From Gammaproteobacteria bacterium (GTDB lineage: Bacteria > Pseudomonadota > Gammaproteobacteria > BMS3Bbin11), in contig JAADJE010000034.1 in NCBI GenBank assembly GCA_013150915.1, positions 1 through 55,258 of the forward strand: a DNA stretch of 55,258 nt, read 5' to 3'. A program made the translations under genes and the position numbers. Below are positions 1 to 55,258 of this stretch, piece by piece; position 1 is the first letter of the stretch; every line of letters begins with the position of its first letter. The notes under the pieces were generated by a model. It searched no databases and was not told the DNA's origin. It worked only from the letters and a program-made list of their open reading frames with translations.

Positions 1-6
1 AACATA

Positions 7-32
7 GGCCCTTGTTTAACAAGGGCTTTTTA
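7..32 (+). terminator. Intrinsic terminator of a gene left of the window
   Basis: The stem GCCCTTG / CAAGGGC has a five-base loop and is followed directly by a run of five T on the plus strand. It is a textbook Rho-independent terminator. The gene it ends lies outside the window. Confidence 0.8.
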
Positions 33-153
33 TTGCCTAAAACACTATTAATTCACTGGTTGAGATACATTGGCAATTAATAATCCTTTATTTTTAGCCA
101 ACTCACGTCTGGGTAAATTGAAAATCGGTTTATTCATCCCCAGTTAAATATTT

Positions 154-843
154 ATGGGAGGACTTGCTGAAAATATAGTCGAACTTGAAATCTATCGAAA
201 TTCCACCCGGGTATTTCGGGACAGGCAACATGCAGGTGAAATATTGGCCGAGATGCTGGTAGCGTATAAGGACAGCGATGCGCTGGTTTTAGGTATCGCT
301 GCCGGCGGTGTGCCCGTGGCGACTGCTATCGCCCAACAACTTAACCTTGCCCTGAATATTCTTATCGTGAAAAAAATTACGCCGCCAGATAATAGCGAAT
401 TTGGCTACGGCGCGCTGGCCTGGGATGGCGAGATTCAAATCAATTGGGATGTGGTCGCCCAACTGGGCCTGAGTGAAGCAGACGTGGAGCGTGGCATCGA
501 AGTGGCCCGTAACAAGGTAGCGGCGCGTATAAAAAAATTTCAGATCGAAGATAATCTGCCCGAAGTTAAGGGGCGGAGCCTGTTGCTCGTGGATGATGGC
601 CTGGCTACCGGTACAACATTTAATACAAGCATCCAGTCTTTACGGAATCAGGGTGCAACCAGGATTATTGGCGCCGTACCCACTGCCCATGCCCAGTCAG
701 CAATCAGTACGGCCAAAACACTGGATACCTTGTACTGTGCCAATATCCGAACTGGTTATCGCTACGCCGTAGCCGAGGCCTATGAATACTGGCATGACGT
801 GCCAGACAGTGAGGTTTTGGATATTATTAAAGGCGTAGACTAA
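154..843 (+). CDS. Phosphoribosyltransferase family protein (COG1926 type)
   Basis: This 229-residue protein belongs to the type I phosphoribosyltransferase fold. The PRPP-binding loop VDDGLATGTT is visible at about residues 146-155, and the N-terminal pattern FRDRQHAGEILAE is typical of the stand-alone predicted phosphoribosyltransferases of COG1926. Proteins of this group are soluble, and their substrate base is generally not established. The ATG at 154 has no clear Shine-Dalgarno sequence. GGGAGGA lies just inside the frame, but no better in-frame start follows it. The stop codon TAA at 841-843 abuts a copy of the dispersed GGAGCCTCTGAT repeat. The next gene is convergent. The family call is firm; the substrate is unknown. 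Confidence 0.8.
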   Translation: MGGLAENIVELEIYRNSTRVFRDRQHAGEILAEMLVAYKDSDALVLGIAAGGVPVATAIAQQLNLALNILIVKKITPPDNSEFGYGALAWDGEIQINWDVVAQLGLSEADVERGIEVARNKVAARIKKFQIEDNLPEVKGRSLLLVDDGLATGTTFNTSIQSLRNQGATRIIGAVPTAHAQSAISTAKTLDTLYCANIRTGYRYAVAEAYEYWHDVPDSEVLDIIKGVD

Positions 844-859
844 GGAGCCTCTGATCATG
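844..859 (+). repeat. Solitary end of the GGAA-CTCTGAT repeat
   Basis: The sequence GGAGCCTCTGATCATG directly follows the phosphoribosyltransferase stop codon and matches the terminal repeat of the miniature elements at 4450, 40529, 48129 and 53124. I found no partner end nearby, so this is a solo end. The rest of 860-967 shows nothing further. Confidence 0.4.
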
Positions 860-967
860 TAGATCTGGAGTGTAGAGGACGTGTGAACCGGGGATCATCC
901 ATCAGGACGGTCTTTTACTCTGTATCAAATAACCAGGCAGCGAGCCATCTATTGATGGATGAATCCG

Positions 968-1174
968 CTAACCCCGGTAGTGTGGATCCTGCCAGCATTT
1001 CGGCAGACTCTCACCTGAGGGGAAGCATACACCCACCTTCGCGAAATTGTCGGGTTCGGCTACATCTTCACCGAAATCCAGACGGCCTGTAAATGAATCC
1101 TTGAAAGGATCAAAGACCTCTGTGGGATCCACGACCTCAATCAGATGACCGGAGTTTTTTTCCATCAGTAACAT
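968..1174 (-). CDS. Small conserved-looking protein, 68 residues
   Basis: A short acidic ORF preceded by a strong Shine-Dalgarno sequence: AAAAGGAGG at 1189-1181, six bases before the ATG at 1174. The product contains the stretch FAKVGVCFPSGESLPKCW near its C-terminus. There is no signal peptide or membrane segment. I believe similar short proteins occur in other gammaproteobacteria, some labelled 'acetyltransferase', but 68 residues is too short for an acetyltransferase fold, so I give no function. A 69-residue frame on the opposite strand (883-1092) has no ribosome-binding site and is taken as a shadow. Confidence 0.7.
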   Translation of the reverse strand: MLLMEKNSGHLIEVVDPTEVFDPFKDSFTGRLDFGEDVAEPDNFAKVGVCFPSGESLPKCWQDPHYRG

Positions 1175-1316
1175 ACTGGGCCTCCTTTTAGATGCTGCGG
1201 TTTTGCACTAACATGGGTCAAGAATACAGCTCCTCTCTGCTAAATACTACCTTTAGTCATGGACAGCTTGAATACGGTAAATTTTGTGTCTAATTTTGAA
1301 CTATTAATGGAACACA

Positions 1317-2504
1317 ATGGCTCATAACATGCTGGAAGCTCTGACACACTCGATTACAGAAACGGATTTTTCTGTTAACCGCACCACTATAGTTCGGTGG
1401 CTACGTCCCTTTGCAGCGACCACGCCGACATTTTACCTGCTGTTTGTAATCCCATTTGCACTGCTGGGGTATTTTGCTCTACTGCTGTTTCCCGGACTTT
1501 CGATCTGGCTATATCTCAAGCTGATCAACTCCCTTTATTTCACTGCTGATTCTCCGCACTGGCCTGATACTATGATGCTTGGCAGCTTCCTTTTACTCAG
1601 CACATTGGCAAGCATTGCGCTGGCACGACTGGTGTTCAGAACCCCTGCGGGGAGTCCTGTCAACTATGAAAAAACACCTGTCCTTTTCCGCCTTATAAAA
1701 AAGCTGCAACAGCACTACGGACGACCCGGAATTTCCAGGGTACTCATAACTCGAGACGACAGTGTAAAAATCACCCGCAATCCTGTCAGCTGGTTTCCGG
1801 TTAAATTTAGAAATACGCTCGAGATAGGCCTGTCTGCCTTATTATGCACCTCACCGCTGGAATTCCGTGGCATGCTGGCCAGGGAAATTGCCAAGCTTGC
1901 CAGCCAGAAAAACCCTGTTACAGGCTGGATGTTAAGCCTGCATCGGCAGTGGGCAGATTATCATTATTATCTTGAGCAAAACGGCGGCCTGATACTGAAG
2001 CCTCTGGCCTTTTTCTTTCGTTACTATTCACCTTTATATAATGCCGTGTCATTTTTCGCAGCCCGCCGTGCTGAAACACGGTCAGATCGTTACACACTGG
2101 AAATCATGGAGGACGACGATGCGATAGACGCCATCATTCAAACGATAATATTTCAGAATTTTCTGCGAAAAAAATACTGGCCCCAGGTCATTAATCAACC
2201 AAAGGACGGTAAACACCGGGTATTCCTGCCCTATAAGAAAATGAGCCAAACTGTGCGAAAAAACGTAAAAGAAGCTGATATAAAACGATGGATTGAGCAG
2301 GCGCTACGACAATTTGGCGATACCCGCACAACGCTGCCACCACTGAAGACACGCCTGCGTTTATTGGGTCATGAAAAACCTGTCTATCCACCAGCACTTA
2401 AAGAAACCGCAGCGGAATATTACCTTGATTTTTCTATGCAGCAGCTATTAATTAACAGTTTCGATAAAAGCTGGATGAGACAGGCAGGAATGCAGTCTTC
2501 ATAA
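1317..2504 (+). CDS. Membrane protein with a degenerate M48-like peptidase region
   Basis: The 395-residue protein has two hydrophobic stretches at about residues 37-70 and 86-106. They are followed by a cytoplasmic region whose layout resembles M48 (HtpX/Ste24) peptidases: a LIKKLQQHYGRPGISRV-like segment, a helix where the zinc motif should be, and a later AETRSDRY helix. The expected HExxH is replaced by REIAK at residues 189-193, so both zinc-binding histidines are missing while the Glu remains. It is probably a catalytically dead pseudo-protease. It converges on ppiD: its stop at 2504 overlaps the ppiD end at 2499 by six bases. The family assignment rests on pattern recognition only. Confidence 0.6.
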   Translation: MAHNMLEALTHSITETDFSVNRTTIVRWLRPFAATTPTFYLLFVIPFALLGYFALLLFPGLSIWLYLKLINSLYFTADSPHWPDTMMLGSFLLLSTLASIALARLVFRTPAGSPVNYEKTPVLFRLIKKLQQHYGRPGISRVLITRDDSVKITRNPVSWFPVKFRNTLEIGLSALLCTSPLEFRGMLAREIAKLASQKNPVTGWMLSLHRQWADYHYYLEQNGGLILKPLAFFFRYYSPLYNAVSFFAARRAETRSDRYTLEIMEDDDAIDAIIQTIIFQNFLRKKYWPQVINQPKDGKHRVFLPYKKMSQTVRKNVKEADIKRWIEQALRQFGDTRTTLPPLKTRLRLLGHEKPVYPPALKETAAEYYLDFSMQQLLINSFDKSWMRQAGMQSS

Positions 2505-4418
2505 TTTATCTTTGTAGATAACTATATCCGCTGATTCGTACAGACCTTTTTCGTAGTCTGAGAATAAATCCTCACCTTTACGCTGCGTTATAACGAATCG
2601 AATTTGATCTCGTATATTCACAGGGACATCTTTTGGATTTCCAGGCAGGACTTTTGTAACCGAGAAGATTGCATAGTCACCATTTTCCAGCTCTACGCTT
2701 CCCGCCGCATTATCCTTACCCTCATCGCTGACTGGAGATCGAAAAACCTCTCTCACTAATACAGCCGATAAACTGGGATTCCCGCTTCGGGCAACCTCTT
2801 TATGATTTGCCAGTTGTAAAACTTCTGTTTCAGCAATCTGAGTAAGTGTCGTTTTCCCTGACTGTAAATCTTTGACTAGCTCACCCACTCGTTTGGCAAG
2901 CAGTTCTTTACTGCGCTGCTTGAGTAACATTCCTTTTATTTCATCAGAGACCTCTGCAAGTAGCATTTGCTTCGGTTCACGATGTTCAAGTAATCTCAAG
3001 GCAACAAGTGTATCCTGCGACGTTTCGACAACCTCACTGTTGAGGCCTTCGAGCAGTACATCCTCGGTAAACGCAGAATCTATAAAAGGCCGCTTTTTTA
3101 CAATGCCCTGTCCCCCTGCACGGGAAAACCATTCGGTAGACACTATTTTCAGCCCCAGAGCATCTGCTGCAGGCTGCAATGTCGTCGGCTGCTCATAGAC
3201 AATGTTTTTTAATTCCTCTGCCATTTGTCCGTAACGTTGCGAGGCCTCACGAAGTGCATACTCTTTACTGATTAGTTCCCTTACTTCATCAAAACGCTTA
3301 CTAGTCTTCGGTTTGATATCATTTAATTTAATGATATGAATACCGAAACGGCTTCTCACTGGCCCGGATATCTCACCTTTCTGCATACTAAAAGCCTTTT
3401 TATCAAAGGCTGCATCCATCACAGCTTTTTCAATATAACCCAGGTCGCCGCCCTGTTCAGAACTTACTTTATCAGCAGAAAACTTCTTTGCCAGTTCAGC
3501 AAAATCCTTACCCTCCTGTAGCTGACTCGCAAGATCAGATGCCAATTTCTCTATACGTTTAATCTCCTCATCACTGGCATCGCTCGAGATTGCAAGTAAT
3601 ATATGCTGAACTTTTCGTAGCTCGGGTCGTACGAAACGGTCTTTACTCTCCTGATAATAGGTACGTAAGGCCTCTTCATCAGGTTGTATCTGCTTTGCTA
3701 TATCCGCCAGTGACAAAGTGATGTACTCTACTCGTACTTCTTCCGGTGTCATGTACCGTTTTTTATTTGAATCGTAATACTGCTTTATATCGGCTTCACT
3801 GATATCAATTTTATCAATGAGACTTTTACCTGTAAGCGACACTGATCTGAAGTTGCGTTTTTCCTGCTGCAGTCGCAACAGGTCATCCAACTCGGCATCA
3901 TTACTGATCACTGAACGCGTAAACCCTTGCCTTAACTGCTCTACAATATTTCCCATCCGTATCTGACTTTCAAATGCAGAGGGGCTAAGGCCATTGTTGC
4001 GTACTGCCTGAGCATACAACTCAGGTGAAAATGAGCCATTTGTCTGAAATGAAGGATTAGACCTTAAAAAGCTGGCAAGTTGCTGATCACCTATTTGGTA
4101 ATTTTGCTTCTGTATGTCAGCGGCTACCAGGCGCTGGATAAGCATTTTTTTCAAAACCCGTTGCTTGAATGCAAGGGATTCAAAAATTTTATTGTCAATC
4201 TTACCGCCAAACTGCTGCCTTATCGCATTTCGTTGTCTCTGTAGCTGCTGCTGGAAGTCCTGTGAGATCAATTCGTTGCCATTTATTTCGGCAACAACGA
4301 CTTTTTTCTCTGCGTCGAAATATTCATTGATGCCCCATAAAGCAAATGGCACGGAAATAAGGATTACAATTACCCAGGCAATCCAGCCCTGAGCTCTTTC
4401 ACGAATGGTAGTAAGCAT
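2499..4418 (-). CDS. ppiD: Peptidyl-prolyl cis-trans isomerase D, periplasmic folding chaperone
   Basis: PpiD is an inner-membrane-anchored periplasmic chaperone that helps newly exported proteins fold near the Sec translocon. The 639-residue protein has a short cytoplasmic N-terminus, one membrane segment at about residues 12-33, a SurA-N-like chaperone region at about 40-190, one parvulin (PPIC) domain at about 268-370 (VQHILLAI near 270, GGDLGYI near 323, FGIHIIKL near 358) and a long C-terminal part. Length and architecture match the family. Its place after hupB and lon is the usual gammaproteobacterial order. The start at 4418 lies only 31 bases from a miniature element (4450-4609), so its promoter probably lies in or just below that element. 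No strong Shine-Dalgarno sequence is visible. Confidence 0.95.
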   Translation of the reverse strand: MLTTIRERAQGWIAWVIVILISVPFALWGINEYFDAEKKVVVAEINGNELISQDFQQQLQRQRNAIRQQFGGKIDNKIFESLAFKQRVLKKMLIQRLVAADIQKQNYQIGDQQLASFLRSNPSFQTNGSFSPELYAQAVRNNGLSPSAFESQIRMGNIVEQLRQGFTRSVISNDAELDDLLRLQQEKRNFRSVSLTGKSLIDKIDISEADIKQYYDSNKKRYMTPEEVRVEYITLSLADIAKQIQPDEEALRTYYQESKDRFVRPELRKVQHILLAISSDASDEEIKRIEKLASDLASQLQEGKDFAELAKKFSADKVSSEQGGDLGYIEKAVMDAAFDKKAFSMQKGEISGPVRSRFGIHIIKLNDIKPKTSKRFDEVRELISKEYALREASQRYGQMAEELKNIVYEQPTTLQPAADALGLKIVSTEWFSRAGGQGIVKKRPFIDSAFTEDVLLEGLNSEVVETSQDTLVALRLLEHREPKQMLLAEVSDEIKGMLLKQRSKELLAKRVGELVKDLQSGKTTLTQIAETEVLQLANHKEVARSGNPSLSAVLVREVFRSPVSDEGKDNAAGSVELENGDYAIFSVTKVLPGNPKDVPVNIRDQIRFVITQRKGEDLFSDYEKGLYESADIVIYKDKL

Positions 4419-4449
4419 GTCTGATTAATTTAAGTGCCGTGTTTAGATT

Positions 4450-4609
4450 AAGGAAGCTGATCAACTCATGAACGCGTATCTTACGCCTAAAATATCCAGT
4501 TTTTCGTTGCAAGCTTTCACAGTCGCTTGTTATTACGTACGATTTACGCCTCAAACCTGAATATATTAGATCGCAATCTATCTCGCTCAGAATTTATCAG
4601 AGCTTCCCC
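4450..4609 (-). mobile_element. Miniature inverted-repeat element, ~160 bp, copy 1
   Basis: The ends are inverted copies: AGGAAGCTGATCAACTC on the left, and GGGGAAGCTCTGATAAATTC when the right end is read on the minus strand. Read on the minus strand, this element aligns over nearly its full length with the element at 53124-53283 read on the plus strand. Shared blocks include ACGTAATAAC, AAAAACTGGATATTTT and GTTCATGA. It also carries the start of a short plus-strand ORF beginning MNAYLTPKISSFS, like the ORF in the other copy. There is no transposase. It separates the tRNA terminator from ppiD. Confidence 0.65.
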
Positions 4610-4611
4610 AA

Positions 4612-4652
4612 ATTAAAAAGGGCAAATCCTGCCGGATTTACCCTGTTTTTAT
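4612..4652 (-). terminator. Intrinsic terminator after tRNA-Asp
   Basis: An 11-bp stem with one mismatch (arms 4619-4629 and 4634-4644) is followed on the minus strand by a T-rich run. It closes the hupB - tRNA-Val - tRNA-Asp transcript. T-rich sequence on the plus-strand side too means it could act in both directions. Confidence 0.75.
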
Positions 4653-4655
4653 TAA

Positions 4656-4732
4656 TGGCGGAGCGGACGGGACTCGAACCCGCGACCACCGGCGTGACAG
4701 GCCGGTATTCTAACCAACTGAACTACCGCTCC
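4656..4732 (-). tRNA. tRNA-Asp (anticodon GUC)
   Basis: A 77-base gene including the encoded CCA end. It starts GGAGCGGTAGTTCAG, has the anticodon loop CTGTCAC with GTC, a T arm GGTTCGAGTCCC, and a perfect acceptor stem closing with CCGCTCC and discriminator G. It lies 46 bases after tRNA-Val on the same strand. Confidence 0.97.
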
Positions 4733-4778
4733 GTATAGTATCGCTCCGGATAGTATCGCTATGCGTTACAAATACAAT

Positions 4779-4854
4779 TGGTGGGTGCTGAGGGGATCGA
4801 ACCCCCGACCCTCGCCTTGTAAGGGCGATGCTCTCCCAGCTGAGCTAAGCACCC
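4779..4854 (-). tRNA. tRNA-Val (anticodon UAC)
   Basis: A 76-base gene with encoded CCA. It starts GGGTGCTTAGCTCAG, has the anticodon loop CTTACAA with TAC, and an acceptor stem GGGTGCT / AGCACCC. It begins nine bases after the hupB stop codon, so it is probably cut out of a hupB read-through transcript. Confidence 0.97.
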
Positions 4855-4863
4855 GAGGGCGCG

Positions 4864-5136
4864 CTAGTTTACTGCATCTTTTAGTGCTTTGCCAGCCTTG
4901 AATTTAGGCATTTTGGAGGCTTTAATCTGGATAGTTTCACCTGTACGTGGGTTACGTCCCGTACGTGCAGCACGTGCGCTCACAGAGAACGTACCAAAAC
5001 CTACCAGGGTTACTGTATCCCCTTTTTTCAAGCTATTTGAAATGCCTTCGAATATTGCGTCTACGGCACGGCCGGCTGCTGCCTTTGAAATATCGGCTGC
5101 TTCAGCAACCATGTCTATCATTTCCGATTTATTCAC
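4864..5136 (-). CDS. hupB: DNA-binding protein HU-beta
   Basis: HU is a small histone-like dimer that bends DNA and compacts the nucleoid. The 90-residue product has the family hallmarks: an N-terminal [21 protein letters not shown] helix pair, VGFGTFSV, and the DNA-gripping arm [13 protein letters not shown]. The start is a GTG at 5136 preceded by AGAGGAAA. The gene follows lon in the same direction (244-base gap) and is followed at once by two tRNA genes. The beta assignment comes from this lon neighbourhood, since sequence alone would only say HU. Confidence 0.95.
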
Positions 5137-5380
5137 TATAATTTCCTCTGGTTCAATTCAAAGTTTGGTGGATTTATGTCTTTATCCCGGGCGGTAGTTT
5201 TATGTACCCTTATTGTGCGCATCTTTACTACGGCACAGGATTTTAACCATGCCGGGCACTAGTATTCAAGGGGAATCCCTCTGAAAGGGGCAGTTTTTAT
5301 GCGTCAGATAGAAATAATTGCCGGAATATGACGAAATGTGCCGGAAACCCCCTTTAATAGAGAATTATCTGTTACATAGA

Positions 5381-7825
5381 TTAATGCGTAGTCACCCCTT
5401 CATTGTCTACTTCCTTGCTGCCCTGTGAAGCCGTTTTTTTACTTTTTTCTGCTTTCTTAGAGACCTCTTTTTTCAACGGGACAGGTGCTTTTTCCAGCGC
5501 CAGCTCCAACACCTGATCAATCCATTTAACGGGACGAATATCAAGTCCTTTCTTGATCACATCAGGCATATCTACCAGATCCTTCGTATTTTCATCTGGA
5601 ATCAGAACGATTTTTATCCCCCCTCTGTGAGCAGCCAGTAATTTCTCTTTCAGTCCACCAATCGGTAGCACCTCACCCCTCAGGGTAATTTCACCGGTCA
5701 TCGCCACATCAGCCCGTACCGAGATGCCCGTTAATCCGGAGACAATAGCCGTGCACATACCAACGCCGGCAGAAGGACCATCTTTCGGTGTCGCTCCTTC
5801 CGGAACATGCACATGTATATCATTTTTCTGATAAAAATCTGCCGCGATACCCAATGACTCAGCCCTGCTACGAACGACACTCATGGCCGCCTGGATAGAC
5901 TCCTGCATGACTTCACCCAGTTTACCCGTAAACTGCTGCTTGCCGCTGCCTTTAAGGACTACGGCCTCGATCGTCAGCAACTCGCCACCAACTTCCGTCC
6001 ACGCCAGGCCGGTCACCTGTCCTACCTGATTATGCTTTTCCGCCTCACCATAACGGAAACGACGCACACCAAGATATTTCTCTAGTTGCTTTGCGCCAAC
6101 TATGGCCTTTTTGTGGCGTTTATTCATCAAAAGGTTTTTCGCCACTTTGCGTGAAACCTTGGCGATTTCGCGTTCTAGCCCACGGACGCCGGCTTCCCGC
6201 GTATAGTAACGTACCATGTCTCGCAAGGCCGTGCGGGAAAGTGAGAGTTCATCGTCTTTAAGGCCGTTGTTCTCTTTCTGCTTTTTAACCAGGTATCTCT
6301 CGGCTATGTGAACCTTTTCTTCTTCCGTATAACCTGACAACCGAATCACTTCCATCCGGTCAAGTAATGGACTCGGTATGTTGAGCGAGTTGGCTGTCGC
6401 TATAAACATGGTTTCCGACAGGTCATATTCTACTTCCAGGTAATGGTCGGTAAAGGTGCTATTCTGCTCCGGATCCAGTACTTCCAGTAAGGCCGATGAA
6501 GGGTCACCACGAAAATCCATCGACATCTTGTCTACTTCATCAAGCATTAGCAACGGGTTTTTTGTCTTTACCTTACTCAGGTTCTGTACTATTTTACCCG
6601 GCATAGAACCAATATAGGTTCGTCTGTGTCCACGTATCTCAGCTTCGTCACGCACACCCCCCAGTGACATGCGAATAAACTTCCTGCCGGTTGCCCTGGC
6701 AATAGATTTTCCGAGCGATGTCTTGCCCACACCTGGCGGACCAACGAGGCAAAGTATCGGGCCTTTAATCTGCTTGATACGTTGCTGAACCGCCAGATAT
6801 TCCAGTATGCGTTCTTTGACTTTTTCCAGACCATAGTGATCTGCATCAAGGACTTCCTGCGCCTTACCCAGATCTCTACGCATCTTGGAGCGCTTCTTCC
6901 AGGGTACATTTACCAACCAGTCTATGTAGTTTCTTACCACAGTCGCTTCGGCTGACATAGGCGACATCATTTTAAGTTTTTTTAGTTCGTTCTCAGCCTT
7001 CTCTTTGGCCTCTTTGGTCATCCCTGCTTCAGCAATCTTTTTGGCCAGCTCATCAAGCTCGTTAGGCGTTTCGTCCATATCACCCAGTTCTTTCTGAATG
7101 GCTTTCATTTGCTCATTCAGGTAGTACTCACGCTGACTTTTTTCCATTTGCTTCTTGACCCGGCCGCGAATACGTTTTTCCACCTGCAACAGGTCTATCT
7201 CGGCTTCCATCACACCAAGTATATGCTCCAGGCGCTCACGCTCAGAGCTGATCTCGAGTATCTTCTGTTTTTCTTCAAGCTTCTGGCTTAGATGCGCTGC
7301 AATCGTATCAGCCAACCTTCCCGGCTCTTCCACACCAGACAATGAATTCAGTACTTCAGGAGGTATTTTGTTGTTTAATTTTACGTACTGTTCAAAACTC
7401 CCCATGACAGTACGCATCAGTGCATCAGCATCTTCCCCGCTGAGGTCTACTATTTCTATCCTTTCCGGGACGGCCATAAAGCATTCAGCGGTCTCCGTAA
7501 ACTCGATTACACGCGTACGGTCACCCCCCTCAACCAAAACTTTTACCGTGCCATCCGGAAGCTTCAATAACTGCAGAATACTGGCCATAGTGCCTACGGT
7601 ATACAAATCATCTTTTACCGGGTCATCATCCACCGCGTCCTTTTGTGCCAGTAGCAGTATCTCTTTACCGCTGTCCATTGCACGATCCAGTGCAACGATC
7701 GATTTTTCACGGCCCACGAACAGAGGGATAACCATATTGGGAAAGACCACAACATCACGCAAGGGCAATACTGCAACGGTTTTATTCTGTGGGCTAAGGT
7801 GCTGCTTGCTTACATTTTCGCTCAT
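5381..7825 (-). CDS. lon: ATP-dependent protease Lon
   Basis: Lon is a cytoplasmic hexameric AAA+ serine protease that degrades misfolded and regulatory proteins. All parts of the 814-residue chain are present: the LON substrate-binding domain (about 16-210), a coiled-coil linker, Walker A GPPGVGKT (362-369), Walker [10 protein letters not shown] (about 425-433), and the C-terminal protease domain with catalytic Ser685 in PKDGPSAG and Lys728 in GGLKEKLLA, at the 43-residue spacing seen in E. coli Lon. The tail (about 785-814) is rich in Lys and Ser. A sigma-32-like promoter precedes the gene (7902-7929), so it is likely heat-inducible independently of clpX. Confidence 0.98.
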
Positions 7826-7901
7826 TAGATATCGGCCTGATTTATGTTATACGCATCGATGTTCTGACTTTCGGTCTATCCCTTGCCAGGAACAGTACTG
7901 G

Positions 7902-7929
7902 AGATGGTGCCTACAGTGCTTATTTCAAG
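7902..7929 (-). promoter_or_regulatory. Heat-shock (sigma-32 type) promoter of lon
   Basis: On the minus strand CTTGAAA (7929-7923) is separated by exactly 13 bases from CACCATCT (7909-7902). The sigma-32 consensus is CTTGAAA-N13-CCCCATNT, so only one consensus position differs. It lies about 77 bases before the lon start, which fits known heat control of lon. Confidence 0.75.
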
Positions 7930-7971
7930 CCTGTAAACACTGAGGTTTAATAGGGAATACGGAATGCATGG

Positions 7972-9255
7972 CTAATGTGTGGCTGCACCAGCTGAAATAG
8001 CCTGTTCGTCTTCGTAGATGTATAAAGGCTGGGCACCGTCAATGATTGCATTGACGTCGACAACGACTTCTCTTACGCCTGTCATGGCAGGCAGCTCGTA
8101 CATGGTCTCGAGTAAAGCATGTTCGAGGATAGATCGCAGGCCACGAGCACCCGTTTTACGTTCCATTGCCTTTTTAGCCACGGCACGCAGGGCCTCCTCA
8201 CGAATTGTCAGATCCACACCTTCAAGACTGAAAAGCTTCTTATACTGTTTCACCAGTGCATTTTTGGGTTCTTTAAGTATACGAATCAGTGCTTCTTCAT
8301 CCAGTTCTTCCAATGTTGCAACAATGGGCAGTCGCCCGACAAATTCAGGAATTAAACCGTAGTGAACAAGATCTTCCGGCTCTACGTCCTTGAGAATCTC
8401 ACCTATTTTACTTTCTTCATCCTTGCCTTTAATCGTCGCACCAAAACCAATACCGCATTTTTCTGAACGATCCCGGATGATTTTTTCCAGGCCAGCAAAA
8501 GCACCCCCCACGATAAATAGAATATTCCGTGTATCGACCTGCAGGAATTCCTGTTGCGGATGTTTTCTACCGCCCTGAGGTGGCACAGAGGCAATCGTGC
8601 CTTCTATCAGCTTTAACAGAGCCTGTTGTACGCCCTCACCTGAAACATCACGGGTAATAGATGGGTTATCCGATTTGCGTGAAATCTTGTCAATTTCATC
8701 GATATAAACGATGCCTCGCTGTGCATCGTTTATTTCATAATCACATTTCTGCAACAGTTTCTGAATAATATTCTCTACATCTTCACCGACATAACCCGCC
8801 TCAGTCAGCGTAGTAGCATCGGCGATGGTAAAAGGGACATGCAGTAATTTTGCCAGCGTTTCAGCCAACAACGTTTTACCTGAACCTGTGGGACCAACAA
8901 AGAGTATATTACTCTTTGCAATATCGATCTCGTCAGCATCATCTTCATGCTGGATACGTTTATAATGATTGTAAACGGCAACGGAGAGGATTTTCTTGGC
9001 ATCCTGCTGCCCGATAACGTAGCTGTCCAGGCGCTCTTTGATCTCGTGTGGCTTGAGGAAACCCTCCCCTTCGGCCTCCTCTTTCAGGTCGACATCAATT
9101 TCTTCGCGAATGATCTCATTGCAAAGTTCGACGCATTCATCACAGACGTAGACTGACGGGCCCGCAATCAGCTTGCGAACTTCATGCTGGGATTTCCCGC
9201 AAAAAGAACAATAAAGCAACTTTTCGTCGTTATCATCTTTTTCGTCGTCTGACAT
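7972..9255 (-). CDS. clpX: ClpX, ATPase subunit of the ClpXP protease
   Basis: ClpX is the AAA+ unfoldase that feeds tagged substrates into ClpP. The 427-residue protein has the N-terminal four-cysteine zinc domain (Cys16, 19, 38, 41), Walker A GPTGSGKT, the pore loop GYVGED, Walker B YIDEIDK, the RKH loop (GGRKHPQQ), and the ClpP-docking IGF loop (CGIGFGA). All functional elements are intact. It lies 99 bases after clpP in the same direction. Its C-terminus ends in AGAATH and is not extended. Confidence 0.98.
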
Positions 9256-9354
9256 CTATAGTACCTGTAAATATGCTCTTTCTTATTCAAGTATGGAAAC
9301 TTATCAGGAACCTGACACTATTAGCAAGCCCTATAGACCGCTGGTTTTAGTGGT

Positions 9355-9987
9355 TTATTCGGGTTCGCTTCTGTCTGAAATTACCTTGTCGATAAGGCCG
9401 TATTGCTTGGCCTCTTCCGCTTCCATGAAGCGATCTCTCTCTGTATCGGCCTCGATGGCAGCAAGTTCCTGGCCACTGTGCTTCTGTAAAATTTCATTCA
9501 GGCGCTCCCGTACGCGGAGAATTTCACGAGCATGTATTTCAATATCACTCGCCTGTCCCTGATACCCACCCAGTGGCTGATGTATCAGCACGCGGGAATG
9601 TGGCAGACAATAGCGTTTCCCGGCAGCGCCTCCTGTCAGGATGAGTGCGCCCATGCTAGCGGCCTGTCCCAAACACACGGTGCTGACGTCAGGTTTAATG
9701 AACTGCATAGTATCGTAAATAGCCATACCCGCCGTGACGGCGCCACCGGGAGAATTAATGTAAAGGTGTATATCCTTGTCTGGATTCTCGGACTCAAGAT
9801 AGAGCATCTGCGCAACAATAAGATTTGCCATATGGTCCTCTACCGGGCCCACCAAAAAGACCACACGTTCCTTCAGCAATCGAGAATAAATATCGAACGC
9901 ACGCTCACCCCTACCTGTGGTCTCAATGACCATGGGTACCAGCCCCAGTGCCTGTGGATCTATCCTGTCATTCCTGATTTCTGTCAT
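9355..9987 (-). CDS. clpP: ClpP, proteolytic subunit of Clp proteases
   Basis: ClpP forms the double-ring serine peptidase chamber. The 210-residue protein has a complete catalytic triad at family spacing: Ser111 in GQAASMGA, His136 in LIHQPLGG and Asp185 in ERDRFM. The short N-terminal stretch before residue 15 probably serves as the propeptide. It starts seven bases after the trigger factor stop, so the two are almost certainly co-transcribed. Confidence 0.98.
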
Positions 9988-9993
9988 ACTTAC

Positions 9994-11307
9994 CTACTCC
10001 TGTTTGCCAGGCTCGATTGTGGCAGGGTTCACCAGCTCCTGAAAGCTGACTATCCTGTCTATGATTTCAGCATCTTCCAGCAATTTGTCGACTACCATGT
10101 TTTCCAGAACCTGGGCCTCGATTTCTGACAGACGCTGGCTGTCTGACTTGTACCATTCCACGAATGACGCCGGATCCTCATAATTTTCTGCAAGCTTATG
10201 TAATCGGGTCTCGACTGCTTTTGCATCAGGTCGCATTTTCTCATTTTCGGTAATCTCGGCAAGAATAAGCCCCAGTGCCACACGACGCTCTGCCAGTTTG
10301 CCATACATGGCCTGCATGTTTTCATCTTTTTTTATGTCGGGCTGCTCTTTCTCGGCTGTTTCAATAAGCAGGTCCCTTTCCTGACCAACCAGGACTTGTG
10401 GTAGATCAATTTCATTGTTTTCCAATACTGCCTGGAAAACAGTGTCCCGCGTAATGATCACTAGACGATCTTCCGCTTCACGCAAGAGGTTTTCTTTGAT
10501 TTCCTCTCGAAATTTTTCCATACCGCCTTCCTTTACACCGAAGGCCTCGGCCAGTTCATCATTAATTTCAGGCAACTCTTCTTCAGCAACCTCAGTTACC
10601 TTTACTTCAAATACGGCCTCTTTCCCCGCCAGTTCTTTCGCATGGTAATCATCCGGGAAAGTCACTGTTAATGACCTTTCCTCACCTTCCTTTATGCCGA
10701 TCAGCTGAGCTTCAAACCCGGCGACAAGGGAGTCTGAGCCAATCACAACGGGCATCGCCTTACCTTCACTGCCCGGGAACGAGGTGCCGTCCACGCTGCC
10801 GGTGAAATCCAGTATTACACGGCAGCCCTCTTTTGCTTCACCCTCCATTTTCTTCCAGTTTATGCGCTGACGACGCAGAGATTCCAGTGTTGTCTCAATG
10901 TCCTGGTCGGATATTTCACAAACAGCTCGCTCTATTTTAAGATCGGTCAGGGCCAGCGTTTTTAGATCGGGAAAGACCTCAAAGGTAGCCGTGTATTCAA
11001 GATCCTTGCCTTCACCCCCTGACGAAGTCTCTATGCTAGGTGGGCCAGCAGGCCGCATCGCCTCCTGCCCCAGCGCCTCCTGATAAGAAGACTGGATCAG
11101 ATCGCCTATGACATCCTGTGTAACCTGTCCGAGATAACGTGACCGCATTATTTTCATCGGAACCTTTCCCGGACGAAAACCTGGCACTTTTACCTGTTTT
11201 GATAATCGCTGCAACTGCTTGTTTATTTCGCTATCCACACGTTCAGCGGGAACTGAAATAGTCATTTTTCTTTCAATATTACCCGACTGCTCTACGCTTA
11301 CCTGCAT
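9994..11307 (-). CDS. tig: Trigger factor, ribosome-associated chaperone
   Basis: Trigger factor binds nascent chains at the ribosome exit tunnel. The 437-residue protein shows the ribosome-binding signature GFRPGKVPM in the N-terminal domain (about residues 44-52), an FKBP-type isomerase domain at about 160-245, and the helical C-terminal chaperone domain. It opens the tig-clpP-clpX block. tRNA-Leu lies 69 bases upstream on the same strand with no terminator between them, so both may share a transcript. Confidence 0.97.
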   Translation of the reverse strand: MQVSVEQSGNIERKMTISVPAERVDSEINKQLQRLSKQVKVPGFRPGKVPMKIMRSRYLGQVTQDVIGDLIQSSYQEALGQEAMRPAGPPSIETSSGGEGKDLEYTATFEVFPDLKTLALTDLKIERAVCEISDQDIETTLESLRRQRINWKKMEGEAKEGCRVILDFTGSVDGTSFPGSEGKAMPVVIGSDSLVAGFEAQLIGIKEGEERSLTVTFPDDYHAKELAGKEAVFEVKVTEVAEEELPEINDELAEAFGVKEGGMEKFREEIKENLLREAEDRLVIITRDTVFQAVLENNEIDLPQVLVGQERDLLIETAEKEQPDIKKDENMQAMYGKLAERRVALGLILAEITENEKMRPDAKAVETRLHKLAENYEDPASFVEWYKSDSQRLSEIEAQVLENMVVDKLLEDAEIIDRIVSFQELVNPATIEPGKQE

Positions 11308-11376
11308 GTTAGTATTCTCACTGGTTACTTAAGAACGCTTCAATCAATCCATGAATGCGCCTAAGATTCACTTATC

Positions 11377-11461
<85 letters not shown>

Positions 11462-11525
11462 TTAGTATCACGAACATTTCTACCGAACAAACTCCGCTCA
11501 GCAAAAACTGTTACAGAGCCGCGTG

Positions 11526-11553
11526 ATTCTAGCGGAATACATAAAAAATACAA
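11526..11553 (-). promoter_or_regulatory. Likely sigma-70 promoter of tRNA-Leu (and tig)
   Basis: On the minus strand TTGTAT (11553-11548) and TAGAAT (11531-11526) are 16 bases apart. They are followed by a GC-rich discriminator CACGCGGC, a feature of stable-RNA promoters under stringent control. Confidence 0.55.
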
Positions 11554-11772
11554 TCCAGATTGTCCGGGGTGACTTCTTTTTCTTTACTGTCGTGCCAACA
11601 TATTGACGAGTTTTTCATATTCTTTTGTGTTTGCCTTCGGATTGGCATGTCGATCCAGAATCATTCGGACCTGCAAAATTGTCTCCGATTTTGCCTTTGT
11701 CCTTAAAATGTTATTCAGACAGGATCGAAGAATAGGGGGTAAAAATTGCCTGTATTAAAAGTCGCCCACCCA
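11554..11772 (-). other. Gap with an open minus-strand frame but no clear gene
   Basis: A minus-strand frame ending at a TAA at 11584 is open for about 60 codons toward the end of the MBL-fold gene. It finishes with a lysine-rich stretch (MILDRHANPKANTKEYEKL). It has no convincing start codon or ribosome-binding site, so it may be the remnant of a former gene end. No terminator with a T run was seen after the MBL gene. Confidence 0.25.
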
Positions 11773-12720
11773 TTAAGGACGAGAAACCTGGCTGCGCTCC
11801 AACCAGACTTCCAGCCCCTGTATGATGATATCCAGATCCAGATCCAGCACCTGAGTAAGCCGCTCCTTGTCTAGCTGACAACCGTGTTTTTTCAGTTCCT
11901 GATAAATATATCGCTTCACAGCCGCTGGCAGCACTTTATCAGGGACATTACACTCAAGTGCCAATGCGGCCAGGTCATCGATCATGCGTTGTAACGTATT
12001 CACATAGATCACAGGCGCTTCGAGTAACCCGAAATGTGCTAAATACATCCGTTCTGGATGCCACGCCATGAGGCGGTCAATCGAGGCATGCCAGGCGGGC
12101 GGATCAAACTGCACCGGGGTAGTCGGTGGGAAAATAAAGGAATATCCGTCACAATCAAGCTCAGGATAGGCTATACCAAAGGTGTCTCCCGTAAAAAAAC
12201 CTCTGCTCTGCTCATCCCATAGACATAAATGGTGTCTGGCATGACCGGGAGTATCGAGAACCAGTAATTCTCTTTCACCCAGCCTGAAGCGATACAAGTC
12301 ATCGGCTTCAATAACTCGGTTTTCATCAACAGGGATTATTTCCCCTACGCTATCGTGCAAACCCTGCTTGCCGTAGACAGCTTCTGCGCCAGCTATCAGG
12401 CGTGCAGGATCAATCATATGCCGGCTACCAAGGGGATGAATTACCAGTCTCGCATTTTGACAAAGCTGCATTAACTTTCCCGCTCCGCCCGCATGATCAA
12501 GGTGCACATGGGTAGGAACAATGAAATCTACATTATTGAATGTTAAGCCCTGCCCAGCCAGTACGGCTTCCACACGACCACACGTCCGTTCCACACCGCT
12601 ATCAATAACCGCAACACGGCTGTTATCGATAATCAGATAACAGGCAGCCAGGCCGGTTCGCAAATATCCGGTATCAATCTGAATAATGTTGTAGTCAAGC
12701 TGTTTGCTGAAGGTATTCAC
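11773..12720 (-). CDS. MBL-fold metallo-hydrolase
   Basis: The 315-residue protein has the metallo-beta-lactamase fold hallmark THVHLDHAGG (about residues 70-79), further ligands in DTPGHARHH and FFTGDTFG, and a C-terminal helical extension. These point to a soluble, metal-dependent hydrolase such as a thioesterase or glyoxalase-II-like enzyme, with unknown substrate. The region after about residue 215 (LAHFGLLEAP) supplies the last metal ligand. It is transcribed divergently from the next gene, with about 130 bases between them. The fold is certain; the reaction is not. Confidence 0.85.
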   Translation of the reverse strand: MNTFSKQLDYNIIQIDTGYLRTGLAACYLIIDNSRVAVIDSGVERTCGRVEAVLAGQGLTFNNVDFIVPTHVHLDHAGGAGKLMQLCQNARLVIHPLGSRHMIDPARLIAGAEAVYGKQGLHDSVGEIIPVDENRVIEADDLYRFRLGERELLVLDTPGHARHHLCLWDEQSRGFFTGDTFGIAYPELDCDGYSFIFPPTTPVQFDPPAWHASIDRLMAWHPERMYLAHFGLLEAPVIYVNTLQRMIDDLAALALECNVPDKVLPAAVKRYIYQELKKHGCQLDKERLTQVLDLDLDIIIQGLEVWLERSQVSRP

Positions 12721-12856
12721 TTAGAGAGCCTGTTATTCTAAATACGAGCATCTTACATGTTTTTATTTTCCTTACAGATGTTATTATTAGAGAATAATAA
12801 AGAACATCCTGCAAATTATCCTTGGGCACTTATTGAAAACCTCTGCAAAAAAAATA

Positions 12857-13351
12857 ATGACACAAGATATGGATAATCAGGTATACCGGGTAATTATGGA
12901 CGGCTATTTTCTTGCAGACGCCAGCAAGACACAAGTAATCAGGAAATTGAAGAGACTGTTTGGTGTCACCGAAGAAAAAATATTAAATATGCTTGATGGT
13001 CAACCAACTATCATCAAGAACCGACTCCCCAAAAACAAGGCCTATCAATACCTCAGAACAATTTCCAGTGCAGGTGCCGCCTGTCATATCGACAAGCTGA
13101 ACCTGAATGGTCCGGAAGAAACAACACAACTTCCTGTTCACATTGAAAAAATTAGCAATACAGAAAAAATCGATCCTCTGGGCAAAATCAAAAAACGCAC
13201 CCATGGAAAAAACGATTTCAGTGAAGTTATGCGCCAGGAACTGATGGAAATGGATCAGGTGCGTAAAAAAAACGATCTGATCATTGTCTCGCTATTTGTT
13301 TTCCTGTTTCTAATTCTTGTGGCCGCTGCTATTTTTCTTTTCTTACTTTAG
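12857..13351 (+). CDS. Small protein with L7/L12-like N-terminal domain and C-terminal membrane anchor
   Basis: The product (about 164 residues from the ATG at 12857) has an N-terminal domain of about 70 residues that reads VYRVIMDGYF, then VIRKLKRLFGVTEEKI, then IIKNRLPKNKAYQYL and AGAACHID. This matches a small domain found at the N-terminus of several gammaproteobacterial membrane proteins (RDD and DUF805 types) and resembling the ribosomal L7/L12 C-terminal fold. A charged linker and one strongly hydrophobic C-terminal helix follow. The frame can extend to a TTG at 12833, and an ATG at 12869 is also possible; none has a clear ribosome-binding site. The function is unknown. Confidence 0.6.
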   Translation: MTQDMDNQVYRVIMDGYFLADASKTQVIRKLKRLFGVTEEKILNMLDGQPTIIKNRLPKNKAYQYLRTISSAGAACHIDKLNLNGPEETTQLPVHIEKISNTEKIDPLGKIKKRTHGKNDFSEVMRQELMEMDQVRKKNDLIIVSLFVFLFLILVAAAIFLFLL

Positions 13352-13705
13352 GGGCTACTCAAAAAAGTATAAATCCTTAGGATCAACCTCAAAAATAAGA
13401 TCGAGGGAAATATTCTCGATTCGAATTCTTTCGGACCCACAAAATGATTAAATCCATAACAAATCATTGCTGCACGACTTTTGATGGAGTCGGCTTCTTG
13501 TTCGTACACCATTATCCCCTACGTTCTATAATGTAACGACGGTATCAATGGGTTATATATTTTTGGTGACCTTTATTCAGCACAAGCCCGGATGTTCTAA
13601 CCCCCGGAAGACACGCGTCCACCCAGGGATCAGAGGCACTTTAAATACTTTAGCTTCTTTCTCCTGTATAATCCGCGCCCTTTATCTGCCTACCGGACTA
13701 AGAAC
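13352..13705 (+). promoter_or_regulatory. typA upstream region with likely promoter at 13640-13672
   Basis: This 354-base gap holds no convincing gene. TATAAT at 13667-13672 is followed by the GC-rich discriminator CCGCGCCC, typical of growth-rate-controlled promoters; the -35 box is weak. A second TATAAT lies at 13527-13532. A near-palindrome (ATCGAG...CTCGAT) lies near 13400-13421 and has no known role. Confidence 0.4.
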
Positions 13706-15532
13706 GTGTCTCGCAAACTTAGAAATATTGCTATCATCGCCCATGTCGACCATGGCAAAACAACTCTTGTTGATGCGTTGCTTGAGCAATCAGGTTCATT
13801 TGGCGAACGTGAACAGGCCCCCGAACGCGCTATGGACTCCAATGATCTTGAACGCGAGCGTGGGATTACCATCCTGGCCAAAAACACCTCTGTTGATTGG
13901 GGTAAGCATACGATTAATATTGTAGACACGCCAGGCCATGCCGATTTTGGCGGTGAAGTTGAGCGCGTGTTATCGATGGTCGATTCAGTGCTGCTACTGG
14001 TAGATGCGGTGGAAGGACCGATGCCACAGACCCGTTTTGTCACCCAGAAGGCCTTTAATATGGGTTTCAAACCTATTGTTGTTATCAACAAGATCGACCG
14101 TGAAGGCTCGCGTCCCGACTGGGTTTTGGATCAAACCTTTGACCTGTTTGACCGTCTGGGGGGGACCGATGAACAACTTGATTTCCCGGTCGTTTATGCC
14201 TCAGCCATCAATGGTTATGCCACTCTCGACCCGGATGCTAAGACTGATAATATGGACGTCTTGTTTCAAATGATCATTGATCATGTCAGTGCGCCAGATG
14301 TTGACATCAATGGCCCTTTGCAGCTTCAAGTTTCCGCCCTGGATTATGATTCCTACAAGGGCATTATCGGTATAGGACGTATTTCACGTGGCAAGCTGAA
14401 ACCCAATACCCCGGTCAAGGTCGTGGACACAGAAGGTAAGCAACGAAATGGTCGTGTGCTACAGATATTGGGGCTACATGGACTACAGCGCACAGAAATA
14501 AAAGAGGCTGAGGCAGGGGATATTATTGCCTTTAGCGGTATGGACGAATTATATATTTCGGACACCCTGTGTGACCCGGAGACTGTCGAGGCCCTCACAC
14601 CTTTGTCCGTGGATGAGCCCACAGTCAGCATGTTTTTCCAGGTCAACAACTCACCTTTTGCCGGCAGGGAAGGTAAATACGTTACCTCCCGCCGGATACG
14701 TGACCGCCTGCAGAAAGAATTACTGCATAATGTTGCCCTACGCGTTGAAGACACCCCGGATCCGGATAAATTCTGCGTCTCTGGTCGTGGCGAATTACAT
14801 CTTTCTATTCTTATTGAAAATATGCGACGCGAAGGTTTTGAGCTCGGAGTCTCTCGGCCTGTCGTCATCATCCATGAAGTTGATGGGGAGCAACATGAAC
14901 CCTATGAAATGCTGACGGTCGATGTAGAAGCTGAGCACCAGGGCACCGTCATGGAGAAACTCGGCGAACGTAAAGGGGAACTGTCAGGCATGCAGCCCGA
15001 TGGGCGTGGTCGCGTCAGACTGGATTATATTATTCCCGCCCGCGGACTGATCGGCTTTCGGACTGAATTTCTGACATCCACCCAGGGCACCGGGTTGATG
15101 CACCACGTGTTTGATCATTATGGCAAGATTAAATCTGGCGAAATTGGTCAGCGTATGAATGGCGTACTTATTGCTAACGGTACCGGTAAAAGTCTTGGAT
15201 TTTCACTGTTCAACCTGCAGGAACGCGGCCGCCTTTTCATCGGTCCCGGGACAGAAGTCTATGAAGGCAGAATAATTGGTATACATTCACGCTCAAACGA
15301 CCTCGTTGTCAATCCACTGAAAGGCAAGCAACTGACCAACGTCCGTGCTTCAGGCACCGATGAAGCAATTGATCTCGTTCCACCCATTAAACTGACACTG
15401 GAACAGGCACTGGAATTCATCAATGATGATGAGCTGGTTGAGGTAACACCGGAAAGCATACGTATCCGGAAAAAACTACTGCTGGAACATGAACGTAAAA
15501 AGGCCGCACGAGTACCAAAGTCTGAAAGATAA
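13706..15532 (+). CDS. typA: Translational GTPase TypA/BipA
   Basis: TypA/BipA is a ribosome-binding GTPase related to EF-G that is needed for ribosome assembly and stress adaptation. The 608-residue protein has G1 [10 protein letters not shown] (about residues 11-20), G3 [13 protein letters not shown]4 NKID, and the BipA-specific C-terminal region ([27 protein letters not shown]). It starts with GTG at 13706, and no in-frame ATG fits before the conserved [12 protein letters not shown]. The likely promoter just upstream has a stringent-type discriminator. Confidence 0.97.
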
Positions 15533-15539
15533 CAACCTC

Positions 15540-15582
15540 TACCACAGAGGTCACAGAAAAAATCTCTGTGTCCTCTATGGTA
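15540..15582 (+). terminator. Long hairpin between typA and pepN
   Basis: The arms TACCACAGAGGTCACAGA and TCTGTGTCCTCTATGGTA form an 18-bp stem with two mismatches and a seven-base loop, followed by AAAAAATCTTTTC. It looks like a dispersed CACAGAG-type repeat that can serve as a terminator or mRNA-stabilising structure. The T run is imperfect. Confidence 0.5.
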
Positions 15583-15615
15583 AAAAATCTTTTCAGTCAT
15601 TAACAGGAATATCTA

Positions 15616-18249
15616 ATGCGTGATGCCACCCCTTCAGCTATATACCTGAAAGACTATCGACAACCCGATTACTTTATCGACTCAATTGACCTTGAATTCG
15701 ATCTACAAAAAGATCTGACGACAGTATCTTCTTGCATGCAGGTTCGTCGTCGTGATGGGGTTTCAGAGTCTGCGGCTCTGCTACTCGACGGGCAGGAACT
15801 TGAACTTATTTCTGTCGTTGTTAACGGTACACCTCGGAACATTTCTACTCTATTACTGACAGATGATGAGCTGACCTTGACTTCATTACCGAGTCAATTC
15901 ACCCTCGAAATTGTCTGTACCATCAAACCCGAGTCAAACACCAAACTCGAAGGGCTGTATAAATCTGGCAGCCTGTACTGCACACAATGTGAAGCTGAAG
16001 GTTTCCGACGTATCACCTATTTTCTTGATCGACCGGATATCATGGCGCGCTTCAGCACCCGTGTAATCGCTGATAAAACTGACTACCCCGTATTACTCTC
16101 AAATGGCAACCTTATGGGCAGTGGTGACAGTGATAACAATCGTCACTGGGTGTACTGGGAAGACCCCCACCCTAAGCCATGTTATTTGTTTGCGCTGGTT
16201 GCTGGCTCGCTGTCTGTTCTCGAAGACAGCTACTGCACGGCTTCAGGCCGTGATGTCACACTGAAAATTTTTACTGAACCCCATAACAGCAATAAAACTG
16301 ATCATGCCATGCGCTCATTAAAACAGGCCATGCGCTGGGATGAAGAGGTATTTGGTCTTGAATATGACCTCGATTGTTTCATGATCGTCGCTGTCGATGA
16401 TTTCAACATGGGTGCGATGGAAAACAAGGGGCTGAATATTTTTAACACGGCCTGTGTACTGGCCCGACACGACACAGCAACTGATGCTGATTATGACTGT
16501 ATTCAATCCATCGTCGGCCATGAGTATTTTCATAACTGGACCGGTAACCGAGTTACTTGCCGTGACTGGTTTCAGCTGAGTTTAAAAGAAGGTCTAACGG
16601 TTTTTCGTGATCAGGAGTTTAGTGCAGACCTTAACTCCCGTCCGGTAAAACGTATTGAAGAAGTACGCCTACTCCGTGGCCATCAGTTCCCCGAGGACAA
16701 CGGCCCAACAGCACACCCTGTAAGGCCAGATAATTACATAGAAATCAATAACTTCTATACTTCAACCGTCTACAGAAAAGGTGCTGAGATCATCCGTATG
16801 ATACACACTCTTATCGGTGCAGATGCCTTCCGCCAGGGGATGGAGCTTTACTTCCAGCGCCACGATGGCCAGGCGGTCACTACAGATGATTTTATCAGGG
16901 CGATGGAAGACGCAAGTCAGCAGAATCTTGGGCAATTCCGGCTCTGGTACAGCCAGGCCGGTACGCCGGAACTTGAGATCAACACACAATTTGATGAAGA
17001 GAAAGCTGAGCTGAAACTTGAGGTCAGCCAACACACACCCGACACCCCAGGTCAATCGAACAAACTGCCTCTGCATATCCCCTTCTCAATCGGTCTACTC
17101 GATGAAAATGGCCATGACATCGCCGTGCAACTAACCAGCGAAGATAAGGCCCCTGAAGCAGGTACCCGAACACTGGATATACGCCATGACAGGGAAACCT
17201 TCATATTCAAAACAGGCAACGGGTGTCCACGACTTTCCTTGCTGCGAAACTTCTCCGCACCGGTTCGCATCACCAGCAAACGCCCACCGGAAGAACTTTG
17301 CTTTCTGCTGCACCACGACAGCGACCCGTTTAATCTGTGGGAAGCCAGCCAGCAACTGGCCATGGGACAGATGCAGGCGCTGATCGCGGATAAAAACTAT
17401 CAGGTGCCCGACGCTATCTTTGCTGCATTTTCTGAGGTTCTCGGTAATCCGCTGTTGAATCGGGCTTTGGTCGCCGAAATCTTTACCCTGCCGAATGAGT
17501 GTTATCTTGCCAATAACATGGAAACTGTGGATGTAGAAGGTATTCACCGAGCGAGCCGCCGTTTCACCGCGCTACTTGCGCAAAAACTGGAACCCCAGTT
17601 CAGCGCTATTGTGGATGAAAAGAAAATCAAGAGGGCATACAACTTTAATGCTGTGGATGTTGCCAGACGTCGATTGTACAATCTGTCGCTGTCATTCCTG
17701 ATGGAATTGCCCGACAGTAAATATGTAGAGCTTTGTTTGAACCACTATCAGCAGGCCGACAACATGACCGACAGTCTGAATGCACTGATTGCCCTGTCCA
17801 ACCGCGACTGTGGTGCCTGCAAACAGGCACTGGATGCATTCTACGAAAAATGGTCGGCTAATGTTCTGGTCGTGAATAAATGGTTATCCGTACAGGCCCT
17901 GTCCCGACTACCGGGGACTCTTGACAAGGTTCGGCAACTGACCAAACACGATGCCTTCGATATCAGAAACCCGAACAAAGTGCGTGCTCTGATAGGTAGC
18001 TTCTGCAGCGCAAACCCCGCTCAGTTTCATGCCGTCAATGGTCGTGGATATGCATTTCTAACCGATCATGTGATAGAACTTGATGCACTGAACCCACAAA
18101 TTGCCGCCCGATTACTGACGCCTCTTACTCGATGGAGGCGCATGGATAGTGAGCGACAGTTGCTGATGAAACAGGCACTGAAAAGTATTCTTGCACACCA
18201 GGGGCTTTCCCGTGATGTGTTTGAAATAACCAGTAAGTCACTGGCGTGA
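15616..18249 (+). CDS. pepN: Aminopeptidase N (M1 family)
   Basis: This zinc aminopeptidase removes N-terminal residues from peptides in the cytoplasm. The 877-residue protein has the M1 signature: the substrate-anchoring GAMEN at residues 266-270, and HEYFHNW with zinc ligands His302, His306 and the distal Glu325 (LKEGLT). The length and C-terminal superhelix match the PepN (alanyl aminopeptidase) subfamily. AGGA lies nine bases before the ATG. It is separated from typA by a hairpin and probably has its own expression. Confidence 0.97.
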   Translation: MRDATPSAIYLKDYRQPDYFIDSIDLEFDLQKDLTTVSSCMQVRRRDGVSESAALLLDGQELELISVVVNGTPRNISTLLLTDDELTLTSLPSQFTLEIVCTIKPESNTKLEGLYKSGSLYCTQCEAEGFRRITYFLDRPDIMARFSTRVIADKTDYPVLLSNGNLMGSGDSDNNRHWVYWEDPHPKPCYLFALVAGSLSVLEDSYCTASGRDVTLKIFTEPHNSNKTDHAMRSLKQAMRWDEEVFGLEYDLDCFMIVAVDDFNMGAMENKGLNIFNTACVLARHDTATDADYDCIQSIVGHEYFHNWTGNRVTCRDWFQLSLKEGLTVFRDQEFSADLNSRPVKRIEEVRLLRGHQFPEDNGPTAHPVRPDNYIEINNFYTSTVYRKGAEIIRMIHTLIGADAFRQGMELYFQRHDGQAVTTDDFIRAMEDASQQNLGQFRLWYSQAGTPELEINTQFDEEKAELKLEVSQHTPDTPGQSNKLPLHIPFSIGLLDENGHDIAVQLTSEDKAPEAGTRTLDIRHDRETFIFKTGNGCPRLSLLRNFSAPVRITSKRPPEELCFLLHHDSDPFNLWEASQQLAMGQMQALIADKNYQVPDAIFAAFSEVLGNPLLNRALVAEIFTLPNECYLANNMETVDVEGIHRASRRFTALLAQKLEPQFSAIVDEKKIKRAYNFNAVDVARRRLYNLSLSFLMELPDSKYVELCLNHYQQADNMTDSLNALIALSNRDCGACKQALDAFYEKWSANVLVVNKWLSVQALSRLPGTLDKVRQLTKHDAFDIRNPNKVRALIGSFCSANPAQFHAVNGRGYAFLTDHVIELDALNPQIAARLLTPLTRWRRMDSERQLLMKQALKSILAHQGLSRDVFEITSKSLA

Positions 18250-18571
18250 TATGGAAGTAAAAAGTTGAGAGTGGAAAGTGAAAAGAGGTTTACTTCACCG
18301 TTTGCTGAAAATACCTGCCGTTTCTTTCAACTTTAGGCTTTTAGCTTCCTACTGCATTACCTCAATGCCACAGATAACACGGCCTTTTTGAACAAAACAT
18401 CAGTTATAATCCACACAAATTAACTTTATGATCCAGTGATGGGCACCTCAATTTCCGATAGAAACCCGTCATTGGTGAGCAAAGGGCGACAATCCCTTTG
18501 ACTAGAATCAGTCAGTTTAGAGATTGATTCGTCACTATTTTCCTTGCAAAAACGACGCACAGAGGCCCTTG
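18250..18571 (+). other. Intergenic region with purine/pyrimidine inverted repeat and possible promoter
   Basis: At 18256-18350 a purine-rich tract (AAAAGTTGAGAGTGGAAAGTG) is followed by a pyrimidine-rich one (CTTTCAACTTTAGGCTTTTAG) that partly pairs with it, resembling the heptamer hairpin at 51610-51752. TATAAT at 18405-18410 could be the -10 box of the following gene. A small hairpin AAAGGG...CCCTTT lies near 18480-18500 in the leader. No gene is seen. Confidence 0.35.
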
Positions 18572-21500
18572 ATGAATTCATCCAGCTCGGAAATAATTGC
18601 TAATCTTTCCTTTGATTCCCTGAACACTGTTTCAGGCCTGCAGCAATTTGATCAGGTATTTCTCTCTGTTCTAGCCGATAAGAATCCATCGCTACACAGT
18701 GAATTACTCACCTACCGTCAGCAAAAAACAAATTTTACCGCCATTGAGCTGAGCGAATTTCTACTTGCACTGGCGCCATATATCGAAGCATTCATTGCAA
18801 TGAAATTCGATATCGAAAATGAAACCAGGGCATCACTCAAACGTATTAACAACGAAAAATCAATTCATGTATTTAAAAAACAATTTATCCAGCGTCGTTC
18901 ACGCCGATATCGTGGTGAAATGGATATTCCCTATGCAGAACTCGACAAATGGCTGTGTCAACAAATAGACAACCGCCATGACAAGGAGCTTTCCGTCTCT
19001 CAGTATGCCGTTGGTTTACTTGAGGACACTGAAAGATTTAAGGAAGAGATCAAGCTGCTTACTCAATGGATTATCCATATTCGAAAAAATAATGCAGCTG
19101 TCGATATTCTTAAAAACTGGGCCAGTTTCAAATTACCGGCACTTATCAATTATGCCCAGTTAGTCCCGCTGGAGACTATCAAGAACGACCCTGTAGGGAG
19201 GTGCCAGGCCAACCCGGAAGCTCAGGTGAGACGTGATGGCTTCAGCCTCACCGACCACAGAATGAATCTGCGCCAAATCATGGGTGAGGTAAATTATTGT
19301 ATCTATTGTCACGATCATGACGGTGATTTCTGCTCGTGGGGCTTTCCGGAAAACAAGAAAGATCCCGACTCAGATTTTCGCGTTAACCCCCTGGGTGAAA
19401 CACTGACAGGTTGTCCCCTGGGGCAAAAGATCTCCGAGATGCACCTTCTTAAACGTGATGGCCATGATATCGCCGCACTCGCTATGGTGACACGTGATAA
19501 TCCTATGCTACCCGCCACGGGCCATCGCATTTGTAATGACTGTATGAAGGCCTGTATCTATCAGAAACAGGATCCTGTCAACATCCCGGAAATTGAAACC
19601 GGCATCCTGACTGACGTGCTGCAACTGACATGGGGGGTAGAGATTTATTTGTTACTGGTTCGCTGGAACCCATTGCGACAGGAACAGTATCTGCCTGAAG
19701 ATAATAACAAACGACGTGTACTGGTCATCGGTCTGGGGCCGGCAGGTTTTACCATGGCCCACCACCTCAGCATGGCAGGCTGCAATGTTACCGGTGTTGA
19801 CGGTTTGAAGCTTGAGCCACTGGATGAACATCTCCTGACATCACCGATACGCCATTATTCCAGCATCGTAGAATCTCTGGATGATCGCATATTGTCAGGT
19901 TTCGGTGGGGTCGCCGAATATGGAATAACTGTACGCTGGGATAAAAATTTTCTTAAGTTGATTTATATCAGTCTGGCAAGACGGGAAAATATCGGTCTCT
20001 CCGGCGGTGTCCGCTTTGGCGGCACACTGACCATCGAAGATGCCTGGAATGAGGGATTCGAACATATCAGCATTGCCAATGGAGCCGGGCTGCCCAGAGT
20101 CATACCCATGATCAACAGCCTTGCCCGCGGCATGCGACAAGCCAATGATTTCCTGATGGCGCTGCAGCTGACCGGGGCGGCAAAATTCGATAGTCTGGCC
20201 AACCTTCAGGTACGCCTGCCTGCGGTGGTGATCGGCGGTGGACTGACAGCCATCGACACCGCTACCGAACTGCAGAGCTATTACATTCGTCAGGTCGAAA
20301 AGACCCTCAAGCGTTATACAATACTTGAAGAAAAAATGGGTAAGGAAAAAATATTTTCCGGCCTGGATGAAGAAAATCAGGGCGTACTCAAAACTTTTCT
20401 CGAACATGGCAAAGCCGTCGCCAGAGAAAGAAAACGGGCGGCCAACTGCAAAGAAAAACCAGACTTTCTCCCGCTGTTACGACAATGGGGCGGTGTTACC
20501 CTGACCTATCGCCGCGGCCTAAATGAATCACCGGCGTATTTACGCAACCACGATGAAATCATCAAGGCTCTGCGGGAAGGTATTTATTATGCCGAAGGCG
20601 TGGAACCCGTCGAAGCCATGCTTGATGAGTATGGCCATGTGGCAGGCCTACGATGCAGAGTTAAGCAACAATTCGATGGCCGCTGGCTGGCCAGCGAAGA
20701 ACGAATTCTTCCAGCGCGCGCCATCATGGTGGCGGCCGGTGCATCACCCAATACTACTTATGAAAATGAATATACCGGCAGCTTCAAAATGGATGGTGAC
20801 CATTTCCTGCCACATGTCTGTCATCCTTCAGGCGTGCAGCCCGTTGCGGTAGCCGAACACTGCAAAGCTGACGAATTCGGCCCTTTCACCTCCTATACGT
20901 ATCAGGACAAGCGCATCAGTTTTATCGGCGATACACACCCGGTCTTCCACGGCAGCGTGGTGAAGGCTATTGCTTCAAGCCAGCGCACCTATCCAGAAAT
21001 CATCAAACTACTCGATCAGCAACCGGAGGATCCATTATGGAAAGACGTGGACAATTTTACGTCGGAATTCCAGCAGAAGCTATCTGCAACTGTCGATCGT
21101 ATTGATACAACGCATCCTGCTGTGGTGGAAATCTGGGTCAGGGCACCAATGGCTGCAAAGAACTTCCAGCCTGGCCAGTTTTTCCGCTTACAAACTTTTG
21201 AAAAGTACAGTCGTGTAGTGGCTGGCACACGTTTGCAGATCCCCCTGCAAACCGTTAGCGGTGCCGGTGTGGATGGAGATTGTGTACGGTTGCTATTACT
21301 ACGTTTTGGGGCCAATGCACGCATTGCTGAACAATTAAAACCCGGTGATCCTCTGGTGCTGATGGGGCCGACAGGCTCACCGGTAGAGCTGGGGCATCAA
21401 CGCACTGTGATGGTCATTGCGGGAGCATGGGGTGCTGCGGTAATGATAGATCTGGGGAGGGCGCTACGTGCAGCGGGTAACCGTGTTCTATTCTTCGCAT

Positions 21501-22051
21501 CCTTTCGATGTCAGAATGATATCTACTTTAAAGAGGAGCTGGAACAATGTGCAGACCAAATCGTCTGGGCCAGTACTACTGACTCACTGATTGAATGCCG
21601 CCGCCCACAAGACAGCAGTGTCCAGCAGAGCAACATCATCGAACTAATCAAGGATTATGATAACGGAAATCTTACCGCTGGCAACGAAGAAAACCTGATC
21701 AAGTTGTCTGACGTGGATGAAATAATGATTATGGGATCTACCGGTCTGCTGAAAGCAATGCAACATTCACTCATAGACGACCTGAAACCTCTGTTCAAGG
21801 ATGGCGTGCGTGCCACAGGTACTGTCGGTAGCCCAATGCAATGCATGATGAAAGGTGTTTGTGGACAGTGTCTGCAATGGCAGATTGACCCTGCAACAGG
21901 TAAACGCACACGAGCCGTCTTTTCATGTGCCCAACAGGATCAACCCCTGTCATGGATAGACCTTGATAACCTCGGTGCACGTCAGGCACAGAATCGCTTA
22001 TCAGAATACATGACCAGTTTATGGGCGAACCACGTGATAAATAACCTCTGA
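18572..22051 (+). CDS. Large flavin/iron-sulfur pyridine-nucleotide oxidoreductase
   Basis: A multi-domain redox protein of about 1,159 residues. From the N-terminus: about 240 residues of unrecognised helical sequence; a cysteine-rich part (NYCIYC near 242, RICNDCMKAC near 320) like the [4Fe-4S] domain of glutamate synthase small subunit; FAD/NAD-binding Rossmann motifs (VLVIGLGPAGF near 385, VVIGGGLTAIDTATE near 550); a ferredoxin-reductase-like domain from about 850 (PGQFFRL); and a C-terminal C-x5-C-x2-C...C cluster (about 1090-1118) as in PyrK. It may pass electrons between NAD(P)H and an unknown partner. The frame opens at a TTG at 18524, but the ATG at 18572 with AGAGG before it is preferred. 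Its substrate is unknown. Confidence 0.8.
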   Translation: MNSSSSEIIANLSFDSLNTVSGLQQFDQVFLSVLADKNPSLHSELLTYRQQKTNFTAIELSEFLLALAPYIEAFIAMKFDIENETRASLKRINNEKSIHVFKKQFIQRRSRRYRGEMDIPYAELDKWLCQQIDNRHDKELSVSQYAVGLLEDTERFKEEIKLLTQWIIHIRKNNAAVDILKNWASFKLPALINYAQLVPLETIKNDPVGRCQANPEAQVRRDGFSLTDHRMNLRQIMGEVNYCIYCHDHDGDFCSWGFPENKKDPDSDFRVNPLGETLTGCPLGQKISEMHLLKRDGHDIAALAMVTRDNPMLPATGHRICNDCMKACIYQKQDPVNIPEIETGILTDVLQLTWGVEIYLLLVRWNPLRQEQYLPEDNNKRRVLVIGLGPAGFTMAHHLSMAGCNVTGVDGLKLEPLDEHLLTSPIRHYSSIVESLDDRILSGFGGVAEYGITVRWDKNFLKLIYISLARRENIGLSGGVRFGGTLTIEDAWNEGFEHISIANGAGLPRVIPMINSLARGMRQANDFLMALQLTGAAKFDSLANLQVRLPAVVIGGGLTAIDTATELQSYYIRQVEKTLKRYTILEEKMGKEKIFSGLDEENQGVLKTFLEHGKAVARERKRAANCKEKPDFLPLLRQWGGVTLTYRRGLNESPAYLRNHDEIIKALREGIYYAEGVEPVEAMLDEYGHVAGLRCRVKQQFDGRWLASEERILPARAIMVAAGASPNTTYENEYTGSFKMDGDHFLPHVCHPSGVQPVAVAEHCKADEFGPFTSYTYQDKRISFIGDTHPVFHGSVVKAIASSQRTYPEIIKLLDQQPEDPLWKDVDNFTSEFQQKLSATVDRIDTTHPAVVEIWVRAPMAAKNFQPGQFFRLQTFEKYSRVVAGTRLQIPLQTVSGAGVDGDCVRLLLLRFGANARIAEQLKPGDPLVLMGPTGSPVELGHQRTVMVIAGAWGAAVMIDLGRALRAAGNRVLFFASFRCQNDIYFKEELEQCADQIVWASTTDSLIECRRPQDSSVQQSNIIELIKDYDNGNLTAGNEENLIKLSDVDEIMIMGSTGLLKAMQHSLIDDLKPLFKDGVRATGTVGSPMQCMMKGVCGQCLQWQIDPATGKRTRAVFSCAQQDQPLSWIDLDNLGARQAQNRLSEYMTSLWANHVINNL

Positions 22052-22107
22052 TTTATCCATCAAAGAGGGGGCCCCCTGAATTAATCAACAACTGCGCGGC
22101 CTTTGAC

Positions 22108-24462
22108 TCAAAAGTGGATTAGATTGCTGTATATATCTTCTGGCTTGACCGGTTTACTGAAGTAAAAACCCTGTGCCATATCACAGCCACTCTCAAGTAG
22201 GAAGTCATACTGTGTTTTCTTTTCAACACCTTCCGCTATGACAGCTATCCCCAGCTCTCTCGACATATTTATGATGCCTCGAATCAAGTTACTGTCGGCT
22301 TCATCACCGGGAACACGCTGGATAAAGGCCTGATCAATTTTCAGGATATCCACAGAAAAGCGGCGTAAGTAACTGAGAGAAGAGAACCCTGTCCCAAAAT
22401 CATCGATCGCTATCAGACAGCCTACCTCACGTATCTGCTCCAGGATTTTTTCGTTTCTAATATTGTTTTCCATCAAACTATTTTCTGTAATTTCCAGAAT
22501 AATTCGTTGTGGGGTAATTTTAAAATACAGCAGCTGATTTCGTAAAAAATTTACAAAAGTATCATCCTGTAGCTGACGCGGTGACAAGTTTATCGTCAGG
22601 CTATAACACTTGTCTCCCTGGTTATCCAGAGCATGTAGATGCAACAGTGCATTACGTATAACAAATTGGCCTATCGGCCGGATCAGACCTGTCGTCTCAG
22701 CCAGCGGGATAAAATCTGCTGGTGAGATATTTGGGAAATCAGGATGTGAAAACCTTAACAACACTTCGAACAGTTCGCTGGACTTGCTTGTTAAGTTAAC
22801 AATTGGCTGGAAAACGAGTGAAAATCTTTCTTCCTGAATTCCTGTACGCAAGACGCTGTCAAGATGTAGCTGCTTCTCCATCCGCTCATGCATATCACCT
22901 TCATAATACTCATAGGCATCACCACCACGATTCTTTGCATGGTACATTGCTGTATCAGCTGCACCGATCAATTCATCAGGGGTCTCACCGTCGGAAGGGA
23001 AAGAGGCAATTCCAATGCTTGCTGAAAGGTGGATCTCATGCTGCAGGATACGGAATGGATCTGACAGTGTGCATAGAATATTTTCCGCTATCTTTGACCT
23101 TAGGACCTCTTCACGGGACTTGTGTAATGCAACAATAAATTCATCACCACCAAATCGACAAACCAGTGATTTCATATCTGCTGCATGCCTTATTCGAGTG
23201 CCCGCTTCTGCCAACAATGCATCACCAACACTGTGTCCAAACGTATCATTGACCCATTTAAAACGGTCAAGATCAATAAAAATCACAGAGACCGGGCTTT
23301 CCACCCTGAGGGCAGTATCAAGCAATGAGCGAAAGCGGGTAGAAAAGAAAAATCGGTTTGGTAAGTCAGTCACCACGTCGTAATTTGCCTGCCTGAAAAC
23401 AGTGTCCTGTGCATGAACCTGTTTACTGATGTCAGTCATCACACATAAACTGGTTACAATGGTCTCATCATCACTATTAGGGCGCAGGGAAATGGTATTT
23501 ATCAAAACATCCATTTTTTCACCGGTGTTCGTTCTGATACAGGTTTGAAAATTAGATAAACGACCACCATGAACAAGCCTGTCTGGAACCTCATTTCCCT
23601 TACCTGGGAAATTCTCACAAACCATCTCAGATAGCGTAAGCCCGATCAAAGATGCTTTTCTGTAGCCTAGCTTCTGTAAAAAATAGACGCTGGCATCAGT
23701 AATTACTCCACCGGTGTCCATAGAAAATAGCAGTGCAGGCGTTTTATTATAAAGATCCTGATAGCGCAGTGCGCTCTCCACCAAAAATTGCTGATTTTTA
23801 TTAAGAGAACGCTGCATAGCATTAAAAGCAGTAGCCAGGGTGCCGAATTCATCATTGCTCTTCCAGTCTATTAATATCGTATTTTCCCCTTTGGCATTGT
23901 CCATAAGGGCATCCATGATTCGGTGAACAGGGGTATGTATATATCGCCGATAGACACGAAGCATTACTATGGTGATAACAATGAGCGATATAACAAGCAG
24001 GAAGACTACCTTTATTATTTCAATAATGACTGTTTTCTGATAATTTGCCGGTGCGAATTGATAGCGAACTATACCCGCTGTTTTTTCCTCACCACTTTTC
24101 ACTGATTTTCTTATTATTCTTGATACAGGTGCAGCCTGTTCGCTGTCAATCTTCCCTACTGTCGCAATCACCTTGCCAGCACCATCACTCAATTCTATAA
24201 ATAGAATATTTTTATCGACAGCGGCAGCCTTTAAAAGTTTTTTAGCTCTGGCAGAATCAAAATTTCCGATATCCTCGGGTAAAACCTGGTCAAGCAGGCT
24301 CAGGAATGAATTCTGTGATGCAGCAAGCTTATATTGTGCTGAATGTATCTCATACAGAGCTATCAATATAGCCACCATGATAAGTGTAACGGCAAGCGAA
24401 GGTATCAACACACGCATAAAGGTGTATTGAATCGTCTGTTTCTTGTTTGAGAAAAATTTCAT
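22108..24462 (-). CDS. Membrane GGDEF-EAL protein with HAMP and PAS domains
   Basis: A 784-residue cyclic-di-GMP signalling protein. It has a membrane helix (about 18-40), a periplasmic sensor region, a second helix (about 138-163), HAMP (about 165-218), PAS (about 225-345), GGDEF (about 355-510) with intact RFGGDEF, and EAL (about 525-780). The EAL motif reads EVLLRF. The other EAL residues are present: INLSPRQL, EITENSL, IDDFGTGFSSL, ILKIDQAF and IAEGVE. Both synthesis and hydrolysis of c-di-GMP are possible. It converges on the large oxidoreductase gene across a 56-base gap containing the palindrome AGGGGGCCCCCT. Confidence 0.92.
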   Translation of the reverse strand: MKFFSNKKQTIQYTFMRVLIPSLAVTLIMVAILIALYEIHSAQYKLAASQNSFLSLLDQVLPEDIGNFDSARAKKLLKAAAVDKNILFIELSDGAGKVIATVGKIDSEQAAPVSRIIRKSVKSGEEKTAGIVRYQFAPANYQKTVIIEIIKVVFLLVISLIVITIVMLRVYRRYIHTPVHRIMDALMDNAKGENTILIDWKSNDEFGTLATAFNAMQRSLNKNQQFLVESALRYQDLYNKTPALLFSMDTGGVITDASVYFLQKLGYRKASLIGLTLSEMVCENFPGKGNEVPDRLVHGGRLSNFQTCIRTNTGEKMDVLINTISLRPNSDDETIVTSLCVMTDISKQVHAQDTVFRQANYDVVTDLPNRFFFSTRFRSLLDTALRVESPVSVIFIDLDRFKWVNDTFGHSVGDALLAEAGTRIRHAADMKSLVCRFGGDEFIVALHKSREEVLRSKIAENILCTLSDPFRILQHEIHLSASIGIASFPSDGETPDELIGAADTAMYHAKNRGGDAYEYYEGDMHERMEKQLHLDSVLRTGIQEERFSLVFQPIVNLTSKSSELFEVLLRFSHPDFPNISPADFIPLAETTGLIRPIGQFVIRNALLHLHALDNQGDKCYSLTINLSPRQLQDDTFVNFLRNQLLYFKITPQRIILEITENSLMENNIRNEKILEQIREVGCLIAIDDFGTGFSSLSYLRRFSVDILKIDQAFIQRVPGDEADSNLIRGIINMSRELGIAVIAEGVEKKTQYDFLLESGCDMAQGFYFSKPVKPEDIYSNLIHF

Positions 24463-24553
24463 TAACTCACGATATCGCTATGTATTGTTCAGATAACGAA
24501 TTAATAGAGGCCCCCATATTTTTATATTATTGTTACTGATCGACTACCCTGTC

Positions 24554-24960
24554 TTACCCAGGATCATTTTTAGTCCACCCGACAACATAGCCGAATTCAC
24601 ATGACGCCAATCCCATTAATATCATAATCGTACCGGCCGTAATTTGCAGGCCAAGGGGCTCATCATTCAGATATTTCCCGGGCAATAATGCCACAACCGG
24701 TGTTGGCAAGGTCAATAAAGACAGCCGTGTGACACTAATATACTTAAATATAGAAAAAAAGAACAAATCCTGTCACCGAGCCGAAAAATGCCAGGCACGG
24801 AATGGATGTTCCAGCACGAGTAACAATTACCCCGGTAATAGCACCATCAATCAAAGAGTAGCTTAAGGGCATAGCAAACATAAGTCCTGTCGCAATAATA
24901 GTCAATGCAGGCAGGCACTGGTATGACCCGTTTTGAATCAAAATATGACATAATCAAAAT
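24554..24960 (-). pseudogene. Decayed EamA/DMT-family transporter
   Basis: Two overlapping minus-strand frames (24744-24941 and 24554-24766) encode consecutive pieces of the C-terminal half of an EamA drug/metabolite transporter. The first ends GFVLFFYI; the second continues FKYISVTRLSLLTL with PVVALLPGKYLNDEPLG and a last membrane helix. The frame changes at a run of seven A (24752-24758, plus strand). The upstream part carries further stops and lacks the N-terminal half, so this is a remnant. It lies between two c-di-GMP genes. Confidence 0.7.
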
Positions 24961-25129
24961 GAACAGCCCCCCAGTTTCTTCATTCCAGGCATGCGGTAAG
25001 ACAATACAAATATCCAAAAATAACATTTTGGTTTATCATAAGGCCAGAGTAAATATCTCCCATCGCGTCGTATTATGAGCAGGCGCGGACAACACAATAA
25101 TTTAAATACAGGATTTTTCAGGTTTTTTT

Positions 25130-25519
25130 ATGTCTAATCGACTTTATAGATTGATTGTCGGGTTGATTCTGCTTACTGGACTGTATTTTGATCTACCTGA
25201 ATTGATATATGTATTGATTGTGACAGTCCTTTTCGAAGGCATCACTAATCTCCGTATACCGATTCTCGTATCAAAAATGCGTGGTATTACCGACGATCAG
25301 GCTGAAGGGATTCTTGGATTACCTTTTCAGCAGCGGTTTAATTTTGATGCAGAGCGTGCCTGGCGATTAATTCTTGGGGGTGTTCTGATTCTTGTGTACG
25401 TTATATTCTTCAATACCGTCTGGTATTTGGCCTGGTTTATGGGCTTTGCTATTCTTGGCGCAGGTCTGAGCGGGGTTTGTCCTCTGTTCATTTCTTTGAA
25501 ATGGCTAGGATTCAGATGA
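25130..25519 (+). CDS. Small membrane protein (DUF2892-like)
   Basis: The 129-residue protein is mostly hydrophobic. A helix pair occupies about residues 7-35 and another about 80-120. It ends in GLSGVCPLFISLKWLGFR, a pattern like that of DUF2892 proteins (YgaP-type membrane domain, with a Cys-Pro near the end). The middle is charged. Its stop overlaps the start of the next gene by the ATGA arrangement at 25516-25519, so the two are translationally coupled; it may belong to the same signalling function. The role is unknown. Confidence 0.7.
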   Translation: MSNRLYRLIVGLILLTGLYFDLPELIYVLIVTVLFEGITNLRIPILVSKMRGITDDQAEGILGLPFQQRFNFDAERAWRLILGGVLILVYVIFFNTVWYLAWFMGFAILGAGLSGVCPLFISLKWLGFR

Positions 25520-27969
25520 ATAGAAAAACAGATGCCTCCGATAATCCCGGGACTACATATACTAACCTCCCTGTAAAGATTACCGGCATAGTTTTCTGGG
25601 GTCTGGTTTTGCTCGGCCTGGTGGCATCAACAGCATTCATCAGCTTCCTTGAGTACCAACTCACCGCTGAACGTGAACTCAAGCTCGATCTCACTCATGA
25701 TTCAGTAAAATACATCTTCAGCGCCCCACAGTCTGTATCTGCCATCAATTATACTTCAGAACTTGAAAACCTCCGTAAACGTTTTGGATTTATCTCCATG
25801 GAGGTGCTCATCAATGGCAAAGTTATACGTAGTGGTAAATACCAGGCCGACATGGATGTCAGTGAGTCAAACTTCCCGGTCCATACCCTATTGAAAAATG
25901 GCAAAAACATCCAGCAACAGGCAAAAGTAAAGATTTATTTAACACCATTAAAAGATGAAATCACCCGATACCGAAAAAATATTCTGATCATTATGGCGGT
26001 AATTTTTCTGGGGTTCGGTCTTATACTTCAGGCCATTTTGAAGCACGTACTCTCACGCCCCATTACCAGTATGGTACAAGCTGCTGACGGTATAGTCAGA
26101 GGTGATAGCAGCATCCGCTTCGATGAAAAGAGAGAGGATGAATTTGGGTTTCTTGGATCATTCATCAACCGGGTACTCGATCATCTGACAACCAAACATG
26201 AAGAACTTGAAAATTCACTTTCCGGCCAACAAATCGCAGAACAGTTTCTGTCACGTGAAAAGGAACGTGCCGAAATTACGCTTTATTCAATTTCTGATGC
26301 CGTCATCACGACGACACGTTCTGGCCACATTGATTTCGTAAACCGCGCGGCAGAAGAGCTTTCCGGACTGCATGCCACAAGCCTGCACGGGAAGGAAATC
26401 AGTGCAGCATTTCAGTTACATTTTGATGATGCTGAGACGCCGCTGCAGCTTCCAGTAAATGTGGCCGTCCACACAGGTACAGACATACAACACGTTCCCC
26501 TTAGAGGGACATGCGTACTGATCCAGCAAAAGGGTAAGAAATTAAATGTCCGATATAATGTGGCACCGATCCTTGATCGAAAAGGTATCGTTATGGGCAG
26601 CGTCATCGTCCTTCATGATATTACAGATACACTGGCTTTGACGGGAAAGCTGGCTTATCAGGCAACGCATGACAGTCTAACTGGCTTGTTCAACAGGGCA
26701 GAATTCGACCATCGAATTCATCTTCTTCTCAACCAGCTGCAAAACTCTAAGACTCATATTAAGCATGCACTGCTATACATGGATCTTGATCAGTTTAAGA
26801 TAGTCAATGACAGCTGCGGCCATATAGCCGGGGATCAATTACTGAGACACATCAGTGAGCGTTTGCAGCAACGCCTTTCTGATTCCGGCTCACTTGCACG
26901 GCTGGGTGGAGATGAATTTGGAGTACTGATCGAAAATTGCAATAGAGTGTCTGCACATGATGTGGCAGATGAACTAAGAAAAGAAGTAGAGAACTTTCGT
27001 TTTCAATGGCAGGAGAAAACCTTCAATCTCGGTATCAGTATCGGTGTCGTTATGATGGATCAAAACAGTGAAAGTCCTGACCTCCTCCTCAGCATGGCAG
27101 ACCAGGCATGCTATGCAGCCAAGGATACCGGCCGCAATAAAATTTGCATGTACCAGCCCAATGATATCGAAATGGTCAGACGCAACCGCGATACACAATG
27201 GGTTTCTCGCCTAAGAAAATCATTGGAAACGAACAGTCTGTTACTTTCACAACAGACCATCATAGCTATCGCATCTAAACAAAATCAGGGCAATATGTTT
27301 GAAATACTGGTCGGCCTGGAAAATGGTGAGGGTGAGCGTATACCTGCAGGTGCTTTTCTGGCTGCGGCAGAACGGTACAACCTGATGCCTCAAATAGACC
27401 GTTGGATTATTAACAATATCTTTCAGTGGCTGTCACGCAATCCACGGCAGTTACAGCAACTTGAGGCATGTATGATCAACCTTTCCGGACAGACACTTAA
27501 TGATGAAGCTATTGCCAACTACATCATTGCCTGCCTGGAAAAATCTGCCGTGCCAGCCGAAAAGATATGCTTTGAGATCACCGAGACCTCTGCAATCCTG
27601 AACCTCGCAAAAACCAGCCGCCTGATTAGAAACCTGAAAGCTGAAGGCTGTTGTTTTGCTCTCGATGATTTTGGATCCGGCATGTCATCTTACGCCTACC
27701 TGAAGCATTTACCCGTTGACTATATCAAGATTGATGGCATTTTTATACGTGATCTGGCTGAAGACCCTATCGATCTTGCATTGGTCCACTCGATCAATGA
27801 AATTGCCCATATTCTTGATAAAAAGACAATCGCCGAGTACGTGGAGAATGAGGACATACTGAACAAGCTGCGGGAAATAGGTGTTGACTACGCCCAGGGC
27901 TTCGGAATTGCCTACCCCAAAACAATTAAAGAAGAAATGCCACCAGACGGCAGCCAGGCTGCTCATTAG
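25516..27969 (+). CDS. Membrane GGDEF-EAL protein with HAMP and PAS domains
   Basis: A c-di-GMP signalling protein of 817 residues from the ATG at 25516, chosen because it overlaps the upstream stop as ATGA. The open frame continues to 25477 inside the upstream gene. Order: membrane helix (about 18-40), periplasmic part, second helix (about 155-175), HAMP, PAS (about 255-375), GGDEF (LGGDEF near 463), EAL (about 565-810). In the EAL domain the key motif is EILVGL (from residue 596), so the usual Arg after EAL is Gly. The other catalytic positions (INLSGQ, EITET, LDDFGSG, YIKIDG) remain. It may be mainly a cyclase with a weak phosphodiesterase part. Confidence 0.9.
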   Translation: MNRKTDASDNPGTTYTNLPVKITGIVFWGLVLLGLVASTAFISFLEYQLTAERELKLDLTHDSVKYIFSAPQSVSAINYTSELENLRKRFGFISMEVLINGKVIRSGKYQADMDVSESNFPVHTLLKNGKNIQQQAKVKIYLTPLKDEITRYRKNILIIMAVIFLGFGLILQAILKHVLSRPITSMVQAADGIVRGDSSIRFDEKREDEFGFLGSFINRVLDHLTTKHEELENSLSGQQIAEQFLSREKERAEITLYSISDAVITTTRSGHIDFVNRAAEELSGLHATSLHGKEISAAFQLHFDDAETPLQLPVNVAVHTGTDIQHVPLRGTCVLIQQKGKKLNVRYNVAPILDRKGIVMGSVIVLHDITDTLALTGKLAYQATHDSLTGLFNRAEFDHRIHLLLNQLQNSKTHIKHALLYMDLDQFKIVNDSCGHIAGDQLLRHISERLQQRLSDSGSLARLGGDEFGVLIENCNRVSAHDVADELRKEVENFRFQWQEKTFNLGISIGVVMMDQNSESPDLLLSMADQACYAAKDTGRNKICMYQPNDIEMVRRNRDTQWVSRLRKSLETNSLLLSQQTIIAIASKQNQGNMFEILVGLENGEGERIPAGAFLAAAERYNLMPQIDRWIINNIFQWLSRNPRQLQQLEACMINLSGQTLNDEAIANYIIACLEKSAVPAEKICFEITETSAILNLAKTSRLIRNLKAEGCCFALDDFGSGMSSYAYLKHLPVDYIKIDGIFIRDLAEDPIDLALVHSINEIAHILDKKTIAEYVENEDILNKLREIGVDYAQGFGIAYPKTIKEEMPPDGSQAAH

Positions 27970-28131
27970 CCAAGGTCAATAGAACAACGCCATTTACCGC
28001 AAAGGACACAAGGAAGACAACGCTTTCCCTGACGATGTGTTCTTTATTCCCTCAGCATTCCTTATTAATCTTTTGTGTAGCTCTGCGGCTAAACGTGTTT
28101 AATGTTAAACCCATAAACACATTACAAAACA

Positions 28132-28764
28132 TCAATCACCCGAAATATCCTCAAGTGATTCCGTTGCAACTTCCCTTACCATCGAGGATTCATCCTTTGT
28201 ACATTCCTGTAGCCGTTTAACCGCTTTATCTCCCCCTGCAAGAGAAAGGAAATGGCAGGCATCTGCACGTATCGTCTCATCTGGAAATGCTGACAACTCA
28301 AGTAATTCGGATAAAATACTGTCCAGTGCGGATGGATTCTCCCGCAACCCTTCAAGGACAGCACTTACACCGACACGCACAGCCATTGGCACCTCCTTAC
28401 CCTTTAACAACGCCACGAGGTCAGATAACTGAGATTTATCACGTTCAACTGAGGCCATGACCGCCCCAAGTCTGCCATTTTTTAACTGCTCATAGAGAAA
28501 CTGCCCTTGCCCATTATCACTCACTGACATCTCGACGGCCTTTTCTAATTCAGCGCGGGATTGTGCCCCGATAAATTCCATCTCACCCAGCTTTAGCCAC
28601 GGCACGGAGCGAACATTATGTTTTGCGGCTTCGTCAGGCTGCTCTGCAATATTGATCATTAACAGTCGAGCAATCTTGCCCTCCTTGAGCAAATCACCCA
28701 ATAAATTCATCATCGTGCTGCAATACTGGCAACCCGGCGCGATCAGTAATTTTGCTTCTGTCAT
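28132..28764 (-). CDS. Thioredoxin-fold protein fused to HEAT-like repeats
   Basis: The 210-residue protein begins with a thioredoxin/glutaredoxin-like domain (about residues 1-80) with the redox motif Cys12-Gln-Tyr-Cys15 and a cis-proline-like SVPWLKLG. The rest (about 95-210) is helical with HEAT-repeat character (IRADACHFLSLAGGDKAVKRL, MVREVATESLEDI). There is no signal peptide, so it is probably cytoplasmic. A redox-active head on a protein-binding solenoid suggests a thiol exchange or adaptor role, but no partner is visible. It stands alone between a GGDEF-EAL gene and a sulfotransferase-like gene. Confidence 0.75.
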   Translation of the reverse strand: MTEAKLLIAPGCQYCSTMMNLLGDLLKEGKIARLLMINIAEQPDEAAKHNVRSVPWLKLGEMEFIGAQSRAELEKAVEMSVSDNGQGQFLYEQLKNGRLGAVMASVERDKSQLSDLVALLKGKEVPMAVRVGVSAVLEGLRENPSALDSILSELLELSAFPDETIRADACHFLSLAGGDKAVKRLQECTKDESSMVREVATESLEDISGD

Positions 28765-28839
28765 GTAGGCACCTCTATCAACGCATGAATGACCCTATTA
28801 AATCCAAAACCTTGCAGTTTGCTACAACACATCTTTGGC

Positions 28840-29511
28840 TCAGTAAAAAACGCGCCTTAGCTGCTTTGAAATCAAAGAAAGTGCTCGATGTTTCTCAACA
28901 TATTCTTTGTAATGGGCATCTGAGCTAAGCACATTTCCATATATTTTTTCTTCAAGCTCCGCCCATCTGCTACAATTGTTATAGATTTGCCTCAGTTCAC
29001 CTCTGCTAAACTGGATTTTTTGTTGATAAGCCCCCTGATTTGACACAAAACCCTCATCCAGTCGCGACACATCAATGTAAGCCGTCATAACCTCCCTGAA
29101 ATCTACCAGTAGATTTTCGGTGCGAACCCACTGATATACGCTATCCAGTTCATAATAATCAAAAACCACCTCATCAATCTTCACCAGCCGCCAATCAGAG
29201 GTATAGGGCTCTAGCCACCAGACCAATCCCTGTAATAGTTGCTTACGGGTAAACGGCATATCTTCATTTCCCGGGTTCCATTTGCTATGTTGACTGTAGT
29301 GCACAGCCCAGCTTTTTAATAAGGATGGTAACCGTCTGATATTTGATATCCGATTAAGGCCAACTATGCTTTCCTGCCTGAATGAATTATGTTTTTCAGG
29401 CCCATCAATAAACCGTAGACTGCCGTCATCAACATCACGAAATAATAAATGTGTGCTGTCTCCGCCTGTCTTGGGTATATGCGCCCAGGCAAATTTTTCA
29501 CCTACAACCAT
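28840..29511 (-). CDS. Sulfotransferase-like protein
   Basis: The 223-residue protein starts with FAWAHIPKTGGDSTHLLF. PKTGG at residues 13-17 matches the phosphosulfate-binding loop of PAPS-dependent sulfotransferases of the Sulfotransfer_2 type. A later VKIDEVVFDYY and a basic C-terminus are compatible with the fold. If active, it would move sulfate from PAPS to a sugar or other acceptor. No glycan-synthesis genes are near, so the acceptor is unknown. It reads away from msrP, leaving a 465-base gap. Confidence 0.6.
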   Translation of the reverse strand: MVVGEKFAWAHIPKTGGDSTHLLFRDVDDGSLRFIDGPEKHNSFRQESIVGLNRISNIRRLPSLLKSWAVHYSQHSKWNPGNEDMPFTRKQLLQGLVWWLEPYTSDWRLVKIDEVVFDYYELDSVYQWVRTENLLVDFREVMTAYIDVSRLDEGFVSNQGAYQQKIQFSRGELRQIYNNCSRWAELEEKIYGNVLSSDAHYKEYVEKHRALSLISKQLRRVFY

Positions 29512-29976
29512 CTATTGTCACCACAAGAGACTATGGCCACTCTCACAATCATGCCTCTTTAGACGACTGCAATTAATCAGAGCTTCCTTAGATCTTATTT
29601 CCCGAAAAAGTCATTCTAACATTGAAAATTGTATATTGCTTACTGGGGATTTGCCTGCTGATTTTTTAAGGGTACACATTGACAGCATAGCTCAGCTGAC
29701 AGGCCTTGGCCCTTGCAGGGTTAACTAACATCCAGCTTCATTCCCCCGTTTACGGAATCGCACAGACAAGGCCTGTATAACGGCTATAAACAATGCCTCC
29801 AATCCCTGAAACTTAACGGGCAGCGATAATATGGTGTTAGCTGTGAGTGTATTTTCAGACACTCGATGGAACTCATTCCAGCTACCTGGTGTCACTCATC
29901 AGAGGTGCCCGATGCTGTCGAAGCGACACGCCTACGAAATCATAGAGGCGGCCATTAATTAAATAAGGAATACACT
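29512..29976. other. Intergenic region before msrP with a solo repeat end
   Basis: At 29571-29589 the sequence (minus strand AAGGAAGCTCTGATTAATT) is one end of the miniature-element family; the other end is not clear. A TTGACA lies at 29679-29684 without a good -10 box at the right spacing. A 120-residue plus-strand frame (29366-29728) running through here shows no protein-like features. AAGGA lies nine bases before the msrP ATG. Confidence 0.35.
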
Positions 29977-30963
29977 ATGCTTATAAAACGATCCAGTGAT
30001 ATCGAGCAGCTCTCTGGTATCAGACCCAGTGAAATTACCAATAAAGAGATCTATCAGTCACGCCGTCGCTTTTTGCGAGGCGGAACCGCACTGGCCCTCG
30101 GCAGTGGGCTGGGGATATCCTCAATGCTGGCAACACAGAAAGTCAGCCACGCAGCCAGTAAGTTCAGTAATCTTATAAAAAGTCCCTTCAATGCAGGTGA
30201 AACACTGACGCCATATAAGGACGTCACAAGCTACAATAATTATTACGAATTCGGCACCAGTAAATCCAGCCCGGCCGTCATGGCCAAAAACTTTAAGACC
30301 AAACCCTGGACGATAACCGTAAGGGGTGAAGTAGAAAAACCACTGACTCTGGGTATGGAAGATATCCTCAAGCACTACCCAATGGAAGAGCGTATTTATC
30401 GCCTGCGCTGCGTCGAAGCCTGGTCAATGGTGGTGCCCTGGGTCGGCTTCCCACTGGCCAGTTTAATCAAGGATATGAAACCAACATCAAAAGCAAAGTA
30501 TATTTCCTTCAGAACGCTGTATGACCCAAAGCGTATGGCGGGTCAGAAACCCGCCTTGTTCGGCAGCGGACTGGACTGGCCATACCGCGAAGGCCTACGT
30601 ATGGATGAAGCCATGAACCCGTTGACCATACTTGCCGTTGGTTTATACGGAGAGATTATGCCTAATCAAAATGGGGCACCCATTCGTCTGATAGTGCCCT
30701 GGAAGTATGGGTTCAAAAGTATCAAATCGATCGTCTCAATTGAATTCACCGAGAATCGACCCAACACCACCTGGGCGATGCTGGCACCGAAGGAATACGG
30801 TTTTTATGCCAACGTCAATCCTGATGTTGACCACCCCCGCTGGAGTCAATCAAGAGAAAGGCGCCTGGGCGAATTTCGCAAAAGAAAAACACTGCTGTTT
30901 AACGGCTATGCGGAACAGGTGGCGGGCATGTATAAAGACCTTGATATGAAAAAATTCTTTTAA
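29977..30963 (+). CDS. msrP: MsrP, periplasmic methionine sulfoxide reductase, molybdopterin subunit
   Basis: MsrP (YedY) repairs oxidised methionine in periplasmic proteins using a molybdenum cofactor. The 328-residue protein has a twin-arginine export signal (SRRRFLRGG near residues 28-36, then a hydrophobic stretch) and the sulfite-oxidase-like fold with the molybdenum-ligand Cys in [26 protein letters not shown] is also typical. The neighbouring msrQ 18 bases downstream confirms the assignment: the pair forms a two-gene operon. Confidence 0.97.
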
Positions 30964-30981
30964 CCCAGCTCAGACCCTGCC

Positions 30982-31605
30982 ATGAACAACAAACAGATCA
31001 CATTGATAAAAACAGGTATTTTTTTACTGGCGCTGACACCTTTTTCCCTGCTGCTATTACGTGGCTGGAGCAATGAACTGGGAGCCAACCCTATAGAGAC
31101 GATCACCAATACCACCGGCATATGGATATTACGCTTTCTGGTCATTACCCTGGCCATCACACCACTGCGCAGACTGACCGGGCAGGCAATACTCATCCGC
31201 TTCCGCCGCATGATGGGACTGTTCACCTTTTTCTACGCCAGTCTACATTTTCTAACCTACGTCTGGCTCGATCAGTATTTTGACTGGCCATTTATTGTAG
31301 AAGACATTGCTGAACACCCCTATATAATCGTTGGCTTCACTACTTTTCTAATCTTACTGTCCCTGGCGGTAACGTCGCCCAGGTTTATGATTCGTAAGAT
31401 GGGTAAGAACTGGAAAAATTTACATCGCCTGGTCTATCTGGCGGCCTTTCTTGGAACAACACATTTCATTTGGCAGGTGAAGTCTGATATACGGGAACCT
31501 TTACTCTACTTTGCTTTATTCTCTGTTTTGATGTTACTCAGGATACCTGCCATACAGAGGAAGACGCCTCAGTTTACTGGCTGGTTTCGTTCTGTGAAAG
31601 CTTGA
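30982..31605 (+). CDS. msrQ: MsrQ, heme-binding membrane subunit of the MsrPQ system
   Basis: MsrQ (YedZ) is a b-type heme membrane protein that passes electrons from the quinone pool to MsrP. The 207-residue product has about six membrane helices and family motifs such as ALTPFSLL, RFLVITLAITPLRR, RRMMGLFTFFYASLHFLTY and WKNLHRLVYLAA, whose histidines are candidate heme ligands. It starts 18 bases after msrP. It is convergent with batD. Confidence 0.96.
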   Translation: MNNKQITLIKTGIFLLALTPFSLLLLRGWSNELGANPIETITNTTGIWILRFLVITLAITPLRRLTGQAILIRFRRMMGLFTFFYASLHFLTYVWLDQYFDWPFIVEDIAEHPYIIVGFTTFLILLSLAVTSPRFMIRKMGKNWKNLHRLVYLAAFLGTTHFIWQVKSDIREPLLYFALFSVLMLLRIPAIQRKTPQFTGWFRSVKA

Positions 31606-31670
31606 ACGCTAATGTCCATTTCTTTTTTTATTTGTTTGTGAACACAACTCACCCATAAAGGACAAACCCA

Positions 31671-33473
31671 TCACCCAGGATAAAGGGGCTCTAATGCATC
31701 CTGGGTCGGCTTTTCCTTTACCCTGAAAACCAGACCATTTCTGAACTTTTCGTAGAAGCTCTGCCCATCCCAGTTGACAGCATCAGTTGAATAAAGAAAT
31801 CTGTCCAACTGAATTATTTCCTCACCGCCCTGATCCAGTATGGCCGCCAGTGCCGGCAGTGTTTTCGGTGGGTTTTCCAGTATTACAAGCCCGGACATTT
31901 GCAACAGTATTTCTGCCACAGCACTTGCATCATTCCCACTGCAAGATTCACGTAAACGTTTCTGTAACGCACGCTGATTTAGTTTACGTGCCAGTTGGAA
32001 TTCATCGGCAACAGGCATATCCTGAGGCTTATCGGGTCGCTTGTTCCATCGCCAGTACAGTGCAAAAATCACAACGGCTATAATTGGCAGCAACAACCAA
32101 TATTCCTTCCGTATTTTGTTGAACCAGCCTGTCTCCAATAGGCTGTCATCGACACCCACGCCTTCTGGTGCGGGGGAATCTGTCTGCGGCCCCGTCACTG
32201 TCAAGCCCTCTGCCTGTACCACAGGTTCAACAGGCAAGTCTTTGCCGGGCAGTACCTCCACACTCCATTTCGGCAATACGGCCGTACGCTCTACCCCCGC
32301 CTCGGTATCCCACCAGTTTAATCTCAATTCAGGGATAAGCAGTGCGCCTGCCTTTGTCGGCATATAACTCACGCCCTGTTTACTGATACCGTATACCCAG
32401 GTTCCATCAGTACGGGTTTCCGTCACAGGCTGTTCCGGGTATACATTAACACCGTCAAGCGCATCCAGTTCTAGCGTTGGCAGCAGGGTTGCCAGCAGAC
32501 CTTTTGCCCGAATGGTAATGGTGCGGCTGACGGGTTCGCCAACTTTAAATTCCGGTGGCTGTTCGAGCCAGCTATCTTTTAATTTCAGTTCTGCCGATGG
32601 CAACCAGTTGCTGCCCGAGTATGAGGCTGGACGCGGCAGAATCTGCAGACTTAGCGCTCTACCCTGTACCGTAACGGGTCTTCCGCGATTAAAAACACCG
32701 GCAAAGGGATCTCCGCCAAAAAAACGTTGCAGGTTCGGGTCTATGCGGGAAGACTGCCGTCTACCTGCAGCATTGCTGACCAGACTGCCAGTAAAACGTA
32801 ATGGCGGAATAATTAATTCGCCGCTTTTTTCAGGAAAGATCGCATAGTGGCGCTCAATAACCGTAACTGACTTTCCGTTGCGTTGCCGGGTATAGCGGTT
32901 ATTCTTAACCAGCTGCTCAACGAGCGCATTTTCGGGTGCAGGCTCACTCAGGTTCCCGTCCAGTATTGGCTGATCAAAAACCAGGCGCACGGTGTAGAGT
33001 ATTTGCTGCTGCAGGTAAATCGGCTTTTCAGACGAGCCGATTTCAGTCTCTATAAAAATGTGTTGCCCATCCATGACAGTGGCTGCCACAGGTGGCGCTG
33101 AAACTGTCACCTGTATCGGGTTTGTCAGCTCCCTGCCTACTCTCAATGGCGGGATATGGAACTGACCGCGGGTTTTTGGCTGCAGGGTAATAGTCCACGA
33201 TGTTTTTGCCGTCGTTACGCCATTGATAATCTGCACCTGCTGACTGCTACCGGTGCCCAGCACATAAAAATCTTTCTCCAGCAGAGATAAATCCGGCATC
33301 TCACGCCGTTTGGCATCGCTGCTGATGACCAGGGTAAAACTCTCACCGTCATAGATGACAGGCCTGTCGATGCTCGCCTGTACAGATGCCATACCCGTAG
33401 GAGGCATGGGCAGCAGAGCTAGCAGGATTAGCAGCTGAAACAGTGTGTGTTTAAATGGATAAACCCTGTTCAT
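31671..33473 (-). CDS. batD: BatD-like protein (aerotolerance operon)
   Basis: The protein is about 600 residues from the ATG at 33473, which begins a clear signal peptide (HTLFQLLILLALLPMPPTGMA). The open frame runs further upstream to 33581 but would overlap the TPR gene. BatD proteins have tandem beta-rich periplasmic domains (here VQASIDRPVIYDGESFTLVI and repeats to about residue 430), one membrane helix (about 455-475, YWLLLPIIAVVIFALYW) and a cytoplasmic tail. It is last in the moxR-bat operon, 13 bases after the TPR part. Its exact role, linked to envelope stress and oxygen tolerance, is unsettled. Confidence 0.88.
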   Translation of the reverse strand: MNRVYPFKHTLFQLLILLALLPMPPTGMASVQASIDRPVIYDGESFTLVISSDAKRREMPDLSLLEKDFYVLGTGSSQQVQIINGVTTAKTSWTITLQPKTRGQFHIPPLRVGRELTNPIQVTVSAPPVAATVMDGQHIFIETEIGSSEKPIYLQQQILYTVRLVFDQPILDGNLSEPAPENALVEQLVKNNRYTRQRNGKSVTVIERHYAIFPEKSGELIIPPLRFTGSLVSNAAGRRQSSRIDPNLQRFFGGDPFAGVFNRGRPVTVQGRALSLQILPRPASYSGSNWLPSAELKLKDSWLEQPPEFKVGEPVSRTITIRAKGLLATLLPTLELDALDGVNVYPEQPVTETRTDGTWVYGISKQGVSYMPTKAGALLIPELRLNWWDTEAGVERTAVLPKWSVEVLPGKDLPVEPVVQAEGLTVTGPQTDSPAPEGVGVDDSLLETGWFNKIRKEYWLLLPIIAVVIFALYWRWNKRPDKPQDMPVADEFQLARKLNQRALQKRLRESCSGNDASAVAEILLQMSGLVILENPPKTLPALAAILDQGGEEIIQLDRFLYSTDAVNWDGQSFYEKFRNGLVFRVKEKPTQDALEPLYPG

Positions 33474-33486
33474 CGTTACGTCATCG

Positions 33487-34620
33487 TCACCATGGCTGAG
33501 GGTCAGCGGGCTTACCGGCATTACCGCCACGCTGAATATACTGATAACGTAATTTTCGGCGCAACAAGCCCGCCGGGTCATCCGGAATCCGCCGCAACCA
33601 CTGTTCGGCCGCGATTTTCTCTTCAGAACTCAAGTCTTCAGCCTCGGCAACTGTTCCTGACTTTTCTTGCTGATCGCCCTCTCTGTCCTGCTGAGACGCC
33701 TGTGGTTGAGCGACTGGCCGCTGATCTTCCTCGGCCCCATTCTCACCATTATTTTCTTCCTCCTGCTTAGCTGTCAGCGCTTCCTGCTGCCCAGGGTCTT
33801 CGCCTGCTGCATCCTTTCTGGCTTGTTCTGCAGCCTCAGAAAAGGCGTTTTTATTGTCTTTTTCTTTGTCTCTTGCAGAACCCGTTTTGTCCTCTGCCTG
33901 CTGCTGATTTTGCCCCCCCTCTGCAGCTTCTGATTCCTTTCTCTGCTGGCCTTTATCGCCCTGCTGATTGTTTTTGTCTTGCTGATCCTGCCCGCCCTGC
34001 TGATCTTTGTTGCCCTGCTTACCCTGTTGGTTTTGTTCCTCTTGCTTCTGCTGCTGCAACAATTTCTTCACAGCCTCCCGGTTATACTCAGCATCTTCCA
34101 TACCGGGCTGGCCTTTCAATGCCTGATCGTAGGCATCGATCGCTTCCTGCAATTTGCCAAGTTTTGCCAGTGCATTGCCCTTATTGTAGGCCGCTTCCGC
34201 ACCGCCAGATGAAGAGAAATCTTCCACTGCTGCCTCGTAATCACCCTTGCGATAATCTGCTACACCTTTGCGCAGAGGATCCTTCGCCAGCGCTGATGCC
34301 CGCTCAGCCTCACCGGCAAGCAGGGCCTTATGCGCCTGTTGATCCTGGCGCTGCCACAGATCCATCATGCTGAATGCCAATGCCGGTTCATTCGGTATGG
34401 CAGTTAAAACAAGCAGACAAACACTCAGCAACCAGCCACGTCGGAATGCCAGTGCCGCCAGCGGCAGCAGCAGGATAACCAGCCAGGGTCCGGTTTCTTT
34501 CCATCGGACAGTCTCAAAAGTACCCTTTTCTACGCGATTACGTGAACCCTTGACACGCGTTTTCATTAGACGGTTGATATCCGCGTCGCCGGCAGAGAGG
34601 CTGACATAGTTACCCCCCCC
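33487..34620 (-). CDS. BatB C-terminal end fused to TPR (BatC-like) region, out of frame with its 5' part
   Basis: This frame continues the VWA protein encoded at 34610-35419. It begins with GGGNYVSLSAGDADINRL, the normal continuation of a BatB VWA domain. A membrane helix follows (WLVILLLPLAALAF...), then TPR repeats (AEAAYNKGNALAKLGKLQEAIDAY) and a long Gln/Glu/Lys/Asn-rich low-complexity tail. VWA-TPR fusions of about 640 residues are usual in gammaproteobacteria. Here the two parts are split by one base in a run of nine C (plus strand 34613-34621). Either the gene is broken, the run is a sequencing error, or slippage restores the frame. Confidence 0.8.
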   Translation of the reverse strand, partial: GGGNYVSLSAGDADINRLMKTRVKGSRNRVEKGTFETVRWKETGPWLVILLLPLAALAFRRGWLLSVCLLVLTAIPNEPALAFSMMDLWQRQDQQAHKALLAGEAERASALAKDPLRKGVADYRKGDYEAAVEDFSSSGGAEAAYNKGNALAKLGKLQEAIDAYDQALKGQPGMEDAEYNREAVKKLLQQQKQEEQNQQGKQGNKDQQGGQDQQDKNNQQGDKGQQRKESEAAEGGQNQQQAEDKTGSARDKEKDNKNAFSEAAEQARKDAAGEDPGQQEALTAKQEEENNGENGAEEDQRPVAQPQASQQDREGDQQEKSGTVAEAEDLSSEEKIAAEQWLRRIPDDPAGLLRRKLRYQYIQRGGNAGKPADPQPW

Positions 34621-35419
34621 CTGCGTTGGCAAGTTTTTGCATCGCCGATTTATCAAGTCGGGTGGTAATCACATCCCCATCACTGTCACGAAAAAACCCA
34701 CCCTGCCCGGTCGGTAAAGGAGCACCCTGCTCAGTCCCTATTCCCAACACGGAGGTAATAAACCCCTGTTTGCGAAGTTTCTTTGCCGCCTCTAGGGTAC
34801 GATCATCGGTATAGGAATCAGCCAGTAACAGAATCTCTCCCCGTAATCGTCCCGCCTGCCGCAGGAGTTCTGCCGCCTTCAGCAAAGCCAGATCCGCCCG
34901 GCTGCCCTGTACCGGCATGATCCCGGGTTTCAGTGCCGGTAACATGACGCTGATGGTGCCGGTATCGCGTGTTAACGGTGATACCACAAAGGCATCTCCG
35001 GCAAATATCACCAGGCCGATGACACCTTCCTGCTGTTTTTTCAGTATATCGGAAACTTTAAATCGGGCACGCTCAATACGGCTCGGTTTGAGGTCGCTAC
35101 TGTTCATGGAGCGTGATAGATCCAGCACGATGACACGCGCCTGATCCGTTTGAAATACCGGTTGCGGAAGCTTCTCCCATACTGGGTTTGCCAGTGCGAC
35201 AACGGCGATTAACCAACCTGCAGACAGCAGCCACAGAGGCAGACGATTACGGGCGCCAGCCTTCGACACACGTAGCCATGTCAACAGATTTTTATCTATA
35301 ATCTTGAACCAGGCGTCATTCGCACCGTGATCCTGTCTCATCAACAGGCCGAGTACCGCGACTAAAGGGAGCAACAGATAAAACCACTGCGGCTGTAAAA
35401 ATTGAAAATTCTCAGGCAT
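34610..35419 (-). CDS. batB: BatB VWA domain, 5' part of a frameshifted VWA-TPR gene
   Basis: The first part (269 residues) has a membrane helix near the N-terminus (FYLLLPLVAVLGLLM), a second near residue 60-80 (LLSAGWLIAVVALANPVW) and a von Willebrand A domain with the metal-site motif DLSRSMNSS. It stops at a TAA right after NAGGG, in a run of nine G. Removing one G gives NAGGGNYVSL, the expected family sequence, in frame with the TPR part (33487-34620). It starts inside the end of batA (8-base overlap). Confidence 0.85.
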   Translation of the reverse strand: MPENFQFLQPQWFYLLLPLVAVLGLLMRQDHGANDAWFKIIDKNLLTWLRVSKAGARNRLPLWLLSAGWLIAVVALANPVWEKLPQPVFQTDQARVIVLDLSRSMNSSDLKPSRIERARFKVSDILKKQQEGVIGLVIFAGDAFVVSPLTRDTGTISVMLPALKPGIMPVQGSRADLALLKAAELLRQAGRLRGEILLLADSYTDDRTLEAAKKLRKQGFITSVLGIGTEQGAPLPTGQGGFFRDSDGDVITTRLDKSAMQKLANAGGG

Positions 35420-36425
35420 GTCTTGCCCTGCTACGACTGAGAAGACTAAAAAAAGGCAGTTTGGACAAAGCCAGCAGTAAAGAGAGAAGCATCGCTATAG
35501 ATAATGGCCAGAAATAGAGTTCGTTGATCGGCCGGTAGACTTCCACGTCATCCGCTATCGGCTCTATCTCATCGAGCAGGCCGTATATTTGCAGCAGTGA
35601 TTTGACATCTCTGGCACGGTAGTAATGCCCACCCGTCTTGTCGGAGATGGCCTGTAATGTCTCTTCATCGATGTCAGAATTGACCGCTCGCTGCCGGCCA
35701 AACAAATCCCTTACAACACGGCTGTCAGCACCTACACCAATAGTATAAATTCTTATTTTTTCCTGCGCCGCAAGATCAGCGGCCTTCAGCGGGTCGATGC
35801 TGCCTGCTGTATTACTGCCGTCCGTCAACAGTATCAGGACGCGATTTTGTTCCGGCTCATTGCGCAGACGTTTGACCGCCAGACCAATGGCATCACCAAT
35901 GGCTGTTTTCTTCCCTGCCAGGCCTATCACAGACTCCTGTAGCAGCGTATTTACAGTCTTTCTGTCCAGCGTTAACGGGGCCTGCAGGTAGGCCCTGTCA
36001 CCAAACAGAATCAGGCCGAGACGATCACCAACACGTCTATCGATAAACTCTCCTGCTACGGCCTTGACCGCTGCCAGGCGCGATACCCGCCGATTCCCAA
36101 TTACCATATCATCGGCTTCCATACTGCCGGAAAGGTCGACGGCAAGCATCAGATTCCTGCCCTGTACCGGCAATTGAATCGCTTCATCAACAGACTGTGG
36201 CCGGGCGGCGGAAACCACCAGTAGCCCCCAGATGATAAGGGCAACAAAAAGGCGAACACGAGATGGCCCACTGGCTTCGTGCAACAGCTGAGAATGCATG
36301 GCGGCATAAAAGGGTACACGGATGGTGGAAATCTGTGCCGCATCCACCCTCGGCAGCAACAGCATGACCAATACCGGTAAGGGCAATAGTAGAAACATCC
36401 ACGGTAATGAAAAATTGATATCCAT
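35412..36425 (-). CDS. batA: BatA-like VWA-domain membrane protein
   Basis: The 337-residue protein has membrane helices at about residues 7-25 and 58-78 and near the C-terminus (about 308-328), around a periplasmic or cytoplasmic VWA domain. The metal-ion site is complete: AVDLSGSMEADD, TAIGDAI and LLTDGSNTAGS. VWA proteins in MoxR operons are thought to be remodelled by the MoxR ATPase. It starts nine bases after the DUF4381 gene and overlaps batB, so the operon is tightly packed. Confidence 0.92.
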   Translation of the reverse strand: MDINFSLPWMFLLLPLPVLVMLLLPRVDAAQISTIRVPFYAAMHSQLLHEASGPSRVRLFVALIIWGLLVVSAARPQSVDEAIQLPVQGRNLMLAVDLSGSMEADDMVIGNRRVSRLAAVKAVAGEFIDRRVGDRLGLILFGDRAYLQAPLTLDRKTVNTLLQESVIGLAGKKTAIGDAIGLAVKRLRNEPEQNRVLILLTDGSNTAGSIDPLKAADLAAQEKIRIYTIGVGADSRVVRDLFGRQRAVNSDIDEETLQAISDKTGGHYYRARDVKSLLQIYGLLDEIEPIADDVEVYRPINELYFWPLSIAMLLSLLLALSKLPFFSLLSRSRARHA

Positions 36426-36433
36426 TGTTGTCG

Positions 36434-36919
36434 CTATCTCTGAATTACACCTGTGTTTCGTTTAATCCATTTCTTTGCCAGCAACAACAAGCCATGCTGA
36501 TCCACAGTGCTGTTACGTGTATAGGCTCCGGCCTCCAGTACGCAGCCCACCCCATTAACAAACTGCCCCTCTCCACCCTGTGCATCCAGAAAAGACAGCC
36601 AGTCTTTTCCCGTCAACGGCGCCACTTTATTGCGCGGATATTTCAGTAGGGCCACTCGCCGCAGCAGCGTTGACACCGATGCCAAAAATACCGGAATTTG
36701 GTCATCAGGTTCCGTTTTTGACAAATCATTCAGTAGCCGGAATATTTCTCGCTGTAGGCTTTTACGGCGCCAGAAACTGATTAGACGAACACCTATCCAG
36801 ATCAGGCTCACAGCGGCAAGCAGAGCAACTATCCACCAGCCGGGCGCCGGTGGCCAGAAATCAGGACTGGCAGGTAGATGAACGTCCCTAAGCTGTAGAG
36901 TTTGCTCAACAGGATTCAT
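36434..36919 (-). CDS. DUF4381 membrane protein of the MoxR operon
   Basis: The 161-residue protein starts with a short proline-rich segment (LRDVHLPASPDFWPPAPGWW), has one membrane helix at about residues 27-47 and a helical cytoplasmic part. This is the DUF4381 layout found between DUF58 and VWA genes in proteobacterial moxR operons. The start overlaps the DUF58 stop by four bases (ATGA). The function is unknown; a helper for the VWA complex is the usual guess. Confidence 0.85.
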   Translation of the reverse strand: MNPVEQTLQLRDVHLPASPDFWPPAPGWWIVALLAAVSLIWIGVRLISFWRRKSLQREIFRLLNDLSKTEPDDQIPVFLASVSTLLRRVALLKYPRNKVAPLTGKDWLSFLDAQGGEGQFVNGVGCVLEAGAYTRNSTVDQHGLLLLAKKWIKRNTGVIQR

Positions 36920-37689
36920 GCCGCCACCTGGCCTGACACAGTTGCACTATTATTAGGGTTCGCCATAAAGCGGCGTAAAGCCATCGCGGCATCATCAGCA
37001 GTCGATAAACGCAGCAAAGGAATAGCCCGCTTGCGCATTACGTCGCTTACCGTCGAGTCATGTTCAACACACCATTCTTCATAACGCATCCGTTGTATGC
37101 GGTTACGGGTATCAATTATGGCAGTCTGCTGACCGTCACTGACCCCGTAAACACCCGCCGGTGGTGGAGATAGCTCAATCGGGTCAAACAACTGGATGGC
37201 GACCACATCGTTATGCTGACGTAACCTCAACAGCTGGGCCGAGGTCTCTTCCGTCACATGATAAAAGTCACTGAGGATGAAAATCAGACTGCCGGGCTTT
37301 GCTACCCGCCGACAGCGCTTCAACGCACTATCAAGACCCGGCCTGTCGGGATTGCCTAAATGTTCCAGTGCAGACTGCATGCCTTTCACGGGGTCTGTCG
37401 CCGCCATCAGCAGCCGAAATAAGCGCAAGGCACCTTTTGCCCCCCCGGATGGGGGCACCTCCTGGTGCCTGCCATTAAATACCAGCGCCCCAATACGGTC
37501 ACCGTTTGCCACACCAGCCCATGCGATCAGTGCCGCCAGACGCGCTGCCTGCACTGACTTGAACGCTCCTCGAGTACCAAAAAACATGCCGGGATTGAGG
37601 TCAATCAGCAGCATTATCGGACGTTCACGTTCTTCTTCATACATCTTCACGTAGGGGTGACCGGCGCGGGCGGTTACCCGCCAGTCCAT
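36916..37689 (-). CDS. DUF58 protein, 3' part of a frameshifted gene
   Basis: This frame carries the conserved core of DUF58: DWRVTARAGHPYVKMYEEERERP, then a VWA-like region (IMLLIDLNPGMFFGT, FILSDFYHV). It lacks the N-terminal part, which is in another frame just upstream (37674-37952). In intact homologues the joint reads YQPGDDVRSMDWRV. Here one G is missing in CACCGG (about 37706-37709), so the residues GDDVRS are lost from both frames. The start at 37689 is therefore not a natural start. Confidence 0.8.
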   Translation of the reverse strand: MDWRVTARAGHPYVKMYEEERERPIMLLIDLNPGMFFGTRGAFKSVQAARLAALIAWAGVANGDRIGALVFNGRHQEVPPSGGAKGALRLFRLLMAATDPVKGMQSALEHLGNPDRPGLDSALKRCRRVAKPGSLIFILSDFYHVTEETSAQLLRLRQHNDVVAIQLFDPIELSPPPAGVYGVSDGQQTAIIDTRNRIQRMRYEEWCVEHDSTVSDVMRKRAIPLLRLSTADDAAMALRRFMANPNNSATVSGQVAA

Positions 37690-37952
37690 GCTGCGAACAT
37701 CATCACCGGCTGGTAGGCTCGGGACTCCTGGTAATCCATGCCACGGCCACGAAAACGAGAGGTATGCGCACCGGTAATGGAACTGTTTTTTACCCGGGTG
37801 GACGTCAGACGGATACCCCGTATGGCGGCCTTCAATGCAATCAGTTCATCAATACTGACCGCCACACCTGATCGCGTGGCCGGGTATTTTCGCTTTGCAT
37901 CAATAGGCGATTTTTCGCCAAAACCCAGTCTTTTCCAAATTCCCTGCAACAT
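37674..37952 (-). CDS. DUF58 protein, 5' part of a frameshifted gene
   Basis: The first about 80 residues are normal DUF58 N-terminal sequence (ELIALKAAIRGI, then HTSRFRGRGMDYQESRAYQP). After YQP the frame goes wrong (VMMFAAWTGG) because of the apparent one-base deletion, and soon stops. The ATG at 37952 overlaps the moxR stop as TGATG, showing translational coupling with moxR. It should be read together with 36916-37689 as one gene of about 345 codons. Confidence 0.8.
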   Translation of the reverse strand: MLQGIWKRLGFGEKSPIDAKRKYPATRSGVAVSIDELIALKAAIRGIRLTSTRVKNSSITGAHTSRFRGRGMDYQESRAYQPVMMFAAWTGG

Positions 37953-38974
37953 CAGGAAACCGGCACCCGCCTCACTAATTCAGCAATAAAATCATCAGAA
38001 GACACACCTTCTGCCTCAGCCTCAAAAGAAAGCAGCACACGATGCCGCATTACATTATGAATAACGGCCTGTACATCTTCAGGTGAAACATAATCGCGCT
38101 GCTGCAACCACGCGTGTGCCCGCGCACAGCGATCCAGGGCAATGGTACCGCGGGGACTGGCGCCATAATTTACCCAGCCTGTAAGGTCATCACCATAGGG
38201 TTCTGGTTTTCGGCTGGCCATCACCAATTGTACAAGATAATCCTCAACGGCCTCTGCCATATGCAAATCAAGCACCTCGTTTTGTGCCTGTCGGATTTGA
38301 TCTTTAGTCAGAACCACATTCACGGCAGAATGCTTGCCCGTCTCAAGCCTTGCCTGTTCCTTCGCCAGAGCAAGAATCTGTTTTTCTGAATCCGCTGCCG
38401 GATAATCGATACTGATATGCATCAGGAAACGGTCAAGCTGGGCTTCAGGCAGTGGGTAAGTCCCTTCCTGTTCAATTGGATTCTGTGTGGCCATTACCAG
38501 GAAAGGCCGATCCAGTTTATAGGTCGTCTGCCCCACGGTAACCTGGTGCTCACCCATGGCCTCAAGCAATGCAGATTGCACCTTGGCAGGCGCACGATTG
38601 ATCTCGTCGGCAAGTAATAAATTATGGAAAATCGGCCCACGCTGAAAGTTAAACTCGCCGGTTTGCGGCCGATAAATCTCGGTACCGGTCAGATCACCGG
38701 GCAATAAATCAGGGGTAAACTGTAGTCGGTGAAAATCACCCTCTATGCGTGCTCCCAACTCCTTGATAGCCGTCGTCTTGGCCAGACCCGGTGCACCTTC
38801 TACCAGCAGATGACCATCTGCCAGCAAGGCAATCAGCAGGCTATCAACCATTGATTCCTGCCCTATAATCTTTTCCTGCAGTTGCCTACGTAGCTGGTGA
38901 AACGATGTGTAAGCGGTTATCGCATCCGCTGAAGCAGCCGTAATATTTTCCTGCGATACCAGTTGTGAATCCAT
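37952..38974 (-). CDS. moxR: MoxR-family AAA+ ATPase
   Basis: A 340-residue cytoplasmic AAA+ chaperone that heads the operon. Walker A EGAPGLAKTT is at about residues 58-67, followed by FTPDLLPGDLTGTEIY, Walker B LLADEINRAPAKVQSALLEAM and the sensor motif ATQNPIEQEGTYPLPEAQLDRF. These identify the MoxR family, which is thought to insert cofactors or remodel VWA-domain partners. It is followed in the same direction by DUF58, DUF4381, batA, batB-TPR and batD, all with overlaps or short gaps. Confidence 0.96.
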   Translation of the reverse strand: MDSQLVSQENITAASADAITAYTSFHQLRRQLQEKIIGQESMVDSLLIALLADGHLLVEGAPGLAKTTAIKELGARIEGDFHRLQFTPDLLPGDLTGTEIYRPQTGEFNFQRGPIFHNLLLADEINRAPAKVQSALLEAMGEHQVTVGQTTYKLDRPFLVMATQNPIEQEGTYPLPEAQLDRFLMHISIDYPAADSEKQILALAKEQARLETGKHSAVNVVLTKDQIRQAQNEVLDLHMAEAVEDYLVQLVMASRKPEPYGDDLTGWVNYGASPRGTIALDRCARAHAWLQQRDYVSPEDVQAVIHNVMRHRVLLSFEAEAEGVSSDDFIAELVRRVPVS

Positions 38975-39304
38975 CTCTATTTGCTCCTGTTTCTGAAACA
39001 GCCATTATGACCTGAACAGTCCGCTTTTGTCCCATTCTTTCAGGTATTCCGTTTACGACTGTTTACGGGCTTCGATTGAGAATTCAAGGCATCGGTACTA
39101 AAAGGCAGTTTAATTTTTTTTGTAGGCGCGTCGTCTCGGCACAATTATTTTGGAAATCACGGCGTCAGACTCGACAGAAAATACTTCCATCGAGTCTGAG
39201 TCTGGCCCCGAAGGTTCAATCAGGCAATAAAAACCCACCGAAGTGGGCTTGGTAAACCTTGTACAGATTTCTTTCTACCCTATTAACTGCTCTGTCTTTG
39301 AAAT
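38975..39304. other. Intergenic region with inverted repeat, upstream of moxR
   Basis: The 330 bases contain a perfect inverted repeat TCAGACTCGA / TCGAGTCTGA (39165-39174 and 39190-39199, 15-base loop) without a T run, and the ltrA terminator at 39226-39250. The inverted repeat could be an operator for moxR or just a hairpin. No gene is seen. Confidence 0.35.
39226..39250 (-). terminator. Intrinsic terminator downstream of ltrA
   Basis: On the minus strand AAGCCCAC-TTCG-GTGGGTTT is followed by TTATTG. The stem is perfect with the very stable TTCG tetraloop. It lies about 55 bases after the ltrA stop. Confidence 0.85.
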
Positions 39305-40438
39305 TCAGTCTGCCTTCAATTTTGATCGTTTTGGTGTATTTAGATAAACATAAATGACCATCATACTCGCTATTATTGCGCTTATACCCAGACCATTTAG
39401 CCTATTACGGGACACAACAATAACAACGAGTAGCAATATTAATATAAGCGTATTTCGTCGTAATGGCCAACGTTCACTGCTGGCCTGGGCCTGTTGTGCG
39501 ATCAGCAACACCGGTAACAGGTATAGTGTAATGCTTACACCGAAGAGCAGTATAATATCAGGCATGGTCAGATTGCCGACAATATTTTGTCTCAGTGCCG
39601 AGGCAAACAGCGCTAAACCGATAAATATGAATAAATGACCATATATAATGAGGTGCGCCGCACCCAGCTCCCGATTGATGACGACACGCTCAAGCACTTC
39701 AAAATAGTGCCACCAGACCGCAGCAAGACTGATAAAACCAAACAAGGCAATCGTTAATACACTCAGCGTCATATCTTGAGGGTTAAGTGCACTGGTTAAA
39801 CTTGCAACAGATTCTCCCAGCAGGATCAGGATTAATAGACCAAATCGTTCTGGCAGGTGGTGTTTGTGAACGCTGACTGTTTTAAGCAGTGGTCGACAAT
39901 GAAACGTGGTCATAAAATCAACCAGTAACCCTGCAGCCCAGAAAACGTACATCCATGCCGTCGGTAAAAATGCAGAGATCAACCACAATGATGCACCGAC
40001 ACTAAACCCGGTAGCAAGACAGGAGGTTACCGGACGCATTTCTTTATTTGAAAAATAGACACGTAAATACATCACCACCAGCAGAACACGTATGGCAGCA
40101 TAACTGAGAGCGAACATCTTGCCTTCATCATAAAAGGCATCTTTGATATAAACAGACATCAAAGTCACCAGGAACATTTGTCCCAGGGTCAGCAGGCGGT
40201 CAACCACACCGTCATCGTAGAAGCGTGTTGCATACAGCGCGTGGCCTGTCCAGGCCCACCATACCGGAACAAACAGGGCAATAAACACCATAAATTCTGT
40301 CAGCCCCAAATGACCGTCATGCCCATAAGTCACCAGATGTGCCAGCTTTGCGATAACCACGACATAAATAAGGTCGTAAAACAGCTCCAGCCAGCTGACC
40401 TTGTGTTTATCCATGGCGGATTGCAATATCTTTTTCAT
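39305..40438 (-). CDS. ltrA: Low temperature requirement protein A (LtrA) family membrane protein
   Basis: The 377-residue protein has about ten membrane helices and the LtrA signature at its start (VSWLELFYDLIYVVVIAKLAH, then AHLVTYGHDG) and in the middle (HLPERFGLLILILLGESV). LtrA was named for a Listeria gene needed for growth in the cold; its molecular role is unknown. It is a single-gene unit with a strong terminator. Upstream lies a miniature element (40529-40683). Confidence 0.9.
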   Translation of the reverse strand: MKKILQSAMDKHKVSWLELFYDLIYVVVIAKLAHLVTYGHDGHLGLTEFMVFIALFVPVWWAWTGHALYATRFYDDGVVDRLLTLGQMFLVTLMSVYIKDAFYDEGKMFALSYAAIRVLLVVMYLRVYFSNKEMRPVTSCLATGFSVGASLWLISAFLPTAWMYVFWAAGLLVDFMTTFHCRPLLKTVSVHKHHLPERFGLLILILLGESVASLTSALNPQDMTLSVLTIALFGFISLAAVWWHYFEVLERVVINRELGAAHLIIYGHLFIFIGLALFASALRQNIVGNLTMPDIILLFGVSITLYLLPVLLIAQQAQASSERWPLRRNTLILILLLVVIVVSRNRLNGLGISAIIASMMVIYVYLNTPKRSKLKAD

Positions 40439-40528
40439 TTATGGGTGTTTTTATAAACCTTGTTCGCCAGAGCCCCCCGTTTAAAATAAATCCGAGATCG
40501 GATCGTATTCGGGTAAAATTTATAGATG

Positions 40529-40683
40529 CGCTGATTTATTCGTCATTGTGAGAAACGGGGTGACGAAAAAATCTCTACCTGTTTGATTGCAAGTTATGAG
40601 ATTGCTACGCCACAGTGTTCGCGACCACAAAAAATACCCGAAGGGTGCAATGATGGGTTTGTTGAATTAATCAGAGATTCCTT
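40529..40683 (-). mobile_element. Miniature inverted-repeat element, ~155 bp, copy 2
   Basis: The right end reads AAGGAATCTCTGATTAATTC on the minus strand, and the left end reads GCGCTGATTTATTC on the plus strand. The left inner part CGTCATTGTGAGAAACGGGG and the right inner part CGAAGGGTGCAATG match the element at 48129-48296 read on the minus strand. There is no coding capacity. It ends one base from the stop codon of the CDGSH gene. Confidence 0.6.
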
Positions 40684-40684
40684 A

Positions 40685-41338
40685 TTATTTGCTTTTGAAA
40701 CCAGCCGCTACATGACTACCGTCACAAAAAGGCTTGTTCTCAGAAGCACCGCATCGACATAAGGCTACTTCTGTTCCCTGCCAGGCAACCCGGCCACTAC
40801 TGTTTTTGATGGTAAGGTTACCGGAGAGTAACAGCGGACCATCTTCCAGTGGGGTGATTTTTAATTTCCCGCCTTTCTTTGTGAGGCCTTCACCCTTCTC
40901 ACCAACCGCACCATAATCCCTGAAACCAATTGCCTCGTGGCTATTATCACAGAATGGTTTATTTTTTGAGTGACCACAGCGACACAGCGCAACTCTGAAT
41001 GCAACACCCTCCATGTCATCGGCTGAGCCTTCAATATCAAGTTCACCTCGAACAAAATAAGGGCCGTTGTAGCTGACCGATACACTATTTTCCTGATCCG
41101 GGCTCTCTTTAACTGTTTTCACGCTGGTTTCATAGGTCAATGCACCACTTGGGCACCGCTCCACGACATCAATCACATCTTCTAAGGTAACAAGATCAGG
41201 TTGACACCAGGGCTGGCGTCCAGCAATGAATAAGTCACCTTTTGCGTGCCCACATTCTGCGATATGAATACAGAGGCGCCCATCCCATTCAACATTAATT
41301 TTAGTTCCGGGAAAGATATATCTTTCATTTTCACTCAT
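40685..41338 (-). CDS. Iron-sulfur protein with divergent ferredoxin domain and two CDGSH domains
   Basis: The 217-residue protein begins with a divergent 4Fe-4S mono-cluster domain (about residues 10-70, Cys in RLCIHIAECGHA, PWCQPD and VERCPSGAL). Two CDGSH iron-sulfur motifs follow: CRCGHSKNKPFCDNSH near 119-134 and CRCGASENKPFCDGSH near 193-208. CDGSH clusters are 2Fe-2S bound by three Cys and one His. This is a soluble electron-transfer or redox-sensing protein. The stop lies one base from a miniature element. Confidence 0.9.
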   Translation of the reverse strand: MSENERYIFPGTKINVEWDGRLCIHIAECGHAKGDLFIAGRQPWCQPDLVTLEDVIDVVERCPSGALTYETSVKTVKESPDQENSVSVSYNGPYFVRGELDIEGSADDMEGVAFRVALCRCGHSKNKPFCDNSHEAIGFRDYGAVGEKGEGLTKKGGKLKITPLEDGPLLLSGNLTIKNSSGRVAWQGTEVALCRCGASENKPFCDGSHVAAGFKSK

Positions 41339-41658
41339 GTTCTACTTCTCCTTATTCAAGTTTTTTATAATCTCTCTAGTACATGCTCCCGAGGTAAATC
41401 ACTCGGGGAAATCAAACACCCGCGCGACACAGTTCTCGGTACCAGTGAACTCAACGATGTCAACCTCTCTCAGTGTAACACCATCCCCTTCACCCAATAA
41501 ATAAAGGGGGGGGGTCAGGCCTATTTTACAATGTAAAAGACATCAGGGTATTCTGTGATTTGCTTATTTTATCCCCAAAGTCTCGAAAATAATCTTATCC
41601 CTTCTTGTTTCCCCTCGAAGCCTACATCCTCTATGGCAGGCATCTTGGGTTCCTGACC
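41339..41658. other. Intergenic region with REP-like sequence and G9 run
   Basis: Contains the inverted repeat CCCGAG...CTCGGG (about 41390-41407) ahead of the CDGSH gene, a run of nine G at 41506-41514 followed by GTCAGGC, and a palindrome TTTTACAATGTAAAA (about 41523-41537). The GGGGTCAGG context recalls REP-like repeats of gammaproteobacteria. No gene or clear terminator was found. Confidence 0.35.
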
Positions 41659-44600
41659 TTACCCCAGCCAAACCCGGGCATTTCTAAACAAGCGCATCCA
41701 GCCACTGTCTTCACCCCAGTCTTCGGGGTGCCAGGAGTTGGCAACGGTACGAAATACCCGCTCAGGATGCGGCATCATCACGGTGAAGCGGCCATCTTCC
41801 GTCGTCAGTCCTGCAATACCTTGCGGTGAGCCGTTTGGATTCGCTGGGTACTTCTCTGTTTTTACGCCATAATTATCGACAAAGTGTATGGCTATAATGG
41901 CATTTTGTTGATTCTTATACGTCGCAAACTCCGCTCGTCCCTCGCTGTGTGCGACAGCAATTGGCAGGGTAGAACCTGCCATGCCTGACATGAAGATGGA
42001 TGGGCTCTCGGGGATACTGACCAGCGTGCTGCGTGCCTCGAACTGTTCGGATTGATTGCTAACAAAACGTGGCCAGTTTTCAGCACCCGGAATGATGTCT
42101 TTTAAAGATGCCATCATCTGACAGCCATTACAGACGCCCAGTGCAAAGCTGTTTTCCCGCTCAAAGAAAAGGCTGAATACATCGCGTGCCTGGTCATTAT
42201 AGAGAATCGACTTTGCCCAGCCGCCACCGGCGCCGAGCACATCACCATAGGAGAAACCGCCACATGCGACCAGTCCCTGGACTGATTCCAGCGTTTCACG
42301 ACCACTTAAAATATCACTCATGGTGATATCTACGGCATCGAAACCGGCGCGATCGAAGGCCGCTGCCATCTCCAGTTGCGAGTTAATGCCCTGCTCTCGC
42401 AAGATGGCCATTTGCGGGCGGTTACCGCTGTTGATATAAGGCAGGCTGACATCTTCGGATGGATCAAAGCTAAGGTCGGCATGTAATCCCGGGTCTTTCT
42501 GATCCAGCAGTTGATCAAATTCCTGTCGGGCATTTTCAGGATTATCACGCAGCGTTTGCATGCGCATACTGGTCTCACTCCAGACACGATGGAACTCCGT
42601 ACGTGAACCATGCAGGCAGACCTTGCCTGCCTGAGAGAATGTTATTTCATCACCCGCTACCGGGGTACCAATGACGTGTGCACATTCAGACAGACCAGCA
42701 CCGGCAAACACGGACAGGACGTTTTCCAGATCGCTGCGACGAATCTGCAGTGTGGCACCCAGCTCTTCATTGAAGAGGATATTCACTACCTTGTTGCCTA
42801 ATGTATCCAGTGAAACCGTAAGCCCACAATGCCCGGAAAAGGCCATCTCTAGCAGACAGGCAAATAAACCACCATCGGAACGATCGTGGTAGGCTAGCAA
42901 CACACCGTCTTCATTGAGACTTTGTATGGCGCTGAAAAAACTGCTCATATCAGCCGCCTGATCAAGATCTGGACACTCATTTCCCAGTTCACCGTAAACC
43001 TGTGCCAGGCAGGAGCCACCCATACGATCACGTCCACGACCGAGATCAATGAAGATCAGGTCTGTTTCACCCTGATCAAGTATCAGTTGTGGGGTCATCG
43101 TTTTACGCACATCCAGCACGGGTGCAAAAGCGGAAATAATTACTGACAACGGTGCAGTAACAGAATGCTGCTCGCCCTGATGCTGCCAGACTGTGCGCAT
43201 AGACATGGAATCCTTGCCAACCGGAATTGATAGACCCAGTGCCGGACATAGCGCCATACCGATACTCTGTACGGTATCAAACAAATTGGCATCTTCACCC
43301 GGGTGACCCGCCGGTGCCATCCAGTTGGCAGAAAGTTTTATGTCGCTTATGTTTTTAATACGCGCGGCAGCAATATTTGTCAGCACCTCACCTATCGCCA
43401 TGTGGCCACTGGCAGGACCATCAATTAATGCAAGAGGGGTACGTTCTCCCACCGCCATGGCTTCACCGGTATTTTGTTTAAGATTTGTCGCCGTCACGGC
43501 CACATCCGCCACTGGCACCTGCCAGGGGCCTACCATCTGATCACGGCATACCAACCCGGTTACACTGCGGTCACCGATAGTAATCAGGAATGATTTGCTG
43601 GCAACAGTCGGCAGACGCAGCACGCGCAAGGCCGCCTCATACGGGTCGAAATTATCGGCATCAAAGGCGACTAATTCGGGTACCTTATGCTGGACATTAC
43701 GCCGCATTTTTGGTGGCTTACCCAGCAACACATCCATCGGCATATCAATTGGCCATGCCAGATCACGACAGGCTGTTGAGCTATCGGCAGACTGATCCAC
43801 TTTAGTCTGATCAACGAAATACTGATCATGCAGGCTCAGTTGACGCTTTTCTGTGGCTTTACCCACCACCGCATAGAGACATCTTTCGCGTGCGCAAATC
43901 CTTTCAAAATCTTCCCAGTAGTGATCGGCAATCGCCAGCACATAGCGTTCCTGTGATTCATTGCTCCACAGTTGCATCGGTGACATGCCCGGCTCGTCAT
44001 TTAAAATATCGCGTAGTTCAAAACTGCCCCCGCAACCTGAGTCATTCACCAACTCCGGCAAGGCATTGGACACACCCCCTGCGCCGACATCGTGGATTGA
44101 CAGGATGGGACTATCGCCAGCCTTTTCACAACAGCGGTTGATAACTTCCTGACAACGGCGCTGCATTTCAGCATTGCTGCGCTGAACAGAGGCAAAGTCG
44201 AGATCCTCGGAGCTGGTGCCGGAAGCCATGCTTGAGGCCGCACCACCGCCCAGACCGATCAGCATAGACGGGCCGCCCAGTACAACTATTCGACTGCCGT
44301 CAGGTATTTTAGATTTTTCAGTGAATCCCGCCTGTATTGAACCCAGACCACCAGCCAGCATTATCGGCTTGTGGTAGCCACGTACTTCACCGGATGGCAA
44401 TGCCTGCTCATAGCTACGGAAATAACCACAGATATTCGGCCGGCCAAATTCATTGTTAAACGATGCGGCGCCTATGGGGCCTTCGAGCATGATATCCAGC
44501 GCACTGGCAATACGCTCAGGCTTGCCATAGTCTTTCTCCCAGCTCTGCACGGCGTCCGGCAGTCTGAGATTGGAGACGCTGAACCCACAAAGCCCTGCCT

Positions 44601-45597
44601 TGGGTTTGCTGCCGCGGCCGGTTGCCCCTTCATCGCGTATCTCACCGCCCGACCCCGTCGCAGCACCAGGGTGTGGCGCAATAGCGGTCGGGTGATTATG
44701 GGTTTCCACCTTCATGAGGATATGCGCCTTAGCCTCCTGCCAGGAGTAGTGGCGGCCATCTTTATTTAGGCAGAAGTTTCCTGTTTCGTAGCCGCGGATA
44801 ACTGATGAATTATCACTGTAAGCAACGACTGTCCCCTGTGGGTGTCTTTCGTGGGTATTGCGGATCATGCCAAACAATGACTTCGACTGTTCTACACCAT
44901 CGATTATCCAGTCGGCATTAAAGATTTTGTGGCGGCAGTGTTCTGAGTTCACCTGTGCGAACATCATCAGTTCCACATCAGTCGGGTTCCTGCCCAGTTC
45001 AGTGAACGATGCAAGTAAATAATCAATCTCATCCTCTGACAGGGCAAGCCCCCACAACTGATTTGCTTCTAATAATGCGTTCTTTCCATCATTAAGCAGA
45101 TCGACACAGCGCATGCTGGCCGGACTGTGTTGTTCAAATAACAGTTCGGCCTTATCCAGCGAGCCGAACACCGATTCCACCATACGGTCGTGAATCAGCT
45201 CATGAACTGTTTCCTTTTCAGATTCACCCAGCAGGCGATGTTCTCGGGTATTGATATGCCAGACTACACCGCGTTCTATACGCTGTACTTTTTCGAGGCC
45301 ACAATGGCGGGCGATGTCTGTTGCCTTGGTAGACCAGGGTGAAATCGTTCCAGGTCTCGGGATAACCAGAAAAGGCTCACCGGGAACATCCATTTCATGG
45401 CGCGTCGGGCCATAGTCAAGAATAACGGACAAGTGATCGAGTTCACTTTCATCCAGGTCGCTGGATAATTTAACAAAATGACAATAGCTCGCCGAAAGCT
45501 CGTCCAGATCTGTAATTGTTTCCGACAGCAGACTCAACAGCTTGTTGAGTCGAAAATCGGAGATGGCCGGTGCGCCCTGCAATGACAGAAAACTCAT
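41659..45597 (-). CDS. purL: Phosphoribosylformylglycinamidine synthase
   Basis: PurL makes FGAM from FGAR, ATP and glutamine in purine biosynthesis. The 1,312-residue single-chain form, typical of proteobacteria, is complete. It has the N-terminal PurS-like region, two synthetase halves ([57 protein letters not shown]-like [11 protein letters not shown]), and a C-terminal glutaminase domain with catalytic Cys in [10 protein letters not shown] and His and Glu in [10 protein letters not shown]. It lies next to bamC and dapA with a short gap and stands in the same direction. Confidence 0.98.
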
Positions 45598-45632
45598 GAA
45601 ATCAACCCAGCATCGGTTCAGAAAGAAAGGCT

Positions 45633-46820
45633 TTATCTTAGCTGTTCATAAAGTAATTTCACAATTTGTATAACCACCTTATCGGGTGCTACGGTACCGT
45701 CTTTTGCCAACACATCAACCTTTGTTTGTTCACCGTCTTCGGTAAGTAAAATCTGATAGATATTTTCATCGACAGTTTCTTTGTTTTTCTTGAACATTTT
45801 ACTGAAAAACCCGGGTTTCTTATCGTGCAGATCAGGATCGGCATAATCAACGAAATATTTCCATTTACTCTTATCTCTGTCTTCTACACCGAAACCCACT
45901 CTGTCCAGCGTCTGGCCAACCCTGCGCCATGCAATATCAATGGCATTATTGACTATCAATCTGGGCTGACCGCCCTCAGACTTCACGATTCTGGCCCGAT
46001 CAGGTGACTTATTTGCCTTCGCCATGCTTATCTTAGCAGCGGCTTCACTGGCACCCATTTTAATCATGAGCAACGAGAGCATTTCAGCTTCAATACTGGG
46101 ATCAGGAGGAGTCTCCTCCCACACGGTACTAACGGGATCCACATTGTTATCACTAACCACTTTTTCTATCATGCCTCTGTGTGTCAGATAGACTTCAGAG
46201 GTACCGGTAATGCGGCCAGGTTCAATTCTGATACGAAACTTGTCTCGGCTGCTGGCAGAGTAAATAGACCCTAAATATTTGTTTAAAAATTTTTGAGATC
46301 CTCGCAAGACCCCGGTTGCATAGTTGTCAGCCCAGGTTGTTTCCATTATCCCAGCATCCTTATTCTCCCGTTCCAGTGCCAAACCAGAGGATAGAATATA
46401 ATCCCGTACATCCGACCACGTCGTAGAATAAGGCTGGTGTACAACCAACCAGCGCTGAGAACCGGCGCGCTCAATGTACATCTTAGGCCCCTTACCCGAA
46501 CTTTCCGAAGGAGAGGATTTACTAACAGACTTTGTCGTTCTGTTAAGGTCTGAGACACTGTTTACTGCGGTTGCAGGTGATGTTTTCTGTCCATCGTCAA
46601 CCGTAGGCGTTTTTTGCGTATAGGCGGGAACACTGAGGCTTTTGTCAGAGGCATCGGAACTAAGATCTGGAGGTATTTCCAGTGCTGAGCGTTCTCTACT
46701 TTCGCGATAATCCGTCAGTGCCCTCTGTTTTGGGTCTTTATCCTTTTTTGACCAACTGCAACCACTGGCAAAAACAACTATCAAAGCAAGTAAAATAATT
46801 TTAGTAAAAGATTTTTTCAT
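45633..46820 (-). CDS. bamC: BamC, lipoprotein of the outer-membrane assembly machine
   Basis: BamC (NlpB) is a lipoprotein of the Bam complex that inserts beta-barrel proteins in the outer membrane. The 395-residue protein has a lipoprotein signal with lipobox FASGC (Cys21). A low-complexity stretch includes the conserved [18 protein letters not shown] segment (about residues 37-55). Two helix-grip domains follow (about 125-240 and 275-395). It follows dapA by 26 bases, the common dapA-bamC operon order. Confidence 0.95.
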
Positions 46821-46846
46821 CGTATTTGTATGTCACTTTATTAAAT

Positions 46847-47731
46847 TCAAAAACGTATATGCGCGTCGGCTTTTACCATTGCGTCCCGGACACATTGATG
46901 GTTTTCACTGGACAGGGCGGTCAGGGGCAGACGTATACCCTCACCAATCAATCCCATCTGCTGCACAGCCCATTTGACCGGTATCGGATTGGCTTCAACA
47001 AACAAATCCCGATGTAGCCGAGTAAGTGGCTGATTGACAGCTTCTGCGTGTTGTCGGTCACCTTGTCGTGCAAACATTATCATTTCATGCATGGCAGCCG
47101 GCATAACATTTGCTGTCACCGAAATTACCCCGTCACCACCTGCCAGGACAAATTCCATCGCGGTAGCATCATCCCCTGAATACAGGGCAAATCCATCCGG
47201 CCTGTGTTCAATTAGCCATGCCGCACGCTCCAGATCACCTGTTGCATCTTTGAGCCCTACAATATTGGGTATTTCAGCCAGCCTCATACATGTCTGATCA
47301 GACATGTCACAAGCCGTGCGCCCGGGGACATTATAGAGTATTTGCGGGATATCAACAGCTTCTGCAACGGCTTTGTAGTGCAGATAGAGGCCTTCCTGAC
47401 CAGGTTTATTGTAGTATGGCGTCACGAGCAGGCAAGCATCAACACCCAATTCAGCTGATCTGGCCGTCAACGTGATGGCCTCTCGGGTTGAGTTCGCCCC
47501 GGTACCGGCAATAATGGGAATTTGGCCATTAGCCAGGCTGACTACCTGCCTGACCACGTCGCAATGTTCTTCCACATCCAGGGTGGCAGATTCACCAGTA
47601 GTGCCAACAGCAACTATTGCGTCGCTGTGGTTGCCTATGTGGAATTCAACCAGACTCTCAAGGGCCGCCTGATCAACATTGCCGACCTCATCCATAGGCG
47701 TGACGAGGGCAACAAGACTACCGTAAATCAT
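46847..47731 (-). CDS. dapA: 4-hydroxy-tetrahydrodipicolinate synthase
   Basis: DapA condenses pyruvate with aspartate semialdehyde, the first committed step to lysine and diaminopimelate. The 294-residue form (ATG at 47731; the frame also opens with a TTG at 47746) has the TIM-barrel motifs: GTTGESATL, the catalytic Tyr in YYNKPGQEGLY with LYNVPGRT, the Schiff-base Lys in VGLKDATGD, and YSGDDA. The start has no strong Shine-Dalgarno sequence. A 265-base repeat element (47755-48019) lies only 23 bases upstream, so the promoter must lie within it or in the short space after it. Confidence 0.97.
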   Translation of the reverse strand: MIYGSLVALVTPMDEVGNVDQAALESLVEFHIGNHSDAIVAVGTTGESATLDVEEHCDVVRQVVSLANGQIPIIAGTGANSTREAITLTARSAELGVDACLLVTPYYNKPGQEGLYLHYKAVAEAVDIPQILYNVPGRTACDMSDQTCMRLAEIPNIVGLKDATGDLERAAWLIEHRPDGFALYSGDDATAMEFVLAGGDGVISVTANVMPAAMHEMIMFARQGDRQHAEAVNQPLTRLHRDLFVEANPIPVKWAVQQMGLIGEGIRLPLTALSSENHQCVRDAMVKADAHIRF

Positions 47732-47754
47732 GTTTGTTGTCCGCAAGATAAGCT

Positions 47755-48019
47755 GGTGCAGTGTTTCATATTATTTGACGATTAGGCGTGACGAGAAGCT
47801 GTTAGCTACAAGGCAGGTTTCGCCGCAAATGCTTGTTCCCTTTACAAGGCGCCTAACACCGTAGATAACGGTTTCTTGTCTCGCCCGAAGGGAGACCCAC
47901 AAATGGCCCAATACGGCGTTACAGACCTTGGCAAGGGAATTGCCATTGCCTGCAAACTGCACCTTGTCTTGAACCATTTGTGAGCCTCTTAATCGTCAAA
48001 TAATATGAAACACTACACC
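47755..48019. mobile_element. 265-bp element with 30-bp terminal inverted repeats
   Basis: Left arm 47755-47784 and right arm 47990-48019 are inverted copies with a single mismatch; the inner 25 bases (47760-47784 and 47990-48014, e.g. TTTCATATTATTTGACGATT) are perfect. No transposase fits. A 68-residue frame inside (47771-47977) runs into the repeats and looks non-coding. No clear target duplication is seen. Each arm carries an outward-facing TAATAT that could serve as a -10 box toward dapA. It is of MITE type and not part of the 160-bp family. Confidence 0.7.
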
Positions 48020-48128
48020 TAAGCGAGCAATGTTACTGTGCTACCCGATGATTGACAAGAAAAGATGCCTGCAAGGAAGCAGGGCGCTAACAGGGGAGGA
48101 GAAAAATAAAGGGGAAGCTATTTTATTA

Positions 48129-48296
48129 AGGGAGATCTGATCCGTTGGGAGAACCCCGCATTGCACTTTACGGGGATTTACTCGGTTCCTTCAATCACGC
48201 GGAGCAAAGCGCGGCGATCCCGATGCTAAGAACCGGTCATCCAGAGCGTGCCTTATCGCCGCGTTTCTCACAACGACGAAAAATCAGAGATCCCTA
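48129..48296 (-). mobile_element. Miniature inverted-repeat element, ~168 bp, copy 3
   Basis: The ends are AGGGAGATCTGATC (left) and AGGGATCTCTGATTTTTCGT (right, minus strand). Read on the minus strand, TTGTGAGAAACGCGGCGA and GTGCAATGCGGGGTT match the copy at 40529-40683. The right end overlaps the TAG stop of the small gene at 48294. The stretch 48020-48128 shows nothing recognisable. Confidence 0.6.
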
Positions 48297-48500
48297 GGCC
48301 GCGTGCTCGGCCAATGTCTCCCGTAACGGCACATTGACAAACTCCCGGTGACCATCATCATATTCGATTTCCACTTCGGCCTCTTTCAGCCAGTGAAGAC
48401 AGGGTACGTCAGTACGATAGGGAACCAGTCCATTGCTCAGTAATTCGGGATGCCCATAAAGAATTTCGTCTGTGAGCGGTATAAATATATTTATCGCCAT
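48294..48500 (-). CDS. Small acidic protein, 68 residues, unknown
   Basis: The ATG at 48500 has a good Shine-Dalgarno sequence (GCAGGAGC, AGGAG at 48513-48509). The product starts MAINIFIPLTDEILYG and ends VPLRETLAEHAA, with a middle rich in acidic residues (EAEVEIEYDD). There is no signal or membrane helix. The frame stops inside the terminal repeat of copy 3, which may have replaced the original end. I recognise no family, but the ribosome-binding site and protein-like composition support a real gene. Confidence 0.6.
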   Translation of the reverse strand: MAINIFIPLTDEILYGHPELLSNGLVPYRTDVPCLHWLKEAEVEIEYDDGHREFVNVPLRETLAEHAA

Positions 48501-48724
48501 GGTCTTCGCTCCTGCAATCGGCTACTTCACTCGAGGGTTTCAGTAATCTGAAAGCCCGTATGATTCCTCATGTATAGTGAAGCAGATCGGACTGGTGACA
48601 TAATTCCGAAGGAATGGCAATATGATGTGTAATTATGGCGAAAAAATGGTTTTTTTACAGGACGCTGACTTTACCACCATACTGATATACTGTTGCGCGC
48701 GAAATCTATGGAGCACCTGTCTTT

Positions 48725-49420
48725 ATGAGTAGAAAAATTGCCATCGTCGAGGACGACCCAGATCAACGTGAAAACTATGCTGACGCCATGACCATGCATG
48801 GCTTTGAAGTCACTACCTACCCGAACAGGCGTGAAGCATTGAAAGGGTTCAAAAACGAACTGCCAGATCTGGCTATACTGGACATCATGCTGGAAGATGA
48901 GCCTGACGGCGGCTTCGACCTGTGCCGGGAGTTGCGAAGCATGTCCAGGAATCTTCCCATTATTTTCCTGACCGCACGCGACAACGATATTGACACGGTT
49001 TCAGGCCTGCGCCTGGATGCCTGGGATTACCTCACAAAACCGGTAAATCTGCAGTACCTTGCCGTACGCGTATCCTCCTTATTCCGTATTGTTGATACCC
49101 TCAGTGCTCGAACAGTTTCCGATGACAAGGTTTTTCGACTGGGTGATCTGATGGTTGACCAGCAAAGCATGTCCATCACCTGGAAAGATCAGCCATTGAA
49201 TCTGACGCTGACAGAATACTGGCTGGTGGAATCAATGTCGCGTCATCCCGGCCACGTGCGCACCTATGATCACATGATGCAGGTTACCCGGCAAAGTATG
49301 GTTGAGCGTAATACCATTAATGGCTATATCAGGAGAATTCGTAACAAATTCAAAGAAATTGACAGCAATTTCGACTCCATTCAGACTGTTTTTGGTGTGG
49401 GCTATCGCTGGAAAAGCTAA
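48725..49420 (+). CDS. pdsR: Response regulator, dedicated-sortase-system type (PdsR-like)
   Basis: A 231-residue OmpR-type regulator. The receiver domain has the acidic pocket EDDPDQ, the phosphorylated Asp in LAILDIMLEDEPDGGFDLC, T in FLTARD and Lys in YLTKPV. A winged-helix output domain follows (NGYIRRIRNKFKEID, VFGVGYRW). ENYADAM and FDLCRELRSMS match the regulators of the proteobacterial dedicated sortase system (TIGR03787 type) as I remember them. No sortase or sortase substrate lies in this window. It is followed 12 bases later by its kinase. Confidence 0.85.
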   Translation: MSRKIAIVEDDPDQRENYADAMTMHGFEVTTYPNRREALKGFKNELPDLAILDIMLEDEPDGGFDLCRELRSMSRNLPIIFLTARDNDIDTVSGLRLDAWDYLTKPVNLQYLAVRVSSLFRIVDTLSARTVSDDKVFRLGDLMVDQQSMSITWKDQPLNLTLTEYWLVESMSRHPGHVRTYDHMMQVTRQSMVERNTINGYIRRIRNKFKEIDSNFDSIQTVFGVGYRWKS

Positions 49421-49432
49421 GAGAATCTTTCA

Positions 49433-51592
49433 ATGATTCGGGTAAGTATCCGCTACAAATTACTGCTAGTCATCCTGACCCTGTTGTTGATCCCCTGGAT
49501 GGGCTACCAATACGTCAGAGAAATGAAATCATTTGCTCTGCAGGGGCAGGAGGAGGCACTGCTGCTGACAGCCGGTGCTATCGCTACCGTACTGCATGAC
49601 CGACCGGAACTGTTTTCACCCGAGAAAAGCGGTCCAGCCGTCGACAGCGAAATTGGTGATCTTCAGGTGATGCGGCTGGATCATCCCTTAACGATGGATG
49701 GCAAGCTTGATGACTGGGGGCAACTGGCCCAAAACACCGGTCATTACTCTGTGCCCAGGCTATTAAAGAATCCTGACAACAATGAAAGCGATCTTTCATT
49801 TAATCATGTACTCGGCAGTTGGGGACGCTATCTATATGCCCTTTTCATCGTACAGGATGACGTAGTCACATACCGTGATACCAGCTACCGCCGACTGGAT
49901 AATAGTGATCATCTGCGGATCTATTTACGCGATGAAAATGACAAAATGACCCGGTATGCTGTGGTGGCCGCAAAACCGGGCCGTATGGATGTTTATGCCA
50001 TGGACGAAGACTGGCGCTACCCACTTACCGGCGATCCAATATACAGTATCGTCAGTTATTTTCGACGGTTAGACAACGGCTACGCAATAGAACTTCGAAT
50101 GCCCGGCAGTATGGTGTCCGGTGATGCACGTCTGGCTATTGCAATTGCCGATGTCGATGATACGAAAGAACGAAAGCTGAAAACCGTACTCGGTACATCT
50201 GCCGCTAAAAACACGACCGATCTTGGCAGAGTTCTGATTCCTTCCCCTGAGATTGACAGGATTCTCCATGGCCTGGACAAACCCGGTACCCGAATCTGGA
50301 TTATTGACCAGAATAAATATGTTCGGGCACTTGTCGGCGACCTTTCAACTTCACAATATGAGGCAAGTAAACTCAGTGGCTCTAACATGAAGACACTGCA
50401 ACTGTGGATGAATAAACTTCTTGACCCCATATTCAGATTAATCCTGAATCCACCTGTGGCCGAGTTTAAAGACCTTCCCGATGACACCCGTGAACGAAAT
50501 GAGGCCGTCATCTACCAGGTACTGGAAGGAAAACCGGCGACAGATAGGCGGCCCAGTATCGATAAAAAAGCAGAGTTGCTGATGGCCGCGCACCCCATTT
50601 TTAATAATGACAAAATCATGGGTGCTGTAATCGTCGAGCGTAGCAGCAATAACGTCGTCGCCCTGCAGAACCAGCTGCTACAGAACCTGATTGCTGTAAC
50701 GGTAATCGTTTTTGCACTTGTTGGTGCCGCCCTGATGACCTTCGCCTGGCGACTGACTCGCCGCATTAGACGTCTTAGCAAAGCCAGTGGCCATGCCATC
50801 AACCCGGAGGGACGGCTGCGAGTAGAACACGGTCTACCCGATACAAAAGCGGGTGACGAAATCGGCGACCTGTCACGTAGTATTTCGGACATGTTGACAC
50901 GCCTGGCGCATTACACACGGTATCTGGAGCGCATGCCGGATACCCTTGCCCATGAACTGAATAACCCTCTAAACGTAGTCAATTCATCACTGGAGAACCT
51001 CGGCACACAACATCCTGATATTGCACAAAGCAAGTATATGTCACGCGCCCGAAATGGGGTAAACAGACTGGGATCATTACTGGCCAGCCTGACTGAAGCT
51101 GGCAATCTGGAAGAGGCACTGGAGACCGAACACCACGAAAAGTTCAATCTCAATAAAATGTTAGCCATGTTCATAGAGGGCTACCAGGAAAGTCACCCCA
51201 AGTTCAAACAGGGCTTCATCACCCAATTGCCCGAACACCAGGTTATCCTCGAAGGCAGCCCCGATCATATTGCACAAATGATGGACAAACTGCTGGATAA
51301 TGCAATGGATTTCTGTGTGCCAGACCAACCCGTATCTTTCTCTCTCAGCGTCTGGCAAAACCAGGCAATCATCAAGGTTATGAATATCGGTAGAACTTTA
51401 CCTGAAGGCATGGAAGAACGCCTCTTCGATCCAATGATATCGCTGCGTCGAACAGGCGAATCACGCTCTCACCTGGGCATGGGCCTACATATCGTACGAT
51501 TGATAGCCAATGCACATGGTGGGACAGCAGGGGCAAGAAACAATGAAGCGGGCAACGGGGTAGTATTCGAAATCAGATTACCTTTAGCCTAA
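49433..51592 (+). CDS. pdsS: Sensor histidine kinase, dedicated-sortase-system type (PdsS-like)
   Basis: A 719-residue membrane kinase. It has an N-terminal helix (about 8-28), a large periplasmic region (about 30-415) with DGKLDDWGQLAQN resembling a carbohydrate-binding CBM9-like module, a second helix (about 419-440), HAMP (about 440-495), the phospho-acceptor His507 in LAHELNNPLNVV, and an ATPase domain with the N-box DKLLDNAMDF and G-box HLGMGLHIV. It matches the TIGR03785-type kinase partner of PdsR. The unusually large sensor region suggests an envelope or saccharide signal. It ends before the heptamer repeat. Confidence 0.85.
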   Translation: MIRVSIRYKLLLVILTLLLIPWMGYQYVREMKSFALQGQEEALLLTAGAIATVLHDRPELFSPEKSGPAVDSEIGDLQVMRLDHPLTMDGKLDDWGQLAQNTGHYSVPRLLKNPDNNESDLSFNHVLGSWGRYLYALFIVQDDVVTYRDTSYRRLDNSDHLRIYLRDENDKMTRYAVVAAKPGRMDVYAMDEDWRYPLTGDPIYSIVSYFRRLDNGYAIELRMPGSMVSGDARLAIAIADVDDTKERKLKTVLGTSAAKNTTDLGRVLIPSPEIDRILHGLDKPGTRIWIIDQNKYVRALVGDLSTSQYEASKLSGSNMKTLQLWMNKLLDPIFRLILNPPVAEFKDLPDDTRERNEAVIYQVLEGKPATDRRPSIDKKAELLMAAHPIFNNDKIMGAVIVERSSNNVVALQNQLLQNLIAVTVIVFALVGAALMTFAWRLTRRIRRLSKASGHAINPEGRLRVEHGLPDTKAGDEIGDLSRSISDMLTRLAHYTRYLERMPDTLAHELNNPLNVVNSSLENLGTQHPDIAQSKYMSRARNGVNRLGSLLASLTEAGNLEEALETEHHEKFNLNKMLAMFIEGYQESHPKFKQGFITQLPEHQVILEGSPDHIAQMMDKLLDNAMDFCVPDQPVSFSLSVWQNQAIIKVMNIGRTLPEGMEERLFDPMISLRRTGESRSHLGMGLHIVRLIANAHGGTAGARNNEAGNGVVFEIRLPLA

Positions 51593-51609
51593 AAAGCAGG
51601 TTGAAGTTT

Positions 51610-51752
51610 AAAGCTCAAAGTTCAAAGTTCAAAGCAAAAGATAATCAAAATCGGTCCTGGTTTTTCTTTAAGCTTTAAGCTTTAAGCTTTGAGCTTTGAG
51701 CTTTGAACTTTGAACTTTGAACTTTCAACTTTCAGTTTTGAACTTTGAACTT
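51610..51752. repeat. Heptanucleotide tandem repeat forming a long hairpin
   Basis: From 51666 to 51752 there are 12 full copies of a CTTTGAA/CTTTAAG heptamer plus three bases, almost without interruption. At 51610-51640 three to four reverse-complement units (AAAGCTC, AAAGTTC) are present, so transcripts from either side can fold into a long stem. It lies between two convergent genes and reaches the stop codon of the right-hand one. It can act as a two-way terminator, and its unit number may vary between strains. Confidence 0.75.
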
Positions 51753-52125
51753 ATTTCTTCAGACTACTTTGATCCCAATGAACAGTGCAATCGAGTAATG
51801 ATAGCACCGAAAGCAGGTCATTACGGCGACCACGACCCAGCACGTCTACCGGGCGATAGTTATCCAGATGTCGATTCTTCTGTTTGATCCAGAACAGGGC
51901 CATTTGAGGATTAGTAGGGTATGTTGTCCTTAAGGCATCACTGATATGTGCCAAAATCGAGATCCGTTGTTGAATTTGTTCATCATCAGGAAAGGGTTTG
52001 TTCTCGCGATACTGCCGTAATGTGCGTGTGCGAGTTCCTTTCGGAAAACCCAAAATCCGTATCTGCTGCTCAGCATCCAGTCCGAACTTATCAAGCATAC
52101 GAATTATACGCTGTGTCTCCTGCAT
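51751..52125 (-). CDS. ParS/MbcA-type (DUF2384) antitoxin-like protein
   Basis: The frame extends to 52221, but a TATAAT at 52182-52177 (minus strand) suggests transcription starts after that, so the ATG at 52125 (124 residues) is preferred. The N-terminal part has helix-turn-helix character (ILGFPKGTRTRTLRQY). The C-terminal part (MALFWIKQKNRHLDNYRPVDVLGRGRRNDLLSVLSLL) matches the Xre/MbcA/ParS toxin-binding domain. Such proteins usually pair with a RES-domain toxin, but none is adjacent, so it is an orphan. Confidence 0.65.
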   Translation of the reverse strand: MQETQRIIRMLDKFGLDAEQQIRILGFPKGTRTRTLRQYRENKPFPDDEQIQQRISILAHISDALRTTYPTNPQMALFWIKQKNRHLDNYRPVDVLGRGRRNDLLSVLSLLDCTVHWDQSSLKK

Positions 52126-52279
52126 CTTTTTTCCCACAATTCCTGATCCATAATGTACCGTCTCTGTAGGGTTAAAATTATACCTGACTTTATTCCTCAG
52201 ATATAATCTGCCACATAACATCAGGGGTGATAAAAAAGGTTCCAGTTTTCAGCAGGTTTCTATGGGTTCCAACAAAATA

Positions 52280-53116
52280 CTATGTTTCATCCAATAGCCC
52301 CGTAATCGCACCCAGTACGCCTTCAAAACTGGGATAAGTCATGCGATATGCAGGTACTTTTCTTGCGAGCCCTACTGTTGCAGGGAAGCCGTCGCCTGCG
52401 AGGTTGCGTGCATTGACCAGGCATGACATCAAAGCCATGCCCGTTTGTGCGGCAGACAGTTTTTCCAGACTAAACTCGGTATCGGCCCTATAGTGGGGGA
52501 AAAAAATCATATCCACCTCAGGTTCAGTAGTTTTGTTACCGGCCCTGAGCAGGTGGGGAGGGACTAACATAGCGATGGGACCTGCTACGATTGATTCATC
52601 CCCCTTGTTGTCACCAAGCAAATCATCAATAATTTCACTGGCCCCATATTTGACATTTAACGGCCTGCCAAAACACATCACCTGACGTGACTCCAGCGGC
52701 AGATACACCAGTTCATCCGTCAGGTAGTCGAATCCATTGGATAATAGCCAGGCAGAAAGCGTTGTTTTACCATGACCGGATTGAGCCGGCATGATTATCC
52801 CCTTGCCCTTCCAACCCAGGCAGGCCGCATGAAACAAGAGCCCGCTAGAACATTTATCTGCCAGGTTATAAATACTGGTATTCATCAGAGAATTGGCCAA
52901 TGCCGCAAGTGAATCACCCTTATAAATTTCTTTTTCATCTCGGGTCAGTCGATAATCCCTGTCTCCGTCCTGAGATATTTCAAGGCAGGCATGCGGTGGA
53001 TTCATCCCTTGTTCAGGCACGCCTTTGAAAAGCATCTCGACCAGGTCACCTGTCTCGTTACTGTGGGTAACAATCTCAATACTGCTGTCGCCAAAGCTTA
53101 GTACACGCACTTGCAT
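52280..53116 (-). CDS. HPr-kinase-related P-loop protein (HprK_rel_A-like)
   Basis: The protein has 278 residues from the ATG at 53116, chosen because it overlaps the upstream stop as TGATG. The frame stays open to a TTG at 53188, but that part lies inside a miniature element. The P-loop reads AQSGHGKTTL with FHAACLGWKGKG before it and DYLTDELVYL after it, as in HPr kinase/phosphorylase-related proteins that lack the classic HPr kinase N-domain. A PqqD-like gene upstream is the normal partner of the HprK-related kinase A group. The phosphorylated target is unknown. Confidence 0.8.
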   Translation of the reverse strand: MQVRVLSFGDSSIEIVTHSNETGDLVEMLFKGVPEQGMNPPHACLEISQDGDRDYRLTRDEKEIYKGDSLAALANSLMNTSIYNLADKCSSGLLFHAACLGWKGKGIIMPAQSGHGKTTLSAWLLSNGFDYLTDELVYLPLESRQVMCFGRPLNVKYGASEIIDDLLGDNKGDESIVAGPIAMLVPPHLLRAGNKTTEPEVDMIFFPHYRADTEFSLEKLSAAQTGMALMSCLVNARNLAGDGFPATVGLARKVPAYRMTYPSFEGVLGAITGLLDET

Positions 53117-53265
53117 CAGGCCAGGGAGTCTCTGATCAATTCTGGACGAAGCAGGTTGCAGTCTAGAATCTTCGGGTTCGAGGCACAAATCGCACGTAAT
53201 AACTGGTCATTGCGAAGGGTTACAATGGAAAAACTGGATATTTTGGGCGTAGGGTACGAGTTCAT
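53116..53265 (-). CDS. 49-codon ORF inside a miniature element, coupled to both neighbours
   Basis: The ORF starts MNSYPTPKISSFS and ends RPELIRDSLA. Its ATG overlaps the stop of the PqqD-like gene (ATGA) and its TGA overlaps the start of the HPr-kinase-like gene (TGATG). All but the last bases lie in the miniature element 53124-53283. The related element at 4450-4609 also starts an ORF with MNAYLTPKISSFS. It may be translated only to pass ribosomes to the next gene. A peptide function, such as a substrate of the PqqD-like protein, is unproven. Confidence 0.4.
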   Translation of the reverse strand: MNSYPTPKISSFSIVTLRNDQLLRAICASNPKILDCNLLRPELIRDSLA

Positions 53266-53283
53266 GAATTGATCAGAGGTTCC
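53124..53283 (+). mobile_element. Miniature inverted-repeat element, ~160 bp, copy 4
   Basis: The left end GGGAGTCTCTGATCAATTC and the right end (minus strand) GGGAACCTCTGATCAATTC match at 17 of 19 positions, and a CCA flanks each side as a possible 3-bp target duplication. The interior aligns with copy 1 (4450-4609, opposite orientation) over its length. It sits precisely between the PqqD-like and HPr-kinase-like genes and encodes the last residues of the former. Confidence 0.7.
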
Positions 53284-53561
53284 CCCATGCTTACGGCATT
53301 ATTATCAGCAAGTTTTTTCAGTGTATCCAGAATATCCTGTCGAAGACTTTCTTCATTACTGGGGTAGGCATCCTGAATCATGTTTATAATGTCTTCTATC
53401 GATTGCTCACCGTTGCAAAGCTGCCAGATGACAGATGCCGATTTGTTTATATAGAGCGTCTTGCTGTTTGTGGGATTATATAACAACACCTCATCATCCA
53501 GTTCTTCCATATGACAGGATTCATTTCTGATTGGTTTGTCATCCAGTTTTATTTCAGCCAT
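53262..53561 (-). CDS. PqqD-like peptide-binding protein
   Basis: A 99-residue protein with the PqqD fold signature: a strand region (DDEVLLYNPTNSKTLYINKSA), then IWQLCNGEQSIEDIINMIQDAYP and a C-terminal helix. PqqD-type domains bind leader peptides of ribosomally made peptides, and PqqD relatives also occur beside HprK-related kinases with no known peptide. The last residues (EPLINS) are encoded by the miniature element, so the original C-terminus may have been slightly different. It is divergent from the ABC ATPase gene, with about 100 bases between. Confidence 0.8.
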   Translation of the reverse strand: MAEIKLDDKPIRNESCHMEELDDEVLLYNPTNSKTLYINKSASVIWQLCNGEQSIEDIINMIQDAYPSNEESLRQDILDTLKKLADNNAVSMGEPLINS

Positions 53562-53662
53562 AGTGCACCCGTGTTAAATACGCCCTGAAAAGGCCTCAGT
53601 ATTATCGATCGCGAGTGTATATCACAACCCGCCCTGTTATCAAAATTTGAACTACGAAACTC

Positions 53663-54439
53663 ATGTCAGATGCACACATTGAACCTCTGTTAAATATCAC
53701 TGATCTGACCGTCACTGTTGAAGACCGGGTGCTCTGCAGGTCTTTGTCCGTAAAGATGTCAATGGGTGAAAGCTGGTCTATTCTGGGCCCTAATGGTTCA
53801 GGTAAAACTACTCTTCTGGAGACTATTGCAGGCCTACGCCCTGCCCAGTCAGGTAAAATTTGTATTGAAGGCGATACTGTCTCGTCCCTCAGTCCGCGGC
53901 AACTGGCCCTGCAGCGCAGTATGTTATTTCAAAAGACGGCCGATGCCTTTCCAGCAACCGTCATGGAAACTGTTTTGTCTGGGCGTCACCCACACATTCC
54001 ATATTGGCAAACCGAAACTGAGACAGACTACGGTATCGCTCGAGAAGCACTGGATAAAGTCGACATGGCCAACTTTGAAGGGCGTGACATCAACAGTCTT
54101 TCCGGAGGCGAACGTCAAAGGGTTTCGATTGCGTCAAGTCTGACACAGGATACTCCTGTTAGATTATTCGATGAACCCACCAATCACCTGGATCTAAAAC
54201 ACCAGAATTCAATTATGGAACTCATATCGAATATACATCAGCATCTCAATCTGCTTGTTCTTCAGGATATTAATCAGGCATGGCGATATTGCAACCATGC
54301 CCTGTTATTGTATTCGGATGGGTCGGTTGAAACTGGTCGTGCTGAAGATATGTTGACCATTGAAAAACTTGAACCTCTTTATGACTGCAAGTTGAAAATT
54401 ATTTGGGATGGGATCGATCGAGTGTATGTTCATTCTTAA
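53663..54439 (+). CDS. ABC transporter ATP-binding protein (FecE/BtuD-like)
   Basis: The 258-residue ATPase has Walker A GPNGSGKTT, a Q-loop in LFQKTADAFPATV, the signature LSGGERQR and Walker B VRLFDEPTNHLD. The pattern resembles iron-siderophore/cobalamin importer ATPases. The H-loop, usually LHD, reads VLQDINQA, so the switch histidine is Gln. No permease or binding protein lies in the window, so it is unpaired here. It converges on the SUMF1/EgtB-like gene with a four-base overlap of ends. Confidence 0.85.
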   Translation: MSDAHIEPLLNITDLTVTVEDRVLCRSLSVKMSMGESWSILGPNGSGKTTLLETIAGLRPAQSGKICIEGDTVSSLSPRQLALQRSMLFQKTADAFPATVMETVLSGRHPHIPYWQTETETDYGIAREALDKVDMANFEGRDINSLSGGERQRVSIASSLTQDTPVRLFDEPTNHLDLKHQNSIMELISNIHQHLNLLVLQDINQAWRYCNHALLLYSDGSVETGRAEDMLTIEKLEPLYDCKLKIIWDGIDRVYVHS

Positions 54440-55258
54440 TCTCTCGCCAGGCGCAGGCCAGCAAACACGTGGCGTTTTTCAGGCTGGTAGAAATTGCGAA
54501 AGGATGGCTGGGTAACGGTCTCTCCTGAAAATGGACTAGAGCCTTTTAGTGTGTAGTGATTATCATCAAACCAGGGGCTCGAATAGCGCTCATAAGGGAA
54601 AGCCCTGAAGCCGTCATAGGGGAAAAAGATATTGGCACACCATTCCCACACCTTCCCGGTCGAATGCATAAGCTCTGGATCAGCCTTCATGGCAACCTCC
54701 CATTCATGTTCATGCGGCAGACGACAGCCAGCATAACGAGCAAAGGCATCGGCTTCAAACCAGCTAAGTCCCGATACGGCTGCATTGGGATCAATATCAG
54801 AAAAACCCTCTGTGTTCACGGTAAACCAGTTGCCCGAGGTATCGCTCAGCCAATATTCAGGCGCATGGATTTTAGACTCTGTTACCCATTGCCAACCCAT
54901 CTTGCTCCAGAAACCCTCATGCTGATATCCGGCAAGTTGCATAAAGGCCAGGTACTCCGCGTTACTGACCGGTTTCTCTGCAATCTGAAAAATGGAGAGT
55001 TTTACTTCATGAAGCGGTTGTTCGTTATCACAGGCCAGTACATCACTGGAGCCGACTTCGTATATGCCTTCAGCAAAAGATGCTGTTGGCGGCACGGGTT
55101 CCAGTGCATTAAACTTTTTGGCCATTGAATTTGTTGCAGACTCAGTTTTCAATGCTTTCTGATACAATACCATTTGGATGGTTTCCAGATGTTGCTGCCC
55201 GTGCTGCAGCAGAAACCAGCCTATATAGTCATTTTCAAGCAGAGGATGCTTTTGTTGG
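54436..55258 (-). CDS. SUMF1/EgtB-like protein (partial, continues past the window end)
   Basis: The frame is open to the last base, beyond the internal ATG at 55173. The extra residues include QHGQQHLETIQ, like the His-rich iron-binding part of the DinB domain in EgtB. The C-terminal formylglycine-generating-enzyme fold is clear: VGSSDV, GLSWFEADAFARYAGCRLPHEHEWE, VWEWCANIFFPYDGF, RNFYQPEKRHVFAGLRLARD. EgtB relatives are non-heme iron enzymes joining a sulfur or selenium compound to histidine betaine or related substrates. Details of the tail (YSSPWFDDNHYTLKG) remind me of SenA-type relatives. EgtB, SenA or another branch cannot be decided without the N-terminus. Confidence 0.75.
   Translation of the reverse strand, partial: QQKHPLLENDYIGWFLLQHGQQHLETIQMVLYQKALKTESATNSMAKKFNALEPVPPTASFAEGIYEVGSSDVLACDNEQPLHEVKLSIFQIAEKPVSNAEYLAFMQLAGYQHEGFWSKMGWQWVTESKIHAPEYWLSDTSGNWFTVNTEGFSDIDPNAAVSGLSWFEADAFARYAGCRLPHEHEWEVAMKADPELMHSTGKVWEWCANIFFPYDGFRAFPYERYSSPWFDDNHYTLKGSSPFSGETVTQPSFRNFYQPEKRHVFAGLRLARD

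Follow-up and report, generated by a model that had tools for sequence, protein, structure and literature searches.

The gene for a fused BatB-BatC protein is interrupted in this genome assembly by a frame change at a run of nine G (G9), and the break is probably an indel error of the draft consensus, judging from the sequences of relatives. This reading is favoured because the frame is intact in all of the homologous loci compared, because DUF58, in the same operon, and bamA, on another contig, are also broken, and because both halves of batB-batC are under normal selection. The organism would then most likely carry an ordinary intact MoxR-Bat operon (moxR, DUF58, DUF4381, batA, a batB-batC fusion and batD), the breaks in DUF58 and bamA would likewise be consensus indel errors, and sequencing or assembly, not the cell, would be the cause of the breaks.

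The window is the whole stretch of DNA analysed (55,258 nucleotides), and the features of the operon in it are as follows, with the supporting match or evidence in brackets.

31671..33581, minus strand, batD, intact (PF13584, 3.1e-25)
33487..34656, minus strand, TPR half (BatC-like) of batB-batC, in another frame, with a hydrophobic segment and TPR (TPR_2, 1.2e-9; NF047507 below cut-off)
34610..35419, minus strand, VWA half (BatB-like) of batB-batC, 269 aa, stop directly past the run (PF13519, 1e-13; NF047506 below cut-off)
34613..34621, minus strand, G9 run, site of the batB-batC frame change (sequence and alignment of relatives' proteins)
35412..36425, minus strand, batA (VWA), intact (PF00092, 6.8e-21)
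36434..36919, minus strand, DUF4381 gene, intact (PF14316, 6.1e-39)
36919..37707, minus strand, DUF58 gene, 3' part (PF01882, 1.3e-41)
37710..37979, minus strand, DUF58 gene, 5' part, in another frame (relatives' proteins)
37952..38974, minus strand, MoxR-type AAA ATPase gene, intact (PF07726, 1.6e-63)

The order on the minus strand is moxR, DUF58, DUF4381, batA, batB-batC and batD. A MoxR ATPase, DUF58, two VWA proteins, a TPR protein and BatD are thus encoded together (by Pfam matches and gene order), which is the gene set and order of the known Bat (Bacteroides aerotolerance) or MoxR-VWA operon with a batB-batC fusion. However, two genes are interrupted here, in the assembly, which sets this operon apart from known Bat operons. 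This genome has a second, paralogous Bat operon on contig C75. According to PMC3557215, batB and batC are fused in Leptospira biflexa, other bat fusions occur in other species, the two genes are apparently separate in pathogenic leptospires, and deletion of bat genes in L. biflexa left growth and oxidative stress tolerance without significant change.

Nine C at 34613-34621 of the plus strand form the G9 run on the coding strand of batB-batC. In alignments with proteins from five related loci, which cover both halves, the frame switch sits at this run. The original prediction, that two reading frames of one family protein meet at the run, was correct, as the VWA ORF reaches its stop after the run and the TPR region lies in another frame. 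The gene therefore has the repeat tract at the frame junction that is looked for in homopolymer phase-variable genes, and the frame break is present in the assembly.

The site of the run was compared in 29 loci (7 and 22 from two sets of homologues, duplicates included); L010/L017 and L011/L018, at least, are pairs drawn from one contig each, and L015 is this genome's own paralogue. The relatives include the draft genomes 'Arenicellales bacterium isolate MAG_Ve_Sed_16' (L018) and isolate CSMAG_2624 (L017). The frame runs unbroken past the site in 29 of the 29 loci, and none has G9 there, the longest run being G8. One distant relative (L037) has G8 at the site in an unbroken frame, and the orthologues from the same genus (in genomes G001 and G006) have mixed glycine codons. 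Retention of the tract in the orthologues of related species, another mark of phase variation, was thus not seen in any of the 29. As all of these loci read through and none has G9, the tract is, on sequence comparison, not a conserved element.

Within the genus, batB-batC is a single open frame of 678 aa in G001, 685 aa in G002 and 705 aa in G006, the copies in G002 and G006 being paralogous, and the G006 orthologue is open for 386 aa up to the contig end. The fusion is the norm in the genus. The operon itself is distributed unevenly. G001 and G006 keep it near purL, and on this basis the ancestor of the genus probably had it, with loss in some members. The orthologous operon was not found in G002 (99 % complete), which is the closest by identity among the genomes compared and ~85-90 % identical over much of the window; the nearest match to the operon found there is 55 %, on contig C25. 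The window from 31607 to 39216 is a synteny breakpoint in G002, in which the Bat region is missing and the flanks lie on different contigs (C23/C38 for sequence left of about 31607, and C7 for sequence right of about 39216). No match to the Bat operon was found in G005 (91 % complete). In G006, a single draft genome, two diverged copies of the operon were seen, each close to the end of purL (C24 and C148; L137 and L052), and these probably represent two strains binned together.

Selection was estimated as dN/dS relative to G006, and for DUF58 the values cover the 3' part only. The VWA half (batB) gave 0.10, the TPR half (batC) 0.11 over 113 codons, and the part of DUF58 that is 3' of its break 0.06-0.09. 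The intact genes gave 0.08-0.11 (batA), 0.12-0.16 (DUF4381), 0.06-0.07 (moxR) and 0.08 (purL). No stop codon was present in any range used. Both halves of batB-batC and the 3' part of DUF58 are under normal purifying selection, and the relaxed selection and further lesions of a decayed pseudogene were found in neither half of batB-batC (dN/dS ~0.1). Given the low dN/dS and the lack of stops, old decay is not supported, and the breaks are either young or reversible, or they are not real.

The original prediction did not mention that the DUF58 gene, in the same operon, is also split, at ~37707-37710. Both parts are covered by the proteins of relatives (14 relative ORFs), in which the gene is intact, and the break appears in the alignment as a single-base gap outside any long homopolymer. 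Because of it, a switch acting only at the G run would leave the operon, as sequenced, still interrupted. A further break is in bamA:

L072:5912-5930 (G000, this genome, contig C10, about 45925), bamA frame break, a 5-base gap and neighbouring mismatches relative to G002

TIGR03303 positions 1-530 are matched in one frame and positions 542-741 in a different one. The gene is single copy, and one match to its 3' half was found in the whole genome. BamA is essential in Escherichia coli, and for this reason the break is hard to believe as real biology. A break comparable to that in batB-batC is thus found in a gene that is taken to be indispensable, as would be expected of an error.

Frame breaks were sought by testing for ORFs split relative to homologues in 127.4 kb of this genome covered by relatives' ORFs (48.4 kb of the window, 9.7 kb of L046, 19.5 kb of L072, 16.2 kb of L074, 16.6 kb of L078 and 17.1 kb of L081). 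Twelve places were listed, of which four were judged to be sense breaks in conserved genes, namely batB-batC, DUF58, an EamA-like remnant and bamA. The remaining eight were judged to be antisense ORFs, gene junctions or upstream extensions. Sense breaks were told from antisense noise by eye, and the place at window 48600, where the ORFs come from one relative only, is the least certain. Applied to two relatives (140.6 kb in all), the same test gave five places in G002 (82.7 kb), none of them judged to be a real sense break in a conserved gene, and none in G001 (57.9 kb). A scan of coding potential for frame switches had been tried and gave way to this homology test, because real breaks did not stand out from ordinary gene starts in it (that of batB-batC was outside the top 22 of 68 pairs).

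The remnant is at window 24560-24920 on the minus strand, with the break near 24760. Presumably it is part of an EamA-like transporter, from the look of the sequence; it shows a 2-base gap relative to relatives at ~70 % identity and is probably a true pseudogene. At L078:16486-16938 (G000 C110), an ORF that we take to be hydroxylase-like seems to be cut short, and G002 has ~260 extra bases there.

The original prediction had offered a sequence error as the plain alternative to a switch, and it is this alternative that the broken single-copy bamA and the normal selection on both halves favour. Apparent pseudogenes that arise from assembly errors are documented in bacteria (PMC11017572). The present case resembles such spurious pseudogenes in its isolated breaks in otherwise intact, selected genes, one of them, bamA, regarded as essential; here the breaks are known from the draft consensus. 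The four breaks are of more than one kind and thus do not show a single platform error.

A serious rival to a draft error is real loss in this lineage, namely a recent inactivation of an operon that would be dispensable in the genus and in the course of being lost here, through a slip in the G run plus a small DUF58 indel, so recently that decay has not appeared elsewhere. Two of the four breaks are in the ~7.3 kb operon and two in the ~120 kb outside it; about 0.12 would be expected in the operon, and the chance of two or more there is ~0.007 (calculated by hand). Because two of the four are in one operon, real loss or locally poor assembly fits better than error spread evenly. The missing operon in the sister genome G002 makes loss plausible, and the missing match in G005 and the retention of the paralogous operon on C75 also speak for it. 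However, both halves of batB-batC and the 3' part of DUF58 have dN/dS values equal to those of intact genes, and bamA is broken on another contig. We consider real inactivation rather unlikely.

The original prediction had put forward phase variation or transcriptional slippage, with a run length that varies in the population or in transcripts, such that the full VWA-TPR protein would be made in some cells only, or at a low level. Poly-G phase-variable genes are known in Neisseria and Campylobacter, and the likeness to them is a G run of nine exactly at the frame junction; that both halves of batB-batC are still under selection also suits a switch. In contrast to those genes, the tract here is not conserved (G9 is absent from all 29 loci), the second break in the operon, in DUF58, is unrelated and lies outside such a tract, and other G9 runs occur without breaks. 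This claim is unsupported, and a switch appears improbable. Of two findings that the original prediction had named together as telling against it, intact homologues without the homopolymer were found, and decay elsewhere in the operon came to one further break, with no general decay.

Counts of long runs also lean against a switch. Runs of at least nine G or C number 13 in this genome (distinct runs in 2.65 Mb, from 16 overlapping rows) and nine (13 rows) in the sister genome G002, and are thus common in the genus. In 189 sampled ORFs, four coding G runs of at least eight were seen and ~2 were expected, and one C run of at least eight was seen and ~1.5 expected, where the expectation is from synonymous resampling with codons redrawn by genome usage. 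Coding G runs thus exceed the number expected from codon usage only slightly. In this genome, six further G9 runs fall within ORFs that have no frame break; by Pfam, four of these ORFs encode a thymidylate kinase (contig C26), an ABC ATPase (C10), a PilW-like protein and a TPR protein, and two have no Pfam match. With these six and with run counts only a little above expectation, G9 within a gene is ordinary in this genome. The run in batB-batC is, as a run, barely above chance, and the frame break itself is not shown by the family. A specific form of the switch is very improbable, in which slippage in a poly-G tract peculiar to this lineage would switch the MoxR-Bat membrane complex of an uncultured gammaproteobacterium, and the paralogous operon on C75 would supply the constant version.

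A second G9 run was seen in the window (plus strand 41506-41514), between the minus-strand ORFs 40685-41338 and 41659-45597 (purL). Elsewhere in this genome, L039 (G000:C29:21700-24700) has 11 N, either a scaffold gap or a masked stretch, just ahead of a G10 run upstream of a gene that we take to be nucleotidyltransferase-like. Very long poly-G stretches are present in G005 (C44 and C162) and G001 (C27); those of C44 and C27 stand at the beginning of the contig, and all are probably sequencing artefacts.

A natural split of the gene, giving BatB and BatC as separate proteins, would agree with the two states of these genes in leptospires (PMC3557215, as cited above) but was rejected as scarcely credible, as the stop falls inside the conserved AGGG-x-Y stretch and precedes the hydrophobic segment, which comes next but in the other frame, and those copies from the same genus that have high identity or complete contigs are fusions.

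Repeats were also seen in the window. That at 47757-48019 (~263 bp) is dispersed and is 82-88 % identical to most of the copies in G002 and G006; its ends match each other in inverted orientation, and it looks like a small mobile element. Those at 4447-4616 and 53123-53284 belong to a ~160 bp family with dozens of copies in G002, and match the same places in G002 on opposite strands.

With a draft error as the preferred reading, the case illustrates that a single homopolymer in a draft assembly can pass for a genetic switch, and that its interpretation changes once the other genes of the operon and an essential gene at another locus are examined. A switch, if true, would make the MoxR-Bat system of an environmental lineage phase-variable through a poly-G tract.

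Follow-up and report, generated by a model that had tools for sequence, protein, structure and literature searches.

Comparison of a gammaproteobacterial draft genome with two of its relatives shows that a 159-bp IS5-type MITE was inserted 7 bp upstream of an ancestral TGATG that joins the stop codon of a PqqD-like gene to the start codon of an HprK-related kinase-like gene. The same comparison shows that the insertion removed the last two codons of the PqqD-like gene and moved its stop codon into the terminal repeat region of the element. An ATG at this new stop (ATGA) begins an open frame of the element that reaches the old PqqD stop. We propose, with a probability of roughly 60%, that this old insertion was tolerated because one of its frames happened by chance to relay ribosomes across it, a reading that we infer from the sequence and from the literature. 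With empty sites preserved in two relatives, the locus offers a clean before-and-after view of a mobile element landing within a pair of translationally coupled genes. Two questions become directly testable here, namely, by what means coupled operons withstand insertions and whether the persistence of an insertion depends on the open frames that transposons carry by chance. Throughout, "the window" denotes the whole stretch of DNA that was analyzed (55,258 nucleotides).

The PqqD-kinase junction with and without the element

The locus lies on the minus strand, where the PqqD-like gene, the ATGA overlap, a 49-codon ORF, the TGATG overlap, and the kinase-like gene follow one another (Table 1). 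At the junction, the window reads GTAAGCATGGG-element-CTGGCCTGATG. The original prediction had placed a miniature element exactly between the two genes with these two overlaps, and the coordinates, frames, and overlaps are as it described, with the boundaries of the element now refined from 53124-53283 to 53125-53283. Its proposal that the element provides the last residues and stop codon of the PqqD-like protein was also borne out: the element supplies the C-terminal residues EPLINS and the TGA that follows them, and the orthologues end in DAVTLA* or DAVTMP* instead. The ORF had likewise been attributed to the element. However, its end is not element derived: both the stop, which is the TGA of TGATG, and the two codons before it (CTG GCC) formed the end of the PqqD-like gene before the insertion.

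Table 1. Features of the PqqD-kinase locus and the second MITE copy, in window coordinates
Feature	Coordinates	Strand	Remarks
PqqD-like gene	53262..53561	(-)	99 aa; Pfam PqqD E=1.3e-12
IS5-type MITE copy	53125..53283	(-)	159 bp, GGAACC...GACTCC; ~14% off family consensus
Right target-site duplication CTGG (host sequence)	53121..53124	(-)	Empty sites and a CTGG/CTGG-flanked copy compared
Left flank ATGGG, imperfect duplication	53284..53288	(-)	Relative to CTGG: one substitution and one extra G
49-codon ORF (49 aa)	53116..53265	(-)	47 element codons, then CTG GCC TGA of the ancestral PqqD end
ATGA overlap, PqqD stop / ORF start	53262..53265	(-)	
TGATG overlap, ORF stop / kinase start	53114..53118	(-)	Ancestral PqqD-stop/kinase-start overlap; in G003 and G007 without element
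HprK-related kinase-like gene	52280..53116	(-)	278 aa, intact; P-loop AQSGHGKTT; no good ribosome-binding site
Second MITE copy in window	4452..4607	(+)	Frame stops after 30 codons

Two relatives carry the same gene pair as an empty site for the MITE. In G003, which belongs to the same genus, the PqqD-like gene ends in ...GTAACCCTCGCCTGATG (VTLA*), and in G007, from the same family, it ends in ...GTAACGATGCCCTGATG (VTMP*). In both genomes, the kinase ATG overlaps this stop codon and there is no element. The same junction and gene order were found in a Gammaproteobacteria MAG (L120) and an Arenicellales MAG (L121), which are probably the G003 and G007 genomes. In G005, the contig ends inside the kinase gene. 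Because the G003 and G007 junctions carry TGATG without the element, the link to the kinase predates the insertion. Judging from these junctions, TGATG is the ancestral state. The coupling to the kinase therefore does not stem from the element, and the idea that the link between the two genes was built by the insertion needs correction. The original prediction had itself named element-free orthologous overlaps as evidence that would count against this idea, and exactly such overlaps are present in G003 and G007.

Assignment of the upstream gene to PqqD is firm on the basis of its Pfam match. The kinase-like protein matches TIGR04352 (HprK-related kinase A) with E=5e-26, and its score of 91.4 bits falls below the curated cut-off of 200 bits, which places it outside the membership of that family. 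In HPr-rel-A systems, which pair a TIGR04352 kinase with a TIGR04353 PqqD protein, a PqqD-like gene likewise lies beside an HprK-related kinase gene. Unlike the curated members of these systems, however, both proteins in the window score under the TIGR04352 and TIGR04353 cut-offs. The window kinase is 87% identical to its orthologue in G003 and 77% identical to that in G007.

Identity of the inserted element

The element and its relative elsewhere in the window (53124-53283 versus 4457-4608) are 77% identical over 153 bp (E=4e-28), and there are 38 DNA matches to the element in its own 2.65-Mb draft genome, which is far beyond chance. Matches were found in all eight genomes of the family, where 103 full-length copies were placed. 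These copies have the hallmarks of MITEs in that they are short (~159 bp), repeated, and without a transposase gene, and they carry 18-bp terminal inverted repeats with GGAACCTCTGATYAATTC at both ends. Identical 4-bp flanks occur in 34 of the 103 copies, and 32 of those 34 conform to YTAR (TTAA 14, TTAG 7, CTAA 6, CTAG 5); the target-site duplication of the window copy is imperfect (ATGGG and CTGG). Many copies in G002 are 99% identical to the consensus, which indicates that the MITE family was recently active.

Another genome of the family contains an IS5-family transposon (L118, G005:C118) that shares the 18-bp end. Its transposase frame is open (DDE_Tnp_1, E=8e-31; DUF772, E=1e-21), and this apparently intact transposon is a candidate mobilizer of the MITE. 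Degenerate relatives of it were found in the genome to which the window belongs. The element is thus an IS5-type MITE, and the earlier description of it as a mobile repeat is upheld by its copy number, terminal repeats, YTAR duplications, and IS5-family end. It resembles IS5-family MITEs in its length of ~160 bp, its 4-bp YTAR duplications, its lack of a transposase, and its IS5-family terminal repeat, but it differs from the known examples in its internal sequence, which is specific to this family. It matched no named MITE family in the libraries searched.

The Chunjie MITE of Geobacter uraniireducens is said, in the title of a 2008 report in Genetics (cited in PMC5896051 and PMC10969869), to have inserted in an operon and left its structure undisturbed. 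As far as that title goes, Chunjie is likewise a MITE in an operon whose structure was kept, and it differs from the present case in that our insertion is at a stop/start overlap and a frame of the element links both genes. Precedents exist both for MITEs that carry open frames and for MITEs that lie in operons (PMC2229807, PMC5896051, PMC10969869). Those with open frames include Rickettsia palindromic elements, ERIC, YPAL, and Coxiella QMITE1/2 (PMC2229807, PMC5896051). Like the element in the window, these repeats are small and mobile and contribute codons or stops to host genes, but they mainly form in-frame fusions, whereas here a separate frame lies between two genes. Our literature search on MITEs, coupling, and operons found no case in which the frame of a MITE spans a coupled stop/start pair.

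The MITE consensus is imperfectly palindromic and is predicted to fold into a long hairpin (-46.9 kcal/mol), and RNases cut MITE transcripts such as those of Correia elements (PMC10969869, PMC2229807). Both points would favor an element that acts on the mRNA as a hairpin, through cleavage or stability, and not via translation. We consider this very unlikely because part of the palindrome is missing from the window copy (-37.1 kcal/mol), there is no terminator-like site in the region, and an Rfam search of the element returned no match.

Proposed translation across the insertion

The overlapping stop and start codons at this locus (ATGA and TGATG) have the geometry of translationally coupled pairs, in which 4-nt and 1-nt overlaps are typical (PMC6728339, PMC10666635). 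In the window, the new PqqD stop lies ~146 nt upstream of the kinase start. In native E. coli pairs, 80-100% of reinitiation is gone once the gap reaches 38 nt, and the final 15 nt of the upstream gene are enough to allow coupling (PMC10666635). That study also mentions previous observations of coupling across longer gaps, and therefore the need for overlaps or very short gaps is not beyond dispute.

We propose that a ribosome ending the PqqD-like gene would restart at the ATGA, translate the 49 codons, end at the old TGA, and begin again at the kinase ATG. In this way, termination-reinitiation coupling would persist in two hops rather than one, and the ancestral geometry would be restored. 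Had the left junction not gained its extra G, the PqqD-like gene would probably stop at nucleotide 11 of the element and not at the ATGA. The 49-residue peptide would be functionless, and the frame would matter, if at all, as a bridge over nucleotides that would otherwise break the coupling. Unlike in known coupled pairs, a transposon-derived frame would serve here as an intermediate hop.

No good Shine-Dalgarno sequence precedes the kinase gene in any of the three species, where the best candidates reach -2.9 to -3.0 kcal/mol and lie 11-12 nt from the start; this fits a dependence on coupling. Furthermore, the kinase gene is intact despite the divergence of the element by ~14%, which suggests long retention. 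Both observations argue against a reading in which the insertion ended the coupling, the open ORF is a product of chance without a relay role, and the kinase is translated weakly or independently, with the loss being tolerated by the operon. We regard that reading as possible but lean against it. In its favor, the frame is open by chance in ~84% of simulations at the divergence of the window copy, given the CAG form, and copies with broken frames persist in other operons. Likewise, the gene pair has been lost or reduced in sister genomes: it was not found in G002 and is a remnant in G001, and thus may be dispensable. Amino-acid changes lean the same way, with 15 on the kinase branch of the window's genome (G000) versus 8 on the G003 branch, although these are too few for significance. 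Relaxed selection on the kinase was considered and set aside because this difference is unconvincing and synonymous sites are saturated. In the G001 remnant (L040), a large deletion of the pair has fused the first 24 codons of the PqqD-like gene to the last part of the kinase gene.

The relay that we favor requires nothing of the peptide itself, whereas the original prediction envisaged a conserved start carried by the element or a small peptide acting with the PqqD domain. The 49-codon ORF has no match in Pfam or NCBIfam, and the peptide does not exist at the orthologous junctions. The consensus, which is also the commonest form of the element, has a TAG at codon 21, and the young G002 copies mostly stop there. 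When 60 aligned copies were compared by codon position, differences from the consensus were 0.134, 0.134, and 0.151 (p=0.45; copies <95% identity), and no purifying selection keeping the frame open was detected across copies. The equal rates and the TAG form rule out the ORF as a conserved peptide of the MITE, and the peptide has the look of neutral transposon sequence. Neither an element-borne start nor a peptide survives as a conserved feature, since most copies, recently active ones included, stop at codon 20; broken ORFs in other copies had been named in advance as contrary evidence, and the ORF is indeed cut short in most of them. The relative at 4450-4609 does open a frame with MNAYLTPKISSFS, as had been predicted, but that frame stops after 30 codons. 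This copy adjoins tRNA-like sequence and is not flanked by two codirectional genes.

A mild synonymous excess in the window copy (10 synonymous codon changes versus 5.8 expected, p ~0.045) could point to a peptide with a function of its own, such as serving as a substrate or partner for the PqqD-like protein. However, this value comes from one of 22 copies tested, and the excess is stronger in one G007 copy (p=0.014). Set against the absence of database matches, the peptide-free orthologous junctions, the even mutation of codon positions, and the common TAG form, it leaves a functional peptide highly improbable, and a role beside PqqD finds no support. What stands of the proposal that the frame keeps ribosomes moving is that the open through-frame could do so; the conserved start that was part of it does not stand.

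Other copies at operon junctions

Copies of the MITE also lie at atpB-atpE (L136, L009), atpA-atpG (L049), coaBC-dut (L057), aroQ-accB (L141, L153, L019), and an HlyD-like/ABC ATPase pair (L011), where some gene names (coaBC, atpB, HlyD-like) rest on reading of the translation only. The aroQ-accB copies represent one insertion common to three species (G002, G006, and G000, respectively). Each of these copies has an open frame, and one of them contains a 51-nt in-frame insert. The insertion shared at atpB-atpE is open in G002 (L136) and broken in G000 (L009) by a short tandem duplication. This broken copy, together with many frame-broken copies between codirectional genes, indicates that an open frame is not generally needed. 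The junctions aroQ-accB (three species), atpA-atpG, coaBC-dut, and the PqqD-kinase pair are candidates for a relay, and some of these genes are essential. At atpA-atpG in G007, the frame is open and the synonymous excess is the largest among the copies tested.

Within subfamily 1, the frame is open in 7/7 copies at tight sense junctions versus 17/53 others (p=0.0009), where the thresholds were picked after the data were seen and the analysis is exploratory. The association weakens to p=0.06 when every copy is counted and to p=0.057 after age matching, and it gives p=0.30 once copies with the TAG form are excluded. Many subfamily 2 copies persist in tight junctions with broken frames. A general rule of open junction copies fails matching by age or frame type, and we claim no such rule. 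It seems unlikely that MITEs of this family in tight codirectional junctions are preferentially retained when their through-frame is open and relays translation between the genes. Under such preferential retention, the orientation of the MITEs may have been filtered for the same reason.

For subfamily 1, upstream codirectional genes stop <=2 nt from the 5' end of the element in 14/28 cases, and genes facing its other end stop that near in 2/29 (p=0.0003; counted post hoc over the 103 full-length copies with simple ORF calling). The YTAR target contains TAA or TAG, which does not explain the orientation bias. Among copies of the diverged subfamily 2 that lie between codirectional genes, 21 are in the sense orientation and 7 are antisense (p=0.01).
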